In this document: positions 1-64,000 of the stretch, piece by piece | How positions within the stretch are numbered: the first letter of the stretch is position 1 | How the letters are laid out: each line of letters opens with the position of its first letter | Translations under genes and position numbers: made by a program | Notes under the pieces: model-generated | Told to the model about the DNA's origin: nothing | Databases searched by the model: none | What the model saw: the letters and a program-made list of their open reading frames with translations, nothing else | Assembly: GCA_963812945.1 (NCBI GenBank) | Contig: CAWEXD010000008.1 | Coordinates: 806,001-870,000, forward strand | Direction of reading: 5' to 3' | DNA length: 64,000 nt | DNA from: DASRDR01 sp963812945 [NCBI: uncultured Candidatus Rokubacteria bacterium] | GTDB taxonomy: Bacteria > Methylomirabilota > Methylomirabilia > Rokubacteriales

Positions 1-183
1 TTCTGGGCCTACGACGCCCGAGCAAGGAGAGTCGACGCCGCCGTCGTCTATTCGATCAAGGTCCTTTCAGACGTGCCCTGGCGGAAGTGGGAACCGCCAG
101 CCTCCATCGAGATGACGGTCCTGGACGATGGGGCCATGCGGCTGACAGGCCTGAAGTCCTCGTTCATCACCTGCGCGCTCTAG
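1..183 (+). CDS. C-terminal end of an unrecognised protein (partial)
   Basis: The first frame is open from base 1 to a TAG at 181-183, giving 60 residues that start FWAYDARARRVDAAVV and end with a hydrophobic-polar tail (GLKSSFITCAL). The start lies outside the window. I recognise no domain. Codon use is G+C-rich but less biased than the next gene. It meets the neighbouring gene tail to tail, with a 17-bp overlap of the two 3' ends. The call rests on the open frame and a protein-like composition only. Confidence 0.5.
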   Translation, partial: FWAYDARARRVDAAVVYSIKVLSDVPWRKWEPPASIEMTVLDDGAMRLTGLKSSFITCAL

Positions 184-952
184 AAGACTGCTTCCCGACC
201 CCGAGCCAGGCCTGCGCGAGCCAGACGAACCCGATCGCGACGGCGAGGAGACCGATCCAGGCGAACGGGCGGAGCCGCTCGGGGAGGTCGCCCACGAGGA
301 CGCCGGCCAGCGGGATGCCGAGCGCCAGGAGGCCCAGCAGCACCACGATCGCGTAGCCGCGCCGGAAGACGGTGAGCTCGGCGCCGGCCGTCGCCTGCTC
401 GCCGCCCTCGGCGGCCGGATCCGCGGCCTCGGGCTGGCCCCGGAGGCGTTCCGCCGAGAGCACGATCGGGACGGGGCCCGCGAGATAGTACACGCGATAC
501 TCGGCCCCCGGGTGAAACGGCTCGAGCTGCTCCACGCTCGGCAGGCGCAGCACCGTCGGGCCGATCCGGATGCGGCAGTCATCGACGGTCTCGGACACGA
601 TCTCGGCCGGGCCGTGCGCCACCGGGATCTGCCGGGCGCCCGCCGCGCGCAGGTGACCCCGGCTCAGGACGAATCCGATCAGGATCACCGCCCCCGCGAC
701 GGCCGCGGCCACGCCGACGCCGCTCCACGTCCCGCCGGGCGTCTCCAGGCGCCGGTTGAGGAAGGCGACGAAGCCCACGGTCCCCAGCATGACGACCGCG
801 AACACCGCGAGCGAGAGCCGCATGCCCGTCCGGCCGGCGCGGAGGCGCGCTTCCTGCCGCGGGGAGAGTCGGTTCGCGCGGTTGGCGGCGAGGTCGGAGG
901 CCTCGAAGCCGAATGCCTCCCGGAGAGCCCGATCGCCGCTGTCCACCGTCAC
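167..952 (-). CDS. Four-helix integral membrane protein of unknown function
   Basis: The 261-residue product has a polar N-terminus. Two hydrophobic helices follow (about residues 45-67 and 78-98), then a soluble stretch of about 100 residues (PAEIVSETVDDCRIRIGP...), then two more helices (about 205-225 and 233-253). The pattern suggests an inner-membrane protein with a small folded loop between helix pairs. No catalytic motif was seen and the family is unknown to me. The first codon is GTG; a second GTG two codons later is also possible. It lies downstream of, and on the same strand as, the phosphorylase gene, but 46 bp separate them. Confidence 0.6.
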   Translation of the reverse strand: MTVDSGDRALREAFGFEASDLAANRANRLSPRQEARLRAGRTGMRLSLAVFAVVMLGTVGFVAFLNRRLETPGGTWSGVGVAAAVAGAVILIGFVLSRGHLRAAGARQIPVAHGPAEIVSETVDDCRIRIGPTVLRLPSVEQLEPFHPGAEYRVYYLAGPVPIVLSAERLRGQPEAADPAAEGGEQATAGAELTVFRRGYAIVVLLGLLALGIPLAGVLVGDLPERLRPFAWIGLLAVAIGFVWLAQAWLGVGKQSSRARR

Positions 953-998
953 CCGGTGAGGACGATCCGGCCGATCGGCTGAGGGCGCACCGGCGGCG

Positions 999-2588
999 TC
1001 AGTCCCCGGCGTAGAGGCGGCCGAAGTACTCGCGCACCATGCGCTCGGCGGAGAAGCGCGCCGTGGCCATCTCGATCGACGCTCGCATCATCGCCCGCCA
1101 CCGGGGACGATCCGCGTAGGCGGGCAGCACCTCGGCCTCCAGCACCTGGAGGAGCGCGGTGTGATCGCGCGCATCGTGCTCCTCCGGACGGTCGCCCTCG
1201 GTCCCGTCGCCGATCGCCCACCCGGTCACCCCGTGCTCGCACCCCTCGGGCCACCAGCCGTCGAGCGTCGAGCAGTGCAGGACCCCGTTGAGCGCGGCCT
1301 TCATGCCCGACGTGCCGCTGGCCTCGAGCGGCCGGCGCGGGGTGTTCAGCCACACGTCGGCCCCGCGCGTGAGGAGGCGGCCGAGCCCCATGTCGTAGTT
1401 CTCGAGGAACACCGCCGAGTCCGGCCACTGCCGGATCGTCCGCACCAGGCGCGTCACCATGGCCTTGCCCGCGCGGTCGGCCGGGTGCGCCTTCCCGGCG
1501 AAGACGAGCTGGAGCTGCTTGCCCTTGAGGAGGCGCCCGATCCGCTCGACGTCACGGAGCACGAGGTCCGGGCGCTTGTACGTCGCCGCGCGCCGCGCCA
1601 CCACGACGGTCGGGACGTCGGCGGCCAGCCGCACGCCCGTGCGCAGCTCGATCTCCGCCACGAGGTCGGCTTTCAGGGCGTGGCGAAGGGCGTCGAGCGC
1701 GTCATCGCTCGCGAGGGCGCCGGGGACGCGCGGGTCCTGCCAGGTCGGCACGTGCACGCCGTTCGTGACGTCGATGATCGGCGCCGCGTCGCGCACGTCG
1801 GCCCACATGGTCCGGGCCGTCCGGGTGTGGAGCTCCGACACCGCGTTGGCCCGGCGCGCCAGCCGGAGGCCGGCGGCCGTCATGTTGAAGGGGTCCCCGC
1901 CGAGCTGCCGCAGCTCGGCGGCGACCAGCTCGCATCCCGCCCCGAGGCGCAGGATGTCGCCGAGCGAGTGGATCTCGTTCCCGGCCGGCACGGGGGTGTG
2001 CGTGGTGAACACGATGCGCGCCCGTGCCGCGCGCCACGCGGCCTCGAAGCTGGCGCCAGCTTCCATCTGGGCCGCGATCAGCTCGATTCCGGCGAAGACG
2101 GCGTGGCCCTCGTTGAAGTGGAAGGTGCGCACCTCGGGATGGAGCAGCCGCAGCGCGCGGGCGCCGCCGATCCCGAGGAGCATCTCCTGGGCGATCCGGC
2201 AGTCGGGCCGGGGGTCGTAGAGCCGCCGCGTGATCCAGTGATCCCGCGGGTCGATCGGCTCGAGGAGGTAGAGGGGCACGATGGCGTAGCGGCCCACGCG
2301 CCAGACCCGGCACTCGACGCCACGTCCCGCCACGCGGACCCGCACGCGCACGCCGGTATCGTCGAGGAAGTCGGGGCGGTGCTCGTGCCACTCGTCCACG
2401 AGCTCGGCCGACGGATCGAGCCGCTGCGCGGTGTAGCCCTCGGCCCAGCGGAGGCCGACGCCGACGACCGGCAGCCCGAGGTCGTGGGCCCCCTTGAGGA
2501 AGTCCCCGGCCAGCACGCCCAGACCCCCCGAGTAGGACGGGAACTCCTGGTGGAGCGCGAACTCCATCGAGAAGTACGCGACGGTCAT
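999..2588 (-). CDS. glgP: Alpha-glucan (glycogen) phosphorylase, short form
   Basis: A 529-residue GT35-family phosphorylase that releases glucose-1-phosphate from storage alpha-1,4-glucan. The N-terminus MTVAYFSMEFALHQEFPSYS and the GGLGVLAGDFLKGAHDLG segment are typical of the short form. The pyridoxal-phosphate lysine sits in EASGTSGMKAALNG near the C-terminal third. The protein is much shorter than the roughly 800-residue enteric GlgP and matches the compact, Thermotoga/archaeal-like subfamily. The ATG at 2586-2588 is chosen because the motif-bearing sequence starts there and a distinctive G-rich repeat ends immediately upstream. It follows tctA by 107 bp, so co-transcription is uncertain. 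Confidence 0.93.
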   Translation of the reverse strand: MTVAYFSMEFALHQEFPSYSGGLGVLAGDFLKGAHDLGLPVVGVGLRWAEGYTAQRLDPSAELVDEWHEHRPDFLDDTGVRVRVRVAGRGVECRVWRVGRYAIVPLYLLEPIDPRDHWITRRLYDPRPDCRIAQEMLLGIGGARALRLLHPEVRTFHFNEGHAVFAGIELIAAQMEAGASFEAAWRAARARIVFTTHTPVPAGNEIHSLGDILRLGAGCELVAAELRQLGGDPFNMTAAGLRLARRANAVSELHTRTARTMWADVRDAAPIIDVTNGVHVPTWQDPRVPGALASDDALDALRHALKADLVAEIELRTGVRLAADVPTVVVARRAATYKRPDLVLRDVERIGRLLKGKQLQLVFAGKAHPADRAGKAMVTRLVRTIRQWPDSAVFLENYDMGLGRLLTRGADVWLNTPRRPLEASGTSGMKAALNGVLHCSTLDGWWPEGCEHGVTGWAIGDGTEGDRPEEHDARDHTALLQVLEAEVLPAYADRPRWRAMMRASIEMATARFSAERMVREYFGRLYAGD

Positions 2589-2650
2589 TCGGGACCCCCC
2601 CCACCCCCGACCCCTCCCCCCCGACTGGGGGGAGGGGAGCCTATCCTCGA
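2586..2650 (-). repeat. G-rich palindromic leader repeat, copy A (before glgP)
   Basis: Read on the minus strand, this starts CGAGGATAGGC, continues as a C-tract/G-tract hairpin (CCCCTCCCCCCAG followed by GGGGGGGAGGGG), then several G-runs, and ends at GAATGACC, which contains the glgP start codon. Nearly the same sequence, in the same orientation relative to a start codon, is found at 34386-34450. The hairpin and the G-runs could form strong RNA structure or a G-quadruplex in the 5' leader. Confidence 0.75.
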
Positions 2651-2695
2651 CGTGCCCACGCTGCCCCGGCCCGGCGCAGCCTCGCCCTGCATCGC

Positions 2696-4183
2696 TCAGG
2701 CTGCGCGGAGGCGGCGGAGCAGGGTGGGGAGGAGCAGCACGGCCGCCGCCAGGCCGAGGAGCGTTGCCGAGAGCGGCGACTCCACGAGGACCCACGGAGA
2801 CCCCTGGCCGATGGCGAGCGCCCGGCGGAGCTGTGTCTCGGCCATGGGACCCAGGATCATGCCGAGGAGCGCCGGCGCGATCGGGAAATCGTAGACCCGC
2901 ATCGCGTAGCCGGCGAGCCCGACGAGGATCATGAGGACGAGGTCCAGCTCCGAGCTCCCGAGCCCATAGACGCCCACGATGCCGAACACCATGATGCCGC
3001 CGTAGAGCCACGGGCGCGGGATCAGGAGGAGGCGGACCCAGAGGCCGACCAGCGGGAGGTTCAGCACGAGCAGGAGCACGTTGCCGACGTAGAGCGAGGC
3101 GATGAGGCCCCAGACGAGGTCCGGGTTGTTCAGGAAGAGGAACGGGCCCGGCTGGAGCCCGTAGTTCTGGAACGCCGCGAGGAGGATCGCCGCCGTCGCC
3201 GAGGTCGGCAGGCCGAGCGTCAGGAGCGGGACCAGGATGCCGGCCGCGGCGGCGTTGTTGGCCGCCTCGGGCCCCGCGACGCCCTCGATCGCGCCCTCGC
3301 GGCCGAACTCCTCGCGCCGGGACGACAGGCGCCGCTCGATCATGTACGAGAGGAAGGTCGGGATCTCCGAGCCACCGGCCGGGAGGGCGCCGATGGGGAA
3401 GCCGAGCGCCGTGCCGCGGAGCCAGGGCTTCCACGATCGGCGCCAGTCCTCGCGGGTCATCCAGAGCCCGCCGGCCAGCGGGTTCAGGCGGATCCCGCCG
3501 CCGCCGAACCGCGTCGCGACGTAGATCGTCTCGCCGACAGCGAAGAGACCGACCATGACCACGACCAGCTCCATCCCGTCCAGGAGCTCCGGCGAGCCGA
3601 ACGTCAGGCGGGCCTGACCGGTCTGCTGGTCGATCCCCATCACGCCGAGGGCGAGGCCGGCGAAGAGGGAGACGAACCCGCGGACCCGGGAGGCGCCGAA
3701 GACGCAGGAGACCGACATGAAGGCGAGCGCCATCAGGGCGAAGTAGTCGGCGGGGCCGAAGACGAAGGCCAGCTCGGCGATCGCCGGCGCCGCGAACGTG
3801 AGCACGATGGTGGCGAGGGTGCCGGCCACGAACGAGCCGATCGCGGCGGTCGCCAGCGCGGCGGCGCCGCGCCCGCGCCGGGCCATGCGGTTGCCCTCCA
3901 GCGCGGTCATGATCGCGCCGCTCTCGCCGGGCGTGTTCAGCAGGATCGACGTGGTCGACCCGCCGTACATGGCGCCGTAGAGGATGCCGGCGAACATGAT
4001 GAAGGCGCCGGTCGGGTTCATCTTGACGGTCACCGGCAGGAGGAGGGCGATCGTGAGCGCGGGACCGATGCCCGGCAGGACGCCGATCGCCGTCCCCAGG
4101 ACCGAGCCGACGAGGGCCCAGAAGAGGTTCAGGGGCTGGAGCGCCACGGCGAAGCCGTGGCCGAGCTGGGTGAGGGCGTCCAT
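2696..4183 (-). CDS. tctA: Tripartite tricarboxylate transporter, large permease subunit TctA
   Basis: A 495-residue polytopic inner-membrane protein with the TctA signature regions: [21 protein letters not shown] near residues 30-50, then [20 protein letters not shown], and a second [19 protein letters not shown] block in the C-terminal half. TctA forms the roughly 12-helix channel of secondary solute-binding-protein-dependent carriers for citrate or other carboxylates. It starts 4 bp after tctB stops, so tctC-tctB-tctA form one unit reading leftward. The substrate cannot be read from the permease, but neighbouring enzymes point to a branched di- or tricarboxylate. Confidence 0.95.
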
Positions 4184-4187
4184 GCCG

Positions 4188-4715
4188 CTAGATCCTCAGG
4201 AGCGGGAATCCCGGCAAGGTGAGGCCCAGGAGCCGGGAGAAGAGGAGCCAGCAGGCCACGCCGAGGAGGAGGCCCACGCCAAGGTCGAGGACGAGCCGGC
4301 GCGAGCCGAACGCGCGGGACGTGAGGGCGAACGTGAGGGCTGCGGCGACCGGGAACCCCAGGGGACGGAGGACGAGCACGGGGGTGAGCCCGGCGGCGAG
4401 GGTGGTCCAGAACGCCGCCCGGGAGGGCGCCCGGGTCACGTCGGCGTCTTCGGTCTCCTGCGGCTCGAAGCGCTCGCCGCGGGCGATGGCCAGGAGGAGG
4501 AGCGCGCCCAGGACCACGAGGCCGGCGCCGATGACGGCGGGAAAGAGGCCAGGACCGATGATGGCGTACGTGGCCGCCTGGGGCAGTGACAGCGCGCCGT
4601 AGAGCCAGACGAGACCGAAGAGGACGACGGCGACCCCGAGCCCCCAGGGCCGCGCGGGCGGATGCCCGCCCGTCCCCGGGGGCGGAATGGGGGCTGGCCC
4701 GGCCGGGCCGCTCAC
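4188..4715 (-). CDS. tctB: Tripartite tricarboxylate transporter, small subunit TctB
   Basis: A 175-residue protein with four predicted helices and a proline-rich N-terminal tail, the usual size and topology of TctB. It contains the family-like [16 protein letters not shown] segment (here [18 protein letters not shown]). The GTG at 4713-4715 lies 13 bp after the tctC stop and the gene ends 4 bp before tctA. No good Shine-Dalgarno precedes it, which suggests translational coupling. TctB is the least conserved subunit, so the call rests on position as well as topology. Confidence 0.85.
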
Positions 4716-4728
4716 CGGAGCGGCCGGG

Positions 4729-5682
4729 CTACTTGACCAGTCCGACCTCCTTGAGCACGGCCGCGATCCGCACGTTCTCGTCCTTCAGGAACCCGCCGAA
4801 CGCGTCGCCGGAGAGGTAGGCGTCGTCCCAGCCCTGCTTCTTGAGCGTGTCCTGCCACGTCTTCGACTTCGACATCTTGTCCAGCATCCCGATCATGTTC
4901 GACCGGCCGGCGGGCGACATGCTGGGGGGGCCCACCAACCCGCGCCAGTTGCCGATGACGACGTTGACACCCGACGCCTTGAGCGTCGGGGCGTTCACGC
5001 CGGCCAGAGGCGCGTCGGACGACACGGCGAGGAGGCGCAGCCGTCCCGTGTCGACGTACTGCTTGAACTCGGAGGCCCCCGAGATCGCCGCGGCGAGCTT
5101 GCCGCCGGCAACGGCCGCGATCATCTCGCCGCCGCCCTGGAAGGGGACGTAGTTCAGCTTGTCCGCTGGCGCACCGACCGCCTGGCCGATGAGCGCGAGC
5201 GTGATGTGGTCGACGCCGCCTGCCGACCCGCCGCCGACCGACACCTTGCCCGGATCGGCCTTGAGCGCGTCGGTGAGGTCCTTCACGGTCTTGAAGGGCG
5301 AGCTCGGCGCGACGGCGATCGCGTTGTACTCGATCGTCAGCCGGGCGAGCGGGGTGACCTGCTCGAGGTTCACCTGGCTCTTGTTCGTGAGGATGCCCCC
5401 GACCATGATCACGCCCATCACCATCATGGCGTTGTCGTTGCCCTTCATGGTGCTCACGAACTCGGCGAGCCCGATCGTGCCGCCGGCGCCGCCCTTGTTC
5501 GTGACCTGGGCCCCTGCCTTGTGGATGCCCTCGGCATCCAGGGCCGCGAGGACGGAGCGTCCCGTCGAGTCCCACCCGCCGCCCGGATTCGCGGGGACCA
5601 TGAGCTTGATGGGCTCGGCGGCGACGGCCAGCAGCGGCGCCAGCGCGGCGAGCGTGAGGAGCGCGATCGTCTTCCTTCTCAT
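4729..5682 (-). CDS. tctC: Tripartite tricarboxylate transporter periplasmic binding protein (TctC/Bug family)
   Basis: A 317-residue exported binding protein. It has a signal peptide (MRRKTIALLTLAALAPLLAV, cleavage near AVA-AEP) and then the Bug-family start IKLMVPANPGGGWDSTGRS, whose loop binds substrate carboxylates. The later NKGGAGGTIGLAEF and GDAFGGFL segments also fit. The ATG at 5680-5682 has a strong GGAGGGG ribosome site, so this start is preferred over one 19 codons upstream. It heads the transporter genes and lies 125 bp after the prpD-like gene, so it could share that transcript or have its own promoter. Confidence 0.94.
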   Translation of the reverse strand: MRRKTIALLTLAALAPLLAVAAEPIKLMVPANPGGGWDSTGRSVLAALDAEGIHKAGAQVTNKGGAGGTIGLAEFVSTMKGNDNAMMVMGVIMVGGILTNKSQVNLEQVTPLARLTIEYNAIAVAPSSPFKTVKDLTDALKADPGKVSVGGGSAGGVDHITLALIGQAVGAPADKLNYVPFQGGGEMIAAVAGGKLAAAISGASEFKQYVDTGRLRLLAVSSDAPLAGVNAPTLKASGVNVVIGNWRGLVGPPSMSPAGRSNMIGMLDKMSKSKTWQDTLKKQGWDDAYLSGDAFGGFLKDENVRIAAVLKEVGLVK

Positions 5683-5807
5683 CGGTATCCCCTCCGTTGG
5701 AGACCGCGGTCGGACCGGTTCGGACTGTTCGGCGCCCATTCTACCGTAGGCGGCGCTCGTGAGGCGCGGTGCCGTGGGCCGGGCGGCGCCGGCGCGACGA
5801 CCACCGC

Positions 5808-7328
5808 TCAGAAGATCCCTCGCGGGCCGCCAGGCTCCGGGGGGAGCGCGCCGGGCGGGAGCGCCGGGTTGAGCTGGCGCACCTGGTCGGGCCGGAGCTC
5901 GGCGAGCCCTTCAACGAGGTCCAGGAACTGTCGTCGCGCGCTCGCCGGGAGCCGTCCCTCCGTGAGCGCCTCGAGCTTCCTGACGTAGTCCGGCCAGCGC
6001 CACGGCCGCCGGCCGTTCGGGTGAGCGTCCGCCACCAGGCGCTCCTCGCTCACGACCCGGCCGTCGTCGAGCTCGACGTCGACGCGGCCGCCGAACGCCC
6101 GCCGCGCGGGGTCCGCCTCGTGATAGCGCGCCGTCCACGGCGGGTCCTCGACGGTCCGGATCTTGCGCCAGAGCGCCACGGTGGACGGTCGATGGGCGCG
6201 CTCGGGCGCGTAGGAGGCGTCGTGGTGCCAGCGGCCGTCCTCGAGCGCCACCGCGAGGATGTACATGATCGAGTGGTCGAGCGTCTCGCGCGAGGCGTCG
6301 GGGTCGTACTTTTCCGGGTCGTTCGAGCCGGACCCGATGACCGTGTGCGTGTGGTGGCTCGTGCGGACCACGACCTCGCGGACGCGCTGGAGATCGCGGG
6401 CGTCGAGACGGCGCCGGAGGTCGAACGCGAGATCGATCAGCGCCTGGGCCTGGTACTCCGCCGAGTGCGCCTTCGTGTACGTCTCCAGGATCGCGCGTGG
6501 CCGCTCGCCGGGCGAGGGCAGGGTCACGGCGTACTCCGCGCCCGCGCCCGCCAGCATCCAGGCGATGACCCCGTCCTCGCCCTCGTAGATCGGATTCGGC
6601 GCGCCCTCGCCGCGCATCGCCCGGTCCACGGCCTCGATCGCGAGCTTGCCCGCCCAGGCGGGCGCCGACGCCTTCCAGGAGGTGATGTCGCCTTTCCGCG
6701 ACTGGCGCGTCGAGAAGCTCAGGTGCACCGCCTGGTTGACCGCGTGGTAGACGACGGCCGCCTCGAGGCCGAGGAGCGCGCCGAGGCCGGCGGCGACCGC
6801 CGGCGCCAGATGGGCCACGTGGTCCTTCTTGTGGGCGTGGAGACAGATCGCCTTGACGAGGCTCACGTGGACCTCGTAGGCGACCGCGATGGCGGTGAGG
6901 AGCCGGGCGCCGTCCGCCTCCTTCTGCTGGGCGACGGCGATCAACGGCGGAATGCTGTCGGCGGGATGGGCGTAGTCCGCGGCCAGGAACGTGTCGTGGA
7001 AGTCGAGCTCCCGGACGGCGGTACCGTTCGCCCACGCCGCCCACTCGGCGTGGACAGTGGCCGTGGCCGGAATGCCGAAGAGCGTCGCGCCGGCGGGCTT
7101 CGGGTGCGCCAGGGCCATCGCCCGCGCCACGGCCACCGGCCTCCGGTCCAGCGCGGCCAGCGCCACCGCCGCGTTGTCCACGATGCGGCAGGCGACCATC
7201 TCGCCCACGTCGGGGTCGGTGCCGAGCGCGGGGGCGCCCGCGGCGAAGGCGGCGAGCTTCCAGGCGAGCTGGGCCTCGCACGGGAGGCGCGCCGCCGCCG
7301 GATGGACGCGGACCCTATGGACCTCCAT
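5808..7328 (-). CDS. prpD: MmgE/PrpD-family protein (2-methylcitrate dehydratase-like)
   Basis: A 506-residue member of the MmgE/PrpD fold. Family features include DVGEMVACRIVDNAAVALAAL near the N-terminus, the ELDFHDTFLAADYAHPADSIPPLIAVAQ active-site region, and the SFSTRQSRKGDITSWK block. In the methylcitrate cycle PrpD dehydrates 2-methylcitrate, but the family also includes cis-aconitate decarboxylase and epimerases, so the exact substrate is uncertain. It overlaps the upstream lyase gene by 14 bp, showing tight coupling. No methylcitrate synthase is present, which argues for catabolism of an imported acid rather than the full propionate pathway. Confidence 0.85.
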   Translation of the reverse strand: MEVHRVRVHPAAARLPCEAQLAWKLAAFAAGAPALGTDPDVGEMVACRIVDNAAVALAALDRRPVAVARAMALAHPKPAGATLFGIPATATVHAEWAAWANGTAVRELDFHDTFLAADYAHPADSIPPLIAVAQQKEADGARLLTAIAVAYEVHVSLVKAICLHAHKKDHVAHLAPAVAAGLGALLGLEAAVVYHAVNQAVHLSFSTRQSRKGDITSWKASAPAWAGKLAIEAVDRAMRGEGAPNPIYEGEDGVIAWMLAGAGAEYAVTLPSPGERPRAILETYTKAHSAEYQAQALIDLAFDLRRRLDARDLQRVREVVVRTSHHTHTVIGSGSNDPEKYDPDASRETLDHSIMYILAVALEDGRWHHDASYAPERAHRPSTVALWRKIRTVEDPPWTARYHEADPARRAFGGRVDVELDDGRVVSEERLVADAHPNGRRPWRWPDYVRKLEALTEGRLPASARRQFLDLVEGLAELRPDQVRQLNPALPPGALPPEPGGPRGIF

Positions 7329-8268
7329 GCTCGGGGGCGCGGTCCCGGCCGAGCTGGTCGCCGTGCTCGTCGGGCAGGACGCTCCGGGCGATGCTGTCGT
7401 CGAGCGCCTCGTACTCGTGGTAGTGGATCAGCTGGTAGAGCTCCCGGCGGGTCTGCATCCGGTCGACCCATCCCGCCTGGGTGCCGGCGCGGGCCAAATC
7501 GGCGTAGAAGGCCGCCATGGCGCCGGCGGCCACGCGGAGCGCCGAGACCGGCCAGATCACCAGCTTGTATCCCAGCCGCGCCAGCTCGTCGGCGGGAAGA
7601 AGCGGCGTCCGTCCGAAGTCCGTCATGTTCGCCAGCAGCGGTCCCGGGACGGCGTCGACGAAGGCGCGCAGCTCGTCGGCGGTCCGGAGCGCCTCGGGGA
7701 AGATCACGTGCGCGCCGGCCTCCCGGTAGAGCTGCGCGCGCCCGATCGCCTTGTCGAGACCTTCGAGCTCCACCGCGTCGGTCCGGGCGACGATCCGGAG
7801 GTGCCGCGCCGCCCTCGCCGCCCCGGCGACCTTGCGGGCCATCTCCTCGGGCGGGACGAGGCGCTTGTCGGAGAGGTGCCCGCACTTTTTCGGCATCACC
7901 TGGTCCTCGAGCTGAACGGCCGCCGCGCCCGCGTCCTCGAGCTCCCGCACCAGGCGCATCACGTTGAGCACCTCGCCGTACCCGGTGTCGCCGTCCACGA
8001 GGACAGGCAGGCCCGACGCGCGCACGATCGCCCGGGTGGCGCGGGCCAGCTCCTCGAGCGTGAGGATGCCCAGATCGGGCAAGGCCAGGCTCGCCGACAC
8101 CCCGGCCCCCGAGACGTAGAGCGCCCGGAAGCCCGCCCGCCGGGCCAAGAGCGCGGCGAGCGGATCGTGGGCGCCCGGGAGCCCGAGGATTCCAGGCTCG
8201 GCCCAGAGAGCGGCCAGGCGGTCGCCCGCCGGCCTGGGGTCACGCTCGGTCTCGGTGAGCCACGTCAT
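7315..8268 (-). CDS. prpB: Isocitrate lyase/PEP mutase superfamily lyase (methylisocitrate or dimethylmalate lyase-like)
   Basis: A 317-residue TIM-barrel lyase. The signature PKKCGHLSDK with the catalytic cysteine, VDGDTGYGE (Mg2+ binding), VQLEDQ, and IVARTDA are all present. Such enzymes cleave C-C bonds in 2-methylisocitrate (giving pyruvate and succinate) or 2,3-dimethylmalate (giving pyruvate and propionate), or act on related acids. Its start codon overlaps the LysR stop (ATGA at 8265-8268) and its end overlaps the PrpD-like gene, so lysR-prpB-prpD form one operon. The C-terminal tail (about 25 residues) is polar and poorly conserved in appearance. Confidence 0.85.
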   Translation of the reverse strand: MTWLTETERDPRPAGDRLAALWAEPGILGLPGAHDPLAALLARRAGFRALYVSGAGVSASLALPDLGILTLEELARATRAIVRASGLPVLVDGDTGYGEVLNVMRLVRELEDAGAAAVQLEDQVMPKKCGHLSDKRLVPPEEMARKVAGAARAARHLRIVARTDAVELEGLDKAIGRAQLYREAGAHVIFPEALRTADELRAFVDAVPGPLLANMTDFGRTPLLPADELARLGYKLVIWPVSALRVAAGAMAAFYADLARAGTQAGWVDRMQTRRELYQLIHYHEYEALDDSIARSVLPDEHGDQLGRDRAPEHGGP

Positions 8269-9215
8269 CGGGAGTCAGGCCTCGACATGCGGACATTCTC
8301 CACAGTACGCCGCGCGCGGGCAAGCCGCGCGCCCGACCGGGCCCCGGCGGCGGTGAGGAGAGAAGCCAGGCGCGCCAGGGCAGGCTGGCGGTGGGCGGCG
8401 GGCCGCCAGACCAGGGTGACGGGCAACGCGGGCACTCCCGCGGGCGCGCTGACGGTGCGATCCCGAGGCGCCTCACTGAGCGCCAGGGCGGGCACCAGCC
8501 CGATGCCGAGCCCTCCCGACACGTAGGAGAGCAGCAGCGACACGCTCGGCACGTCGATGGTCGACACCGGGCGGATCCGGGCGTCGGCGAGATACTGGTC
8601 GAGCAGCGCGCGGCCGCGACTCTCGGCGGCCAGCCGCAGGATCGGCTCGCGACGCAGGCGCTCGGTGAGCGCCCGCCGCTCTCCTCGCCGCCGCGGGCCC
8701 ACCCAGACGAACGGCTGGTCGAAGAGGTGGCGGTCCTCGAGCCCCCGCGGAGTGTCCTGGCCCGTGACCACGGCGAGGTCGACGTCCCCGCGCGCGACCA
8801 GGCGGACGCCCTCGCGTGAGTGAGCGGTGACGATCTCGAAGCGCACGGACGGCTCCTGGTCGAGCAGGTCGCGGAGCACCGGCGCCAGCAACGCCTTCCC
8901 GAGGTAGTCGCTGACCGCCACCCGCAGGGTCGTGGCAGGATGGCCAGCCAGCTCGGAGAGCTGGCCGAACGCAGCCTCGGCCGCGGTCCAGAGCTCTCGC
9001 ACGACCGGCAGCGCCGCCTCGCCGGTGGCGCTCAGGCGGACACCGCGGCCGGCGCGCTCGAAGAACTTGATGCCGAAGTGAGCCTCGAGCCGCCGGATCT
9101 GCTGGCTCACCGCCGACGAGGTGACGTGGCGCTGGCGCGCCGCCGCCCCCACCGAGCCAGTGCGCGCCACCGCCAGCAGCGCCTCGAGCGCGGGGAAGAG
9201 GGCGGAGTCGATCAT
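8265..9215 (-). CDS. LysR-family transcriptional regulator
   Basis: About 316 residues. The N-terminal winged helix-turn-helix reads FPALEALLAVARTGSVGAAARQ with the recognition segment SSAVSQQIRRLEAHFG, followed by the periplasmic-binding-like effector domain (TLRVAVSDYLGKALLAPVL...). The ATG at 9213-9215 (MIDSALFP) is preferred; an upstream in-frame start at 9251 would run through an apparent operator dyad at 9234-9253. It is divergent from leuC and is followed by the lyase with a 4-bp overlap. It most likely controls both arms of the locus in response to the imported acid (inference). Confidence 0.9.
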   Translation of the reverse strand: MIDSALFPALEALLAVARTGSVGAAARQRHVTSSAVSQQIRRLEAHFGIKFFERAGRGVRLSATGEAALPVVRELWTAAEAAFGQLSELAGHPATTLRVAVSDYLGKALLAPVLRDLLDQEPSVRFEIVTAHSREGVRLVARGDVDLAVVTGQDTPRGLEDRHLFDQPFVWVGPRRRGERRALTERLRREPILRLAAESRGRALLDQYLADARIRPVSTIDVPSVSLLLSYVSGGLGIGLVPALALSEAPRDRTVSAPAGVPALPVTLVWRPAAHRQPALARLASLLTAAGARSGARLARARRTVENVRMSRPDSR

Positions 9216-9233
9216 GTAGCATAGGTTATCATT

Positions 9234-9253
9234 CAGTGCAGAACGTTTCACTG
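9234..9253. promoter_or_regulatory. Candidate LysR operator dyad in the lysR-leuC intergenic region
   Basis: CAGTG and CACTG arms enclose a 10-bp centre with the palindrome AACGTT (CAGTGCAGAACGTTTCACTG). A second dyad, ACTG-N7-CAGT, begins at 9250. The surrounding 9216-9270 is much more A+T-rich than its neighbours. This is the expected place for a LysR box serving both divergent units. Binding is inferred from position and symmetry only. Confidence 0.5.
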
Positions 9254-9332
9254 GACTAAACAGTCACGGTCGAGCACGATACGCCTCGCGGCGCTGCCCG
9301 CCGGGCGCGAGCGCCTCAAGGAGGACGTCCCC

Positions 9333-10736
9333 ATGGCACGCACGCTGCTCGACAAGGTGTGGGAGGCCCACACGGTTCGAACGCTGCCGTCGGGCCAGAC
9401 CCAGCTCCTGATCGGCCTCCACCTGATCCACGAAGTGACCACGCCGCAGGCCTTCCAGTGGTTGAAAGACGCGAAGCTCCAGGTCCGCATGCCCGCGCGC
9501 ACCTTCGCCACCCTCGACCACATCATCCCGACCACGGATCAGAGCCGCCCCTACGCCGACCCCCTGGCGGAGGAGATGGCGGTCCACATGATCCGCAACG
9601 CCAAGGACTTTGGCGTGCCGCTCTTCGACATGGCGACGGGCAAGCAGGGCATCGTCCACGTGATCGGGCCCGAGCTGGGGCTGAGCCAGCCAGGCATGAC
9701 CATCGCGTGCGGCGACAGCCACACGTCCACCCATGGCGCCGTCGGCGCCATCGCGTTCGGCATCGGCACCACGCAGGTGCGGGACGTGCTGGCCACGCAG
9801 TGCCTCGCGATGGCCAAGCCCAAACTGCGCCAGGTTCGTGTGGAGGGCGCACTGGCCAAGGGCGTCTACGCGAAGGACGTGATCCTCGCCATCATCAACC
9901 AGCTCGGCGTCAAGGGCGGCGTGGGCTACGCCTACGAGTACGCCGGTCCCGTCATCGAGCGCATGACGATGGAGGAGCGCCTCACCGTCTGCAACATGTC
10001 CATCGAGGGCGGCGCGCGCTGCGGATACGTCAACCCTGACCAGACGACCTTCGACTACCTCCGCGGCCGGCCGTACGCGCCAGCGGGCGCCGCATACGAT
10101 CGCGCGGTGACATGGTGGCGGGGCATGGCGACCGAGCCCGGCGCCGCCTTCGACGACGTCGCGCGCCTCGACGGCGCGGCCATCGAGCCGGTCGTGACGT
10201 GGGGGATCAACCCGGGCATGTCGGTCGGTGTGAGCCAGCGCATCCCGCCGCCCGAGTCCGCGCCCGAGACCGACCGCCCGACTTTCCGCGAGGCCCTCGC
10301 CCACATGGGGTTCGAGGCGGGCCAGCCGATCAAGGGCGCCCGGATCGACGTGGCCTTCATCGGCTCCTGCACGAACGGCCGCCTCTCTGACCTGCGCGCC
10401 GCCGCCGAGGTGGCGAAGAAGGGCCAGGTCGCGAAGCACGTGCGCGCGCTCGTCGTGCCGGGCTCCCAGCAGGTCGCGACGGCAGCCGAGGCCGAGGGGT
10501 TGCCCGAGATCTTCCGGGCTGCCGGCTTCGAGTGGCGCAAGGCCGGCTGCTCGATGTGCCTCGGCATGAACCCCGACCAGCTCGTGGGCCGCGAGATGAG
10601 CGCCTCGTCCAGCAACCGCAACTTCATCGGCCGGCAGGGGAGCCCCACCGGGCGGACGCTGCTCATGAGCCCGGCCATGGTCGCCGCCGCCGCCATCACC
10701 GGCGCCGTCGCCGACGTCAGGGAGATCCTGCGATGA
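9333..10736 (+). CDS. leuC: 3-isopropylmalate dehydratase-type hydratase, large subunit
   Basis: A 467-residue aconitase-superfamily subunit, the same length as E. coli LeuC and similar at the N-terminus ([12 protein letters not shown]...[15 protein letters not shown]). [4Fe-4S] ligands are visible in [14 protein letters not shown] and in [32 protein letters not shown] is the conserved substrate region. AAGGAGG at 9317-9323 gives a good ribosome site. Annotation as leucine biosynthesis is conventional, but no leuA or leuB is adjacent. Divergence from lysR-prpB-prpD makes a hydratase for methylaconitate, dimethylmaleate or a similar acid an attractive alternative. Confidence 0.9.
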
Positions 10737-11326
10737 CCGACTACGCGCGCCGCCTGGTCACGGGCCGCGGCCTCCCGTTGCCCGGGAACGACATCGACAC
10801 CGACCGGATCATTCCTGCCCGCTTTCTGAAAGAAGTGACCTTCGAGAGCATGGGGGAACACGTTTTCGAGGACGCCCGGAAGCAGAACCCCGAGCACCCG
10901 TTCAACTCGCCCGTGTACCAGGGGGCGTCGGTGCTGGTGGTCGGGCAGAACTTCGGCTGCGGGTCCTCGCGCGAGCACGCGCCCCAGGCGCTCATGCGTT
11001 GGGGCATCCGCGCCATCGTCGGCGGGTCGTACGGGGAGATCTTCTTCGGCAACTGCACGGTCAACGGCATCCCGTGTCTCGTCGCGGAGCCCGCCGACAT
11101 CGAGTGGCTCCTGCGCGAGGTCGAGCGGCGCCCCCGCGAGGCCCTGACGGTCGACGTCGAGCGCCAGGAGGTCCGCGTCGGGGACCGCACGATTCGCGCT
11201 CGCATTCCCGAGGGCGCGCGCAACCAGCTGGTCTCGGGCGCCTGGAACGCGATGAGCGTGCTGCTGGACGCCGGCGACGCGATCGAGCGCACGGCGCGCG
11301 CCCTGCCGTACGTCTCGGGCTTCTGA
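10733..11326 (+). CDS. leuD: 3-isopropylmalate dehydratase-type hydratase, small subunit
   Basis: A 197-residue swivel-domain partner of LeuC. It shows [20 protein letters not shown] and [19 protein letters not shown], the conserved substrate-phosphate/carboxylate binding motif. The start overlaps the leuC stop as ATGA, so the subunits are translationally coupled. Length and the [17 protein letters not shown] loop resemble the proteobacterial LeuD type rather than the short archaeal/homoaconitase type. This favours but does not prove isopropylmalate as substrate. Confidence 0.9.
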
Positions 11327-11380
11327 TCGGCCGCGGGCGGCTTCCCGGCCGCGCGGCCCCTGCCGCGTGATCGTGCCGTG

Positions 11381-11992
11381 ATGGCGACCCGCCGTGTCCT
11401 GTTCCTCCCCGGTGCTTCGGGCGACGGGCGGTTCTGGCATCCCGTGGCGGAGCGGCTGCCGGGATCCTGGGAGAAGACGTTCTTCGACTGGCCGGGCCTC
11501 GGCCACGTGCCATCCCGATCCGACGTCCGCGGGCTCACCGATCTCGCGCGCCTGGTCCAGGACCGGGCCGGCGCCGGACCGGTCGGCCTGGTGGCGCAGT
11601 CGATGGGCGGCGTCGTCGCCGCGATGGTCGCGCTGGCCCGGCCCGAGGCCGTCCGCCGCATCGTGCTGACCGCCACATCGGCCGGGATCGACATCGCGCC
11701 GTTCTCACCGGAGGACTGGCGCCCGGAGTACGCGGCGGAGTACCCCCGCGCCGCGACGTGGATCCGCGAGGAGCGGCCGGACCTGGCGCCCCGTCTGGCG
11801 TCGGTGGCGGCGCCGACCCTTCTCGTTTGGAGCGACGCCGATCCGATCAGCCCGCTCGGCGTTGGCCAGCACCTCGCCGAGCTGCTCCCGCGCGCCGAGC
11901 TGGTCGTGCTGCCGGTCGCGGGGCACATGTTCGCCCGCGATCGTGCCGAGCTGGTCGCGCCCCACGTGCTCCGACACCTCGCCGCGGAGTAG
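11381..11992 (+). CDS. Alpha/beta-hydrolase fold protein
   Basis: About 203 residues. RRVLFLPGASGDGRFW provides the oxyanion region. VAQSMGGVVAAM carries the nucleophile serine elbow, DADPIS the acid, and AGHMFARD the histidine, so the triad looks complete in a compact, lid-poor hydrolase. ATG at 11381 is directly preceded by an in-frame GTG, which could also start. It lies 54 bp after leuD on the same strand and may belong to the same catabolic unit, for example as an ester or thioester hydrolase. The substrate is unknown. Confidence 0.82.
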   Translation: MATRRVLFLPGASGDGRFWHPVAERLPGSWEKTFFDWPGLGHVPSRSDVRGLTDLARLVQDRAGAGPVGLVAQSMGGVVAAMVALARPEAVRRIVLTATSAGIDIAPFSPEDWRPEYAAEYPRAATWIREERPDLAPRLASVAAPTLLVWSDADPISPLGVGQHLAELLPRAELVVLPVAGHMFARDRAELVAPHVLRHLAAE

Positions 11993-12080
11993 GTCCGCCC
12001 CATCTCGCGGGTCTGGCGCGTTGCGTCGACCAGCGCTACGCTGCCCCCAGGTGATCACCCTGTTTCGCGGAGGAGGGACC

Positions 12081-12629
12081 ATGCGCAAGAGCGCGATTCT
12101 CGTGGGCATCGTCACGGCGATCGTCGGATCGCAGAGTGACGCCTTGGCGCAGAGCTATCCGTTCGCCTGCCGTGGACCGCTCACCGTGGAGTTCGGGCAG
12201 AACCACCAGCCAACCCTCACAATGACATTCACCAAAGGCCGCAAGCCCGCGACGGAAGGCGTCGACCCGGGCACGTGCGCCTGGATGGACCGGGGCGTCC
12301 GGAGCAACGAGCCGACGTGCCTTCAGCACAGTCCGAGGGACGTCAGCGTGCGGGTGGTGCAGGCGGCGCCCGCCGCCAGGACCGGGACCGGGGCCGCGGC
12401 GGAGCCGTTCCGACCCGACGTCGCGGAGTCAGTCCGCCGAGCGCCTACCAGCGGGCAGGCGCAGACGGCGCCGAGCGCGCCCGCAACGCCGCCAGAGTTC
12501 CAGATCTCTTCGATCAACGACGCGCCGTATCTGCAGACCATCGCGTCCACGAGCGCGAAGACCCACATCTTTCAAGCGCACTCCAAGGCGGGTCACGTCT
12601 GTCTGCAGGTCGAGCGGCTCGGGCCCTAG
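12081..12629 (+). CDS. Secreted protein of unknown function
   Basis: 182 residues with a clear signal peptide (MRKSAILVGIVTAIVGSQSDALA-Q, cleavage near residue 23) and a strong GGAGGAGGG ribosome site just before the ATG at 12081. The mature part has four cysteines, a Pro/Ala/Thr-rich linker (about residues 95-140) and a C-terminal segment (YLQTIASTSAKTHIFQAHSK...VCLQVERL). No domain was recognised. It is probably periplasmic or extracellular. It converges with the zinc-ribbon gene, with only 17 bp between the stops. Confidence 0.75.
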   Translation: MRKSAILVGIVTAIVGSQSDALAQSYPFACRGPLTVEFGQNHQPTLTMTFTKGRKPATEGVDPGTCAWMDRGVRSNEPTCLQHSPRDVSVRVVQAAPAARTGTGAAAEPFRPDVAESVRRAPTSGQAQTAPSAPATPPEFQISSINDAPYLQTIASTSAKTHIFQAHSKAGHVCLQVERLGP

Positions 12630-12646
12630 CCCGACCGCCCCGACGA

Positions 12647-13051
12647 CTACTTCCTGAAGAGGTTGTCGAAGGCGCGGCGGATGTCGGCGGGGCGGGTGGA
12701 GTCGGGCGAGGCGTCCCGCTCGATCGTCACGCGGAGCGAGAAGAGAGCGCACTCGTTGCGCGCCTGCTTGTCCGCCAACCGCTCGGGGATGGCCTCCGTG
12801 CACTGGAAGCGCTGGCTCGTGTCGAAGTGGGAGCACTGGCGGCAGGCGTGGATCGTCGCCCGGCAGCTCGGGCACTCGACGAGCGACGCAGTCGCGATGG
12901 GCAGGGTCTCGCCACAGGCCGCGCAGCGCGACACGCTTCGCTGGGCGAGCATGCCGCCGCTCCGCAGGCCGCCGGAGGGCGGCGGCTCTCGCCGCCGCGG
13001 CTCGGGGTCCTGGCCTCGGTAGCCTTGCAGACGGTACTTGCGGTCGGCCAT
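12647..13051 (-). CDS. Small cysteine-rich (zinc-ribbon-like) protein
   Basis: 134 residues. A disordered Arg/Pro/Gly-rich N-terminus is followed by a CAAC pair, a CPSC pair, HACRQC and two more cysteines around ERLADKQARNEC, giving enough ligands for two zinc sites. The C-terminus (PADIRRAFDNLFRK) resembles an amphipathic helix. Such proteins are often annotated only as hypothetical zinc-ribbon proteins. A nucleic-acid or protein-binding role is possible but not shown. The ATG at 13049-13051 has no close alternative. Confidence 0.7.
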   Translation of the reverse strand: MADRKYRLQGYRGQDPEPRRREPPPSGGLRSGGMLAQRSVSRCAACGETLPIATASLVECPSCRATIHACRQCSHFDTSQRFQCTEAIPERLADKQARNECALFSLRVTIERDASPDSTRPADIRRAFDNLFRK

Positions 13052-13137
13052 GCGCTGATCGCTCCGGGTCCCACTCTACCCGATGCTCCCGGCACCGCGC
13101 GGCCGATTTCGCGTGACCGGGTCAGGGGCGGCGCCCA

Positions 13138-14304
13138 TTGACCAGCCCGTTCGTCCCCGGCCCGCCGCTCCGCGTTGCCGGCGCGCCCGGCGGGGCGCTC
13201 GCCGGCCTGACCTTCGCCGCCAAGGACCTCTTCGATGTCGCCGGGCATCCGACGGGCGGTGGCAACCCGGACTGGGCCCGGCGGCATCCCATCCCGACGC
13301 GCCACGCCTGGGCGGTGCAGCGCCTGCTCGACGCCGGCGCGACACTGATCGGCAAGACGGTCACCGATGAAGTCTCGCTCGGGATCCTCGGCGAGAATCC
13401 GTTCGACGGCACACCCCTCAACCCGAAGGCGCCCGGCCGGGTCCCCGGCGGCTCGTCGTCGGGGTCGGCGTCGGCGGTGGCCCAGGGGCTGTGCGACACC
13501 GCGCTCGGCACCGACTCCGGCGGATCGGTCCGCGTGCCCGCGAGCTTCTGCGGGCTTTACGGCATCCGGCCGACTCACGGCCGGCTCGACCTCAGCGGGA
13601 TGATGCCGCAGGCGCCCAGCTCCGACACGATCGGATGGTTCGCCCGCGACGCGGCCACCTTCGCTCGCGTCTCGGAGGTCCTGCTGGGCGAGCCGATCCC
13701 GGACAGCCTGCCGACCCGGCTCGTCATGGCGGTCGACGCGTTCGGCTTCGCGGACGCCGACACCGCTGCTGCGCTCGAGCCGATCGTGCAAAGGCTGTCG
13801 ACTATCGTCGGGGACGTGCGCGAGGACCTGCTGGCCCCGCCGGGGTTGTCGACGTGGTCGCGCGCGCAGCGGGCGCTCCAGCCCCACGAGGCGTGGCTCA
13901 CATTCCGGGACTGGCTCGACCGCGACAACCCGCGTCTCCAGTGGAGCGTGGCCCGCGGCCTCGTCCTCGCGAGCGCGATTCCGGAGAGCGAGCGGCGGTG
14001 GACCGACTTGATGCGCGCCGAGGCGCGTGCGCGGCTCGCCTGGTTGCTTCCACCGGGGACGATTCTCTGCATGCCGACCACACCGTTCCCCGCACCCCAG
14101 AAAGGGCTCTCGGTGGAAACGCTCGACCCGCTGCGCGCGCGAATCAGCTGCTTGACGTCCCACGGCGGCCTGACCGGCGTGCCGCAGGTGAGCCTGCCGG
14201 GAGCGACGGTCGACGGGCTGCCGGTTGGCCTGTCGATCGTCGGGGCGCGCGGGAGCGATGCCGCTCTGGTGGCGGTGGCGCGAGCGATGGAGGCCAGCCG
14301 ATGA
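13138..14304 (+). CDS. Amidase-signature family hydrolase
   Basis: A 388-residue Ser-cisSer-Lys amidase: K29 in TFAAKD, the glycine/serine loop PGGSSSGSAS (about 103-112), and nucleophile S130 in DSGGSVRVPASF. It is shorter than the 450-500 residues usual for GatA-type enzymes, as in many amidohydrolases of small nitrogen compounds. The apparent start is TTG at 13138-13140, with no ATG nearby. Its stop overlaps the next gene's ATG (ATGA), and that gene is an AtzH/HpxZ-like protein. AtzE and Hpx-type amidases are found with such partners, so a small ureide or carboxamide is a plausible substrate. Confidence 0.87.
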   Translation: MTSPFVPGPPLRVAGAPGGALAGLTFAAKDLFDVAGHPTGGGNPDWARRHPIPTRHAWAVQRLLDAGATLIGKTVTDEVSLGILGENPFDGTPLNPKAPGRVPGGSSSGSASAVAQGLCDTALGTDSGGSVRVPASFCGLYGIRPTHGRLDLSGMMPQAPSSDTIGWFARDAATFARVSEVLLGEPIPDSLPTRLVMAVDAFGFADADTAAALEPIVQRLSTIVGDVREDLLAPPGLSTWSRAQRALQPHEAWLTFRDWLDRDNPRLQWSVARGLVLASAIPESERRWTDLMRAEARARLAWLLPPGTILCMPTTPFPAPQKGLSVETLDPLRARISCLTSHGGLTGVPQVSLPGATVDGLPVGLSIVGARGSDAALVAVARAMEASR

Positions 14305-14705
14305 TCGACGTCACGCCCAACATGCCCGAGGTGGTGGCCGAGATCCGCGAGCTGTTCGAGCGCTACGAGCGGGCGCTGGTCGACAAGGACGTCGAGGTGC
14401 TCGACGCCACGTTCTGGAACAGCCCGCACACCATCCGGTACGCGCTCCACGAGAACGGCTACGGCTTCGACGAGATCCACGCCCACCGGGTCGCGCGGCC
14501 ACCGGGGCCGGGCCTGAAGGAGCGGCGCATCCGCCTGGAGATCCTGACGCTCGGCCGCGACCTCGCCATCGTGAACCTCGAGTTCAAAGTGCGCGGGCGT
14601 GATCAGATCGGCCGTCAGAGCCAGACGTGGGTGCGCTTTCCGGGTCTCGGCTGGAAGGTGGTGGCCGCCCACGTCTCCACCATGGACGACGCGCCGCCCT
14701 GGTGA
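14301..14705 (+). CDS. AtzH/HpxZ-like DUF3225 (SnoaL-like fold) protein
   Basis: 134 residues resembling the DUF3225/AtzH group of the NTF2/SnoaL-like fold. The N-terminal helix IRELFERYERALVDKDVEVLDATFW, the HTIRYALHENGYGFDEIHAHR segment and C-terminal strands (SQTWVRFPGLGWKVVAAHVS) are characteristic. In the s-triazine and purine degradation clusters this family accompanies amidases. Here it is translationally coupled to an amidase by ATGA. Whether it is an enzyme or an amidase accessory is not settled from sequence. Confidence 0.8.
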   Translation: MIDVTPNMPEVVAEIRELFERYERALVDKDVEVLDATFWNSPHTIRYALHENGYGFDEIHAHRVARPPGPGLKERRIRLEILTLGRDLAIVNLEFKVRGRDQIGRQSQTWVRFPGLGWKVVAAHVSTMDDAPPW

Positions 14706-14730
14706 GCGGCACCAGGCGGTGTCCCGGCCC

Positions 14731-17700
14731 TCAGCCCAGCTCGATCAGGTCGGCGTCGGTGCGCTCCAGCCAGACGGTCATAGCCATCTCCCGATAGAGG
14801 TCGCGGGCCGCGCTGAGCTCGTGGTGCGCGCGATCGCGCGCTCCCGCGTGTCGAGACAGCCCGCCGAGACCCCGATGGCAGTGGGCGACGAGCGGACGCA
14901 TGCCGAGCGCCTCGGCCAGGGCCAGCGCGTCTTGGTAGTGCCCTTCGGCCTCGGAGAAGTGCTCGCGATCCAACGCGAGATCCCCCAGGAGGCGCCGCGT
15001 CCACGCCTCGTCGCCCCTCTGCTTTTGGGCACGGGCGAGGCGAAGTGCATCGTCGCCGAGCCGCCACGCCTCTTGCGGCCGGCCGTAGCGACGCGCCGCC
15101 TCGCCCAGCCAGGCGGCCCGCAACGCCAGGAAGAGTCCCACTCCAGCCCTGCGGATGGCCTTCGACGATTCCTCCAGCACGCGGATGGCTTCATCGCGCT
15201 TACCCTGGAGGGTCAGCGCGCAGGCCCAGCCTGCCTCGCTGTCCCCCCAGGCCGGAATGTCCCATGTGCGCGAGATCTCCATGGCGGATCGAAAGGCGGC
15301 GGCTGCTCGATCGAAGTGGCCCTGGCGAAGTCCCAGCGTGCCCAGGGCGAAGTGGGCGCCGATCAGGCTGAACGGCTGATCCGCCGTGGTCGCCATGCGA
15401 AGCCCCTCTTCGGCCCGGGCCTGCGCCTCCGCGAACAGACCCAGCTCGGTCAGCGACAGGGAGAGCCACACGTTCCTGAGCACGGAAACGAGGCCCACGA
15501 ACCCGAGGCGCTCGGACTCCGGACGACCACGCGTCAAATCGAGGGTCTGTCTGAGGAAGCCGACGGCCGTCCCGTAGTTGCCGAGACTGTAGTGGACGGC
15601 GCCCAGCCGAAGCGTGGCCTCGATCCGGAGCGCGACGTCACCGAGGGCGTTCCCGAGTTCAAACGCGCGCGTAACCAGCGCGAGCGCACGAACGGGGTCG
15701 CCCCTAGCATGCCAGGTGTTGCACAGGCCGCCGAGCACTCGCCCGAGGCGAGCCGGATCGCCGAGCGATTCGGCCATGGATGCGGCCTGTTCGAGGTGAC
15801 CCAGAATGCGATCGAGTTCAGCGACCGGTTGCAGCACGACGCGGAGCTCCTGTCGCAGGTCGATGGACTGCTCGATCGTCCGGCGAGATTCGGGGAGGTG
15901 GCCGAGCGCCACGAGCGCCTGCTCGAAGGCCGTGGCCGCTTCGCGATACGCGGAGCGCGTCGTGGCCTTCTCACCGGCTTCGCGGAGGTAGCCGACGGCC
16001 TTGTCCCAGAGCTCGCCCCGCAGGGCGTGATGGCCCAGACGCTCGAGCTGGTCAGGGTGCCGCGTCTCGAGGGCGCCCACGATGCGCGCGTGCAGGGCGC
16101 GGCGCCCATCGGCGGGCAGGCTGCCGTAGGCGACCTCGTGGGTGAGGGCGTGCTTGAAGGTGCACTCGGGCTCTGCCGCCCCGCTTCGCTCGTAGAGGAA
16201 CTCGGCCGCTTGGAGCCGGGCGACGCTCTGGCCGAGCGCTACCTCGGAGCCGTCCTGGATCGTGGCGAGCAGCGCGAGGGGCACGTTCGTGCCGATCACG
16301 GCCGCTGACTGGAGGACGTGGCGGTCATCCGGCGAGAGGCGGTCGATCCGGGCCGCCAGGAGCGCCTCGACGGCGGGGGGGACCTCGATGTCCCGGACGA
16401 CCCGGCCCAGCCGGTAGTCGCCCGGCTCCCCGGCGACCGCCTGGGTCTCGATCAGGCTCCGGACGCTCTCCTCCATGAAGAAGGGGTTGCCCTCGGTCCG
16501 CTCGATCACGCGCTCCGCGAGCGGGGCGAGCTCCGCTTGCGTGCCCAGCAGCGACCGGAGAAGCAGCTGCGCATACTCGGACGCGAGAGGATCGAGGCGG
16601 AGCTGGCCGTAGTAGGTCCTTCCCGCCCAGCCGTGCCGGTACTCCGGGCGATGGGTGCCGATGAGCAGGAGGCGGGCCGTGGGGAGGCTCTCGACCAGCC
16701 GGTCGAGCGTCGCCTGCGTCTCGGAATCGATCCAGTGGAGGTCCTCGACGAGCACGAGGAGCGGCTGGACCTGGCTCTCGCGCAGCAGGAGGTGCCGGAT
16801 GGCCTCCCGCATCGCCTGACGGCGCTGGACCGGCTCGAGGGTGTGCCAGCGGCGGTCGTCGAGCGGTACCTCGCAGAGCACGAGGAGGGCCGGCAGGTGC
16901 GGCCGCAGGGGGGGATCCAGGCTCCGGAGCCTCTGTTCGATGCGCTCGCCGATCTCCGACGGCGTGTCCGCCTCCTCGATCCCGAAGTACCGGCGGAGCA
17001 ACTCCACGAGCGGCAGGTAGGGCGTCGAGAGCCCGTGAGAGACGGCGCCGCACCCGAGGACGCGCCATCCGCGGAGACGCTCGGAGCGCGTGAGCTCGTA
17101 GAGCAGACGGGACTTTCCGACGCCAGGCTCGCCGACGATAGTGACGACCTGACCGCGCCCCCGCTCGGCCTGGGCGAGGAGCCCCGTCAGGGTCTCGAGC
17201 TCGTGACCGCGCCCCACGAAACGGCTCAGGGGGCGCCCTCCGAGGCCGAACCCCGTCCGCTCGCGCTGGAGTAGCCGGCGCGCGCGAAGCGCGTCGCTCG
17301 CGTCCGCCGGGGCAAGCTCGAAGCGGCGCTCCAGGAGCGGGGCGGCGGCCTCGCTCACGAGCACGCTCCCTGGTGCAGCGCTCGCGCCGAGCTCTGTCAG
17401 AACGCGCCAGGCCTCGCGCTTTCCCTCGAGCTCGATCTCCATCGTGCCCCCGAAGCGGCCGACCAGGAGGTGGGCCACGTGAACCGCCACCCGGACGGCG
17501 GGGGCCCGCGGATCGGCCCCCTGGTCGCGCTCGACGGTCTTCCGTAGCGCGATGGCCGCGAGGGCCGCGCGCTGAGAAGCGTCCTCCACGGGCTCGAGGC
17601 CGAACACGGCCACGACGCTGAGCGGGCTCATTTCCTGGATGGTCGCGCCAAAGGCCCGCACCTTGTCGGCCACCTCGGGGAGCACGCCGCCCGTGTCGGC

Positions 17701-18900
17701 GAGGGGAGCGCCGGATCCGGCGAGACTGGCATACAGGAACGCCAGGTGGCGGCCTTCCCACCGGACCGTGACCGACGGCGGGGCCGGCTCGGCGAGTGCC
17801 GCGTCGCCCTGCATGGTCGGCGGCGCGAAGGGCTCGACGGGCGAGAGAGGCGCCCGCCGTCGCGCCGGGATCGCTGCCGGCGGCTGGAGCCCGTACTTGT
17901 CGATGCGATAGCGAAGCTTGCTCCGCGAGATGCCGAGCCGCGCCGCCGCGCGCAGGACGTTCCAGCCGCTCGCTTCGAGCGCCTCGCTCAGCCGAGCCCG
18001 CTGAACGCGATCCACCTCGTCGTCGAAGCCGACCGTCGACTCAGATGCCGTTACTGGTGGCGCGTCCGCGGTCGGCGGCCGTGTCAGCCCCAGGGTCTCC
18101 GCGCTGATGCGGGGGGCATCCGTCAGCAGGGCCACGCGCTCCATCGTGTTGGCGAGCTCGCGCACGTTGCCAGGCCACGGGTGGGCCAGGAGTGTGACCC
18201 GGGCCTCCGGGCTCAGGGTTTTCGCCGGCAGGCCGTAGTCCTGGCACGCTCGGGCGAGGAAGCGGTCGGCGAGCAGGAGAATGTCCGTCCCGCGGCCGCG
18301 GAGCGGCGGAAGGGCGAGGACGACGACGGCGAGCCGATGGTACAGGTCCTCGCGGAACCGGCGCGCACGCACGGCCTGCGCCAGATCCTGGTTGCTTGCC
18401 GCGATGATCCAGGCCGCGACCGGCTCGCTCCGCGTGCTGCCGAGGCGCCGGACCGCGCCGTCCTCGATCGCGGTGAGGAGCTTGGCCTGGAGCGGCTCAG
18501 GGAGGAGGGCGACCTCGTCCAGGAAGAGCGTGCCCTGGTGAGCCGCCTGGAAGAGCCCGGCCTTGGCCTGGCGAGCGTCCGTGAACGCGCCCCGCTCGAA
18601 GCCGAAGAGCTCGGCTTCCAGGAGCGCTTCGGGGATCGCCGCGCAGTTCACCGCGACGAACGGGCCGCCGCCACGGCCAGCCTCGTGAAGCTGACGCGCG
18701 AGGAGTCCCTTGCCGCTGCCCGTCTCGCCCTGGATCAGGATCGGCGGCCCTCGCCGGGCGGCCACCAGCTTGAGCAGGCGCTCGACCTGCCCTCGCAGGG
18801 CGTCAAGCTCCGGGCTCTCACCGAGGAGCTCCGGGAGGAGAGGACGTTCGGCCCCGGGGCCCATGGCGCATCGTACCCCGATGGGAGGCTGGCTGACCAT
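14731..18900 (-). CDS. Giant regulator: sigma54-activator AAA+ and Fis HTH fused to cyclase-like, STAND-type ATPase and TPR domains
   Basis: 1389 residues. Residues about 25-265 form a sigma54-interaction AAA+ module: Walker A GETGSGKG at 58-65, GAFTDA at 104-109 in place of GAFTGA, Walker B GTLFLDE at 123-129. A Fis-type helix-turn-helix follows at about 303-337. Residues 380-545 resemble a degenerate nucleotide-cyclase domain. From about 560 comes a second ATPase of the AAA_16 type (FVGRGHELETL, Walker A GEPGVGKS at 590-597, VLVEDLHW), and from about 950 to the end TPR-like helical repeats. The second half is the usual layout of large bacterial cyclase/ATPase/TPR signal proteins. The fusion suggests that ligand sensing by the TPR/ATPase half gates sigma54 activation. 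An alternative ATG at 18864 would put the dyad at 18890-18916 upstream of the gene. Confidence 0.9.
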   Translation of the reverse strand: MVSQPPIGVRCAMGPGAERPLLPELLGESPELDALRGQVERLLKLVAARRGPPILIQGETGSGKGLLARQLHEAGRGGGPFVAVNCAAIPEALLEAELFGFERGAFTDARQAKAGLFQAAHQGTLFLDEVALLPEPLQAKLLTAIEDGAVRRLGSTRSEPVAAWIIAASNQDLAQAVRARRFREDLYHRLAVVVLALPPLRGRGTDILLLADRFLARACQDYGLPAKTLSPEARVTLLAHPWPGNVRELANTMERVALLTDAPRISAETLGLTRPPTADAPPVTASESTVGFDDEVDRVQRARLSEALEASGWNVLRAAARLGISRSKLRYRIDKYGLQPPAAIPARRRAPLSPVEPFAPPTMQGDAALAEPAPPSVTVRWEGRHLAFLYASLAGSGAPLADTGGVLPEVADKVRAFGATIQEMSPLSVVAVFGLEPVEDASQRAALAAIALRKTVERDQGADPRAPAVRVAVHVAHLLVGRFGGTMEIELEGKREAWRVLTELGASAAPGSVLVSEAAAPLLERRFELAPADASDALRARRLLQRERTGFGLGGRPLSRFVGRGHELETLTGLLAQAERGRGQVVTIVGEPGVGKSRLLYELTRSERLRGWRVLGCGAVSHGLSTPYLPLVELLRRYFGIEEADTPSEIGERIEQRLRSLDPPLRPHLPALLVLCEVPLDDRRWHTLEPVQRRQAMREAIRHLLLRESQVQPLLVLVEDLHWIDSETQATLDRLVESLPTARLLLIGTHRPEYRHGWAGRTYYGQLRLDPLASEYAQLLLRSLLGTQAELAPLAERVIERTEGNPFFMEESVRSLIETQAVAGEPGDYRLGRVVRDIEVPPAVEALLAARIDRLSPDDRHVLQSAAVIGTNVPLALLATIQDGSEVALGQSVARLQAAEFLYERSGAAEPECTFKHALTHEVAYGSLPADGRRALHARIVGALETRHPDQLERLGHHALRGELWDKAVGYLREAGEKATTRSAYREAATAFEQALVALGHLPESRRTIEQSIDLRQELRVVLQPVAELDRILGHLEQAASMAESLGDPARLGRVLGGLCNTWHARGDPVRALALVTRAFELGNALGDVALRIEATLRLGAVHYSLGNYGTAVGFLRQTLDLTRGRPESERLGFVGLVSVLRNVWLSLSLTELGLFAEAQARAEEGLRMATTADQPFSLIGAHFALGTLGLRQGHFDRAAAAFRSAMEISRTWDIPAWGDSEAGWACALTLQGKRDEAIRVLEESSKAIRRAGVGLFLALRAAWLGEAARRYGRPQEAWRLGDDALRLARAQKQRGDEAWTRRLLGDLALDREHFSEAEGHYQDALALAEALGMRPLVAHCHRGLGGLSRHAGARDRAHHELSAARDLYREMAMTVWLERTDADLIELG

Positions 18901-18916
18901 TGGCTCATTTCAGCCA
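18890..18916. promoter_or_regulatory. Candidate upstream activator site (7-bp dyad)
   Basis: TGGCTGA at 18890-18896 and TCAGCCA at 18910-18916 form a perfect inverted repeat with a 13-bp centre. It lies about 65-90 bp upstream of the -24 element at 18980, where enhancer sites of sigma54 activators are commonly found. It also overlaps the start of the activator gene, so it could serve autoregulation. The assignment to this activator is inference. Confidence 0.45.
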
Positions 18917-18979
18917 CCAGGCCGCCTCTCGTCCTGAAGGGCCGATCCGCAACTACCCGTCATCATTACCTTCCTGATG

Positions 18980-18994
18980 TGGCACGCCGCTTGC
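18980..18994 (+). promoter_or_regulatory. Sigma54 (-24/-12) promoter
   Basis: TGGCACGCCGCTTGC matches the consensus TGGCAC-N5-TTGC exactly, with GG and GC at the invariant spacing. It reads rightward toward the small gene whose ATG is at 19041, placing a start site near 19006 and a leader of about 35 bases. It lies beside the divergent sigma54-activator gene, which strengthens the call. Confidence 0.75.
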
Positions 18995-19040
18995 CCTGGA
19001 TGGCGTGTCACGACGCATCGACGACGGGGAGGGACGAAAG

Positions 19041-19349
19041 ATGCCGATCACGAGCCCGGCAGCCGAGTGGACCCAAGCACAGCCTGGAGCCCAGGATCTC
19101 GGGCGAGTGCGCCCCATCGAGAAGGGGGCAAGTCCGGCAACGCTCAACCCTAGAGAGGCGAACGACGCGGATGTTTGTGGCGTCCACGCCGTTCCGGTCC
19201 GGCCAGAGCCTCTCGGGACGCCCGGCGGGCTTGCCCGGCTCCTGGCGGCGATGCTGCGCCACCCGACCGAGGGCCCGAGACACCAGGAACGCGCGCGGGC
19301 CAACGCGGACCGCCTGCTCGAGACGATCCGCGTGCTCTCCGCCCTCTGA
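19041..19349 (+). CDS. Small protein downstream of a sigma54 promoter, function unknown
   Basis: 102 residues (MPITSPAAEWTQAQPG... to RLLETIRVLSAL), with GGGAGGG about eight bases before the ATG. The first 60 residues look disordered and polar. The C-terminal 45 (GLARLLAAMLRHPTEG...RANADRLLETIRVL) are predicted helical and amphipathic. No cysteine cluster, signal peptide or known domain was seen. The consensus -24/-12 element 47-61 bp upstream suggests it is the controlled output of the divergent regulator. It converges with the AraC gene, 18 bp between stops. Confidence 0.6.
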   Translation: MPITSPAAEWTQAQPGAQDLGRVRPIEKGASPATLNPREANDADVCGVHAVPVRPEPLGTPGGLARLLAAMLRHPTEGPRHQERARANADRLLETIRVLSAL

Positions 19350-19367
19350 TCTATCCCGTGGGCCTGC

Positions 19368-20360
19368 TCACGCGAGGCGCCCGACTGCGCTTGCGGTCTC
19401 ACGACCCGCGAGCAGCCGGCGATACCGCGCCGGGGGCTGCCCGAATTCACGCTTGAACGCGCGGTTGAATGCGGCCTCGGACTCGTAGCCGACTTCGGCC
19501 GCGACTTCCACGATCGTCCGGCGGGTCGTCTGTAGGAGCCGGGCGGCGAGTTGAAGCCGCCAGCGCGCCAGGTAGGTCATCGGAGGCTCCCCGAGGAAGT
19601 GCGTAAAGCGCTCGACGAGGACGGACCGCGAGGTGCCCACCTCCCGGGCGAGATCCATCACCGTCCACGGATGGTAAGGCTTCCGGTGCATGACGTCGAG
19701 CGCGCCCCCGACGATCTGGTCACGGGCGCCCGCGAGCCAGCCCGTCTGCTCGGGCGGCAGGCGCTCCATGTGGCGGCGGAGCGCTTCGATGAAGAGCGCC
19801 TCGGCCATCTTCGCGAGCAGAACCGTCTGACCGGGGCGCCCGGAGCCGGCCTCGGAGACCAGATGTCGAATCGACCCCTCGAGCCACTCGCCAGCAGGGT
19901 CATGGCGGAGGTTGATCTTGACCAGCGTCGGCAGGCCTGCCAGGAACAGCCGGTCGGCGTGACGCTCGCAGCCGAAGTATCCGCAGACGAATCGCGTCAC
20001 CTCTCCGCCACCGCCAATCCGGATCGTGCGGAGCCCGCCCTGCAGGATCTGGCCTAGCGAAGCCCCGGAGTCGATCAGCTCCGACGGGGCCCCGTTCGTC
20101 ACCGTGTGGGGATCGCCGTGCGGGACGATCACGAGGTCACCCGCGACGAGGGACACCTCCGTCGCATCCGCGAATCGGGCCCGTGCGCACCCCTCGGTGA
20201 CCAGGTGGAAACCCACCACCCGCTCGGTGCCCGGCGCCAGGACGTGCATGACGTCCTGCATGCGAGGCACGGTGAACCCCCAGGGTGCCTTGCACTCAGC
20301 ATGGAAGAAGATCGCGCCGGTCATGCGCACGGCCTTCAGCGCCTCGGACAGAGCGTCCAT
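19368..20360 (-). CDS. AraC-family regulator with cupin sensor domain
   Basis: 330 residues. The N-terminal half is an AraC-type Cupin_6 domain (MDALSEALKAVRMTGAIFFHAE..., GDLVIVPHGDPHTV with metal-site-like histidines, FVCGYFGCER). The C-terminal 100 residues contain two helix-turn-helix motifs (WTVMDLAREVGTSRSVLVERF and RTIVEVAAEVGYESEAAFNRAFKREFG, the AraC signature). The ATG at 20358-20360 begins the family-like sequence; the longer open frame upstream does not look coding. It diverges from the GNAT and methyltransferase genes, its likely targets. Confidence 0.9.
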   Translation of the reverse strand: MDALSEALKAVRMTGAIFFHAECKAPWGFTVPRMQDVMHVLAPGTERVVGFHLVTEGCARARFADATEVSLVAGDLVIVPHGDPHTVTNGAPSELIDSGASLGQILQGGLRTIRIGGGGEVTRFVCGYFGCERHADRLFLAGLPTLVKINLRHDPAGEWLEGSIRHLVSEAGSGRPGQTVLLAKMAEALFIEALRRHMERLPPEQTGWLAGARDQIVGGALDVMHRKPYHPWTVMDLAREVGTSRSVLVERFTHFLGEPPMTYLARWRLQLAARLLQTTRRTIVEVAAEVGYESEAAFNRAFKREFGQPPARYRRLLAGRETASAVGRLA

Positions 20361-20459
20361 GACTTCCGCGCCGTCAGTGTCTTGCGATCCTCGGTGACCC
20401 TGGAGCCTGCGGCAAAAGAACTCGGACGGTCGGCAAAGCATCCACCTCATTCTTAGCTT

Positions 20460-20482
20460 AGATTCGAATCTGGCTGGCGCCA
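20460..20482. promoter_or_regulatory. Adjacent palindromes between the AraC and GNAT genes
   Basis: A perfect 12-bp palindrome AGATTCGAATCT (20460-20471) is followed after three bases by TGGCGCCA (20475-20482). Together with A+T-rich TTCTTAGCTTAG just to the left, this is the likely operator/promoter segment of the 250-bp divergent region. No clear -35/-10 pair could be fixed. The remaining sequence up to 20610 shows nothing else notable. Confidence 0.35.
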
Positions 20483-20610
20483 ACCGGGGCGATTCGGAGC
20501 GGCCCGGCCAGGGGCATCGAAGAGCCGTGACGGACGGTCCCGGGTGGCGACACCGCGAGACTCGCCGGGCTCGGCGTGGGGGGCCGCTGAAGGCCCGGAG
20601 GAGGAGAGAC

Positions 20611-21195
20611 ATGGAGCACCCAACAGCACAGGCGGTGACGACCCGGGACGAGGATCGCGTGGTCGGGACCGTCACGGTGGCCTTTGTGGCCGATCCCGCG
20701 ATGCGCTGGATCTACCCGGGGCCCGCCCAGTACCTCGCGGGCTTTCCGAAGCTCGTCAGGGCGCTCGGGCGGGGAGCCTTCGAGAAGGGATCGGCTCACC
20801 AAGCCTCGGAGTTCGCGGGTGTCGCCATCTGGCTCCGGCCTGGCGTGCACCCCGACCAGGTTCTCCTGGGCCAGGTGATCGAGAGCACGGTCGACGCCCA
20901 GCAGGCGCCCAGGATCCTCGAGGTCCTGGAGGAGCTCGATCGCTGGCATCCGCGCGAGCCGCACTGGTACCTGCCGTTCATCGGGGTGGATACGTCCCGA
21001 CAGCGGGAAGGGCTGGGGTCCCTCTTGCTGCGGCATGCGCTCCGGCAAGTCGACGACGAGCACGCGCCCGCGTATCTCGAGACGGCGAACCCCGGGAACA
21101 TCCCACTCTATGGCCGCCACGGCTTCGAGCTGGCGGCCACCGTCAATATCCCGTCGGCACCAACGCTGTTTCCGATGGTTCGTCCGGCCCGGTAG
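20611..21195 (+). CDS. GNAT-family N-acetyltransferase
   Basis: 194 residues. The acetyl-CoA binding region reads WYLPFIGVDTSRQREGLGSLLLRHAL (motif A, Q/R-x-x-G-x-G/L variant), followed by YLETANPGNIPLYGRHGFEL, the classic motif B with the Asn-Pro and Tyr. A good GGAGGAGAG ribosome site precedes the ATG at 20611. It is followed 30 bp later by a methyltransferase and lies divergent from an AraC regulator, suggesting joint modification of one small molecule or a resistance function. The acceptor substrate is unknown. Confidence 0.88.
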   Translation: MEHPTAQAVTTRDEDRVVGTVTVAFVADPAMRWIYPGPAQYLAGFPKLVRALGRGAFEKGSAHQASEFAGVAIWLRPGVHPDQVLLGQVIESTVDAQQAPRILEVLEELDRWHPREPHWYLPFIGVDTSRQREGLGSLLLRHALRQVDDEHAPAYLETANPGNIPLYGRHGFELAATVNIPSAPTLFPMVRPAR

Positions 21196-21225
21196 GCGAG
21201 GGCGTTCACGACGAGGAGGGACGTC

Positions 21226-22062
21226 ATGGTCACCAGCATCGAGGAACGGGTAGCTCAGCACTACGCGCAATCAGACCTGGCCGAGCGCGTTCTCGATGCG
21301 CTGCGTGCCTCGGGCAAGGACATCGACCGGCTGGCTACGGGCGACCTCGCGCCAGTGGACGACCTTCACGTCGGGGGCCGCGAGGCCACGCGCGAGTTCT
21401 CGGCCCAGCTCCAGATCACGCCCGACATGCACCTCCTGGACGTCGGCTGCGGTCTCGGTGGTGCCGCGCGCTATTTCGCGGAGACGCGTGGCTGCCGGGT
21501 GACCGGCATCGACCTGACCGCGGACTTCGTCCGAGCCGCCGAGGCTCTCACGCGGTGCGTCGGTCTCTCGCACCGCGTGTCCTTCCGACACGGCAGCGCG
21601 CTCTCACTGCCTTTCGGTCCTGCGACCTTCGACGGCGCCTACATGATGTACGTCGGCATGAACATCGCGGACAAGCCGAGGCTCTTCGCCGAGGTGCGAC
21701 GGGTCCTCAAGACCGGGGGCGTGTTCGCGATCTACGACGTGATGCTGACGGGAGCGGGAGAAGTGACCTTCCCGCTGCCGTGCGCCGCCGGCCCGGAGAG
21801 CAGCTTCATTGTCGGCCCCGGCGAGTATCTGCGCGGACTGGAGGCCGCCGGCTTCGATGTCTGCGGGGCGCTGGATCGTCTCGAGTTCGCGCGCGAGTCT
21901 TGTCGGCGAGCGATGACGGGACTCGCCGAGAATGGAGGGTCGCCGCCGCTCGCGCTTCAGATCCTGCTGAAGAACGACGCGCCGCGGGTCCTCCGAAACA
22001 TCGTGGGTCTCTTCGAACGGGCGGTCCTGGCTCCGACCGTGCTCGTCTGCCGGGCGCGGTGA
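21226..22062 (+). CDS. Class I SAM-dependent methyltransferase
   Basis: 278 residues with a Rossmann methyltransferase core. Motif I LLDVGCGLGGAARYFAE is near residues 69-85, VTGIDLTADFVRAAEALT holds the acidic ribose contact, and later motifs appear in FDGAYMMYVGMNIADKPRLFAEVRRVLKTGGVFAIYDV. It resembles UbiE/sarcosine-type small-molecule methyltransferases rather than rRNA enzymes. GGAGGG precedes the ATG. Probably co-transcribed with the GNAT gene (30 bp apart). The substrate is not evident. Confidence 0.88.
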   Translation: MVTSIEERVAQHYAQSDLAERVLDALRASGKDIDRLATGDLAPVDDLHVGGREATREFSAQLQITPDMHLLDVGCGLGGAARYFAETRGCRVTGIDLTADFVRAAEALTRCVGLSHRVSFRHGSALSLPFGPATFDGAYMMYVGMNIADKPRLFAEVRRVLKTGGVFAIYDVMLTGAGEVTFPLPCAAGPESSFIVGPGEYLRGLEAAGFDVCGALDRLEFARESCRRAMTGLAENGGSPPLALQILLKNDAPRVLRNIVGLFERAVLAPTVLVCRAR

Positions 22063-22140
22063 CGCGTTGCCACCGGCGCCGAGCGTCCGAGGCCGAGCCC
22101 TCGTCCGCACTCGGCCTCGCCGCCGAGCCGACGCGTCGGA

Positions 22141-22752
22141 CTATCTCGGGGATGCTCCGGAAGGGCCGTCGGGCACGGAGTCGTAGCCGAGCCGCACGCG
22201 CCGGATGACTCCCTGGGCAAGGTCGTAGATGTCGCATTCGTCGTAGGGCTTGACGTACACGTGAAGGCTCACGGCATCCTCGCCCACGGTTTCCACGGCA
22301 TGGATGTCGGCCGGGCCGTCGAGGTGTCCCGGCCCACCCTCGACGGGATGCCCCACCGGAGCGAGGCTGAGCGGGCTCCGGGACAGCTCCCGGTAGCTCG
22401 TGAAGCGGAGCCGCCCGCGCTCGACCCGGGCCCAGCAGAGCTCCCCTTCGTGGCCGTGGATCGGCGCGTGCGTGCCGCGCAGCCAGCAGAGCACCAGGAG
22501 CTCCACCGCGGCGTCCCGGAAGACAAGATGGCGCGTGTAGCGGCCGTCCTCGAAGCGGACGTAGGGCTCGATGGAGGCCGCCTCGATCAGGTGAGAGCCG
22601 AGAAAACGCTGCACCGCCACAGAATCCACCGCGGGGGCCGTGAGCTGCCGCACCCGGGCCACGAAGTCGTCCATCGCCAGGCGATCCATTACCGGGGGCG
22701 GGGCGGGCTGGCCGGAGGATTCCGTGGTCGACGTCGGATCGGACACGCTCAC
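22141..22752 (-). CDS. Cysteine dioxygenase
   Basis: 203-residue cupin of the thiol dioxygenase family, oxidising L-cysteine to cysteine sulfinate. By family alignment, H99 and H101 (PIHGHEG) and H151 are the iron ligands, R74 (YTRHL) binds the substrate carboxylate, and S162-H164-Y166 (SLHVY) form the catalytic triad. C106 aligns with Cys93 of the mammalian enzyme, which crosslinks to the tyrosine; most bacterial homologues have glycine there. The GTG start overlaps the miaB stop as GTGA, so the two are coupled. A 3-mercaptopropionate dioxygenase activity is less likely given the arginine. Confidence 0.88.
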   Translation of the reverse strand: MSVSDPTSTTESSGQPAPPPVMDRLAMDDFVARVRQLTAPAVDSVAVQRFLGSHLIEAASIEPYVRFEDGRYTRHLVFRDAAVELLVLCWLRGTHAPIHGHEGELCWARVERGRLRFTSYRELSRSPLSLAPVGHPVEGGPGHLDGPADIHAVETVGEDAVSLHVYVKPYDECDIYDLAQGVIRRVRLGYDSVPDGPSGASPR

Positions 22753-24215
22753 CGCGCGAGCGCGGCGCGGTCTGCCAGCTCGCCGATCATCGTGGTCGGA
22801 GTGACGCGTTCCACACGGACCGTGACCAGCTCGCCGATCAAGGCGTCGGCGCCGTCGAGGACGACCGTGGTGTTCCGTCGGCTCTTGCCCGCGAGCTGAC
22901 CGCGGCGGTTCCGCTCCTCGACCAGGACCTCGACCTCGCGACCGACCCAGGACTCGAGCACCTCGCGCGAGATGCGCGTCTGGAGGTCGAGCAGGACCTG
23001 ATTCCGCCGCTCCTTGACCGGCTGGGGCACGTCGTCCGGCCATCCTGCGGCCTCGGTGCCGGGCCGGGGCGAGTACTTGAACACGAACGCGCTGTCGTAC
23101 CGCACGCGCTCCATGAGCGCGCACGTCGCGTCGAAGTCGGCCTCGGTCTCGCCCGGGAAGCCCACGATGATGTCCGTGGAGAGCGCCACGCCCGGGACCA
23201 GCTCGCGGAGCCGCGCGAGCTTCGCGAGGTACGCGTCCACGGTGTAGCCGCGCCGCATCGCGCGGAGCCGCGCGTCCGACCCGGACTGGACGGGCAGGTG
23301 GAGGAACTCGCAGGCCGACCGGCACTCCGCCATCGCGCAGAACAGCTCCTCGTGGGCGTCGAACGGATGGCTGGTCGTGAACCGGACCCGCTCGATCGAG
23401 GTCTTCCGGTCGATCGCGCGGAGGAGGGCCGGGAAGTCGGCCAGCCCGGAGGGCGCCGGCGCTCCGGGATCGGGCGGCCCGTCGTCCGGCGCTCCGCGGC
23501 CTGCTTCCAGCTGGAGCAGCGCGCGGCGACGGCCAGGGCCGAGCCACCCGGAGCCATCGGCGAAGCGCTTGCCGTAGGAGTTCACGTTCTGCCCGAGCAG
23601 GGTGACCTGGCGGTACCCCGCGCGGGCGAGCTGCTGGACCTCGTCCAGGATCTCGTCGACCGGCCGCGAGACCTCCTGGCCCCGCGTCGTCGGCACGATG
23701 CAGTAGGCGCACTTCTTGTCGCACCCCTCCATGATCGTGACGAACGCGACGACGCGGCCCGCACGATAGTCGGTCGCCGGCCGGCGGTCGAGGGGCCGCA
23801 CCTTGCGGTCGACGGCGAGCACGCGGACACGCGCGCCGAGCCCGGCCCGCTGGCGCTCCTCGGCGACGCCGGCCAGGAGGTCGGGGAGATCGTAGATCTC
23901 GGCCGGTCCGGCGACCAGGTCCACCTGGGGGAGGCGGCGGAACACCTCCTCGCGCTGCGCCTTGGCCATGCAGCCCAGGATGCCGAGGACCAGCTCGGGA
24001 CGCTCCTGCTTGAGCCGCTGCATCAGCCCCATCTTGCCGAACGCCCGCTCCTCGGCGTGGGCGCGGACCGAGCAGGTGTTCAGGAGGATGACGTCCGCCT
24101 CCTCCTCGCGGCCGACCACGGCATAGCCCTGGGCGGTCAGCATGCCGAGGATCTCCTCGGAGTCCCGCTCGTTCATCTGGCAGCCGTACGTCTGGAGGTA
24201 CACCGCCTGAGCCAT
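22749..24215 (-). CDS. miaB: tRNA-2-methylthio-N6-dimethylallyladenosine synthase MiaB
   Basis: 488-residue radical-SAM methylthiotransferase modifying A37 of tRNAs. Auxiliary-cluster cysteines are C12 (TYGCQMN), C48 (NTCSV) and C82 (LGCMAK). The radical-SAM triad is C165/C169/C172 (EGCDKKCAYC). A C-terminal TRAM domain binds RNA (VEVLVEERNRRGQLAGKSRRN). A Gly/Pro-rich insert of about 40 residues after NVNSYGKRF makes it slightly longer than the E. coli protein. The ATG at 24213-24215 begins the conserved sequence. It runs divergently from the epimerase gene. Confidence 0.95.
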   Translation of the reverse strand: MAQAVYLQTYGCQMNERDSEEILGMLTAQGYAVVGREEEADVILLNTCSVRAHAEERAFGKMGLMQRLKQERPELVLGILGCMAKAQREEVFRRLPQVDLVAGPAEIYDLPDLLAGVAEERQRAGLGARVRVLAVDRKVRPLDRRPATDYRAGRVVAFVTIMEGCDKKCAYCIVPTTRGQEVSRPVDEILDEVQQLARAGYRQVTLLGQNVNSYGKRFADGSGWLGPGRRRALLQLEAGRGAPDDGPPDPGAPAPSGLADFPALLRAIDRKTSIERVRFTTSHPFDAHEELFCAMAECRSACEFLHLPVQSGSDARLRAMRRGYTVDAYLAKLARLRELVPGVALSTDIIVGFPGETEADFDATCALMERVRYDSAFVFKYSPRPGTEAAGWPDDVPQPVKERRNQVLLDLQTRISREVLESWVGREVEVLVEERNRRGQLAGKSRRNTTVVLDGADALIGELVTVRVERVTPTTMIGELADRAALAR

Positions 24216-24348
24216 GGCGCCCCCGATTCTACACCTCGGCGTGAGGCGGCCCGTTGTGTCCATGGCAGAATGCCCGCGCGAGCCTGGGGGATCCCGCGGT
24301 CGCTCCGGGCGCGCGTGGACGAGCGGCCGCCAACGACGGGAGACACCG

Positions 24349-25281
24349 ATGGCACGGAAGCGGACGGTGCTGGTGACGGGCGCGTGCGGGTACGTGGCGT
24401 CGCAGCTCCTGCCGGATCTCAAGCGGCGCTACGCGCTGCGGCTGGTGGACGCGCGGTCGACGGACGCGCGCGGGCGGCGGGTTCCCGGCGTGGTCGTCGC
24501 CGACCTCGCCGACCCGGACCGCCGCCGCTACCGCCGGCTCTTCCAGGGGGCGGATGCCGTCCTTCATCTCGGCTACCGCCGGCCCGAGGCGCGGACCACC
24601 GGCGTGTGGGGCGCCGATCCGGGCGCGCTCGAGACCTTCGAGACCGAGTTCGCCAACGTGCGCATGGCCCAGAACGTCTACCGGAGCGCGCTTGATGCCA
24701 GGGTGCGGCGGGTCGTGGCCGCCAGCTCGAACCATGCGGCCGACTGGTACGAGCACGCGCTCGTCCACCGAGGGCAGCGCGAGCTGGTCTCGCCGGCGGA
24801 GCTGCCGCTCTCCGACAACTTCTACGGCTGGGCCAAGGCCGCGTACGAGCTCCTGGGGTTCGTCTACGCGTCCGGGAGCCTCGGGCGGAAGCTCGAGGTG
24901 GTGCTCCTCCGCATCGGCGCGCCGCGGGACGTCTCGGGCCGCCGCTACCGCGGGAAGCTGGCCGAGCAGCACGTGGGACGGGGAGCATCGCGGCTCGCCA
25001 ACTTCAAGCGGGACCTCGGCGCCTGGCTCTCGACGAAGGACCTCCGCCAGCTGGTCCGGCGCGCCATCGAGGCGCCCGACATCCGGAACGCGCACGGCGT
25101 GCCCTGGCTCGTCGCGTACGGGATCAGCGGGAACACCCGGGCGTTCTGGTCGCTGGAGAGCGCGCGGCGCGTCCTGGGCTACGCGCCGGAGGACGACAGC
25201 GAGGTGGCCTACGCTCGGGACGTGCGGCGGCTCTTGACCGGGCCGCGGGCCCGGGCGCGCGGCGGCCGGCTGGGAGCCTGA
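24349..25281 (+). CDS. NAD-dependent epimerase/dehydratase (extended SDR)
   Basis: 310 residues with an N-terminal Rossmann signature VLVTGACGYVASQLL, an acidic end of strand 2 (LVDARST), and the catalytic region SSNHAADWYE...DNFYGWAKAAYELL, in which YGWAK is the Tyr-x-x-x-Lys motif. The pattern VRRVVAASSNHA is shared with uronate dehydrogenase-like SDRs, which oxidise hexuronates to lactones. That assignment is plausible but not certain. Downstream lie two blocks of short tandem repeats. Confidence 0.8.
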   Translation: MARKRTVLVTGACGYVASQLLPDLKRRYALRLVDARSTDARGRRVPGVVVADLADPDRRRYRRLFQGADAVLHLGYRRPEARTTGVWGADPGALETFETEFANVRMAQNVYRSALDARVRRVVAASSNHAADWYEHALVHRGQRELVSPAELPLSDNFYGWAKAAYELLGFVYASGSLGRKLEVVLLRIGAPRDVSGRRYRGKLAEQHVGRGASRLANFKRDLGAWLSTKDLRQLVRRAIEAPDIRNAHGVPWLVAYGISGNTRAFWSLESARRVLGYAPEDDSEVAYARDVRRLLTGPRARARGGRLGA

Positions 25282-25286
25282 GCGGC

Positions 25287-25386
25287 AGGCCGCCACGGGC
25301 CGCCACAGGCCGCCACAGGCCGCCACAGGCCGAAGGCCGTTCGATCAGCCGTTCGATCAGCTGTTCGATCCGCCGTCCGATCAGCG
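25287..25386. repeat. Two adjacent short tandem repeats (10-bp and 12-bp units)
   Basis: 25287-25332 contains about 4.5 copies of a 10-bp unit (AGGCCGCCAC, one variant), and 25339-25386 four copies of a 12-bp unit (GTTCGATCAGCC with point differences). They fill the gap between the convergent epimerase and AlaX genes. The second block contains GATC sites at a regular spacing. Probably slipped-strand expansion; no coding role is seen. Confidence 0.85.
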
Positions 25387-25406
25387 CCGCTCGGAGCGCG
25401 GTCGGC

Positions 25407-26129
25407 TCAGCCCGCCAGCCCGATCCTGATCCGCCGGTTGTGACGGCCCTTGTTGTCGACCTTGAGGATCTTCACCGGCGGGGACTGGCCCGTGGAGGCG
25501 AGGTGCGTGCCGCCGCACGCCTGGCGGTCGAGCCCCGCGATCTCGACCACGCGAACCGTGCCGTCCGGCTGAGGCGGCGGGGCGACCGAGCGGCTGCGGA
25601 GGAGCCCGCGCTCGGCGAGGGCCGCCTCGGCCGGGACGTACACCTGGCGGACGGCGAGGTCCTGGCGGATCGCGTCGTTGATGGCCGGCTCGAGCGCCCG
25701 CACGCGGTCGTTGTCGGCGCCCGGGAGATCGAGATCGATGCGGGCGGTGCCGTCGTGACCGATCTGCGCGCCCGTGACCAGCGCTCCGTCGAAGGCCTGG
25801 AAGGCCAGCGCGTTGACGAGGTGGAGATCCGTGTGGAGCTGGCACATCTGCCGCCGGAACGCCGCGTCCACGACGCCCTCGACCGTCCCCTCGACGAGGA
25901 CGGGCTCGGCGAGCACGTGCCAGAGAAGATCCTCCTCCGCGTCGAGGCGCTCGACCCGGACCTCCCCCCCGTTCCAGCGAAGGAAGCCCCGATCGGCCGG
26001 CTGCCCGCCGCCGCCCGGGTAGAAGGCCGACCGGCTGAGCGCGACCGCCCCGGGTCGCGCATCCAGCACGGCGGCCTGGAACTCGTGGAGATCGGGCGCC
26101 TCGTGGCACAGGAATCGGCTCGCCGGCAT
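25407..26129 (-). CDS. AlaX-type alanyl-tRNA editing protein
   Basis: 240 residues homologous to the editing domain of alanyl-tRNA synthetase, which deacylates mischarged Ser- or Gly-tRNA(Ala). YPGGGGQPADRG is the glycine-rich motif of this domain. Zinc ligands appear in LHTDLH (HxxxH) and CGGTH (CxxxH). It lacks aminoacylation domains, so it is a stand-alone trans-editing factor. Its ATG overlaps the stop of the upstream lipoprotein gene by one base, putting it in the kinase-lipoprotein operon, an unusual partner. Confidence 0.92.
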   Translation of the reverse strand: MPASRFLCHEAPDLHEFQAAVLDARPGAVALSRSAFYPGGGGQPADRGFLRWNGGEVRVERLDAEEDLLWHVLAEPVLVEGTVEGVVDAAFRRQMCQLHTDLHLVNALAFQAFDGALVTGAQIGHDGTARIDLDLPGADNDRVRALEPAINDAIRQDLAVRQVYVPAEAALAERGLLRSRSVAPPPQPDGTVRVVEIAGLDRQACGGTHLASTGQSPPVKILKVDNKGRHNRRIRIGLAG

Positions 26130-26785
26130 CAGGGCTTCTTCTTCTGGTCGAGCTCGAGGTCGAGGCGCTTCAGGCGCTGGAGCTCGCGGGTGCGGCGCTC
26201 CAGCTCGTAGCTGAGGCGCTCGAGCTCCTGCGTGCGCCGCTCGAGCTCGACGTCCAGGATCTTGAGCCGCTTGAGCTCCTGGTTGAGGCGCTCCACCTCC
26301 CGGCCACGCTGCTGGAGCTCCTGGTCCAGCTCCTCGATCTGCTGCGTGCGTCCTTTGAGCTCCCGGGCGTTCTGGTCGAGCTCCTGGGCTCGCCGCTCGA
26401 GCTCCTGCCCCCGGGCCAGGAAGGATCCGAGCAGATCGCGCCAGGCGCGCGCCTCGGCGGCATAGGCCGAGTCGGGGTGCTCCTTGACGAGGCGCTCGAC
26501 GACGAGGTAGGCCCGCCGGTAGTCGTGGGTGATGCTCTCGGGATCCACCAGGAGCCGCGTGAGCCCGACGAGGGCGCGGTCCGCGAACGCGGAGCTCGGC
26601 CGGCGCAGGACCTCCTCGAACAGGCGCGCGGCCTCGGCGTCATTGCCCGCCTGCGCCTCTCTCTCGGCCAGGCGCAGGATGCGCTCCGTGTCGTTGGGCG
26701 GGAGGGGCGTGGCCAGCCCAGACCCGCGCCCGCTTCCGCAAGCCGCCAGGAGCAGGACCAGCGGGAGGATTCGCCACGCCGTCAC
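26129..26785 (-). CDS. Coiled-coil lipoprotein partner of a sensor kinase (QseG-like arrangement)
   Basis: 218 residues. The signal peptide ends in the lipobox LLAAC. A TPR-like helical part follows (RLAEREAQAGNDAEAARLFEEVLRR...), then from about residue 115 a continuous heptad coiled coil rich in LERRTQELERL-type repeats. GTG start at 26785 overlaps the kinase stop as GTGA. In enterobacteria the GlrK kinase gene is followed by a similar TPR/coiled-coil lipoprotein (QseG), which senses the envelope. The same order here suggests a cognate accessory, although sequence identity cannot be judged. Confidence 0.75.
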   Translation of the reverse strand: MTAWRILPLVLLLAACGSGRGSGLATPLPPNDTERILRLAEREAQAGNDAEAARLFEEVLRRPSSAFADRALVGLTRLLVDPESITHDYRRAYLVVERLVKEHPDSAYAAEARAWRDLLGSFLARGQELERRAQELDQNARELKGRTQQIEELDQELQQRGREVERLNQELKRLKILDVELERRTQELERLSYELERRTRELQRLKRLDLELDQKKKP

Positions 26786-28224
26786 GTGAGCGAGCTCCGG
26801 GCCGCCGGCATGGCGAGGGGAAGGGTGAACGTGAAGCAGCTCCCGCGGCCCCCCTCCGACTCGGCCCACACGCGGCCCCGGTGCGCCTGGACCAGCCCTC
26901 GCACCATGGTCAGCCCGACGCCGCTGCCCCCCCGGCCGTGATGGGCCTGCTCGTAGGGATCGAAGATCTTGACCAGGAGATCGGTGGGGATCCCGACGCC
27001 CGTATCGGCCACGCGCACCGCGACCTCGGTCCCTTCGAGCGCGGCGCTGACCGAGACGCGTCCCCCCGGCGGCGTGAAGCGCACCGCGTTCGCGAGCAGG
27101 TTTACCACGATCTGGTGGACCCGCTCGGCGTCGGCCGCGGCCGGCGGCAAGTCGTCGGGTACCTCCACCTCGAGCCGGAGCTGCCCGCGCTCGGCGAGGG
27201 GGCGCACCTCGTCGACGGCCTGGCCGATGACGTCGCCGAGGTCGGTCGGGCGAAGGTCGAGGTGGAGCCGTCCCGCGCGCAGCCGTCCGAGCTCCACGAT
27301 CTGGCCGGCGAGCGCGAGGAGCCGCCGGCTGCTCGACTGGATCGTCTCCGCCAGGCGGAGCTGCTTGGGCGTGAGCGGGCCGAGGGACCCGCTCTGGAGC
27401 AGGTCCGCCGACCACCGGATCGCCGCGAGCGGCGTCCGGAGGTCGTGGGAGATCCCCGTGAAAAACTCGTCCTTGAGGCGGTCGATCTCCCCGAGCCGGA
27501 CGGCCATGCGATTGAAGGCCCCTGTGAGGTCGCGGATCTCGCTCGGTCCGGAGACGGTCAGGGGCTCGGAGAACTCCCGTGCGGCCACCTCTTGCGTGGC
27601 GGTGCGGAGCCGGTGGAGCGGGCGCGCCACCCGGAGCACGGCGAAGGCTCCGAGCCCGAGCCCGATGAGCGTGGCGGCGGCCAGCGCCATGACGCCGAGC
27701 ACCCGGGTGCGCCCCGCCATCGTCTCGAGGGCGGCTTGGCGCCGCCGGAGCTCGGCCCCGGAGCTCCGGTAGAGCCGCTCGAGGGTGTCCTCGAGCTCCA
27801 TCGCCGGATGCGGCTGGCCGGGCGGCAGGGGGAGCCCTTCCTCGACGAGCTGCCGGTATTCCGTGAGCGATGCGCGCGCGGCGGAGAGGAACTCTCGCTC
27901 GGCGGCCGTGCCGAGAAGCACCTCCAGGCGGTCGAGCTCGTCGTCGGCCGCGCGGGCCCGGTCGCGGAAGATCGCGAGGAACGCCGGGTCCTTCAAGATC
28001 GTGTAGCGGCCTTCGATCCGCCGGAGCGCGGCGACGCCCTCGAGGAGGCCCACCTCGAGCCGCACCGACGGGATGCCCGAGTCCACCAGGCTGCGATGCG
28101 CCTCGGTCAGCTGGCGCGTCACGATCAGATTCCAGCCGACGAGCGATCCCACCACGACGAGGAGGCCTCCCACGGCGAAGCCGAGCTGCTGGCCGAGACG
28201 GAGCGACGGCATCGGGATGCGCAT
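26782..28224 (-). CDS. Membrane sensor histidine kinase
   Basis: About 480 residues: TM1 (about 12-32), a helical periplasmic sensor of roughly 140 residues, TM2 (about 172-195), HAMP (RVARPLHRLRTATQEVAAREF), the dimerisation/phosphoacceptor helix FFTGISHDLRTPLAAIRWS with the histidine, and the ATPase domain (NLLANAVRFTPPGG, DTGVGIP, GSGVGLTMV). ATG at 28224 is preferred over GTG at 28227. No response-regulator gene is adjacent, so it is an orphan within this locus. The layout and following lipoprotein resemble GlrK-QseG without GlrR. Confidence 0.9.
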   Translation of the reverse strand: MRIPMPSLRLGQQLGFAVGGLLVVVGSLVGWNLIVTRQLTEAHRSLVDSGIPSVRLEVGLLEGVAALRRIEGRYTILKDPAFLAIFRDRARAADDELDRLEVLLGTAAEREFLSAARASLTEYRQLVEEGLPLPPGQPHPAMELEDTLERLYRSSGAELRRRQAALETMAGRTRVLGVMALAAATLIGLGLGAFAVLRVARPLHRLRTATQEVAAREFSEPLTVSGPSEIRDLTGAFNRMAVRLGEIDRLKDEFFTGISHDLRTPLAAIRWSADLLQSGSLGPLTPKQLRLAETIQSSSRRLLALAGQIVELGRLRAGRLHLDLRPTDLGDVIGQAVDEVRPLAERGQLRLEVEVPDDLPPAAADAERVHQIVVNLLANAVRFTPPGGRVSVSAALEGTEVAVRVADTGVGIPTDLLVKIFDPYEQAHHGRGGSGVGLTMVRGLVQAHRGRVWAESEGGRGSCFTFTLPLAMPAARSSLT

Positions 28225-28330
28225 CACGAATCCCTGTCCCGCCAGTGACGGCCCCAGTCACGGCCAAGAGGGAGTCGCTCACCCCGCCCGAGCCGGGCCG
28301 ACCTTGCGGCGCGACGAGCGGAGGGGGAGG

Positions 28331-29092
28331 TCAGATGCAGCGGCCTCCGTCGACCTCGACGCACGCGCCCGTGATCATCGCGGCGGCGTCGGATGCCAGG
28401 AAGAGCGCGGTCCGCGCCACGTCCTCCGGCGCGTTCAAGCGGCCGAGGGGGATCGTCGGCAGGTACTTCCGGAGGAGCTCGTCGTCCATCTGTTCCTTGC
28501 CGGAGAAGCGCGGGAGCATCGGCGTCTCGGTGGCCACCGGGGCGATCGCCACGACCCGGATCCCGAACGGCGCGAGCTCGAGGGCGAGGCTCTTCGCCAG
28601 GACGACGGCCGCGCCCTTCGAGGCCGAGTAGGATTGCACGCCCGGCCGCGGCCGGATGGCGGACGTCGAGGCGGTGACCAGGATCACGCCGGCCCGCTGC
28701 CGCTTCATCACCGGCGCGGCGTGCTTGGCGCCGAGGAAGACGCCCCTGACGTTGACCGCCATGATGCGATCGAAGACCGCCTCGTCGACGTCCTCCACCG
28801 GCGTCGGGGCCTGGGGGACCCCGGCGTTCGCGTAGAAGACGTCGAGCCGACCCCAGCGCGCCACCGTCGCGGCGACGGCGGCCTCGTTGTCCGCGCCGCG
28901 GCTCACGTCGGCGCACAGAGCGAGCGCCTGGCCTCCCGCGCGCTCGATCGCCTCGGCGGTGGTCTTCGCCGCGTCCTCGCGGAGGTCGACCACGGCCACG
29001 CGGCCGCCCTCCTGGGCGAAGAGCAGCGCCGCGGCTCGGCCGATGCCCGATCCCGCGCCCGTGACCAGCGCGACCTTGCCCTGAAGCTGCAT
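28331..29092 (-). CDS. Short-chain dehydrogenase/reductase
   Basis: 253-residue classical [19 protein letters not shown] is the dinucleotide-binding motif, followed by an aspartate at the end of strand 2 (VVDLRED), suggesting NAD(H). NAGVPQ, the catalytic Ser in VTASTSAIR, and YSASK complete the active site. It ends with the typical [14 protein letters not shown]. The ATG at 29090-29092 starts the family sequence. No operon partners on this strand within 100 bp; substrate unknown. Confidence 0.9.
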
Positions 29093-29327
29093 CCGGCCCC
29101 CTCCGGTGACGGCCCGGATGATCGGTCCGAGTCCGCCGACTCCTAGGCAGCGTAGTGCACGCGGCCCGCGCCGGCAAGGCCGCGATGCGTTCCGGGGCCA
29201 CGCGGGGGCGCGGCAGGACGCCCGCGGCGGTTGCCCGCTTGCCGTGGGTACCCTATCCTGCCTGAGGACCACCGCTCCGACCGAGCCGCCCCCCGGGGTG
29301 GCGCATCGCTCTTCAAGGAGGCTCCGC

Positions 29328-30800
29328 TTGCGCACGACCGTCAGGGGTATCCTGCGCGCGACGAGCGCGCCGCTCGCGCTGGCCGCCCTCGTGGGCGGCC
29401 TCGCCACGCCGGCGGGCGCGGTTCTGGCCCGCCTCACCGACGACGCCCACACGTCCGCGTCCGCGCCGACGATGAACTTCGGGGCCGCGCCCACGCTCCT
29501 GGTCCAGGGGCCCACCCCCGCCATGGTCCGCGCCTACCTGCGCTTCGACCTGACGACCTTGCCGTCCGGGACCCGGGGCGCCGACGTCGCGCGCGCCGTG
29601 CTCAGGCTGTGGGTCTCGCGGGTGACGCGGGGCGGGATGTTCGACGTCTACTCCGTGCGCGGCGGGTGGAGCGAGGAGGCGCTCACGGCGGCGAACGCCC
29701 CGGGCCAGGGGCGGGACCAGCTCATCGGCATTCCGGTCACGGCGCGTGACCGGAACCGATTCGTCGTCGTCGACCTGACGGAGCTCGTTCAGGAGTGGCT
29801 CGATCGAACGCTGGAGAACAACGGCCTCGTGCTGGCCCCGAACGCCGCCGGCGTGGCCGTCGAGTTCGACGCCAAGGAGAACGCCGCGACGAGCCACGAG
29901 CCGGAGCTGGAGATCACTCTCCGCGGGTCCGGCGCCGCCGGGTCGCCCGGTTCTCCGGGGCCCGCTGGCCCGCCCGGTCCCGAAGGCGCGCGCGGCGCGG
30001 CCGGGCCTCCGGGACCAGTGGGCCCGGCGGGGCTTCCGGGCCCGCCAGGCCCTGCCGGCCCGCCGGGGCCTCCGGGCGCTCGAGGTCTTGAAGGCCTGGC
30101 AGGGCCAGCCGGTCCCGGGGGTCCCTCGGGGCCAGGCGGCGCGCCGGCGGAGGCCGCCGTCGCGGCGGTGGCCGGGAGCCAGATGTCGGGGCCGATCGGG
30201 GGGCTCCGGGAGTACCGTTCGACGGGGACGTGGACGGCGCCCGCCGGTGTGACGCGCGTGCTGCTGGAGGCCTGGGGAGCGGGGGGGGCCGGCGGCCCGG
30301 GGGCTGTTGGCTCCGGGAGCGGTGGAGGCGGTGGCGGCGCCGCCGCGTACCGGCGTGGCGTCGTGGCAGTCGTGCCGGGGACGACGTACGAGCTCGTCGT
30401 CGGCGACGGCGGCCAGCCCGATCCGAGCGGCGGCGGCGACGGGCGCGACACGCAGCTCCGCGAGGTCAGCACGGGCACCGTGCTGTTCTCGGTCCGGCCC
30501 GGTCAGGGCGGTCGTGCGGCGCGCCCGGACGCCCCGCCCGGGGCCGGGGGCTCCGGGGGCCGCGCCGAGGCGACCGCGGGGGTCGCCCGCGACGGGAGCG
30601 GGGGTACCGCCGGAGAAGCCTGCCGGCCGGCGCCCTTGTCACCCTCGACGTGTCTCGGTCCCGGCCGCGGGGGCACCGGTGGCGCCGCCGCGCGCGGGAG
30701 CGTGGAGCCGCCGGCTGGCGCCGGGTCGGGTGGATCCGGGGGCGCTGCCGGGCGCCCGGGCCTGTCCGGTGGCCCCGGCTACGTCATCCTGATGTGGTGA
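29328..30800 (+). CDS. Secreted DNRLRE/collagen-like/glycine-rich protein
   Basis: 490 residues from a TTG start with an AAGGAG site seven bases upstream. A signal peptide (ends TPAGA) is followed by a DNRLRE/CBM96-like beta domain (about 30-200: [43 protein letters not shown]). Next is a run of roughly 22 Gly-X-Y triplets ([14 protein letters not shown]...), then a glycine-rich module ([33 protein letters not shown]) like those of phage-tail or surface proteins, ending [10 protein letters not shown]. Likely a surface filament or adhesin with a collagen-like stalk. Proline hydroxylation is not expected in bacteria. Confidence 0.85.
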
Positions 30801-30834
30801 AGGCCGCCGGGCGGGCGGCGTGGGAGGCGCGTCG

Positions 30835-32463
30835 ATGCAGGGTCTGATGATGGACTTTCCGCTCACGCTCACGCACTTCTTCGAGCGCACGCGCCGGCTG
30901 TTCGCGCGAAAGCGCCTGGCGACGCGGATCCCCGGCGCCCCGCTGTTCGAGTACACGTACGCGGCGTTCGCGGAGCGGGTGGAGCGGCTGGCGGGTGGTC
31001 TCGGGGCGCTCGGCGTCGGCCGCGGGGACCGTGTGGGGACGTTCGCGTGGAACTCGCACCGGCATCTGGAGCTCTACTGGGCGGCGCCGCTCTCCGGCGC
31101 CGTGCTCCACACGGTCAACATCCGCCTGGCGCCGGCCGATCTCGCGTACATCATCAACCACGCCGGGGACACGGTCCTCTTCGTGGACGCGAGCCTCTGG
31201 CCCATGCTCGCGCCGATCCGGCGCGAGCTCAGGACGGTGCGGCGGATCGTGGTCATGCCCGATGGGCCGCTGCCAGAGGAAGCCGGGCTCGTCGAGTACG
31301 AGAGGCTCCTGGCCGAGTCGACGCCGGTCGGCACGTGGCCGCAGCTCGGCGAGAACGACGCGGCGGGGATGTGCTACACCTCTGGCACCACCGGGCACCC
31401 GAAGGGCGTGGTCTACAGTCACCGCGCGATCTTCCTCCACTCGATGGCCATCGCGATGGTCGACACCCTGGGGATCAGCGAGCGCGACGTGATCCTCCAC
31501 GTGGTGCCGATGTTCCACGCCAACGCCTGGTGCGTTCCTTTCGCCGGCGTCATGGCCGGCGCGACCCAGATCTTCGCCGGGCCGCATCCCCAGCCCCGAG
31601 ACATCGCCGAGCTGGTCCAGCGGGAGCGCGTGACGTTCGTGGGGGCGGTGCCCACCGTGTGGATCGCCGTCAAGGAGCTGGTGGAGAAGGAGACGTTCGA
31701 TCTCTCGTCGGTGCGCTGCATCCCGATCGGCGGCTCGGCGGCGCCGCGGGCGCTCATCGAGCACTTCGAGAAGAAGCTGGGCGTGAGCATGGCCCACGCC
31801 TGGGGCATGACCGAGACGTCGCCGCTCGGGACGGTGTCGCGCCTCAAGTCGTACATGGAGGGGCAGCCCGACGCCGAGCGCTACGCGATCCGCGCCAAGC
31901 AGGGGTACGCGGTGGCCGGGGTCGATCTCCGGGCGGTGGACGAGGCGGGATGCGAGGTGCCCTGGGATGGCCGGACGGCGGGCGAGCTCCAGGTGCGCGG
32001 GCCCTGGGTCGTGCGCGCGTACCACGACAACCCCGAGGCCGCCGTGCAGTTCACGGAGGACGGGTGGTTCCGGACCGGTGACGTCGTGACGATCGACGCC
32101 GAGGGTTACATCCAGATCACCGACCGGACCAAGGACCTCATCAAGTCCGGCGGTGAGTGGATCTCGAGCGTGGACCTGGAGAGCCTGATCATGGCGCACG
32201 CGAAGGTCCTGGAGGCGGCGGTGATCGCGGTGCCCCATCCCCAGTGGGTCGAGCGCCCGCTCGCCTGCGTCGTGCCGAAGCCCGCGGAGGTCGGCCGGGT
32301 CGCCGCCGAGGAGATCCTCGAGTTCCTCCGGCCGCAGGTCGCGCGCTGGTGGCTGCCCGACGGCGTCGTCTTCCTCGACGCCATTCCCAAGACCAGCGTG
32401 GGGAAGTTCGACAAGAAGGTGCTGCGCGAGCGCTTCCGCGACTGGCGGAAGCCGGCCGACTAG
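30835..32463 (+). CDS. Acyl-CoA synthetase (fatty-acid/medium-chain acyl-CoA ligase, AMP-forming)
   Basis: 542-residue ANL-superfamily ligase. YTSGTTGHPKGVVYSH is the phosphate-binding loop, WGMTETSPLG and ELQVRGPWVVRAYH are adenylate motifs, GWFRTGDVVTIDAEGYIQITDRTKDLIKSGGEWIS the hinge region, and the catalytic lysine is in PKTSVGKFDKK. The protein resembles AlkK/medium-chain ligases. ATG at 30835 is chosen over GTG at 30820 because GGAGG lies eight bases ahead. It begins 34 bp after the collagen-like gene ends. Confidence 0.92.
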   Translation: MQGLMMDFPLTLTHFFERTRRLFARKRLATRIPGAPLFEYTYAAFAERVERLAGGLGALGVGRGDRVGTFAWNSHRHLELYWAAPLSGAVLHTVNIRLAPADLAYIINHAGDTVLFVDASLWPMLAPIRRELRTVRRIVVMPDGPLPEEAGLVEYERLLAESTPVGTWPQLGENDAAGMCYTSGTTGHPKGVVYSHRAIFLHSMAIAMVDTLGISERDVILHVVPMFHANAWCVPFAGVMAGATQIFAGPHPQPRDIAELVQRERVTFVGAVPTVWIAVKELVEKETFDLSSVRCIPIGGSAAPRALIEHFEKKLGVSMAHAWGMTETSPLGTVSRLKSYMEGQPDAERYAIRAKQGYAVAGVDLRAVDEAGCEVPWDGRTAGELQVRGPWVVRAYHDNPEAAVQFTEDGWFRTGDVVTIDAEGYIQITDRTKDLIKSGGEWISSVDLESLIMAHAKVLEAAVIAVPHPQWVERPLACVVPKPAEVGRVAAEEILEFLRPQVARWWLPDGVVFLDAIPKTSVGKFDKKVLRERFRDWRKPAD

Positions 32464-32524
32464 CCGTCCGCGGGGGCGTTCCGCGCGCGAAAGTACGCCG
32501 GGCATCGTCCGACGCCGCCGTATC

Positions 32525-33187
32525 ATGAGACGGCAGCGAGCCACTGGGGGAGGAGGCGGCGTGGGCGAGCGGCTCTGGGCGTCGTACGTGATCGTGTTCG
32601 TCGCGAGCGGCTGCACGCTCGTCCTCGAGCTGGTTGCCGGCCGCGTGCTCGCCCCGTTCGTCGGCGTGTCGATTCACACCTGGACCAGCATCATCGGCGT
32701 CGTGCTGGCCGGCATTTCCCTCGGGAACTACCTGGGCGGCACCCTGGCGGACCGGGGGGGATCCGGGCGGACGCTCGGGGTGCTCCTGGCCGCCGGAGGG
32801 CTCGCCAGCCTCGCGGTGCTGCCGCTGGCGAGCGGGCTCGGCGGGCTCGCGCCGCGAAGCTATCCGCTCGTCCTCAGGATCGTGCTGCTCACGACCCTGC
32901 TCTTCTTCCTGCCGAGTCTTCTCCTCGGGATGGTCCCGCCGGTCGTCGTCAAGCTCGCCCTCGGGGATCTCGGCCGGACCGGCAACGTCGTGGGCCGGGT
33001 CTACGCCGCGTCGACGGTCGGCAGCCTCGTCGGCACCTTTCTGACGGGCTTCGTCCTGATCGCCCACGTCGGGACGCGGGCGGTGGTCCTCTCGGTGGGG
33101 CTGACGCTGGTCGCCCTGGGCGGGCTCGCGGTGGCGCTGACCCGGGAGACCCGCCGCCAGGCGGCCGGCGCGTGCGAGGGGGCCTGA
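32525..33187 (+). CDS. Truncated spermidine-synthase-like membrane protein (MFS-like half only)
   Basis: 220 residues forming six or so transmembrane helices. It closely parallels the first about 200 residues of the protein encoded at 34448-35983: shared TLVLE-AAGR-LAP, HTWTSIIGVVLAGISLGNYLGG, LLG-MVPPVVVKL, VYAASTVGSLVGTFLTGF. The soluble aminopropyltransferase-like half is absent; the frame ends soon after the last helix. It could be a functional membrane-only paralogue or the remnant of a duplication. It is followed 1 bp later by the nitronate monooxygenase gene. Confidence 0.8.
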   Translation: MRRQRATGGGGGVGERLWASYVIVFVASGCTLVLELVAGRVLAPFVGVSIHTWTSIIGVVLAGISLGNYLGGTLADRGGSGRTLGVLLAAGGLASLAVLPLASGLGGLAPRSYPLVLRIVLLTTLLFFLPSLLLGMVPPVVVKLALGDLGRTGNVVGRVYAASTVGSLVGTFLTGFVLIAHVGTRAVVLSVGLTLVALGGLAVALTRETRRQAAGACEGA

Positions 33188-33188
33188 C

Positions 33189-34313
33189 ATGCGTGACGTC
33201 CTGCGCACCGCGCTCTGCGACCTGCTCGGAATCGAGTACCCGGTCCTGCAGTCGGGGATGGGAACCGTGGCCGGGCCGGACCTGGTCGCCGAGGTGTCGC
33301 GTGCCGGCGGTCTGGGTATCCTGGCGGGGCTCAACGTCCCGCCGGACGACCTGCGGAGCCGCATCCGGCACGTGCGGGGGCTCACGGACCGGCCGTTCGG
33401 CGTGAACCTGTGGCTCCACACAGAGCTCCGGCCGCCCGTCGACCCCGCGACGATCTCCGACGAGCGGCTCGCCGCCGTCCATGCCGTCCTGAACCGGTTC
33501 CGCGCCCGGCTGGGGCTTCCGCCGTCAGCCAAGCGCCCGGCGGCCGTGCCCGACATCATCGCGCCGCAGATCGAGGTCATCCTGGAGGAGCGTCCGGCCG
33601 TCTTCAGCATCGGCCTCGGGGACCCGGGCCCGGATCTGGTCGCCCGCTGTCGCGAGCGGGGGATCAAGGTCGTCGCGATGGTCGCCACGGTGGACGACGC
33701 GCGGGCGGTGGCGGCGTCGGGTGTCGACGTGGTCGTCGCCCAGGGCGGCGAGGCCGGGGGCCACCGCTCGACCTGGGTGAAGCGGCCGTCGCCGACCGCC
33801 GCCAACGTGGGCGCGATGGCCCTGATCCCCCAGGTCGTCGACGCGGTCACCGTGCCGGTCGTTGCCGCCGGCGGGATCGCCGACGGGCGTGGGCTGGTCG
33901 CGGCGCTGGCCCTCGGGGCGACGGGCATCTTGCTCGGCACCCGGTTCGTCGCGACGCGGGAGTCGATGGCCCCCGAGTTCTGGAAGAAGGCGCTCCTCGA
34001 GCGGGATGGCGACGACACGACGATGACGGACGCGATCTCGGGGCTCTGGCTCCGCGCCCTCCGCAACACGTACATCGAGGAGTATCAGGCGGCGAGCGCG
34101 CCCGTGCTCCCGCCGCTGCTCCAGACGCGCGCCGTGTCGGACATCATCGAGGAGGCCGGTCGCCGGGCGGACGGCGAGTACTTCCCGATGCTGTCGGGGC
34201 AGGGGGTCGGCCTCGTGCGCGACCTGCCGGGAGCGGGCGAGGTGGTGGAGACGATCGTCCGCGAGGCCCGTGTCGTCCTCACCACCCTCCCCCGCCGAGT
34301 CCGCCTCTCGTGA
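33189..34313 (+). CDS. Nitronate monooxygenase (2-nitropropane dioxygenase family)
   Basis: 374-residue FMN TIM-barrel protein. The N-terminal PVLQSGMGTVAGPDLVAEVSRAGGLGIL, AQGGEAGGHRS (the phosphate/catalytic-His region with GGHR), VVAAGGIADGRGLVAALALGATGILLGTRF (FMN phosphate binding) and the C-terminal tail define the family. Enzymes oxidise propionate-3-nitronate or alkyl nitronates; some members are enoyl reductases instead. It sits between two spermidine-synthase-like paralogues, 1 bp after the shorter one. Confidence 0.92.
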   Translation: MRDVLRTALCDLLGIEYPVLQSGMGTVAGPDLVAEVSRAGGLGILAGLNVPPDDLRSRIRHVRGLTDRPFGVNLWLHTELRPPVDPATISDERLAAVHAVLNRFRARLGLPPSAKRPAAVPDIIAPQIEVILEERPAVFSIGLGDPGPDLVARCRERGIKVVAMVATVDDARAVAASGVDVVVAQGGEAGGHRSTWVKRPSPTAANVGAMALIPQVVDAVTVPVVAAGGIADGRGLVAALALGATGILLGTRFVATRESMAPEFWKKALLERDGDDTTMTDAISGLWLRALRNTYIEEYQAASAPVLPPLLQTRAVSDIIEEAGRRADGEYFPMLSGQGVGLVRDLPGAGEVVETIVREARVVLTTLPRRVRLS

Positions 34314-34385
34314 CTGGGGTGCTCGCGGACCCGCGACGCGCCACCAGGCGGGGGTCGTGCACGAGCGTGGGCAGGGCCGCGGCGG

Positions 34386-34450
34386 CGAGGATAGGCGCCC
34401 CTCCCCCCAGCAGGGGGGGGAGGGGACGGGGGTAGGGGGGTTCTCGAATG
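34386..34450 (+). repeat. G-rich palindromic leader repeat, copy B
   Basis: Starts CGAGGATAGGC, has the CCCCTCCCCCCAG / GGGGGGGGAGGGG hairpin, then ACGGGGGTAGGGGGG, and ends at GAATG, where the ATG begins the 34448 gene. By eye, about nine of every ten bases match copy A at 2586-2650, which precedes the unrelated glgP in the same orientation. It fills the end of the 134-bp gap after the nitronate monooxygenase. Confidence 0.75.
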
Positions 34451-35983
34451 ACCCTCTGGGTGGGCTACGTCGTCGTCTTCGTCGCCAGCGCGTGCACCCT
34501 AGTCCTCGAGATCGCGGCCGGGCGGCTCCTCGCGCCGTACATCGGCGCCTCGCTCTACACGTGGACCAGTGTCATCGGCGTGGTGCTGGCGGGGATCTCG
34601 CTCGGCAACTACCTGGGCGGCGTCGTCGCGGACCGGGCGGGCTCGCGGCGGACTCTCGGGCTGGTCCTGGCCGCGGGCGGGCTGGCGAGCCTGGCCCTCC
34701 TGCCGTTCACGACGACCGATCTGATCGGTCTCGTGCCGCGCGGCTTGCCGCCAGTGGTCCGGATCGTCCTCCTCACCGGGCTCCTGTTCTTCGTCCCCAG
34801 CGCGGTACTGGGGATGGTATCCCCCGTCGTCGTGAAGCTGACGCTCGCCGACCTCAGGCGGGCCGGCCAGGTCATCGGCCGCATCTACGCGTGGTCGACG
34901 CTCGGCAGCATCGCTGGGACGTTCCTGACCGGCTTCGCGCTCATTCCCTGGATCGGCACGAAGTCCGTCATCTTCGGCGTGGGTGTGATCCTGATCGCCC
35001 TCGCGGCGGCGACCGGCGAGTTCTTCCGCCGAGCCGGCCTGCCACGGGCCGTCGACGCCGTGTTCGCGCTCCTCCTGATCCTCGCCCTGGCGCAGATCCA
35101 CCTGCACGGGGCCCTCCGCCAGTTCTGCTACCGGGAGACGAGCTACTACTGCATCCGCGTCACCAGCGAGCGCGTGTCCGACGGCCACGTGTTCCGGGTC
35201 ATGTCACTCGATCGCCTCGTCCACAGCTACAATTCGCTCGACGAGCCGACGCGGCTGCACTACGGCTACCAGCGGACCTATGCCGAGCTGACGGCGTATG
35301 CCGCGCAGCGGTCCCCGAAGCTCCGTGCCCTCTTCGTCGGCGGCGGCGGCTACACGCTGCCGCGGTACATGGAGGTGATCTACCCCGACGCCGAGCTCGA
35401 GGTGGCCGAGATCGACCCCGGGGTCACCCAGGCGGCGGTCGAGCTGATGGGCTTGAGCCCGCGCACGCGGGTGATCTCCTACAACACCGACGCCCGCGAG
35501 GTCGTCGAGGCCAAGCAGGGCTCGCCGCCCTACGACCTCATCTTCGGGGACGCGTTCAACGACTTTCAGATCCCGTACCATCTCACCACCCGGGAGTTTG
35601 CCGAGAAGATCCGCAACCTGCTGAAGCCCGACGGCCTCTACCTGGCGCTCGTGATCGACCGCATGCGCGGGGGCCGGTTCATGGCCTCCCTGGTCAGGAC
35701 CCTGAAGGAAGCGTTCCCCCACGTCTACGTGCTCGCAGACGTCGCCCGGACGATGGCGCCCCGGGCGCAGACCTACGTCGTGGCGGCGAGCGCGACCCCG
35801 CTCGATCTCGAGCGGCTCCGGACGATCCGCGGGCAGGGGCCGGACGGGGAAGCCGCGGTGCGGATCATGCCCCAGGACGCGATGGAGGACTGGCTGCGAG
35901 GGTCGGATTCGGTCGTGCTGACGGACGATTACGCGCCGGCGGACAACCTGATGGCGCCAATCTTCCTCGAGCGGGACCTCTAG
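34448..35983 (+). CDS. Fused MFS/spermidine synthase-like protein
   Basis: 511 residues. The N-terminal 210 form about six to seven membrane helices. The C-terminal half is a spermidine-synthase-like Rossmann domain: LFVGGGGYTLPRYMEVIYP, ELEVAEIDPGVTQAAVELMGL (acidic ribose contact), ISYNTDAREVVEAK and YDLIFGDAFNDFQIPYHL, where D-A-F replaces the usual DSTDP polyamine gate. Widespread but uncharacterised; polyamine synthesis is not assured because the putrescine-binding motif is altered. Its start codon lies in the repeated G-rich leader. Confidence 0.88.
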   Translation: MTLWVGYVVVFVASACTLVLEIAAGRLLAPYIGASLYTWTSVIGVVLAGISLGNYLGGVVADRAGSRRTLGLVLAAGGLASLALLPFTTTDLIGLVPRGLPPVVRIVLLTGLLFFVPSAVLGMVSPVVVKLTLADLRRAGQVIGRIYAWSTLGSIAGTFLTGFALIPWIGTKSVIFGVGVILIALAAATGEFFRRAGLPRAVDAVFALLLILALAQIHLHGALRQFCYRETSYYCIRVTSERVSDGHVFRVMSLDRLVHSYNSLDEPTRLHYGYQRTYAELTAYAAQRSPKLRALFVGGGGYTLPRYMEVIYPDAELEVAEIDPGVTQAAVELMGLSPRTRVISYNTDAREVVEAKQGSPPYDLIFGDAFNDFQIPYHLTTREFAEKIRNLLKPDGLYLALVIDRMRGGRFMASLVRTLKEAFPHVYVLADVARTMAPRAQTYVVAASATPLDLERLRTIRGQGPDGEAAVRIMPQDAMEDWLRGSDSVVLTDDYAPADNLMAPIFLERDL

Positions 35984-36115
35984 CGCGCACGCCGCCTCCG
36001 CGGCCGGGCTCCGTTGCGCGACATGGTAGCCTGGGAAGCGCCGGGGCCGCCGCGCCGGCGCGGGGGCCCATAGACCACGGCGGCGGTCGCCTCCCGGCAC
36101 CGCCGCGGAGGCCGC

Positions 36116-38521
36116 ATGGACAGGCAGGCTCCGCTGGCTCCCCAGTCTCGCTACCGGCTCGAGCTCCCGACGACGGCGTTCCCGTTCCGGTGCGAGCTGA
36201 GCTTGGCTCCCCTGGTCGCCGCCTGGGAGGCCGCGGCTGCCGAGCCCGGCATCGCCGGTGACGTCGCCCGCGCGGTCTGCCGAGGCCTCGACCGGGCGCC
36301 CGAGCTGCGGGAGCCGATCGAGGACCCCGCGGCGCTCGATCGTCATCAGGACCTGGTCCAGGTGCTCATGTCGCGCGTCTTTCCGCCCGCCTCCTGGGAC
36401 CGGGACTTCGCGGCGGCCACGCTTCCCTTCCACCTGCGGGCCGTGCACGCGACGCCGAGCTTCCGCCGGGCCTTGCTCGGCGACGACGGGGTCGTCGAGG
36501 GCTGGCTGAACCTCAGCGCCGAGGGCGCGGCCGAGGGACGGCTCCTCTACGCGTACAACGTCATCCTGCGAGTCCACTATGGGATGACGATCGAGGTGGA
36601 CTACCCGATCATCCTCGCCGTGCGCGATCCGGACTCGGGGCTCGAGCGGCACTTCCGGATCCAGTTCGACACGCGGTTCCTCGAGGTGCGGGCGCTCCGG
36701 CCCGTGCCGTCCCTCGACGAGGCCGCCCGGCGCGAGCTGCTCCGGGGCGCCGCCGCGCCCAAGCTCCTCGGGGAGCTCTTCCGGCCGGACGCGTTCGAGT
36801 TCTCCGGCTTCGTCGTGATGCGCGCGACGGACGTGACGGACCAGGAGGTGCTCTCCGCCATCGAGCGGGATCTGATCGACAAGGAATCCATCGTCTCGAC
36901 CGAGCGGTTCCAGGGGCTCCAGGAGAAGCTGCAGACCCTGCTTCGCCGGCCCGCGGTGCGGCTGGCGGTGGCGGCCTTCCAGGACGGGCGCGTCTTCGTC
37001 CTGAACTACGGGTGCGACATCGAGCATGGCTGCATCTTCGCGGACACCGAGCACCTCCGCATGAGCGACTTCGCCGGGTCGGTCCACGAGCGGGCCGTGC
37101 GGGAGGGTCAGCCCGTCGTCGTCGACGACCTGGCCGCGAAGCCCGGGCTCACGCGGTTCGAGAGCGCGCTGGTGGCCCAGGGCGTCCGGAACGTCCTCGT
37201 GGCCCCGCTGCACTACCAGGACCGGCCGATCGGCACCGTCGAGCTCAGCTCCCCGAACCCGGGCGATCTCGGTCCCGTCAGCCTGATCAAGCTGCGCGAG
37301 GTGCTGCCGCTGTTCTCGATGGCGGTACGGCGAAGCCTCGACGAGCTCGAGGCGCGCGTGCAGGCGGTGATCAAGGAGAAGTGCACCGCGATCCACCCCT
37401 CGGTGGAGTGGCGCTTCCGGCGCGCCGTCCTCGACAGCATCGAGGAGCACGACGGCGAGGCGACGGAGCTGGAGCCGATCGTCTTCCGGGACGTCCACAC
37501 GCTGTACGCGGCGACGGACATCCGCGGGTCGTCGGTCGAGCGCAATCTCGCGACGCAGGCCGACCTCGGCGTCCACCTCCGCCTGGCCTTCGAGGTGGTC
37601 GAGGCGGCCCGCGCGGCCAGGCCGCTCCCGATCCTCGACGAGACCGGCTACCGGATCGAGCGACACGCGCGTCACATCGAGGAGACGCTCGCCTCGGGAG
37701 ACGAGGTGAGCGTGCTGGCGTTTCTCCGGCGAGACGTCGAGCCGCTCTTCGCCCACCTGGCGGGATTCGGCCCGGCCGTGGCGGAGCGTCTCGAGGCGTA
37801 CCGGGCGGCGCTCGATCCGGGGCTCGGCACCGTGTACCGGCAGCGGCGTGCCTACGAGGAGAGCATGACGCTGATCGCCGACACGGTGTCCGCGTACCTC
37901 GACGCGGAGGAGGAGCTGGCCCAGTCGATGTTCCCGCACTACTTCGAGCGGCAGCGGACCGACGGCGTGGACCACACGATCTACGTCGGCGCGAGTCTCG
38001 TCGAGAGCGGCGAGTTCGACGAGCTGTACCTCCGGAACCTCCGGCTCTGGCAGCTCATGGTGACGTGCGGGACCGCCCGGCGGACGGAGGCGATCCGGCC
38101 GCGGCTCGCCGTGCCCCTCGTCACGACCCACCTCGTGCTCGCCCATCAGGCGCCGCTGTCGATCCGCTTCCGCTTCGACGAGCGGCGCTTCGACGTGGAC
38201 GGGGCGTACAACGTCCGCTACGAGGTCATCAAGAAGCGGATCGACAAGGCCGTGGTGGAGACCACCCGGGAGCGCGTCACTCAGCCGGGCAAGCTGGCGA
38301 TCGTCTACTCGCAGGCGGCCGAAGCGGCCGAGTACCGAGGCTACCTCGAGTACCTGAGCGCGCGAGGCTACGTCACGGGCGAGGTCGAGGACCTGGCGCT
38401 CGAGGACCTCCAGGGCGTCCACGGGCTCCGGGCGCTCCGGGTCGGGATCGATCTGTCGGCCCCGGCTCCCGACGTCGGCGAGGTCTCGCGGGAGGCGCGG
38501 CAAGCCTCCGTGCACGGCTGA
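36116..38521 (+). CDS. Large GAF-domain protein of unknown function
   Basis: 801 residues. An N-terminal helical/beta region of about 250 residues (FRCELSLAPLVAAWEAAAAE...) is followed by a GAF-like domain around 255-420 (KLQTLLRRPAVRLAVAAF, VRNVLVAPLHYQDRPIGTVEL). About residue 465 the segment HTLYAATDIRGSSVERNLATQADL appears, with a DIRGSS that recalls the metal-binding start of class III cyclases. A long helical C-terminal part follows. No kinase, cyclase core or HTH was recognised. Proteins with this GAF plus DIRGSS pattern occur in several phyla and remain undescribed to my knowledge. Confidence 0.8.
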   Translation: MDRQAPLAPQSRYRLELPTTAFPFRCELSLAPLVAAWEAAAAEPGIAGDVARAVCRGLDRAPELREPIEDPAALDRHQDLVQVLMSRVFPPASWDRDFAAATLPFHLRAVHATPSFRRALLGDDGVVEGWLNLSAEGAAEGRLLYAYNVILRVHYGMTIEVDYPIILAVRDPDSGLERHFRIQFDTRFLEVRALRPVPSLDEAARRELLRGAAAPKLLGELFRPDAFEFSGFVVMRATDVTDQEVLSAIERDLIDKESIVSTERFQGLQEKLQTLLRRPAVRLAVAAFQDGRVFVLNYGCDIEHGCIFADTEHLRMSDFAGSVHERAVREGQPVVVDDLAAKPGLTRFESALVAQGVRNVLVAPLHYQDRPIGTVELSSPNPGDLGPVSLIKLREVLPLFSMAVRRSLDELEARVQAVIKEKCTAIHPSVEWRFRRAVLDSIEEHDGEATELEPIVFRDVHTLYAATDIRGSSVERNLATQADLGVHLRLAFEVVEAARAARPLPILDETGYRIERHARHIEETLASGDEVSVLAFLRRDVEPLFAHLAGFGPAVAERLEAYRAALDPGLGTVYRQRRAYEESMTLIADTVSAYLDAEEELAQSMFPHYFERQRTDGVDHTIYVGASLVESGEFDELYLRNLRLWQLMVTCGTARRTEAIRPRLAVPLVTTHLVLAHQAPLSIRFRFDERRFDVDGAYNVRYEVIKKRIDKAVVETTRERVTQPGKLAIVYSQAAEAAEYRGYLEYLSARGYVTGEVEDLALEDLQGVHGLRALRVGIDLSAPAPDVGEVSREARQASVHG

Positions 38522-38570
38522 GGCCGGTCTCCTCCGCCGCGAGCTCCTCCGGGGGACGCGCCCGGCGCGG

Positions 38571-39149
38571 CTAGACGCGCTCCACGCAGATCGCCCAGAA
38601 GGGCGCGTCGCCGACGTTCTCGATCTCATGGGTCATGATCTGCGGCGCCCAGTGCGCGCCTCCGGCGGGGAAGCGATCCTCGCGGGGCCCGCCGCTGGGG
38701 AACCGCTGCACGGCGTGCGCGCCCGTGAGCGGGATGATGAGCCGGGGCGCGTGGCTGTGCATCGGTCGCACCTGCGCGGGGCCCAGGATCTCCTCGTAGA
38801 CGCAGACCGTCTCGTTCTGGAAGAGCATCTTGTCTCCGAACGTCCGCGAGACCCCGGGCGCGTCCGGCAGCACCCGCACGTCGACGAGCAGGGCCTCGCC
38901 GAACGGCCGAGGTGGTCCCGCCGGTGCCCGGAGCTCGCCGGCCCCGAGCCAGTCGACGCGGCCCCGCGCGAGGGGCAGGGAGCGACTCCCGTCGCGCCCC
39001 CGGTGGAGCAGCCAGCCTCCGCCGTCCCGCACGCCGATCAGGAGCGCGTGGGCGTGCCTGATCGGCTGGCCGGCGTGGGCGACCACGCTGTCGTCGTCGA
39101 TGCGGGCGACGAGGACCGCGGCGTTGTCGAGGACGGTCGGGATCGGCAT
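38571..39149 (-). CDS. Cupin-like protein
   Basis: 192 residues. The C-terminal half reads as a cupin barrel: RPMHSHAPRLIIPLTGAHAVQRF with two histidines, then FPAGGAHWAPQIMTHEIENVGDAPFWAICVE with further histidines, enough for a mononuclear metal site. The N-terminal half is a possible degenerate second barrel. It lies 16 bp after the DHCW-type cupin, so the two cupins probably form one unit. Function unknown. Confidence 0.7.
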   Translation of the reverse strand: MPIPTVLDNAAVLVARIDDDSVVAHAGQPIRHAHALLIGVRDGGGWLLHRGRDGSRSLPLARGRVDWLGAGELRAPAGPPRPFGEALLVDVRVLPDAPGVSRTFGDKMLFQNETVCVYEEILGPAQVRPMHSHAPRLIIPLTGAHAVQRFPSGGPREDRFPAGGAHWAPQIMTHEIENVGDAPFWAICVERV

Positions 39150-39165
39150 GGGAGGGCGGAGCGCG

Positions 39166-39495
39166 TCAGTCGACGATGAACAGGCGCGCGCCCGCCCGCG
39201 TCGAGGAGCGGTGCGCCTCGTGCCCGTCGGCGACCTGGTAGCTCATCCCCGGGCCGAGCAGGAAGCGCCGCCCGTCCTCGAGCTCGGTCTCGAGCTCGCC
39301 CTCGAGGACCAGGAGCACGTGGCCCTTCCGGCACCAGTGGTCCGCGCGGTAGCCGGGGGAGTACTCCACCATCCGGACGCGGATGCCCCCGACCTCGCGG
39401 GTGCGCCACGTGGCCGCCCCCGTCTCGCCCGCGTGACGGGTCGGCGGGACCGCGCTCCAGTCGGTGGTGTCGAAGGGGATCGCGTCCATCTTCAT
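39166..39495 (-). CDS. Small DHCW-motif cupin protein
   Basis: 109-residue single-domain cupin. YSPGYRADHWCRKGHVLLVLEGELETEL matches the family named for its Asp-His-Cys-Trp motif (here D-H-W-C), and the second motif is HEAHRSSTRAGARLFIVD. Metal ligands are probably the histidines of DHWCRKGH and HEAH. Such proteins are uncharacterised stress- or carbohydrate-associated proteins. Upstream, between it and the E1 dehydrogenase gene, lies a REP-like inverted repeat. Confidence 0.75.
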   Translation of the reverse strand: MKMDAIPFDTTDWSAVPPTRHAGETGAATWRTREVGGIRVRMVEYSPGYRADHWCRKGHVLLVLEGELETELEDGRRFLLGPGMSYQVADGHEAHRSSTRAGARLFIVD

Positions 39496-39512
39496 GACCG
39501 AAGATCAAACTC

Positions 39513-39578
39513 CGGGGTGGGACCCCGATTTTGACTTCGGGCGGCCGGCCGGAAAGCCAAAATCAGGGCCTGACCCCG
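39513..39578. repeat. REP/MITE-like inverted repeat (GGGGTCAG type), copy 1
   Basis: The right arm, read on the minus strand, is CGGGGTCAGGCCCTGATTTT plus GGCTT (39554-39578). The left arm CGGGGTGGGACCCCGATTTT plus GACTT (39513-39537) matches at about 20 of 25 positions. The 16-bp centre contains GGCCGGCC. It lies 4 bp beyond the stop of the E1 gene. The GGGGTCAG end is shared with the element at 60822-60905. Confidence 0.7.
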
Positions 39579-39581
39579 CAG

Positions 39582-41549
39582 TTATTTGAGGAGGGACTGG
39601 ATGGCGGCGACGATGTCCTCCTTGCTCGGGATGGTCGCGCGCTCGAGGTTGTCGTTGTACGGCATCGGCACCGCCCGGGCGGCGACCCGGACGATCGGCG
39701 CGTCCAGCTCGTCCAGCGCCCTCTCGCTGATCATCGCGGCGACCTCGGCCCCGAAGCCCCCGCGCTTGACCGCCTCGTGCGCGATGACCACCCGGTGGGT
39801 CTTCGCGACCGACTCGAGGATCGTCGTCTCGTCGAGGGGCGCCAGCGTCCGCGGGTCGATCACCTCGACGCTCACGCCCTCCTTCTCGAGGTCGCCGGCC
39901 GCCTGGAGCGCGCGGCTCACCATCGCCTGGGTCGCGATGACGGTGACGTCCCGCCCCGCGCGCTTGATGTCGGCCTTGCCGATCGGGATCGCGTAGGGCT
40001 CCTCGGGCACCTCGCCCTTGATCGCGTAGAGCGCCTTGTGCTCGAGGAAGATGACGGGGTTGTCGTCGCGAATGGCCGCGGTCAGGAGGCCCTTGGCGTC
40101 GTAGGGCGTCGAGGGCGCGATGACGACGAGCCCCGGCACGTGCGTGAACCACGCCTCCAGGCTCTGGGAGTGCTGGGCGGCGAGGCGAATGCCGCCACCC
40201 TGGGGGCCGCGGATCACCAGCGGCACGGTCGGCGTCCCGCCGAGCATGTAGCGGAACTTCGCCGCCTGGTTCACGACCTGGTCCATGGTCATCGCGATGA
40301 AGTCCCAGATCTGGATCTCCACCACCGGCCGCATCCCCGCGACCGCCGCGCCGACCCCGGCGCCGACGAAGGTCGCCTCCGAGATCGGCGTGTCCCGGAC
40401 GCGGTCCTCGCCGAATCGGTCGCGCAGCCCCTTGGTCACCTGGAAGATGCCCCCGATGAGCCCGACGTCCTCGCCCATGACGAAGACGCGCTTGTCCCGG
40501 GCCATCTCCTGGTGGAGCGCCTCGTTGAGGGCCTCGTTCATCGCGAGCTGCCGCGTGCCGCGGGACGTCGGCTCGTCCCCCCGCGCGTGGGGCGCATAGA
40601 CGGAGGACTCCATCATCTCGACGGTCGGCTCCCGGCTCGCCATGCCGAACCGCACCGCCTCGTCGAGGGCCACCTCGACCGCCTCCTCCATCTCCTTGAG
40701 CCGCATGGGCGAGACGGCCTTCTTGTCGACCAGGCCGTGGCCGAAGCGCACGACCGGGTCGCGCTCGATCCACTCGCGCTCCTCTTCCTTCGTCCGGTAG
40801 TCGGGGAGGTTCGCCCGCATGCTGTGGCCGCCCCAGCGGTAGGTGACCGCCTCGACGAACGTCGGGCCCTCGCCCCGCCGCGCCCGGGCCACCGCCTCCT
40901 TGACGGCCTCGTAGACGGCGAGCACGTCGTTCCCGTCCACGCGGGCGAAGGGCATGTCGTAGCCGGCCGCGCGCTTGGCGATCTCGCCGGCCGTCGTGCG
41001 CTTGGTGTCCGTCGACAGGGCGTACTTGTTGTTCTCGCAGAGGAAGATGAAGGGGAGCTTCCAGACCGAGGCGAGATTCATCGCCTCGTGGACGACGCCC
41101 TGGTTGGCCCCGCCGTCGCCGAAGAACGTCAGCGCGACGCGGTCGGTTCCCTGAATCTTCGCGGTGAGCGCCGCCCCCGCGCCGATCGGCACGCCGGCCG
41201 CCACGATGCCGTTGCACCCGAGGATGTTCAGATCGAGCGCCGCGATGTGCATCGAGCCGCCGAGGCCCCGGCAGTACCCGTCCTCCCGGCCCATCAGCTC
41301 GGCCATCATCCGGTCCATCCGGGCGCCCTTGGCAATCGTGTGGCCGTGGCCCCGGTGGTTCGAGACGATGTAGTCGTCCTCGCGCAGGTTCGCGCAGGCG
41401 CCCGCCGCCACCGCTTCCTGGCCGACGTAGCTGTGGGCCGTGCCCTTGACGATGCCCTGCTGGAAGAGCTCGGCGACCTTCTCGTCGAAGCGCCGGATCT
41501 TCACCATCGTGCTGTAGAGGCTCTCGTAGGCGGCGACGCTGAGCGTCAT
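39582..41549 (-). CDS. 2-oxoacid (pyruvate/branched-chain) dehydrogenase E1, fused alpha and beta subunits
   Basis: 655 residues. The N-terminal about 330 are an E1-alpha: RRFDEKVAELFQQG, HRGHGH, the thiamine-diphosphate motif GDGG...NN at 144-174, and the phospho-loop HSMRANLPDYRT. The C-terminal about 315 are an E1-beta: MNEALNEALHQEMARD, EDVGLIGGIFQVTKGL, DTPISEATFVGAGVGAAVAGMRPVVEIQ, HSQSLEAWFTHVPGL. Subunits are normally separate genes; the fusion is a known variant, e.g. in acetoin- or branched-chain-type enzymes. No E2 or E3 gene is in the window. The substrate acid is therefore unresolved. Confidence 0.92.
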   Translation of the reverse strand: MTLSVAAYESLYSTMVKIRRFDEKVAELFQQGIVKGTAHSYVGQEAVAAGACANLREDDYIVSNHRGHGHTIAKGARMDRMMAELMGREDGYCRGLGGSMHIAALDLNILGCNGIVAAGVPIGAGAALTAKIQGTDRVALTFFGDGGANQGVVHEAMNLASVWKLPFIFLCENNKYALSTDTKRTTAGEIAKRAAGYDMPFARVDGNDVLAVYEAVKEAVARARRGEGPTFVEAVTYRWGGHSMRANLPDYRTKEEEREWIERDPVVRFGHGLVDKKAVSPMRLKEMEEAVEVALDEAVRFGMASREPTVEMMESSVYAPHARGDEPTSRGTRQLAMNEALNEALHQEMARDKRVFVMGEDVGLIGGIFQVTKGLRDRFGEDRVRDTPISEATFVGAGVGAAVAGMRPVVEIQIWDFIAMTMDQVVNQAAKFRYMLGGTPTVPLVIRGPQGGGIRLAAQHSQSLEAWFTHVPGLVVIAPSTPYDAKGLLTAAIRDDNPVIFLEHKALYAIKGEVPEEPYAIPIGKADIKRAGRDVTVIATQAMVSRALQAAGDLEKEGVSVEVIDPRTLAPLDETTILESVAKTHRVVIAHEAVKRGGFGAEVAAMISERALDELDAPIVRVAARAVPMPYNDNLERATIPSKEDIVAAIQSLLK

Positions 41550-41757
41550 GGTGTCACCCTTTCGCGGCGTGCTGGAGGCTCCGGTGGACGGTTCGGGGCG
41601 CGCGGACTTTCGCATGGCCGACGCCGGACATTTAATCGTTCCCCTCCGACGTTGGCAAGGGGGCATGGGACCGCCGTGGCGCCGGCCGGCATTGGCGGAC
41701 GCCGCCGAGCGGGCCGTGGCCGTTGACGCGCGCCCGCGCGCTCCCCACACTCCGCGC

Positions 41758-42399
41758 GTGGACACGCGACTCCTCGCCTTCCTAGGGATCGCCACGCTGG
41801 TGATCGTGACGCCGGGGCCCGACACGGTCCTGACGGTCCGGAACACGCTCGGCGGCGGGCGGAAGGGCGGCCTCGGCACGGCGCTCGGCGTCGCCGCGGG
41901 GCAGGCCATCTGGACGGTGGCCACGAGCGCGGGCATCGCCACGCTGCTCTTGGCGTCGGCGCCCGCCTTCACGGCGCTCCGGCTCCTGGGGGCGGCGTAC
42001 CTCGTGTGGCTCGGCGCCCAGGCGGTCTCGGGAGCGCTTCGTGCGCGCGGGAGCGACCCCTGGAGACCGCCGAGCGCGGTCGGCCCCGCTCATCGGCTCG
42101 CGCCAAGCGCGGCCTTCCGGCAGGGCGTGCTCAGCAACCTCGGTAACGCGAAGATGGCCGTGTTCTTCACGAGCCTTCTGCCGCAGTTCGCGCCGGGGGG
42201 CGATACCTCGTTCGCCGGGCTGCTCTTGCTGGGGCTCGTCTTCTGTGCCATGACGCTCGCGTGGCTGGCGGGCTACGCGGTGCTCGTCGCGCGGGCGGGC
42301 GTGCTCTTGGGGCGACCCGGGATCCGCCGGGCGCTCGACGGCGTCACGGGAGCGGCTCTGGTGGCGCTCGGCCTCCACGTGGCCCTCGGACGGCGCTAG
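41758..42399 (+). CDS. LysE/RhtB-family amino-acid exporter
   Basis: 213 residues, about six transmembrane helices. The family start LAFLGIATLVIVTPGPDTVLTVRNTLGGGRKGGLGTALGVAAGQ is unmistakable, with the PGPD motif, and LSNLGNAKMAVFFTSLLPQF is the second conserved block. GTG at 41758 is the best start (MDTRLLAF), as the sequence upstream is not membrane-like. It is divergent from the E1 gene across 208 bp, which contain one short A+T-rich patch (GACATTTAATCG) near 41629, possibly a promoter. Confidence 0.9.
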   Translation: MDTRLLAFLGIATLVIVTPGPDTVLTVRNTLGGGRKGGLGTALGVAAGQAIWTVATSAGIATLLLASAPAFTALRLLGAAYLVWLGAQAVSGALRARGSDPWRPPSAVGPAHRLAPSAAFRQGVLSNLGNAKMAVFFTSLLPQFAPGGDTSFAGLLLLGLVFCAMTLAWLAGYAVLVARAGVLLGRPGIRRALDGVTGAALVALGLHVALGRR

Positions 42400-42557
42400 A
42401 CCGGCGGATCGCCGCCTGCCGGTGGCCCCTCTTCGGGTCGGGACCCCGGCGCCCTCCCGTTGACCGCGCCCGAGGCCCCGGGATAGGCTCGGGCCCGTGA
42501 CGGCGCGCCGCCGTCCGGCACCTGACCGGGCGGCGGTCGCGCGACGAAAGGGGAGCC

Positions 42558-43613
42558 ATGCGCCATCGCATCGCGGTGATTCCCGGCGACGGCATCGGCA
42601 AGGAGGTCGTCCCCGAGGGGCAGCGGGTGCTCGAGGCGGCCGGCCGGCGGTTCGGGTTCGAGCTTGCCTGGACCGAGTTCGACTGGAGCTGCGAGCGCTT
42701 CGCGAAAACCGGCCGGATGATGCCCGAGGACGGCCTCGAGCAGCTTGCCGCCTGTGACGCGATCTTCCTCGGCGCAGTCGGCGCACCCGGCGTGCCGGAT
42801 CACGTTTCGCTCTGGGGGCTCCTGATTCCGATCCGGCGAACCTTCCAGCAGTACGTGAACCTGCGTCCCGTGCGGCTTCTCAAGGGCGTCCGCTCGCCGC
42901 TCGCCGACCGCTCGCCCGCCGAGATCGACATGGTGATCGTGCGGGAGAACAACGAGGGCGAGTACTCCGAGATCGGGGGGCGGCTCTACACGGGGACGGA
43001 CGACGAGCTGGCGGTCCAGCAGGCCGTCTTCACCCGGAAGGGCTGCGACCGGGTGATGCGCTACGCCTTCGAGCTGGCCCGGACGCGGCCCCGACGGCAC
43101 GTCACGTCGGCCACGAAGTCGAACGGCATCATCCACAGCATGCCGTACTGGGACGAGCGTTTCGCGGCGATGGCCCGGGAGTATCCCGACGTCAAGACGG
43201 CGCAGTACCACATCGACATCCTCACCGCGCACTTCGTGCAGCACCCCGACTGGTTCGACGTGGTCGTGGGCTCGAACCTCTTCGGCGACATCCTGTCCGA
43301 CCTCGGGCCGGCGATCGCGGGCTCGATCGGCCTCGCGCCGGGGGGGAACATCAACCCGGAGAAGACGCACCCGTCGATGTTCGAGCCCGTGCACGGCTCG
43401 GCGCCCGACATCGCGGGGAAGGGGATCGCCAACCCGGTCGCCCAGGTCTGGACCGGCGCCATGCTGCTCGAGCACCTCGGGCACGCGGCCGCCGCCCACG
43501 CGGTCGTGCGGGCGATCGAGACCTTGGTGGCCGACGGCAAGACCGTGACGCGCGACCTCGGCGGCAAGGCCTCGACGCGCGAGGTCGGCCAGGCGCTGGC
43601 GTCCCTGATCTGA
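42558..43613 (+). CDS. D-malate/tartrate dehydrogenase (beta-decarboxylating)
   Basis: 351-residue isocitrate/isopropylmalate dehydrogenase-family enzyme, close in pattern to E. coli DmlA and TtuC: AVIPGDGIGKEV, DHVSLWGLLIPIRRTFQQYVNLRPV (DmlA-like rather than LeuB-like substrate loop), VRENNEGEYSEIGGR, SATKSNGIIHSMPYWDERF, DVVVGSNLFGDILSDLGPAIAGSIGLAPGGNINPE, MFEPVHGSAPDI. It oxidises and decarboxylates D-malate (or tartrate) to pyruvate with NAD. AAGGGGAG precedes the ATG. The amidohydrolase gene follows by 41 bp. Confidence 0.92.
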   Translation: MRHRIAVIPGDGIGKEVVPEGQRVLEAAGRRFGFELAWTEFDWSCERFAKTGRMMPEDGLEQLAACDAIFLGAVGAPGVPDHVSLWGLLIPIRRTFQQYVNLRPVRLLKGVRSPLADRSPAEIDMVIVRENNEGEYSEIGGRLYTGTDDELAVQQAVFTRKGCDRVMRYAFELARTRPRRHVTSATKSNGIIHSMPYWDERFAAMAREYPDVKTAQYHIDILTAHFVQHPDWFDVVVGSNLFGDILSDLGPAIAGSIGLAPGGNINPEKTHPSMFEPVHGSAPDIAGKGIANPVAQVWTGAMLLEHLGHAAAAHAVVRAIETLVADGKTVTRDLGGKASTREVGQALASLI

Positions 43614-43654
43614 CCTGATCGCGGCGCCGCGCCGCACACCCAGGGAGGCGACGA

Positions 43655-44914
43655 GTGTCAGAGCGTTCCGTGTTCAAGGCGAGGCGGGTGGCGAACCCGA
43701 CCGTGTCCGGATGGCTGTCCGATCACGCCGTCCTGACCGAGGGCGAGCGGATCCGGGCCGTGGTCCCCCAGAGGGAGCTGCCCCGGGACGCCGGAGACAC
43801 CCACCGGATCCACGACCTCGGCGACGTCTCGCTCCTGCCCGGCCTCGTCGACGTCCACGCCCACATGCACTGCTCCGCCACCCCCGACGCGTACCGGCTG
43901 GTGACGACCGAGTCGCACGAGGCGCTCCTCCTGCGGGCGGCGAGCAACGTGCGGACCGCGCTCATGAGCGGGGTGACGACGCTCCGCGACATCGGGAGCA
44001 AGAACGACATCGCATTCCCCATCCGCGACGCGGTGCGCGCCGGCGTCATCGCGGGGCCGCGCCTGATCCTCACCGGCACGCCGATCACGACCACCGCCGG
44101 GCACTGCTGGATGTTCGGCACCGAGGCGGACACCCTCGACGAGGTCGTCCTGGCGGTTCGCCGGCAGAAGAAGCTCGGGGCCGATTGCATCAAGATGATG
44201 GCGACGGGCGGCATGTTCACGCCGACCGCGAACCCGCGGACGGTCCAGTATTCCGTGGAGATCCTGCGGGCGGCAGTCCGGGAGGCGGAGCGGCTCGACA
44301 TGCAGATCGTCGCCCACACGCTCTCGGCGGACGGCGTGCGGAACTGCGCGGAGGCCGGCATCCACCACCTGGTCCACGCCCGGTGGTTCTCGGCGGACCC
44401 GCGGAAGGGGCTCGAGTACGACCCCGAGGTGTCGAGCCGGATCGCGGCCAACGGCCAGGCGGTCGACGTGACCTTCGGGCTGCATCTCCTCGCCCACGAG
44501 GCGGTGGAGGCCGGCGCACCCCCGCCCAAGCCTCACTGGTCGGTGTCGGCGGCGCCGGTCTCGATGGACGAGCACGTGGAGGTGACCCGGGACATGCGGG
44601 CCCGTGGGGTGCGCTTCATCAACGGGCTCGACATGGGGATGGCGCACGCTCGGTTCGACGCGACGTCCGCCAACGCGCGGGCGTTCGTCAAGTGGTTCGG
44701 CTACTCCCCGTGGCAGGCGCTGGCGGCCTCCACGCTGGAGTCCGCCGACGCCATGCGTCTCGGGCACGAGGTCGGCGCCATCCGGCCGGGCTTCGTGGCC
44801 GACCTGATGTCGGTCGCCGGCGATCCCGCGGCCGACATCGCTCTGCTGGGCGACGCGGTGGACGTGATCCAGTCCGGCCGCCCGGTGAAGCTCGGGCGGC
44901 GCGCCCTGCTCTGA
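43655..44914 (+). CDS. Metal-dependent amidohydrolase
   Basis: 419-residue amidohydrolase-superfamily enzyme. LLPGLVDVHAHMH provides the HxH metal motif after a short beta-sandwich N-terminus, IKMMATGG carries a probable carbamylated lysine, IVAHTLS and GIHHLVHARW further histidines, and NGLDMGMAHARF the last metal aspartate region. The protein resembles imidazolonepropionase/prolidase-like members acting on cyclic amides or dipeptides. GTG at 43655 with GGAGG ahead is the start. Substrate unknown. Confidence 0.88.
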   Translation: MSERSVFKARRVANPTVSGWLSDHAVLTEGERIRAVVPQRELPRDAGDTHRIHDLGDVSLLPGLVDVHAHMHCSATPDAYRLVTTESHEALLLRAASNVRTALMSGVTTLRDIGSKNDIAFPIRDAVRAGVIAGPRLILTGTPITTTAGHCWMFGTEADTLDEVVLAVRRQKKLGADCIKMMATGGMFTPTANPRTVQYSVEILRAAVREAERLDMQIVAHTLSADGVRNCAEAGIHHLVHARWFSADPRKGLEYDPEVSSRIAANGQAVDVTFGLHLLAHEAVEAGAPPPKPHWSVSAAPVSMDEHVEVTRDMRARGVRFINGLDMGMAHARFDATSANARAFVKWFGYSPWQALAASTLESADAMRLGHEVGAIRPGFVADLMSVAGDPAADIALLGDAVDVIQSGRPVKLGRRALL

Positions 44915-45041
44915 TTCGGCCGCTCGCGGCGCGCCGGCGCCGGTCGGGCCGGGCGGCACTCGGTGGAGCGCCGATCCCGGGGGATGCCCCGATGCCCGCT
45001 CACCGGCCGGCTGGACGCCGGCCATCGACCTGGAGGTCATG

Positions 45042-45464
45042 ATGGCGTTCCGGATCAACCACATCCACCTGAAGGCCCCCGATCCCCGGAAGACCGCCGA
45101 CTGGTACGTGAAGGCGTTCAACTTCAAGATCCTCTCGGACGAGACGCGGACCTTCGGGGACCGCTTCGTCCGCTGCATGAGCGAGGATGGCGGTATCGCG
45201 GTGAACATCTCGGGCGCGCGGACCGGCGAGCGGCTCGGCTCGGGCGATGCCACGCCGCACCACGGTCTCGAGCACTTCGGCTTCGACTCGGCGAACCTCG
45301 AGGCCGACATCGCCCGGCTGGAGCACCTCGGCTGCCCGCTGCTCGAGGGGCCGATCCAGGTACCGAACGGCCCGCGCATCGCCTTCATGCGCGCGCCCGA
45401 CGACACGCGCATCGAGCTCATCGAGCCACCGAAGAAGCCCGCGGTCTCCGGGGGCTGTTGCTGA
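45042..45464 (+). CDS. VOC-family (glyoxalase/bleomycin-resistance/dioxygenase) protein
   Basis: 140 residues with the two beta-alpha-beta-beta-beta modules of the vicinal-oxygen-chelate fold. INHIHLKAPDPRKTADWYVKAF supplies the first metal His, GLEHFGFDSANLEADIARLEHLG a second, and APDDTRIELIEP the glutamate. ATG at 45042 gives a better spacing from GGAGG than the ATG three bases upstream. The Gly-Gly-Cys-Cys end is unusual and could bind metal or be modified. Probably a lyase or isomerase of small metabolites. Confidence 0.87.
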   Translation: MAFRINHIHLKAPDPRKTADWYVKAFNFKILSDETRTFGDRFVRCMSEDGGIAVNISGARTGERLGSGDATPHHGLEHFGFDSANLEADIARLEHLGCPLLEGPIQVPNGPRIAFMRAPDDTRIELIEPPKKPAVSGGCC

Positions 45465-45581
45465 GGTCCGCAGCACCTCGGCCCGCTTTCACATCAGCGG
45501 CGTCGTGATCCGCAGCCTTGGTGCGCCAACCCTGTCACTCGAGGTGCGGACATTGACCTTCTGACGTCACCAGATCTGGCT

Positions 45582-45587
45582 TAGAAT
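45582..45587 (+). promoter_or_regulatory. Possible -10 element of the low-G+C gene
   Basis: TAGAAT matches five of six bases of TATAAT and lies 30 bp before the GTG start at 45617. A weak -35 candidate, TTCTGA, starts 17 bp further upstream. The segment is more A+T-rich than typical intergenic DNA here. Modest support only. Confidence 0.3.
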
Positions 45588-45616
45588 CAGGCCGCGAGAC
45601 TGAAAGGCTAGTCGAC

Positions 45617-47488
45617 GTGCCCGACCCTCAGCGCAGTCCGAGTGGCGCGCCTCCTCAGGAGACGAAGGTCGTATTTCCGCTGCACGGGATTCGCACGGCG
45701 GCACGGTGGCGCGACGCGTTCCACGGCGTTGCGGTCAAGCACGGCTGGAACGTCAGGCTGAAGCCCTGGTATTTCGGGAACTTCGGCACGCTGCTATTTC
45801 TGCTGTCGCCCGCACGGTCAAGAAAGCTCCGCTGGTTCAGAGACACCTACGAAAGCGAGATCAAGAGCAGAGACGTCGGACTGGGCGAAGACGAGCTTCC
45901 CTCGGTCGTGGCCCACAGTTTTGGAACCTACATTCTCGGTCACGCGCTGTTGAAGTATCCGTTCATCCGTTTCGACAAGGTTCTCCTGTGCGGTTCCATT
46001 CTGCCCACCGATTTTCCGTGGACGACGCTCATTGAACGCGGCCAGGTACAGGCCGTGCGAAACGAATACGGCACGCAGGATGTCTGGTCGAAGCTAGTGT
46101 CGTGGTTCGTTCGGGGAAGCGGTCCCTCGGGCACTCGTGGGTTCACTACCAAGACCGGCGAGCGATTCGAGCAGGCCGAGTTTCGATATCCACACAGTGA
46201 GTACTTCTCCGAGGGCCACATGGAGAACTACTGGCTGTCGTTTCTCGAACGACCGATCGCCAGGATTCTTCCGCGTGATGGCGCCGTGCTTCTCCTGACA
46301 TCAAGCTGGCCGTGGGGGTTCTACGGCATCCTGGTGTTGCTCGTCGCCGTTACGGCGCTGTCGATGGGGAAGGCCTTCCTTCCAGCTCGGCTGTCGATGG
46401 ACAAGGTCTCGCCTCCGATCCCGACCGGGAACCAGGTCTTGCCCCTTGTCTCGGCCGAGGAGCAGCGGCGGATCCGTGAGGTGGCGGTGCAAGAGTTGAC
46501 TGGGCTCGTTGGGCGCGCCGCGAGGAGTGAGGGCACTGGGCGTTGCAGCGAGAGCCTGACTACACCTGGAGCACCTGACGAGTTCGGACCCTGGACTACG
46601 GCCCAATGCGTCCTTGCTCTCGTGACCAGATCGAGCGATTCGAAGACCGAGATTCGACGTGGACTCAAATACCTATCTGGAGCGCGTGTTGCCGGGAAGT
46701 GGGAGGCTACCGAGGTAACGGCGTGGGTCGGCATGGCGTTTCTCGGTGCATTGAGCCATTCGGAACTCCTGCAGGACGGCGACAAGCGCAACTGGATGGC
46801 CGAAGTGCGGCATGCGTACAAGGACGTGACCGCACGACAGAGCGAGCAGGGCGGATGGGGAAGCTTTCAGACCTACTACCCCGGTGACCCACGCGCGATG
46901 ACCAACTACGCGACGTATCAGGCCCTCCAGTTTCTGCTCAGGTTCAAGCAGGCAGGGTTGGGCGGCTTCGACGAGGCGGACCTGGGCAAGAGGATCAGGA
47001 TGGGACTACTCTGGATCCTTGATCAGTACGACGTCGAGATCAAAGGGTGGAAGGAACATGATTCCGACGTCGGAAGCAAGGACTTGAGGACGCTCTACCT
47101 GCTCGTGCTTACCGACGCCGCCCACAACGGATTCGACTTCACCTCGGATGGCAGGTATGCTTCCGCGCTGAAGGAGTGGACCAATCTGGCACTTCTGCAC
47201 AGCCAGAACCGGGACGTGGCAGAGAACACAAGGCTCCAGCAAACACAGTTCATTTTCAACAAGGCCAAGTTCCTTCGTACCCAGAATAAGCCCGTGGTGT
47301 TGGTATGGTTTCCTTGGGCTTTGTTGCTCGCGGACACTCTGGCCGCTGACGCAAAGCGCCCCGATGATGTCGAGCGCGTTCGCCAACGCTTGATCCGACG
47401 ACTTCCTGAGGCCGTCGAGACTGTGCCCAAGGCAGTCTCTACCTATGTCACCGCCGAATTGTTGTATGCCGTCCGCTCGCTCCGGTAG
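45617..47488 (+). CDS. Alpha/beta-hydrolase / transmembrane / alpha-alpha-toroid protein, likely horizontally acquired
   Basis: 623 residues in three parts. Residues 15-215 look like an alpha/beta hydrolase: VFPLHGIRTAARW (oxyanion loop), nucleophile S101 in VVAHSFGTYILG, probable acid D155 and histidine H201 in SEGHMENYW. A single strong transmembrane helix follows at about 225-250. Residues 280-623 are all-helical with repeats such as SEQGGWGSFQTYYPGDPR, reminiscent of the QW-like motifs of terpene-cyclase/prenyltransferase toroids. Visibly lower G+C and different codon use from both neighbours suggest transfer. HGIRT-type hydrolases occur in uncharacterised signalling and defence proteins. 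No obvious partner gene is adjacent. Confidence 0.75.
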   Translation: MPDPQRSPSGAPPQETKVVFPLHGIRTAARWRDAFHGVAVKHGWNVRLKPWYFGNFGTLLFLLSPARSRKLRWFRDTYESEIKSRDVGLGEDELPSVVAHSFGTYILGHALLKYPFIRFDKVLLCGSILPTDFPWTTLIERGQVQAVRNEYGTQDVWSKLVSWFVRGSGPSGTRGFTTKTGERFEQAEFRYPHSEYFSEGHMENYWLSFLERPIARILPRDGAVLLLTSSWPWGFYGILVLLVAVTALSMGKAFLPARLSMDKVSPPIPTGNQVLPLVSAEEQRRIREVAVQELTGLVGRAARSEGTGRCSESLTTPGAPDEFGPWTTAQCVLALVTRSSDSKTEIRRGLKYLSGARVAGKWEATEVTAWVGMAFLGALSHSELLQDGDKRNWMAEVRHAYKDVTARQSEQGGWGSFQTYYPGDPRAMTNYATYQALQFLLRFKQAGLGGFDEADLGKRIRMGLLWILDQYDVEIKGWKEHDSDVGSKDLRTLYLLVLTDAAHNGFDFTSDGRYASALKEWTNLALLHSQNRDVAENTRLQQTQFIFNKAKFLRTQNKPVVLVWFPWALLLADTLAADAKRPDDVERVRQRLIRRLPEAVETVPKAVSTYVTAELLYAVRSLR

Positions 47489-47718
47489 CGCGTTGCACTG
47501 AGTGTCAGAACGGGATCGTGCTCGCTTCCGTGTTGGCGTAGAGCGTGCCCGTGGACCACACCCGAATGTCTTGGCGGCGTGGGGACGGCGCTCGTGAGCA
47601 ACACCTCACCCGTAGCGCTTCGCCGGGCTCCGGGTGAGGGCGCGGCGCGGGTCGACTCTCCCGTGCCATAATCCAGCCCACCGCCACCCTGCCGCCAGCC
47701 TGAAGGAGGAACGGGATG

Positions 47719-49269
47719 ATGCGCTCGATCGTGACCCTTGGCCTGGCTCTCGGCGTCGCCGCGCTGCTGGTCGTCCTGCCCGGGCCGGGTACGCCCCCGC
47801 CGGCGTTCGCCCAGACGCCCGATGTTCTGGTGATCGCGCAGGGCGTGGACATGCAGACGGGTGATCCGCACAAGACGACCCTCACCCATGCGGTGAACGT
47901 CTTGACCAACTTCTACGACACGCTCGTCGGCCGGGACGCCAACCTGGCGCTGAAGCCCGGGCTCGCGCTCTCCTGGCGGGCGGTCGACGCCACGACCTGG
48001 GAGTTCAAGCTGCGCCAGGGTGTGAAGTTCCACAACGGCGAGCCCTTCAACGCCCAGGCCGTGAAGCTCTCGTTCGAGCGGATGCTGGACCCGAAGACCA
48101 AGTGGCCGGGAGCCGGCGCGCTCCGGCTGATCAAGTCGGTGGCCGTCGTGGACGACTCCACGGTCCGGTTCACCACCGAGCGCCCCTGGCCGCTCTTGCC
48201 GAGGTACCTCGGGTACTACGGGATGATCGTGCCGCCGGGCCTGGCGCAGAGCGCCGAGGACGCCCTGATTCGCCACCCGGTGGGGACCGGGCCCTACAAG
48301 TTCGTGCGCTGGGTGAAGGACGACCGCGTCGAGCTCGAGGGCAACCCCGACTACTGGGGCGGGAAGCCCCGGATCAACCGCGTCGTCTTCCGCGCCATCC
48401 CCTCCGAGTCGTCCCGGCTGGCGGAGCTCCTGGCCGGCTCCGTGCACCTGATCAACATCGTGCCGCCGGAGCTGTTCAAGCCGATCCAGGATTCGGGGCG
48501 CGCCAAGCTGGTGGAAGGCAAGAGCCTGAGCGTCTACTTCGTCATCGGCAACCTGGTAAACATCGCGCGCGAGAAGCCGCTGGCGGACCGGCGCGTGCGG
48601 CAAGCGCTGAACCACGCGATCGACCGCCAGGCGATCCTGGCGAGCATCATGCACAACGTCGGGAAGACCGTATCGACCTTCTGCACGGACGTGATGCTCG
48701 GGTGCGACGCGTCCGTTCCTGGGTTCGCCTACGACCCCGAGCGCGCCAAGGCGCTGCTCCGCGAGGCGGGCTATGCTAACGGCTTCGAGTTCTCGATCTC
48801 GGGCACCAGCGGGGCCTACCCCGGCGACCGCGACATCGCCCTCGCGGTGGCCGATCAGCTCAACAAGGTCGGCGTCCGCGCCCGCGCGAACATCACCGAG
48901 TACGGCGTGCAGCTGAAGGCCGTGCAGGCGCGCCAGCTGGCCGACGACGGGTGGTTCACGCGGTTCACCGATTTCTTCGGGCTGAGCCACATCATCCCGT
49001 TCCGGGCCTTCTATTCCCCGGGGGAGTGGTCCTTGTGGCGGCCGGGTCACAAGGAGTTCGACCAGCTGGTCGAGGCGGCGAACGTCGCCAGCGACGAGGC
49101 CCAGATCAAGGACCTCTCGCGGCGGCTCCAGCTCCTCTACAAGGAAGAGGCGCCGGCGATCTCGCTCTTCACGGCGCCCAACGTCTACGGGATGCATCCC
49201 GACCTCGACTGGACGCCGCGACCTGACCTCCTCCTCCCGATGTTCGACGCCGGTTGGCGGCGCCGCTGA
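47719..49269 (+). CDS. ABC transporter substrate-binding protein (peptide/nickel family, DppA/OppA-like)
   Basis: 516 residues. A signal peptide (ends PPAFA-Q) is followed by the family-5 extracellular binding-protein signature: LTNFYDTLVGRDANLALKPGLALSWRAVDATTWEFKLRQGVKFHNGEPF, HPVGTGPYKFVRW, ALNHAIDRQAILA. AAGGAGGA stands ahead of two consecutive ATGs (47716 and 47719); either may initiate. It is followed by two permease genes of the same importer. The ligand (peptide, glutathione, opine or other) cannot be told from sequence alone. Confidence 0.92.
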   Translation: MRSIVTLGLALGVAALLVVLPGPGTPPPAFAQTPDVLVIAQGVDMQTGDPHKTTLTHAVNVLTNFYDTLVGRDANLALKPGLALSWRAVDATTWEFKLRQGVKFHNGEPFNAQAVKLSFERMLDPKTKWPGAGALRLIKSVAVVDDSTVRFTTERPWPLLPRYLGYYGMIVPPGLAQSAEDALIRHPVGTGPYKFVRWVKDDRVELEGNPDYWGGKPRINRVVFRAIPSESSRLAELLAGSVHLINIVPPELFKPIQDSGRAKLVEGKSLSVYFVIGNLVNIAREKPLADRRVRQALNHAIDRQAILASIMHNVGKTVSTFCTDVMLGCDASVPGFAYDPERAKALLREAGYANGFEFSISGTSGAYPGDRDIALAVADQLNKVGVRARANITEYGVQLKAVQARQLADDGWFTRFTDFFGLSHIIPFRAFYSPGEWSLWRPGHKEFDQLVEAANVASDEAQIKDLSRRLQLLYKEEAPAISLFTAPNVYGMHPDLDWTPRPDLLLPMFDAGWRRR

Positions 49270-49393
49270 CGCAGGCTCTCGTGCGGCGGGCCGGTCCGTG
49301 CCCGGGTTCCGGGCGAGCGGGCCGGCCCTGCCGGCTGCCGGACCGCGGTGATGGTCCGGCCCGTCGCCTCCGGGCACGTCTCCGGGGACTGTC

Positions 49394-50323
49394 ATGACCG
49401 AGTACGTGGTCCGCCGGCTCGCGCTCTCGGCGGTCGCCATGCTCGGCGTGATCTCCATCGTGTTCGTCCTGCTCCACGCGAGCGGCGACCCGGCGACGCT
49501 CCTGGTGACGCAGGACGCGACGCAGGCCGACCTCGCCCGGATCCGGCAGGCCTACGGCCTGGACCAGCCGCTCACCGTGCAGTACGCGCGCTTCGTGGCC
49601 CGGGTGGCTCGCGGCGATCTGGGCTTTTCCTACCGCCAGGGCCTGCCGGTCGGCGAGCTGATCGTCGAGCGGCTGCGGGCCACGTTCGAGCTGGCGCTGT
49701 CCGGGCTGGCCGTGGCCGTGCTGCTCGGCGTGCCGCTCGGCATCATCGCCGCCGCCCGGCACGGCTCCGCCGTCGACACGGCGGCGATGACGGTGGCCCT
49801 CGTGGGCACCAGCGTTCCGAGCTTCTGGCTGGGCCTCTTGCTCATCATCGTCTTCGGAGTTCAGCTCGGCTGGCTGCCCGTCTCCGGATACGGGAGCCTC
49901 CGCCACCTCGTGATGCCGGCCTTCGTGCTGGGCGGGTTCTACGCGGCCCAGGTCAGCCGGCTGACCCGGGCCAGTCTCCTGGAGGTGCTGGCCCAGGACT
50001 TCGTCCGCACCGCGCGCGCCAAGGGGCTGGCCGCGCGCGCCGTGATGCTGAAGCACGTGCTGCGGAACGCCGCGCTGCCGGTGCTGACGGTGGTGGGGCT
50101 GGACTTCGGCCGGATGCTGGGGGGGGCGGTCGTCGTGGAGACCATCTTCGCGTGGCCTGGCATGGGACGCCTGGCGGTGCAGGCGGTGCTGGGCCGGGAC
50201 TTCCCGGTGGTGCAGGGCGCGGTCATCATGGGCGCGGCCATCTTCCTGTCGGTCAACGTGATCATCGACCTCCTCTATGGCTTCATCGACCCCCGTCTCC
50301 GCGCCGCCGGGCACCGAGCGTAG
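49394..50323 (+). CDS. ABC transporter permease, DppB-like
   Basis: 309-residue permease with six helices. N-terminus YVVRRLALSAVAMLGVISIVFVLLHASGDPATLL is typical, as is RQAYGLDQPLTVQYARFVARVARGDLGFSYRQG. The ATPase-coupling loop is in DFVRTARAKGLAARAVMLKHVLRNAALPVL (EAA motif). The C-terminal end overlaps the next permease gene by 47 bp. It follows the binding-protein gene by 124 bp. Confidence 0.94.
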   Translation: MTEYVVRRLALSAVAMLGVISIVFVLLHASGDPATLLVTQDATQADLARIRQAYGLDQPLTVQYARFVARVARGDLGFSYRQGLPVGELIVERLRATFELALSGLAVAVLLGVPLGIIAAARHGSAVDTAAMTVALVGTSVPSFWLGLLLIIVFGVQLGWLPVSGYGSLRHLVMPAFVLGGFYAAQVSRLTRASLLEVLAQDFVRTARAKGLAARAVMLKHVLRNAALPVLTVVGLDFGRMLGGAVVVETIFAWPGMGRLAVQAVLGRDFPVVQGAVIMGAAIFLSVNVIIDLLYGFIDPRLRAAGHRA

Positions 50324-51188
50324 AGCGGGGCCGTCCCTCGCCCGCCGGGTCCTGGGCAGCCCGTCCGGGGCGGTGGGGGCTGTTCTCCTGGCGGCGCTCA
50401 TCGTCGCCGCCTTCGGCGTGTCCTGGGTCACGCCGTACGATCCCGCCGCACAGGACCTGGGGGCGACGGTGCGTCGACCCTCCCTGGCCGCCGTCCGCGG
50501 TCACGTCCACGTCCTGGGCACCGACCAGCTGGGGCGCGACATCCTGAGCCGCCTCTTGGTCGGCCTTCGCATCTCCCTCCTGGTGGCCCTGGTGGTTGTC
50601 CCTCTCTCGACGCTCCTGGGCCTGGCTGCGGGAATGGTCACCGGGTACCGCGGCGGGTGGCTCGACCTGGCCCTGATGCGTCTCGTGGACGCGCAGCTCG
50701 CGATTCCCACGCTGCTCCTCATGGTCGCCGTGGTGGCGGTGCTGGGCTCGGGGCTCCTGCAGATCGTGATCGTCCTCGTCATCACGGGATGGCCGACCTA
50801 CGCCCGGGTGGTGCGGGCCGAGGTGCTGGCCCTTCGCGAGCGCGACTTCGTGGTCGCGGCGCGGGTCGTCGGCGCGTCCGACGCGCGCATCCTCGCCCGG
50901 CACGTGCTCCGCAACATCCTGCCCACGACGCTCGTGCTGGCCACGCTGCAGCTGCCCGTGGTGATCGTGCTCGAGGCCGCGCTGAGCTTCCTCGGCCTGG
51001 GGATCCAGCCGCCCACGCCCAGCCTGGGCCAGATGCTGGGTCACTCCCAGGAGATGGTGTGGCGGGCCTGGTGGATGCCGACGATCCCCGGGGTGGCCAT
51101 CACCCTCCTGGTCCTGGCGTTCAACCTGATGGGGGACCGCCTGCGGGACGTGCTCGACCCGCGGCTTCGGGGGATCGGCCAGCTCTAG
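50277..51188 (+). CDS. ABC transporter permease, DppC-like
   Basis: 303 residues, six helices. HVLGTDQLGRDILSRLLVGLRISLLVALVV and the EAA loop ERDFVVAARVVGASDARILARHVLRNILPTTLV are the DppC/OppC signatures. FLGLGIQPPTPSLGQML is also conserved. It begins inside the dppB-like gene (47-bp overlap). The ATPase subunits expected next (DppD/DppF) are absent from the following DNA, so they must be encoded elsewhere or shared with another importer. Confidence 0.94.
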   Translation: MASSTPVSAPPGTERRAGPSLARRVLGSPSGAVGAVLLAALIVAAFGVSWVTPYDPAAQDLGATVRRPSLAAVRGHVHVLGTDQLGRDILSRLLVGLRISLLVALVVVPLSTLLGLAAGMVTGYRGGWLDLALMRLVDAQLAIPTLLLMVAVVAVLGSGLLQIVIVLVITGWPTYARVVRAEVLALRERDFVVAARVVGASDARILARHVLRNILPTTLVLATLQLPVVIVLEAALSFLGLGIQPPTPSLGQMLGHSQEMVWRAWWMPTIPGVAITLLVLAFNLMGDRLRDVLDPRLRGIGQL

Positions 51189-51202
51189 CCGTTTCGTGCC
51201 GC

Positions 51203-52195
51203 TCACCGACGAGGGGTGCGGCGAGCAGCCCGAGCCGGCGGCGGGGTGGGGCCTCGCGATCGACACCGGTTCGCCACGGCGACACAGGTGACTGAGTCGA
51301 GGCCGTCGGCGAGCACGTCCCACCGGCGCCCCTGATTGTCGGAGCGGAACACCCCGCCGTCATCAGTGCCGGCAACCACGGTCGGACCCGCGGCGGCGAG
51401 GCAGTACGTGTCCACGTTCGCGCGGAACCACTCCGGCAGGCCGTCCCGGCAGCGCTCGAAGGGCGCCTTCTGCCCGAGGGGCCGTCGATACAGCGCGGCG
51501 CGACGGCTCCCGGGGCCCGTGGAAGCGCTCACCACGACGGCGTCGTCCGTCACCGCGACCGCGCGGAGGTACGAGGCGTGGAGCCCCTCCGTCGTGAAGG
51601 TCCACGTCGCTCCGCCGTCCTGACTTGTCCCGAAGCCGACCGCGGCGGCGGCGAAGACCAGCCCGGGGACCGTCGGGTGGGCGAGGACCTGGTGGACGTC
51701 CGCGTCGATGTCGACCGTCGGCTGCCAGGCCTCGCCCCCGTTGCCACCGTCAATCGACCGGACGATGCCGCCGACGTGGACGTTCACGTAGACGCGACCG
51801 GCGGCGTCGGCGGCGAGCGACCGGGTGTCGGCGGGGTCGCCCCATGGCGTGTACCAGCGACGCCGGCCGTCGACCGCCTCGAACGACTCGACCGGTCGCA
51901 GGGCGTGGTCCTCGAGGCGCGAGAGGTGGGCGCCCCCAGTCCCGACGAGCAGGCCCCTCGACCCCGGGAGGAGACACGTCACTGGGTGATCCGCGCTCTC
52001 GGTGACGCGCTCCCAGCGACGTCGGGCTCCGGCGCGCCAGGTGCCGCGCCAGATATCGCGCTCGTCGACGGCCGCCCACCAGGCGCTCCCATCCACGGCG
52101 ACCGCCGTGATCCGGTGACCTCCAAGGTGAGTGCGTGAGCGGGAGCCCAGCTCGAAGAGGCCGTCCTTCGTCCCGACGAGCACGATGGGCGTCAT
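51203..52195 (-). CDS. Beta-propeller (BNR/YCF48/sialidase-like) protein
   Basis: 330 residues built of repeated blades: [80 protein letters not shown] and [23 protein letters not shown], the last three carrying S-x-D-x-G-x-x-W Asp-box (BNR) motifs. No signal peptide is evident with the ATG at 52193-52195. The longer frame passing through the 9-bp tandem repeat upstream is a possible but doubtful N-terminal extension. Role unknown; Asp-box propellers bind ligands or act as scaffolds. Confidence 0.8.
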
Positions 52196-52271
52196 CGGGC
52201 GACTCCTGGCCGGGCGCCGCGCCCGGCCCTTGGGCCGCGATGCGAGGCGAGAGGGTGACCCGCCCGTGCTT

Positions 52272-52334
52272 GCCATGCTCGCCATGCTCGCCATGCTCGC
52301 CATGCTCGCCATGCTCGCCATGCTCGCCATGCTC
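52272..52334. repeat. 9-bp tandem repeat, seven perfect copies (GCCATGCTC)
   Basis: Seven identical GCCATGCTC units in head-to-tail order. They lie about 75 bp upstream of the propeller gene start on its coding strand, where each unit supplies an in-frame ATG (Met-Ala-Ser repeats) joined to the same frame. The rest of 52196-52480 shows nothing recognisable. Perfect identity implies recent slippage and probable copy-number variation. Confidence 0.9.
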
Positions 52335-52480
52335 GAATGATCCGGCGACGCAACGGAATCTGCAAGGCCGTCAACCATGGCTGCGTTCCGCGCGCCTGCC
52401 GGCGCGCGTCCCGACCCTGCCCGGCACTCCGCGATTGCGGGGCGGGAACTTCTCGGGCCGAAACTTGGAGCGCGTCCCGG

Positions 52481-53686
52481 TCAGGGGCGGCGCGCGCGCC
52501 GGAGGAGACTCCCGGCGGCGATCGCGACGGCCACGAGCCCGACGCCGCTCACGCCGAGCGCGGCGGCGACGCCCATCGAGGCGACGAGGGCCCCGATCTG
52601 GATCTGCCCCACCGGCCCGACGCCGATCGCGACCACCCACGCGCCGCTCGCCCGCCCTCTGAGGCCGGCGGGGACCGCCTGCTGCATGAGGCTCTGCCCG
52701 AGGACGTCCGCCACCGCGCCGGCGACGTTGACCAGGACGAGCAGGAGCAGCACGGTGCCGTAGCTCGACGCGAGGCCCAGTGCGGCCACGCCGGCGCCGA
52801 ACACGCCGAGCACGCGGACGAAGAGGGACGTGAGCCCGCCCAGCTGGGTCAGGCGCCCGACGATCAGCATGCCGGCGATCCCGCCGACCTGACGGGCCGC
52901 GCTCATCGCGCCCAGGCCCTCGGGGCCCACGCGGAGGACGTCACGCGCGAGGCTCGGCAAGACGGCCTGATGCGAGAAGCCGAGCACCTCGCCGGCGGCG
53001 GTCAGGGCCATGTAGAAGGGGAGGCGGCGCTCCGCCCTGGCGGCGGTGAAGAACCCGGCCAGGCCTTCCCAGATGGACTCGGCGGTCGCCGTCGGCCGCA
53101 TCGCGTGGGACGAGCGGCGGGGGAGGAGCAAGGTCCCCACGAGCGACGCGCAGGCAGCGCCCAGGTAGGCCTCCCCCGGCCCGAGGACCCCGATCAGCCG
53201 GCCGGTGACCAGGGCGCCGGTGAGGCCGCCGATGCGCATCGCGATGCCGAGAGCCCCGAGGGCCTCGGTCAGCCTGGGTGCCCCGACCAGATCCTGCACG
53301 TGAACCTGCTGCGTGACCTGCTGCAGGGCCCGCGCGCACCCGATGAAGGCGGTGACGGCGAGCGTCAGCGGGAGCGTCACCCGTCCGAGCACGGTGAGGG
53401 TGCCGAGCAGCGTCAGCGCGAGCGTCATGGCGGTGTTGGCGCCGCGCAGCAGGGTGACACGGTCCATTCGATCGGCGAGGACTCCCGCCGGGAGCCCGGC
53501 GACCAGCATGGGGGCCACGCGGAGGGCCAGGGCGAGACCGACCAGGAACGGCGAGTTCGTGAGATCGAGGACGAGCCATCCGAGGACGACCTGCTCGCCG
53601 GCGAAGGCGACGGTGTTGAGCATGGCGGAGCAGGCGAATCGCGGGAATCCGGGAAGGCGCAGGACCGCGGTCTCGGCGTGGCCCAT
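52481..53686 (-). CDS. Major facilitator superfamily transporter
   Basis: 401 residues, about 12 helices. The N-terminal half shows [33 protein letters not shown] helix 1 (here [19 protein letters not shown]) and the loop 2-3 motif [15 protein letters not shown] (MFS motif A form D-R-x-D-R). It resembles MFS_3/EntS-type exporters. ATG at 53684-53686 begins a short cytoplasmic tail. Substrate unknown. It is followed downstream, after 285 bp, by the propeller gene, probably independently transcribed. Confidence 0.88.
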
Positions 53687-53786
53687 CAACCGGGCCACCG
53701 TATCACGGCGCGCCGGGACTCGACGCGGCGCGCGTCGCGCCGACCGTCGTGGCGCCCCATGGACGGCCGCCGCGCCAGCCGAGCCG

Positions 53787-54686
53787 TCAGCGCGGCCCGC
53801 CGGCTCGCGCGGCCGCCAGACGCATCGCGCGGTCGTGAAGCAGCGGCGCGCCGACGTGCGCCGCCCATCGCTCGAGCTCGGGGCGCGGGCCCGTCCAGCG
53901 GAGCCCGTCCACGTCGACGCCGATGGGCGCATCGGCGCGCAGCGTCGCGAGCTCGCGGAAGAGGAGGGCGCGCTCGCGCTCGGCCGCCAGCGTCGCGGCC
54001 AGGCGCGCCGCGCCCCGCACGGACACGTCCCATTCCGTCGCCTGCGCCGGGATGTGCTCGAGGTGCCGGTAGCGGGCGAGCACCGCCGACGCGGACGTCG
54101 CCCCCCAGCCGGGCAGCCCCGGGTAGCCGTCCGCGCTGTCGCCCACGAGGGCGAGCCAGTCGGGAATCGAGGTGGGCGGGACGCCGAACTTCCGCTCGAC
54201 GCCCGCCTCGTCGCGGACCTCGCGCGTTCGCCGGTCGAGCTGGACGATCCGCGTTCCCCGCACGCACTGCGCCAGGTCCTTGTCCGGGGTGCAGACCACG
54301 ACCTGCTCGACGCGCGGGTCGGCCGCGGCCATCGCCGCCGCCGCGGCCAGGGCGTCGTCGGCCTCGAACTCGTCCATGGCCCAGACGACCACGCCGAGGG
54401 CGCGGAGCGCATCCTCGACCGGCTCGAACTGGGCGTAGAGCGCGGGATCCAGGCCCTCACCGGTCTTGTAGCCGGGCCAGAGGGCGTTGCGGAAGGACTC
54501 GATGACGTGGTCGGTCGCCACGCCGAGGTGCGTGGCGCCCCCCTCGAGCATCCCCAGGACGGACGTGATCACGCCGCGGACGGCCCGCATCTCGACCGGG
54601 GCGGCGCGGTCGAAGGCCGCCGGCGACAGGAAATAGCGGAAGAGCTCGTACGTCCCGTCGACCAGGTGGACCTTCACGCTTGGCAC
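53787..54686 (-). CDS. Stand-alone 5'-3' exonuclease (FEN/DNA polymerase I N-terminal domain family)
   Basis: About 299 residues. VHLVDGTYELFRYFL holds the first metal aspartate, DEFEADDALAAAAA and VVVCTPDKDLAQCV the central acidic cluster, and WLALVGDSADGYPGLPGWGATSA the helix-3-turn-helix and last acidic pair. No polymerase domain follows. Such single-domain proteins act as flap endonucleases/5' exonucleases in repair or Okazaki processing. Only GTG starts are available (54713, 54686, 54677); 54686 is a compromise. It runs divergently from the selenoprotein-like gene, 62 bp apart. Confidence 0.9.
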   Translation of the reverse strand: MPSVKVHLVDGTYELFRYFLSPAAFDRAAPVEMRAVRGVITSVLGMLEGGATHLGVATDHVIESFRNALWPGYKTGEGLDPALYAQFEPVEDALRALGVVVWAMDEFEADDALAAAAAMAAADPRVEQVVVCTPDKDLAQCVRGTRIVQLDRRTREVRDEAGVERKFGVPPTSIPDWLALVGDSADGYPGLPGWGATSASAVLARYRHLEHIPAQATEWDVSVRGAARLAATLAAERERALLFRELATLRADAPIGVDVDGLRWTGPRPELERWAAHVGAPLLHDRAMRLAAARAGGPR

Positions 54687-54748
54687 GACCGCACGATACG
54701 GCAGCGGGCCCACGATGGGAACCCGGGCCGTGGCACAATCGACCTGTC

Positions 54749-55495
54749 ATGGTGACCGCGGGCCGTCTCGCCGCGCTCAGCGTCCTGATCGCCGTCGGCG
54801 CCCCCGTCGCCTACGCGCTCCTGCTCCGGGTCCCGGTGGTCCGGAACCACCCGGAGGGCTACGTGGTCGCGTTCGCGCTGGCGGCGGCGCTGGCCGCCCT
54901 GGCGGTTGCCCGCGCGCGGGGCCGCCGCTGGCCCGCCTGGCTGGCGCTCGGCTTCTCGAGCCTTCTCCTGGTCGCCGGGGCCTGGTTCAACTTCGTCGGC
55001 GCGCGGGTTCCGGCGACCCCGACGGCCCTCGCCGTGGGCGAGCCGCCGCCGGCCTTCACGCTGCCGGATTCGGCCGGCCGGCCCGTCTCGCTCGCCGACT
55101 ATCGCGGGAAGAAGCCGGTCATCCTCATCTTCTACCGTGGCTACTGGTGACCCTTCTGCATGGCGGAGCTCCAAGGGCTTGGAGCCAAGCTGGGGGAGGC
55201 CGAGCGCGCGGGTGTCGAGGTCGTCGCCGTCTCGCCCGATCCCAACGAGCGGAGCCAGCAGCTCGCCGACGGCCTGGGTCTCGCGTACCGGTTCCTCGCC
55301 GACCCTGACCTGGCGGTCGCCCGCCGCTACGGCCTGGTGCACGCTGCCGGGGGCGCCGAGGGGCAGGACGTGCCACGGCCGGCCACGATCGTGCTGGACA
55401 GGGACGGGGTCGTGCGCTGGTTCTCGGTCAGCGGAAACTTCCAGGTACGACCGGACCCGGACGACGTGCTGCGTGCAGTGCGCGCGCTTTCGTGA
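54749..55495 (+). CDS. Membrane-anchored peroxiredoxin-like selenoprotein (in-frame TGA read as selenocysteine)
   Basis: Two open stretches in one frame are separated by a single TGA at 55148-55150. Together they give 248 residues: three transmembrane helices (about 5-27, 38-56 and 64-82), then an AhpC/TSA thioredoxin-fold domain. The join reads FYRGYW-TGA-PFC, so the TGA (residue 134) falls exactly at the peroxidatic cysteine of the YRGxWCPFC motif, giving U-P-F-C. The sequence after it is fully conserved (VEVVAVSPDPNERS, YRFLADPDLAVARRYG, PRPATIVLDRDGVVRW) with no frame loss. A stem-loop that could act as a SECIS follows. Known bacterial selenoproteins include such peroxiredoxins. It lies 10 bp ahead of fpg, suggesting a joint oxidative-damage unit. 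Confidence 0.85.
55148..55150 (+). other. TGA selenocysteine codon (candidate)
   Basis: In-frame TGA in the peroxiredoxin-like gene, replacing the peroxidatic cysteine codon: TAC TGG TGA CCC TTC TGC. The resolving-type cysteine three codons later gives a UxxC redox motif. Recoding requires SelA, SelB, SelC and SelD, none of which is in this window. Confidence 0.8.
55168..55185 (+). other. Candidate bacterial SECIS stem-loop
   Basis: GCTCCAAGGGCTTGGAGC folds into a perfect seven-base-pair stem with a GGGC tetraloop. The loop begins 24 bases after the TGA, inside the range known for bacterial SECIS elements (loop about 16-37 bases downstream, guanine in the first loop positions). It lies wholly within the coding sequence, as bacterial elements do. 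A SelB-binding function is inference. Confidence 0.65.
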
Positions 55496-55505
55496 GCCTG
55501 ACCGC

Positions 55506-56465
55506 GTGCCGGAGCTGCCCGACGTCGTCGCGTACCTGACGGCCCTCGAGCCGCGTGTCGTCGGAAAGCGGCTCGAGGGGATCCGCCTGGCGAGCCCCTT
55601 CGTCCTCCGCTCGGTCGACCCGCCGGCGTCGGACGCGGCGGGCCGGACGGTCGTGGGGCTCCGCCGCCTCGGCAAGCGCATCGTCCTCGCGCTGGACGGC
55701 GAGATCTTCGTCGTGATCCACCTGATGATCGCCGGCCGCCTCCACTGGCGTCCGGCCGGCGCGCGCCCGCCCGGACGCGTGGGGCTGGCCGCGCTCGACT
55801 TCCCGGACGGCACGCTGACTCTCACGGAGGCCGGGACCCGGCGCCGGGCCTCGATCCACCTGGCGCGCGGCGAGCCGGCCCTGGCCGCTTTCGATCCGGG
55901 AGGTCTCGACGTGCTCGGGGCGACGCCCGCAGCGTTCCGCGCGTCGCTGTCGCGAGAGCGGCACACGCTGAAGCGGTCGCTCACGGACCCGCGCTTCCTC
56001 GACGGCATCGGCAACGCCTACGCGGACGAGATCCTGCATCGGGCGCGCCTGTCACCGGTGCGGATGGCGGACCAGCTGGGTGACGAAGAGCTGGGACGGC
56101 TCCTCGCCGCGGCGCGGGCCGTGCTCACGGAATGGACCGACCGACTGTCCGGGACGGCGCGCCTGACCTTTCCCGAGAAGGTCACGGCCTTCCGCGAAGG
56201 AATGGCGGTCCACGGCCGGTACGGGCAGCCGTGCCCGGTGTGCGGCGCGCCTGTGCAGAGGATCGTCCACGCCGAGAACGAGACCAACTACTGCGCGGTC
56301 TGCCAGACCGGCGGGCGGCTCCTGGCCGATCGCGCCCTGTCGCGCCTCCTCCACCAGGACTGGCCACGCACGCTCGAGGAGCTGGAGGAGCGGCTCCCGG
56401 GCGGGGCTGCGCGCGGTGCGGCGGGCGCCGCGGCGCGGCCGGCTCGGCGCCGCTCGGGGCGATGA
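55506..56465 (+). CDS. Formamidopyrimidine-DNA glycosylase (Fpg/Nei family)
   Basis: 319 residues. The initiator GTG is followed by PELPDVVAYLTALE, which provides the catalytic N-terminal proline and Glu. The helix-two-turn-helix is in DPRFLDGIGNAYADEILHRARLSP, and the zinc finger is CPVCGAPVQRIVHAENETNYCAVCQ. It excises oxidised purines (8-oxoguanine, FapyG) and nicks by beta/delta elimination. The C-terminus has an extra Arg/Ala-rich tail of about 30 residues. It starts 10 bp after the peroxiredoxin-like gene ends. Confidence 0.9.
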   Translation: MPELPDVVAYLTALEPRVVGKRLEGIRLASPFVLRSVDPPASDAAGRTVVGLRRLGKRIVLALDGEIFVVIHLMIAGRLHWRPAGARPPGRVGLAALDFPDGTLTLTEAGTRRRASIHLARGEPALAAFDPGGLDVLGATPAAFRASLSRERHTLKRSLTDPRFLDGIGNAYADEILHRARLSPVRMADQLGDEELGRLLAAARAVLTEWTDRLSGTARLTFPEKVTAFREGMAVHGRYGQPCPVCGAPVQRIVHAENETNYCAVCQTGGRLLADRALSRLLHQDWPRTLEELEERLPGGAARGAAGAAARPARRRSGR

Positions 56466-56514
56466 GGTCGCGTGGCAGTGGCGCGTCCGGTGGCGATCGC
56501 GTAGGGTACCCGGC

Positions 56515-57330
56515 GTGACACCGCTCCTGTCCGTTCTGCTCCTCGGGTTCTTCCTCGGGATGCGCCACGCGACCGACGCCGACCACGTCATCGCCGTCAC
56601 CACGATCGTGAGCCGCCAGCGCTCCGTGCGCGCGGCCGCGTGGACGGGGGCGCTCTGGGGGCTCGGGCACACGCTGACGATCCTCGCCGTGGGCGGCGCG
56701 ATCGTCCTCTTCGGGCTCGTCATCCCGCCCCGTGTGGGCCTCGGCATGGAGTTCTCGGTCGCCCTCATGCTGATCCTCCTGGGGATCCTCACGCTGACCG
56801 GCGTCACCGGGCGGCTCCACGAGGCACGGGCGGCGGACCATCGCGCCGGGGGCCACGGGGATGACCACGCGCACGCCCACGCGCACGGCGACTACGTCCA
56901 CAGCCACGTCCACGGCCACGCGCCCGATGCGCACGGCCACGCCGAGGAGGCGACGCCCCAGGCGCGCCTCGACCGGACCCTCGGGCGGTTCGGTGCCTAC
57001 CAGCTCCTGCGCCCCCTGGTCGTCGGGCTGGTTCACGGGCTCGCGGGGTCCGCGGCGGTGGCGCTGCTCGTCCTGGCGGCGATCCGTGACCCGTGGTGGG
57101 CGGTCGGCTACCTCCTGGTCTTCGGGGCGGGGACGATCGCCGGCATGATGCTGGTCACCGCGGCGGTCGCCGTGCCCTTCGCCGCGACCGCGGGCCGCTT
57201 CGCCTGGCTGAACCGCCACCTCGCGACCGCCTCGGGCGTGCTGAGCCTCGCCTTCGGCGTCTGGATGGCGTACCAGATCGGGGTGGTCGACGGGCTCTTC
57301 GGCGCGAGCCCGCACTGGTCGCCGGAGTAA
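56515..57330 (+). CDS. NicO/HoxN-family nickel/cobalt transporter with His-rich loop
   Basis: 271 residues, about six to seven helices. The family signature HATDADH is in MRHATDADHVIAVTTIVS, and GLGHTLTI is also conserved. A cytoplasmic loop of about 30 residues (HGDDHAHAHAHG...HVHGHAPDAHGH) is exceptionally histidine-rich and probably buffers metal. Members import or export Ni2+ or Co2+, and the His-rich loop is more typical of RcnA-like efflux. GTG at 56515 is the best start. It follows fpg by 49 bp. Confidence 0.88.
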   Translation: MTPLLSVLLLGFFLGMRHATDADHVIAVTTIVSRQRSVRAAAWTGALWGLGHTLTILAVGGAIVLFGLVIPPRVGLGMEFSVALMLILLGILTLTGVTGRLHEARAADHRAGGHGDDHAHAHAHGDYVHSHVHGHAPDAHGHAEEATPQARLDRTLGRFGAYQLLRPLVVGLVHGLAGSAAVALLVLAAIRDPWWAVGYLLVFGAGTIAGMMLVTAAVAVPFAATAGRFAWLNRHLATASGVLSLAFGVWMAYQIGVVDGLFGASPHWSPE

Positions 57331-57361
57331 CGTCGCTCCCAGCCGCGCGGAGTGGCCGCGC

Positions 57362-57808
57362 CTACCAGAGCCCGCGCGCCATCGCCGAGGCGACGAAGAC
57401 CATCGCAACGACGAGGGAGAGCTGTATGTGGCTCACCTGGAACAGGGCGCGCGCCCGGCTGGTGTCCACGCGGGCGCCCGCCCGGTGGGCCTTGCGCCAG
57501 GCCATGAAGGTCACCATCGGCCGGATCTCGAGGGCCACGATGGCCAGGAAGAACCCCATCTTCAGGTAGAACCCGTGGCTTTGGAGATAATAGGCGGAGC
57601 CCTTCTCGAGCCCGGCGAACGCCCGGAGCAAGCCGGTCGCCACCCACAGCGCGGCCGCCACCCCCCACATGGAGTCGGCCGCGAAGAGCTTCCTGAGCCC
57701 CGCGTCGTCCAGCGTTCCTTTGAGGGCCCGACCGCGCAGGAACACTGCGGGCAACCCGATGGCGAGCGCCAAGTAGTGCAGGGCGGCGACAATCGCCGAT
57801 GACCACAT
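57362..57808 (-). CDS. DUF2214-type membrane protein
   Basis: 148 residues, four helices: AIVAALHYLALAIGLPAVFLRG, SMWGVAAALWVATGLLRAF, YYLQSHGFYLKMGFFLAIVALEIRPM and SHIQLSLVVAMVFVASAMARGLW. Conserved histidines at the start of helix 1 and in helix 3 are typical of this uncharacterised family, possibly haem- or metal-related. AAGGAGG lies seven bases before the ATG at 57806-57808. Convergent with the metal transporter gene. Confidence 0.8.
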   Translation of the reverse strand: MWSSAIVAALHYLALAIGLPAVFLRGRALKGTLDDAGLRKLFAADSMWGVAAALWVATGLLRAFAGLEKGSAYYLQSHGFYLKMGFFLAIVALEIRPMVTFMAWRKAHRAGARVDTSRARALFQVSHIQLSLVVAMVFVASAMARGLW

Positions 57809-57889
57809 GAGGGGGCCTCCTTCGCGTCGCCGTCGAGCGGCAAGCGATTCGAGTGGCGCTGGCGGGGAGCCCGCTCGACCGGGCGCGAC

Positions 57890-59107
<1,218 letters not shown>

Positions 59108-59169
59108 GCGTGTCCGCTCTCCGCGTTTCACTCTATCACGCGCGCCCCGGCGGCCTGGCCGGTGGCGTC

Positions 59170-60039
59170 CTAGAGATCCAGCTCGGTCCAGACCGGCAGA
59201 TGGTCCGAGCCGGGTGCGGCCTCGTCGATCCAGCAAGACCGGAGCCGCGGTAGGAGCGGCGTGCTCAGGAAGCAGTAGTCGATGCGCTGGCCGGCGCGGT
59301 CCTTGGGCCACGTCACGCCGTCCCGCTCGGCGTGCCCCGACGCCACCCAGGCGTCGACGAACCCGTCGATCCCGTTCATCCGCCCGTACTCCGGCGAGAG
59401 GGGGCCCACGATCCGGTCGTAGAGCGGCGACGTGGGCTCGAAGTTGAAGTCGCCCATGAGGATCGCGTCCCGGGGCATCGGCGGCGCGGGCCCGTCCTGG
59501 GTCCAGGCCGGGCCGGCATTCGTCCCGCACCACGCGCCGCCCTCGGCGGGGGCCCGCCGGTGGATGTCGAGGATCGCGTCGACCTGCGGCGAGCGCGTCG
59601 CGTCGGCGAGATGGGTGAGGTGAAGCGAGTACACGCGGAGGGGCCCCGAGCCCGTCCCGATCACGCCCTCCAGCGCGCTCCGCTGGAGGCTCAGCTGGAC
59701 CAGCGTGCCGAGCTTCGGGAGCGGGAAGCACCGCGTCGAGAGGATCGGCCCGCGTGCGAGGAGCATGTTCCCGAACTGCCGCCGGCGGCTCACGGGGCGC
59801 CCGGCGTGATCCGTGACGCTCCCGTCCATGTCGAGGCCGGGGCCGTAGACCCAGTGGTGGTCGGGCAGGAGGCCGGCCAGCTCCGCGACCTGGTCCACCA
59901 GGCCCGACCGGATCCAGTAGCGCTCGACCTCCTGGAGCGCGATCACGTCGGCGCCGCGGACGGTCTCCGCGATCCTCGGGAGATCGATGCGCCTGTCCCG
60001 GCCCTTGCCGTACTGGATGTTGTAGGTCACGAAGCGCAT
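59170..60039 (-). CDS. Endonuclease/exonuclease/phosphatase family protein
   Basis: 289 residues of the exonuclease III-like metallohydrolase fold. TYNIQYGKG (Asn), IALQEVER (metal Glu), [26 protein letters not shown] (Asp-x-Asn), and [14 protein letters not shown] (catalytic Asp-His) are all present. Without DNA-binding insertions it more likely acts on phosphodiesters of small molecules or lipids. The ATG at 60037-60039 begins the conserved sequence. It stands 19 bp after the methyltransferase gene. Confidence 0.88.
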
Positions 60040-60058
60040 GGAGAACCCCGGCGGGCGG

Positions 60059-60847
60059 TCATCGGACCGCGACGATGAACAGGCGGCGGAAGGGGAGGAG
60101 GGTCCGGCCGTCGGGCTGGCGGGGATAGGCGCGGGCGATCCGCGCCGCGTACTCGGCGACGAAGCCGGACCGCTCGGGCTCCTCGAGTGCGTCGAGGAGC
60201 GGTTTCAGCGCCGAGCCGCGCGTCCACTCGACGACGGGGTTGTCGCCCTCGAGCGCGTGCAGGTACTCGGTCTCCCAGATGTCGAGCTGCGACACGTGGG
60301 GCTGGAGGAGGTCGTGGTAGACGGCGGGCTCACTCACCGGCCGCGGGCGGAGCGCCGACCGGAGCCGCTCCCGCCACGGCCCCGCCTGCGCGGCGGCGAC
60401 CATCTCGGTGTGGGACGGCGCGCCGTGGTTCCGCGGCATCTGGACGGCGAGGACGCCGCCCGGGGCGAGGTCGGCAACCAGGCGCGGGAAGAGTCGCGAA
60501 TGATCCTCGAGCCAGTGGAGCGCGGCATTGGAGAAAAGGAGATCGGCGGGCCGGGGCGCGCGCCAGGCGCCGAGGTCCGCCTGGACCCACGTCGCCGCCG
60601 GCGCCGCGGCCCGGGCGGCGGCGAGCATGCTCGCGGAGCCGTCGACCCCCGTCACCGCCGCCCCCGGCCACCGCGCGGTGAGGAGACGCGTCACGTTCCC
60701 CGCCCCGCACCCCAGGTCGTAGACGCTGGCCGGCGCGGCGAGAGGCACGCGGGCCAGAAGGTCGAGCGCCGGGCGCAGCCGGGGCCCCGCGAACGCGAGG
60801 TACTGCGCGGGGTCCCAGCCCGGGGTCAGACTTTGCCTTCGGGACAA
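60059..60847 (-). CDS. tam: Trans-aconitate 2-methyltransferase
   Basis: About 255-262 residues, strikingly like E. coli Tam: GWDPAQYLAFAGPRLRPALDLLARVPL at the N-terminus, SAM motif VYDLGCGAGNVTRLL, NAALHWLEDHSRLFPRLVADLAPGGVLAVQMP, and FRRLFIVAVR at the end. It methylates trans-aconitate, a spontaneous inhibitory by-product of aconitase. No ATG or GTG precedes the conserved N-terminus. The nearest upstream start is TTG at 60845-60847, inside the adjacent inverted-repeat element, or CTG nearer the gene. The element may have replaced the native start. Confidence 0.85.
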   Translation of the reverse strand: MSRRQSLTPGWDPAQYLAFAGPRLRPALDLLARVPLAAPASVYDLGCGAGNVTRLLTARWPGAAVTGVDGSASMLAAARAAAPAATWVQADLGAWRAPRPADLLFSNAALHWLEDHSRLFPRLVADLAPGGVLAVQMPRNHGAPSHTEMVAAAQAGPWRERLRSALRPRPVSEPAVYHDLLQPHVSQLDIWETEYLHALEGDNPVVEWTRGSALKPLLDALEEPERSGFVAEYAARIARAYPRQPDGRTLLPFRRLFIVAVR

Positions 60848-60905
60848 TTCGGGAGTCCGAGTGGGGTGCGGCGGATGAAATGTCCGTAAGGCAAAGTCTG
60901 ACCCC
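60822..60905. repeat. REP/MITE-like inverted repeat (GGGGTCAG type), copy 2
   Basis: Perfect 18-bp arms GGGGTCAGACTTTGCCTT (60822-60839) and its complement (60888-60905). The match extends inward with three differences to about 29 bp (GGACA and TGTCC). The 26-base centre is unpaired. It lies between the stop of the upstream dimeric-barrel gene and the tam coding region and contributes the first codons of tam. The ends match the element at 39513-39578. Confidence 0.85.
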
Positions 60906-60909
60906 GCTT

Positions 60910-61260
60910 TTAGAGGCGCTCGTAGAGGAGGTGGCGGCGGTTGCGGGTGAAGGCGCGCACCTCGGTCGGCCACCGGCCGCGCTCCACCGCGCGGGCCCAC
61001 GCCGAGGTGACCAGGACCTCGGGGGATTCGACCTCGTAGAGGGCGTTGTAGCGCGGCTCACCCTCGACGACGATCGTCTTTCGCTCGCCGCCGATCATGA
61101 GCGTGAGCTCGCGGACCTTGAAGCGCGCGGCGGACACGACGCCGGGCACTTCCAGGAGGGCCGGGATGTGCTCCTTGTCGTACACCTCGTGGAAGAGGGC
61201 GTCCTTGCTCGGATCGACGTCCATGGCGGCGGAGAAGAGGTACCGGGTTCGGAGCGGCAT
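60910..61260 (-). CDS. Small EthD-like (dimeric alpha/beta barrel) protein
   Basis: 116 residues with the pattern RTRYLFSAAMDVDPSKDALFHEVYDKEHIPALLEVPGVVSAARFKV, typical of dimeric ferredoxin-like barrels (EthD/DUF4286-type), where a His near the first helix may be catalytic. The second half (PRYNALYEVESPEVLVTSAWARAV) fits the other strands. The ATG at 61258-61260 has no strong competitor. Its TAA stop abuts the GGGGTCAG inverted repeat. Function unknown. Confidence 0.75.
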   Translation of the reverse strand: MPLRTRYLFSAAMDVDPSKDALFHEVYDKEHIPALLEVPGVVSAARFKVRELTLMIGGERKTIVVEGEPRYNALYEVESPEVLVTSAWARAVERGRWPTEVRAFTRNRRHLLYERL

Positions 61261-61321
61261 GAGTCCTCCTCGCGTTCGGGATCAGGTGGTGTCCGTTCGG
61301 GCGGCAGCCGGCGTCACGGGC

Positions 61322-61846
61322 CTACCGGGCACCGGCGCGCGGCCCGTAGTCCCGGCGCCAGAGCGCGACGTACGAGGTCGCGTTCCGCCGGATCTCCTCG
61401 AGCTCCTCGGGGGCCATCTGGCGGATCGGCTTGGCCGGGACCCCCATCACCAGCCAGCCCGCCGGCACGACCTTGCCCGGCGGGACGACGGCGCCCGCGC
61501 CGACCTGGGCGTTCTCCTCGACGACCGCACCGTTCAGCACGACGGCGCCGATCCCGACCCGCGCGTTGTCCTTGATGGTGCAGGCGTGCACGACCGCGCG
61601 GTGGCCGATCGTCACACCCGCGCCGACGATGCACGGGAACCGGGGCGTCACGTGGAGGACCGAGCCGTCCTGGACGTTCGAGTTCCGCCCGAGGTGGACG
61701 TAGTTGTCCTCGTCGCCGCGGAGGACCGCGCCGGGCCAGACGCTCGCGCCCTCCTCGATCGTGACGTCGCCGATCACCTCGGCCGACGGGTCGATCCACG
61801 TGTCCGGATGGATGCGCGGCTTCCGGCCCGGCACCTCGCGGATCAT
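61322..61846 (-). CDS. Gamma-type carbonic anhydrase (left-handed beta-helix)
   Basis: 174-residue hexapeptide-repeat protein. RGDEDNYVHLGRNSNVQDGSVLH, IGHRAVVHACTIKDNARVGIGAVV carry three histidines of the zinc site (HRAVVHACT), and turns repeat about every 18 residues. Members interconvert CO2 and bicarbonate, although many YrdA/CaiE-like proteins are inactive. Its start overlaps the preceding alpha/beta-hydrolase stop as ATGA. C-terminal helix EELEEIRRNATSYVALWR packs on the trimer. Confidence 0.9.
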   Translation of the reverse strand: MIREVPGRKPRIHPDTWIDPSAEVIGDVTIEEGASVWPGAVLRGDEDNYVHLGRNSNVQDGSVLHVTPRFPCIVGAGVTIGHRAVVHACTIKDNARVGIGAVVLNGAVVEENAQVGAGAVVPPGKVVPAGWLVMGVPAKPIRQMAPEELEEIRRNATSYVALWRRDYGPRAGAR

Positions 61847-62742
61847 CGGGCGGCCCGTGCCGGGGCGCTCAGGGCGATCCCCATCTGGCTGAGGATCGCC
61901 CGGCTGAGCGGCGTCCCCGGATCCCCGAGCTCCGTGATGATCGAGAAATGGTCGTGGCCGGGCATGTCCATCACCTCGGCGGCGAGGCCGCGCCGTCGCC
62001 ACGCGGCGGCGAGCGACTCGGTCTGGCGGTGGTACTCGTCGCCCTCGAGGCCGCCGACGGGGAGGAGGAGCGGACCGCCGGCGGCTGCGGGGACGACGTG
62101 GACGGGGCTGTTCCGGCGGGCCATCTCCGTCGTGAGCCCCAGGGTGTCGTTCAGGAAGGAGAGCCGGATCGGCTCGAGGTCGTAGAGCCCGCTGATGCCA
62201 CAGCCGGCCTTGACGATGTCCGCCGGGAGGCCGGCGAAGCGAGGCCAGTCGGTCGACATCAGCATCGCGACCAGGTGGCCGCCCGCCGAGTGGCCGGAGA
62301 CAGTGATGCGTCCCGGGTCACCTCCGAAGGCGGCGGCGTTCCGGAAGAGCCACGCCACCGACGCCCGCACCTGCCGGACCAGCTCGTCCATGTCCACCGT
62401 CGGGACGAGGGCGTAGTCGACCACGGCGACGAGAGCCCCGGCCGGCTGAAAGGCGCGCGCGACGAAGCTGAAGTCGGCCTTGCCGAGTGCCCGCCAGTAC
62501 CCGCCGTGGACGAACACGTGGACCGGAGCGGACCCGCCCCCCTCCGGGAGGAACAGATCGAGCGCCTCGCCGGGAGCCGGCCCATAGCGGAGGTCGAGCC
62601 GCGCCGGGAGCGTGTCGCGGGCACGGACGCTCTCCGTGGAGTATCGGGCGATGTGCTCGGCCGCGTTCGCGACCTTCCCGCTGTTGTTGTACTCGCGATC
62701 GAGCGCCGCGCGATCGTACCCGAAGAAGACGGTCTCCCCCAT
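61843..62742 (-). CDS. Alpha/beta-hydrolase (kynurenine formamidase/BD-FAE-like)
   Basis: 299 residues. VHVFVHGGYWRALGKADFSFVARAF is the HGGxW oxyanion motif, ITVSGHSAGGHLVAM the serine elbow, and GDEYHRQTESLAAAW and MPGHDHFSIITEL supply the acid and histidine. The pattern HGGYW...GHSAGGHL is that of kynurenine formamidase-like esterases. The preceding N-terminus (YNNSGKVANAAEHIARY) resembles KFase/arylformamidase lids. Translationally coupled to the carbonic-anhydrase-like gene. No other kynurenine genes nearby. Confidence 0.87.
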   Translation of the reverse strand: MGETVFFGYDRAALDREYNNSGKVANAAEHIARYSTESVRARDTLPARLDLRYGPAPGEALDLFLPEGGGSAPVHVFVHGGYWRALGKADFSFVARAFQPAGALVAVVDYALVPTVDMDELVRQVRASVAWLFRNAAAFGGDPGRITVSGHSAGGHLVAMLMSTDWPRFAGLPADIVKAGCGISGLYDLEPIRLSFLNDTLGLTTEMARRNSPVHVVPAAAGGPLLLPVGGLEGDEYHRQTESLAAAWRRRGLAAEVMDMPGHDHFSIITELGDPGTPLSRAILSQMGIALSAPARAAR

Positions 62743-63005
62743 GGCGTCCCGCGCGGCATTCTACACCGGCCGTGCGGGGGCGGGAGGACCGGATCCCACG
62801 ACGTTCTGTCGCTCGCGCGACGATATGGCGCCGCATCGACCTCGCGGAACAGGTCGCGGTCCGTCAATGCGTGGCCGGAGGGAACGGGCACCAGTCGTGC
62901 ACCAGTGCCATGGATGGGCGTCGAGCTCGAAGCGACGGCATGTGGCCGCCTCCGGGTACTCGGCGAGTCAGGCGCTCCCGGAGAGCCCTGCCGGCAAGGA
63001 GTCTC

Positions 63006-63440
63006 ATGGCCTGGATGCCGGGTCGGTCGGGGCAGAGACAGCCCTACCTCCTGGTGCTAGTGGTGGCAGGCGACGCGCAGACGCGGTCGGCGCTGGTGGC
63101 GCTTGTCCGCCCGTTCGGCGTGGAGGTCCAGGGGGCGGAGGACGGCGAGGCGGCCTACCGGCTCGCGCTCGATCGACCGCCGGATCTCATCCTGTGTGAC
63201 CTCGGGATGCCGGCTCTGGACGGATTCGGCTTCATCCGGCGGCTCCGCAAGGATCCTCGCTTCCCCCGCATCCTGGCCGTTGCGGTCAGCGAGTCGGCGC
63301 GACCCGTCGACGTCGCGGTGACGCGAGAAGGGGGCCTCGACGGGCACATCGCCAAGCCGGTCACCCCCGAAGGGCTCGCCCGGCTTCTGGATCGCGCCCT
63401 GGATCGCCAGCACGCTCGGGACGAGCCCCAGGGCGCCTGA
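63006..63440 (+). CDS. Stand-alone response-regulator receiver domain
   Basis: 144 residues of a CheY-like fold: acidic pocket in VVAGD, phospho-aspartate in PDLILCDLGMPALDGFGFIRRL, and the conserved lysine in HIAKPVT. It has no DNA-binding or output domain. The N-terminal acidic pair is reduced (VVAGD rather than VVDDD). AAGGAG is five bases before the ATG at 63006. It is immediately followed by a small Cys protein, and no kinase is adjacent; the orphan kinase at 26782 is far away. Confidence 0.85.
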   Translation: MAWMPGRSGQRQPYLLVLVVAGDAQTRSALVALVRPFGVEVQGAEDGEAAYRLALDRPPDLILCDLGMPALDGFGFIRRLRKDPRFPRILAVAVSESARPVDVAVTREGGLDGHIAKPVTPEGLARLLDRALDRQHARDEPQGA

Positions 63441-63478
63441 TGTCGCCGCGGGCGCTTCCCCAGCAAGGAGACCCGAGG

Positions 63479-63733
63479 ATGAGCGAGATCGGCCCCCTCC
63501 ACGTTCGCATTCAGGAACTCATGAGCCGCGGCGATCTGCCTTGCGAAGATTGCATCGTCACATGGTACGGCGCTGGACAGGGGCGCCGATGCGGGGCCTG
63601 CGACCAGCGCATCCTGAGCCGGGACATGGAGATCGAGTGCGATGTGCCGGGAGGCGGCACCATCCACTTCCACCTGGCGTGCTACGACGTCTGGCAGACG
63701 ATCCTGACGGGGAAGGAGCGACTCCAGCCGTAG
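63479..63733 (+). CDS. Small cysteine-containing protein of unknown function
   Basis: 84 residues with pairs CEDC and CGAC and single cysteines in ECDV and LACYDVW, enough for a zinc ribbon or zinc-finger-like site. The C-terminus is TIHFHLACYDVWQTILTGKERLQ. The ATG at 63479 has AAGGAG 9 bases ahead; an earlier ATG at 63440 overlaps the receiver stop but lacks such a site. It may act with the receiver. The family is unknown to me. Confidence 0.65.
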   Translation: MSEIGPLHVRIQELMSRGDLPCEDCIVTWYGAGQGRRCGACDQRILSRDMEIECDVPGGGTIHFHLACYDVWQTILTGKERLQP

Positions 63734-63762
63734 GCTGGGCCGCTCCGGGGCGCGTGGCGAGC

Positions 63763-64000
63763 CTACGCGATCTCGAAGAGGCCCGCCGCGCCCATCCCGC
63801 CGCCGATGCACATGGTCACGACCACGCGCCGCGCGCCCCGGCGCTTGCCCTCGATGAGCGCGTGGCCGGTCATCCGCGCGCCGCTCATCCCGTAGGGGTG
63901 CCCGATGGCGATCGAGCCGCCGTCGACGTTCAGCTTCTCCATCGGGATGCCCAGGCGGTCCCGGCAGTAGACGACCTGGACCGCGAACGCCTCGTTGAGC
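63763..64000 (-). CDS. Thiolase (acetyl-CoA acetyltransferase), C-terminal part
   Basis: The minus frame is open to the window edge and ends with TAG at 63763-63765. The 78 visible residues include [33 protein letters not shown] (catalytic His of the thiolase II signature) and [16 protein letters not shown] (second catalytic Cys). These are the final blocks of degradative or biosynthetic thiolases such as AtoB/PhaA/FadA. The beginning lies beyond 64000. Confidence 0.95.

Follow-up and report, generated by a model that had tools for sequence, protein, structure and literature searches.

Among predicted selenoproteins, Table 1 of the review PMC13188914 lists Prx-like thiol:disulfide oxidoreductases, which combine the PF00578 domain with a UxxC or UxxU motif, and the same review states that one Methylomirabilota MAG carries 63 predicted selenoprotein genes. 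In ocean data, 225 UxxC selenoproteins of the class 'Prx-like 1' were counted (PMC2398784). The same Prx-like class is used in PMC9312934, and a Prx-like selenoprotein was reported for Asgard archaea (PMC11291895). Further selenium literature concerns srdA selenate reduction (PMC6662431) and the sel genes of the phylum KSB1 (PMC9012183). Prx-like UxxC selenoproteins are therefore already known, and the gene described here is another member. Judged by comparison of related sequences, it very probably encodes a selenoprotein of this kind, with UGA codon 134 specifying selenocysteine (Sec). It was found in a 64-kb window of soil-bacterium DNA, that is, the whole stretch of 64,000 nucleotides analysed:

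54749..55495, + strand: probable selenoprotein gene of 248 codons plus stop, with TGA 134 read as Sec and TGA 249 as stop; predicted three-helix anchor and AhpC/TSA domain
55148..55150, + strand: TGA codon 134, Sec by comparison (TGA in 25/25 sequences; Cys in 4/5 compared homologues from other phyla)

With the 'Prx-like 1' class the gene shares the AhpC-TSA domain, the UxxC motif and the existence of Cys homologues elsewhere, so that both elements of the definition in Table 1 of PMC13188914 (PF00578 and UxxC) are present. In addition it has three predicted N-terminal membrane helices; the class was compared by that definition, and other members, such as the listed representative WP_010940744.1, may also have an anchor. 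The AhpC/TSA proteins of the peroxiredoxin-like family cd02970 (PF13911 in PMC9312934) are likewise peroxiredoxin-like, and four plasmid-borne Cys homologues of our gene are annotated as 'peroxiredoxin-like family protein'; the motif given for that family in Table 1 of PMC13188914 is UxxS, whereas UxxC is found here in all 25 sequences. The Sec-containing peroxiredoxins of the TxxU type (NF040737, PrxU) also belong to the peroxiredoxin family and also carry Sec in the active-site loop, but Sec stands three residues earlier in our protein, which scores 34.5 bits against a cut-off of 270 for that model. AhpE of Mycobacterium tuberculosis and PrxQ/Bcp are among the closest solved folds and sequences; unlike these, the protein has no PxxxT/SxxC motif and no active-site Arg, and a membrane anchor is added. 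In the open-licence PMC literature on selenium and selenoproteins of Rokubacteria/Methylomirabilota and on Prx-like UxxC transmembrane selenoproteins, we found no description of this gene or of its membrane anchor.

Reading frame and conservation of TGA codon 134

Re-reading of the sequence confirmed that a single frame runs from the ATG at 54749 to the TGA stop at 55493-55495, as had been noticed from the sequence alone, and that its sole interruption is the TGA in the context FYRGYW-U-PFC. Under the standard code, the gene is split into two frames (54680-55150 and 55160-55495). Among the 1166 TGA triplets that the window contains on its two strands, codon 134 alone was flanked on either side by long, codon-biased open frames, in a screen with thresholds set by us and a codon table trained partly on the same gene family. 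No further selenoprotein candidate appeared among these triplets at the same thresholds.

A scan of genome contigs yielded 17 loci; one of its six patterns sought Cys at the place of codon 134. Eight of these loci (L001-L008, from MAGs of Candidatus Rokuibacteriota/Methylomirabilota) are orthologues with 70-83% identity, and all eight have TGA at the same codon. We then searched 95 genomes of the phylum, defined as that of G002, the genome of L002. Matches at an E-value of 1e-20 or better were obtained in 35 genomes. Close orthologues (E 1.6e-59 or better; 49 to 84% identity to the window protein) are present in 24 of these, G001-G008 among them. Codon 134 is TGA in 24/24 close orthologues and, with the window, in 25/25 sequences; these stem from related MAGs and cannot be counted as independent. 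Altogether 39 matches were listed in the phylum. An in-frame TGA is present in 38 of them, the exception being an N-terminal piece in G008 that ends before codon 134. We located the TGA in 30 of these 38 matches. They comprise the 24 orthologues plus six more distant paralogues (L074-L079), and in all six paralogues it lies within a UxxC motif. The paralogue motifs are UPNC, UASC, UEMC, UPYC and UAMC, and most of these loci have hairpins of their own, that of L075 being weak (-4.2 kcal/mol).

Cys in place of Sec was not seen among the phylum matches listed; with at most 28 candidates scored per genome, a Cys paralogue may have escaped this search. It was found outside the phylum, as alignment of homologues had been expected to reveal: of 97 matched plasmid records five were compared, and four (L080-L083) have Cys at the place of Sec134, in the motifs RGGWCPFC, RGGWCPYC and, twice, RGVWCPYC. 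The fifth (L084) has Ser at this place and Cys at 137. A homologue in a Chloroflexi MAG (L010:5173-5604) shows TGA in RGFA-U-PYC, so Sec at the 134 place may not be confined to Methylomirabilota. Four loci from Planctomycete MAGs (L013-L016) contain a TGA in the context GSFT-U-GPF of an AhpC-like frame and are possible selenoproteins; we take this motif to resemble that of deiodinases.

A sequencing error or pseudogene decay has to be considered, since a single base change from TGC would give the TGA and since a frameshift does occur in one related locus, L073. This explanation is refuted by the orthologues, as all 25 sequences share the TGA and come from different genomes, and we regard it as extremely improbable. 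Purifying selection also persists after the TGA: between the window and 12 orthologues (L050-L061), mean pN/pS is 0.24 after the TGA, 0.30 in the part of the domain before it and 0.40 in the membrane helices, which indicates that translation continues past the TGA.

The counts of codons, stops and catalytic residues given here and below refer to 24 sequences including the window, the partial locus L070 of G008 being left out. The terminal stop in these 24 is TGA in 12, TAG in nine and TAA in three, while the internal codon is TGA throughout, so UGA would act as a stop elsewhere and as a sense codon at position 134. A genome-wide reassignment of UGA to Cys or another residue would equally leave the frame open, but TGA terminates half of these very genes, only one of the window's TGA triplets looks gene-internal, and SelA, SelB and a tRNA-Sec with the anticodon UCA are present in relatives (see below). 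There is next to no likelihood of such a reassignment.

A conserved hairpin downstream of the TGA

The presence of a hairpin with a GGGC loop, beginning 17 bases after the TGA, had also been remarked on in the sequence-only reading. This hairpin is real and is conserved in all 25 sequences:

55168..55185, + strand: SECIS-like hairpin GCUCCAA-GGGC-UUGGAGC, marked by conservation and codon constraint, with its apical loop 24 nt after the UGA

Its arms are GCTCCAA (55168-55174) and TTGGAGC (55179-55185), the loop GGGC occupies 55175-55178, and the folding energy is -9.1 kcal/mol. According to the model limits given in PMC13188914, a bSECIS element has a loop of 3-9 nt, a stem of 4-16 bp, G in the first two loop places, a spacing of 16-37 nt and an energy of -7.5 kcal/mol. 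The hairpin lies within all of these, with a 4-nt loop beginning GG at 24 nt from the UGA. The form GCUCCAA-GGNC-UUGGAGC, 17 nt past the UGA and with the loop at 24 nt, occurs in 25/25 sequences. The only variation in the stem is one A-to-G change (L061) that keeps a wobble pair; with a stem so nearly invariant, there is almost no covariation to test. Energies range from -8.2 to -13.6 kcal/mol in 24 of the 25; L058 has the same 18 nt, but the scan picks out a different, stronger hairpin there.

The fit of the hairpin alone is weak evidence, and it is the conservation that carries weight. In the GC-rich window, a hairpin compatible with the bSECIS limits (-7.5 kcal/mol or better) occurs by chance after 184 of 1163 scored TGA triplets, and one of -9.1 kcal/mol or better after 107. 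Comparison of the folding energy with shuffled sequences for four stretches gave z values of -0.57, 0.11, 1.07 and -0.76, none of them significant, and a search of the window with Rfam returned no match over the gathering scores.

Codon usage is more telling. Among 33 alignment columns with an invariant residue of four- or six-fold degeneracy, a single codon is used throughout in only two, at +7 (CTC) and +10 (CTT), both within the hairpin. When all 47 degenerate columns with an invariant residue are considered, the rarest majority codons are CTT at +10, CAA at +8 and GGA at +11, all in the stem, where they occur in 24, 24 and 23 of 24 sequences. In the rest of these genes, CTT accounts for 3.9% of Leu, CAA for 4.2% of Gln and GGA for 5.1% of Gly codons, and the next-rarest majority codon among the 47 columns has a usage of 21.8%. 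At the Gly of +9, whose third base falls into the loop, all four codons are used. That rare codons are kept in the stem while the Gly codon in the loop varies points to selection on the RNA, as for bacterial SECIS elements. According to these comparisons, the hairpin 17 nt downstream would direct SelB and tRNA-Sec to decode UGA 134 as Sec.

Selenocysteine genes in related genomes

The genomes of L001-L008 were searched for the decoding machinery. SelA, SelB and SelD are each over their cut-offs in 8/8, the SelB of G003 being in two pieces, and a tRNA-Sec is over the cut-off in 7/8 (68-71 bits), with the anticodon UCA in all seven. Among 14 known control genomes, the cut-offs were passed by tRNA-Sec in five, SelB in two, SelA in one and SelD in two; a tRNA-Sec match alone is thus not fully specific. 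In the seven genomes with selC, this gene lies on one contig with selA and selB (for example G002:C52 11779-16461). In G008, 1.36 kb of contig precede selA, and the contig end falls roughly at the place expected for selC. In all eight genomes, selD has a TGA within its own AGUASK motif (L042-L049), so the selenophosphate synthetase is probably itself a selenoprotein there.

Across the phylum, selA is over the cut-off in 83 of 95 genomes. It is found in all 24 orthologue genomes, over the cut-off in 23 and as a fragment in the 24th. In four genomes (G012, G060, G063 and G088) a distant paralogue with TGA is present but selA was not matched; these MAGs may be incomplete. In the 64-kb window, neither a match to SelA, SelB and SelD of G002 nor, with ARAGORN, a tRNA gene was found, and we infer the sel genes of the window's own species from its relatives. 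Together with the TGA conserved in every sequence, the varied terminal stops and the codon constraint in the hairpin, the sel genes of these relatives lend strong support to the initial proposal of a selenoprotein.

Domain structure and membrane anchor

The proposed membership of the AhpC/TSA family was confirmed by a PF00578 match with an E-value of 1.2e-31 (109.6 bits against a gathering score of 26). The three-helix membrane anchor, also proposed from the sequence, holds as a prediction:

54758..54820, + strand: predicted transmembrane helix 1, residues 4-24 (AlphaFold2 model, hydropathy)
54854..54913, + strand: predicted transmembrane helix 2, residues 36-55 (AlphaFold2 model, hydropathy)
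54929..55000, + strand: predicted transmembrane helix 3, residues 61-84 (AlphaFold2 model, hydropathy)
55034..55420, + strand: AhpC-TSA (PF00578) match, residues 96-224, with a peroxiredoxin fold in the model

In the AlphaFold2 model (pLDDT 85.5), three long N-terminal helices are followed by a peroxiredoxin fold, which matches Bcp4 with a Z-score of 22.5 (155 residues, 2.1 A) and AhpE with a Z-score of 21.8 (151 residues, 2.1 A). As modelled, three predicted helices would anchor a domain of peroxiredoxin fold in the membrane. Hydropathy analysis, in a count leaving out L008, detected at least three membrane-like segments in 23 of 24 sequences; in the exception, L073, the first two helices are in another frame. 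The frameshift of L073 lies in the membrane region, where L008 lacks about 35 residues, and decay or assembly faults may account for both. The charge of the loops favours an outward domain in 13/13 sequences of the window's clade and in 0/10 of the other clade, where the N-termini are cut in the alignment, L073 and L070 being left out of this count. This is a weak hint that the domain perhaps faces outward.

The sequence before the TGA encodes the three helices and the first part of the domain. It is conceivable that this arrangement forms a selenium-dependent switch, in which a 133-residue membrane piece, or a product restarted at 55160, matters when selenium is lacking. A possible start codon, ATG or GTG, stands at 55160 in 16 of 25 sequences, but the other nine have GTA, GTC, GCG or CAG there. 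A restart is thus not common to all of them, and each piece alone would comprise half a fold. We consider a switch of this type very unlikely.

Active site

The sequence-only reading had placed the TGA at the peroxidatic position of a peroxiredoxin. This assignment was not upheld by active-site alignments with AhpE, with PrxQ-type chains, with ApTPx and with the peroxiredoxin of Sulfolobus tokodaii. There, Sec134 is matched to the Thr/Ser of PxxxT/SxxC, and it is Cys137 that aligns with the peroxidatic Cys. The UxxC motif itself, also recognised in that reading, is borne out in 25/25 sequences. Two further positions of the active site are:

55157..55159, + strand: Cys137, partner in the UxxC motif, aligned with the peroxidatic Cys of AhpE/PrxQ; invariant in 24/24
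55379..55381, + strand: Pro211, aligned with an Arg of true peroxiredoxins; invariant in 24/24

The canonical PxxxT/SxxC motif is absent from all 24 sequences, which have the likewise invariant Arg130 at the place of the motif Pro and Sec134 at that of Thr/Ser. The canonical active-site Arg is also absent, Pro211 being found in 24/24 at the aligned place, just before a strand. We take the Arg at this place to be the catalytic Arg of canonical peroxiredoxins, and Pro211 to occupy the cis-Pro place of thioredoxins. On this equivalence, the UxxC motif together with Pro211 constitutes an active site of the thioredoxin kind on a peroxiredoxin fold.

These alignments bear on the possibility of a true peroxiredoxin with Sec as its peroxidatic residue. 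The fold (Z of about 22 with both Bcp4 and AhpE) and the PF00578 match would suit such an enzyme, Sec-containing peroxiredoxins of the TxxU type are listed in PMC13188914, and one of our scanned loci, L009, reads TKGU. Nevertheless, Sec134 stands three residues before the peroxidatic Cys, at the Thr/Ser place, the motif Pro and the active-site Arg are replaced by Arg130 and Pro211 in every sequence, and none of the NCBIfam models, those of peroxiredoxins included, reaches its cut-off with this protein (NF040769, SelL-related redox protein: 50.1 bits against 120). A true peroxiredoxin is thus an unlikely interpretation. A thioredoxin-type mechanism is probable instead, in which Sec134 would be the attacking nucleophile and Cys137 would resolve the intermediate as a selenenyl sulfide. 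The product is most likely a membrane-bound thiol/selenol-disulfide oxidoreductase or a thiol-dependent peroxidase and not a classical PxxxTxxC peroxiredoxin.

Gene neighbourhood

The genomic context was compared in 20 of the 24 orthologue genomes, over 6.2 to 10.7 kb each. Two genes flank the window's copy:

55506..56465, + strand: Fpg/Nei-type DNA glycosylase, next gene downstream, absent from 20/20 orthologue neighbourhoods
53787-54713, - strand: 5'-3' exonuclease-like gene, divergent upstream, also near the Sec gene in 4/20 neighbourhoods

The adjoining fpg gene had led to the suggestion of a link with DNA repair. It does adjoin the gene in the window, but tblastn found it in none of the 20 neighbourhoods, and likewise gave no match at L001-L017, so we reject the link to fpg, and one with DNA repair is not supported. 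The exonuclease gene, near the gene in the window and in only four neighbourhoods, appears to be clade-specific.

The commonest neighbour is a gene of one sequence cluster, a PIG-L deacetylase by the Pfam identity of one member, which lies directly upstream and in the same direction in 13/20 neighbourhoods (L088, L091-L093, L095-L101, L103 and L104; for example L096:4486-5184). In seven of the 13 it overlaps the Sec gene by 4 nt, according to our own choice of gene starts. The window's copy has no PIG-L gene beside it. The L096 member is nearest to BshB1, scoring 109.9 bits against a cut-off of 182.5, and we do not claim it as BshB. In four of the 20 neighbourhoods there is also a DinB/mycothiol-S-transferase-like gene (one member scanned), resembling mycothiol/bacillithiol transferases.

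The bacillithiol ligase BshC was found in 0/24 orthologue genomes. MshC was over the cut-off in 0/24, with sub-threshold matches in 24/24 that presumably represent cysteinyl-tRNA synthetase. Bacillithiol or mycothiol as the reductant is accordingly not supported, and the link to a thiol cofactor is only a lead. The PIG-L and DinB-type neighbours, set beside these two results, have suggested to us a selenol relay in Rokubacteria-type bacteria, bound to the membrane and facing outward, which would have a thioredoxin-like UxxC site on its peroxiredoxin fold and would serve a low-molecular-weight thiol not yet described; we offer this as an unlikely speculation.

Implications

This enzyme would escape any gene caller in which TGA counts as a stop. 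The hairpin, for its part, shows cleanly how a SECIS element can constrain codon choice in a GC-rich genome. Since Sec is present in all 24 close orthologues and selA occurs widely in the phylum, these uncultured bacteria lend themselves well to studying why a membrane redox enzyme retains Sec.
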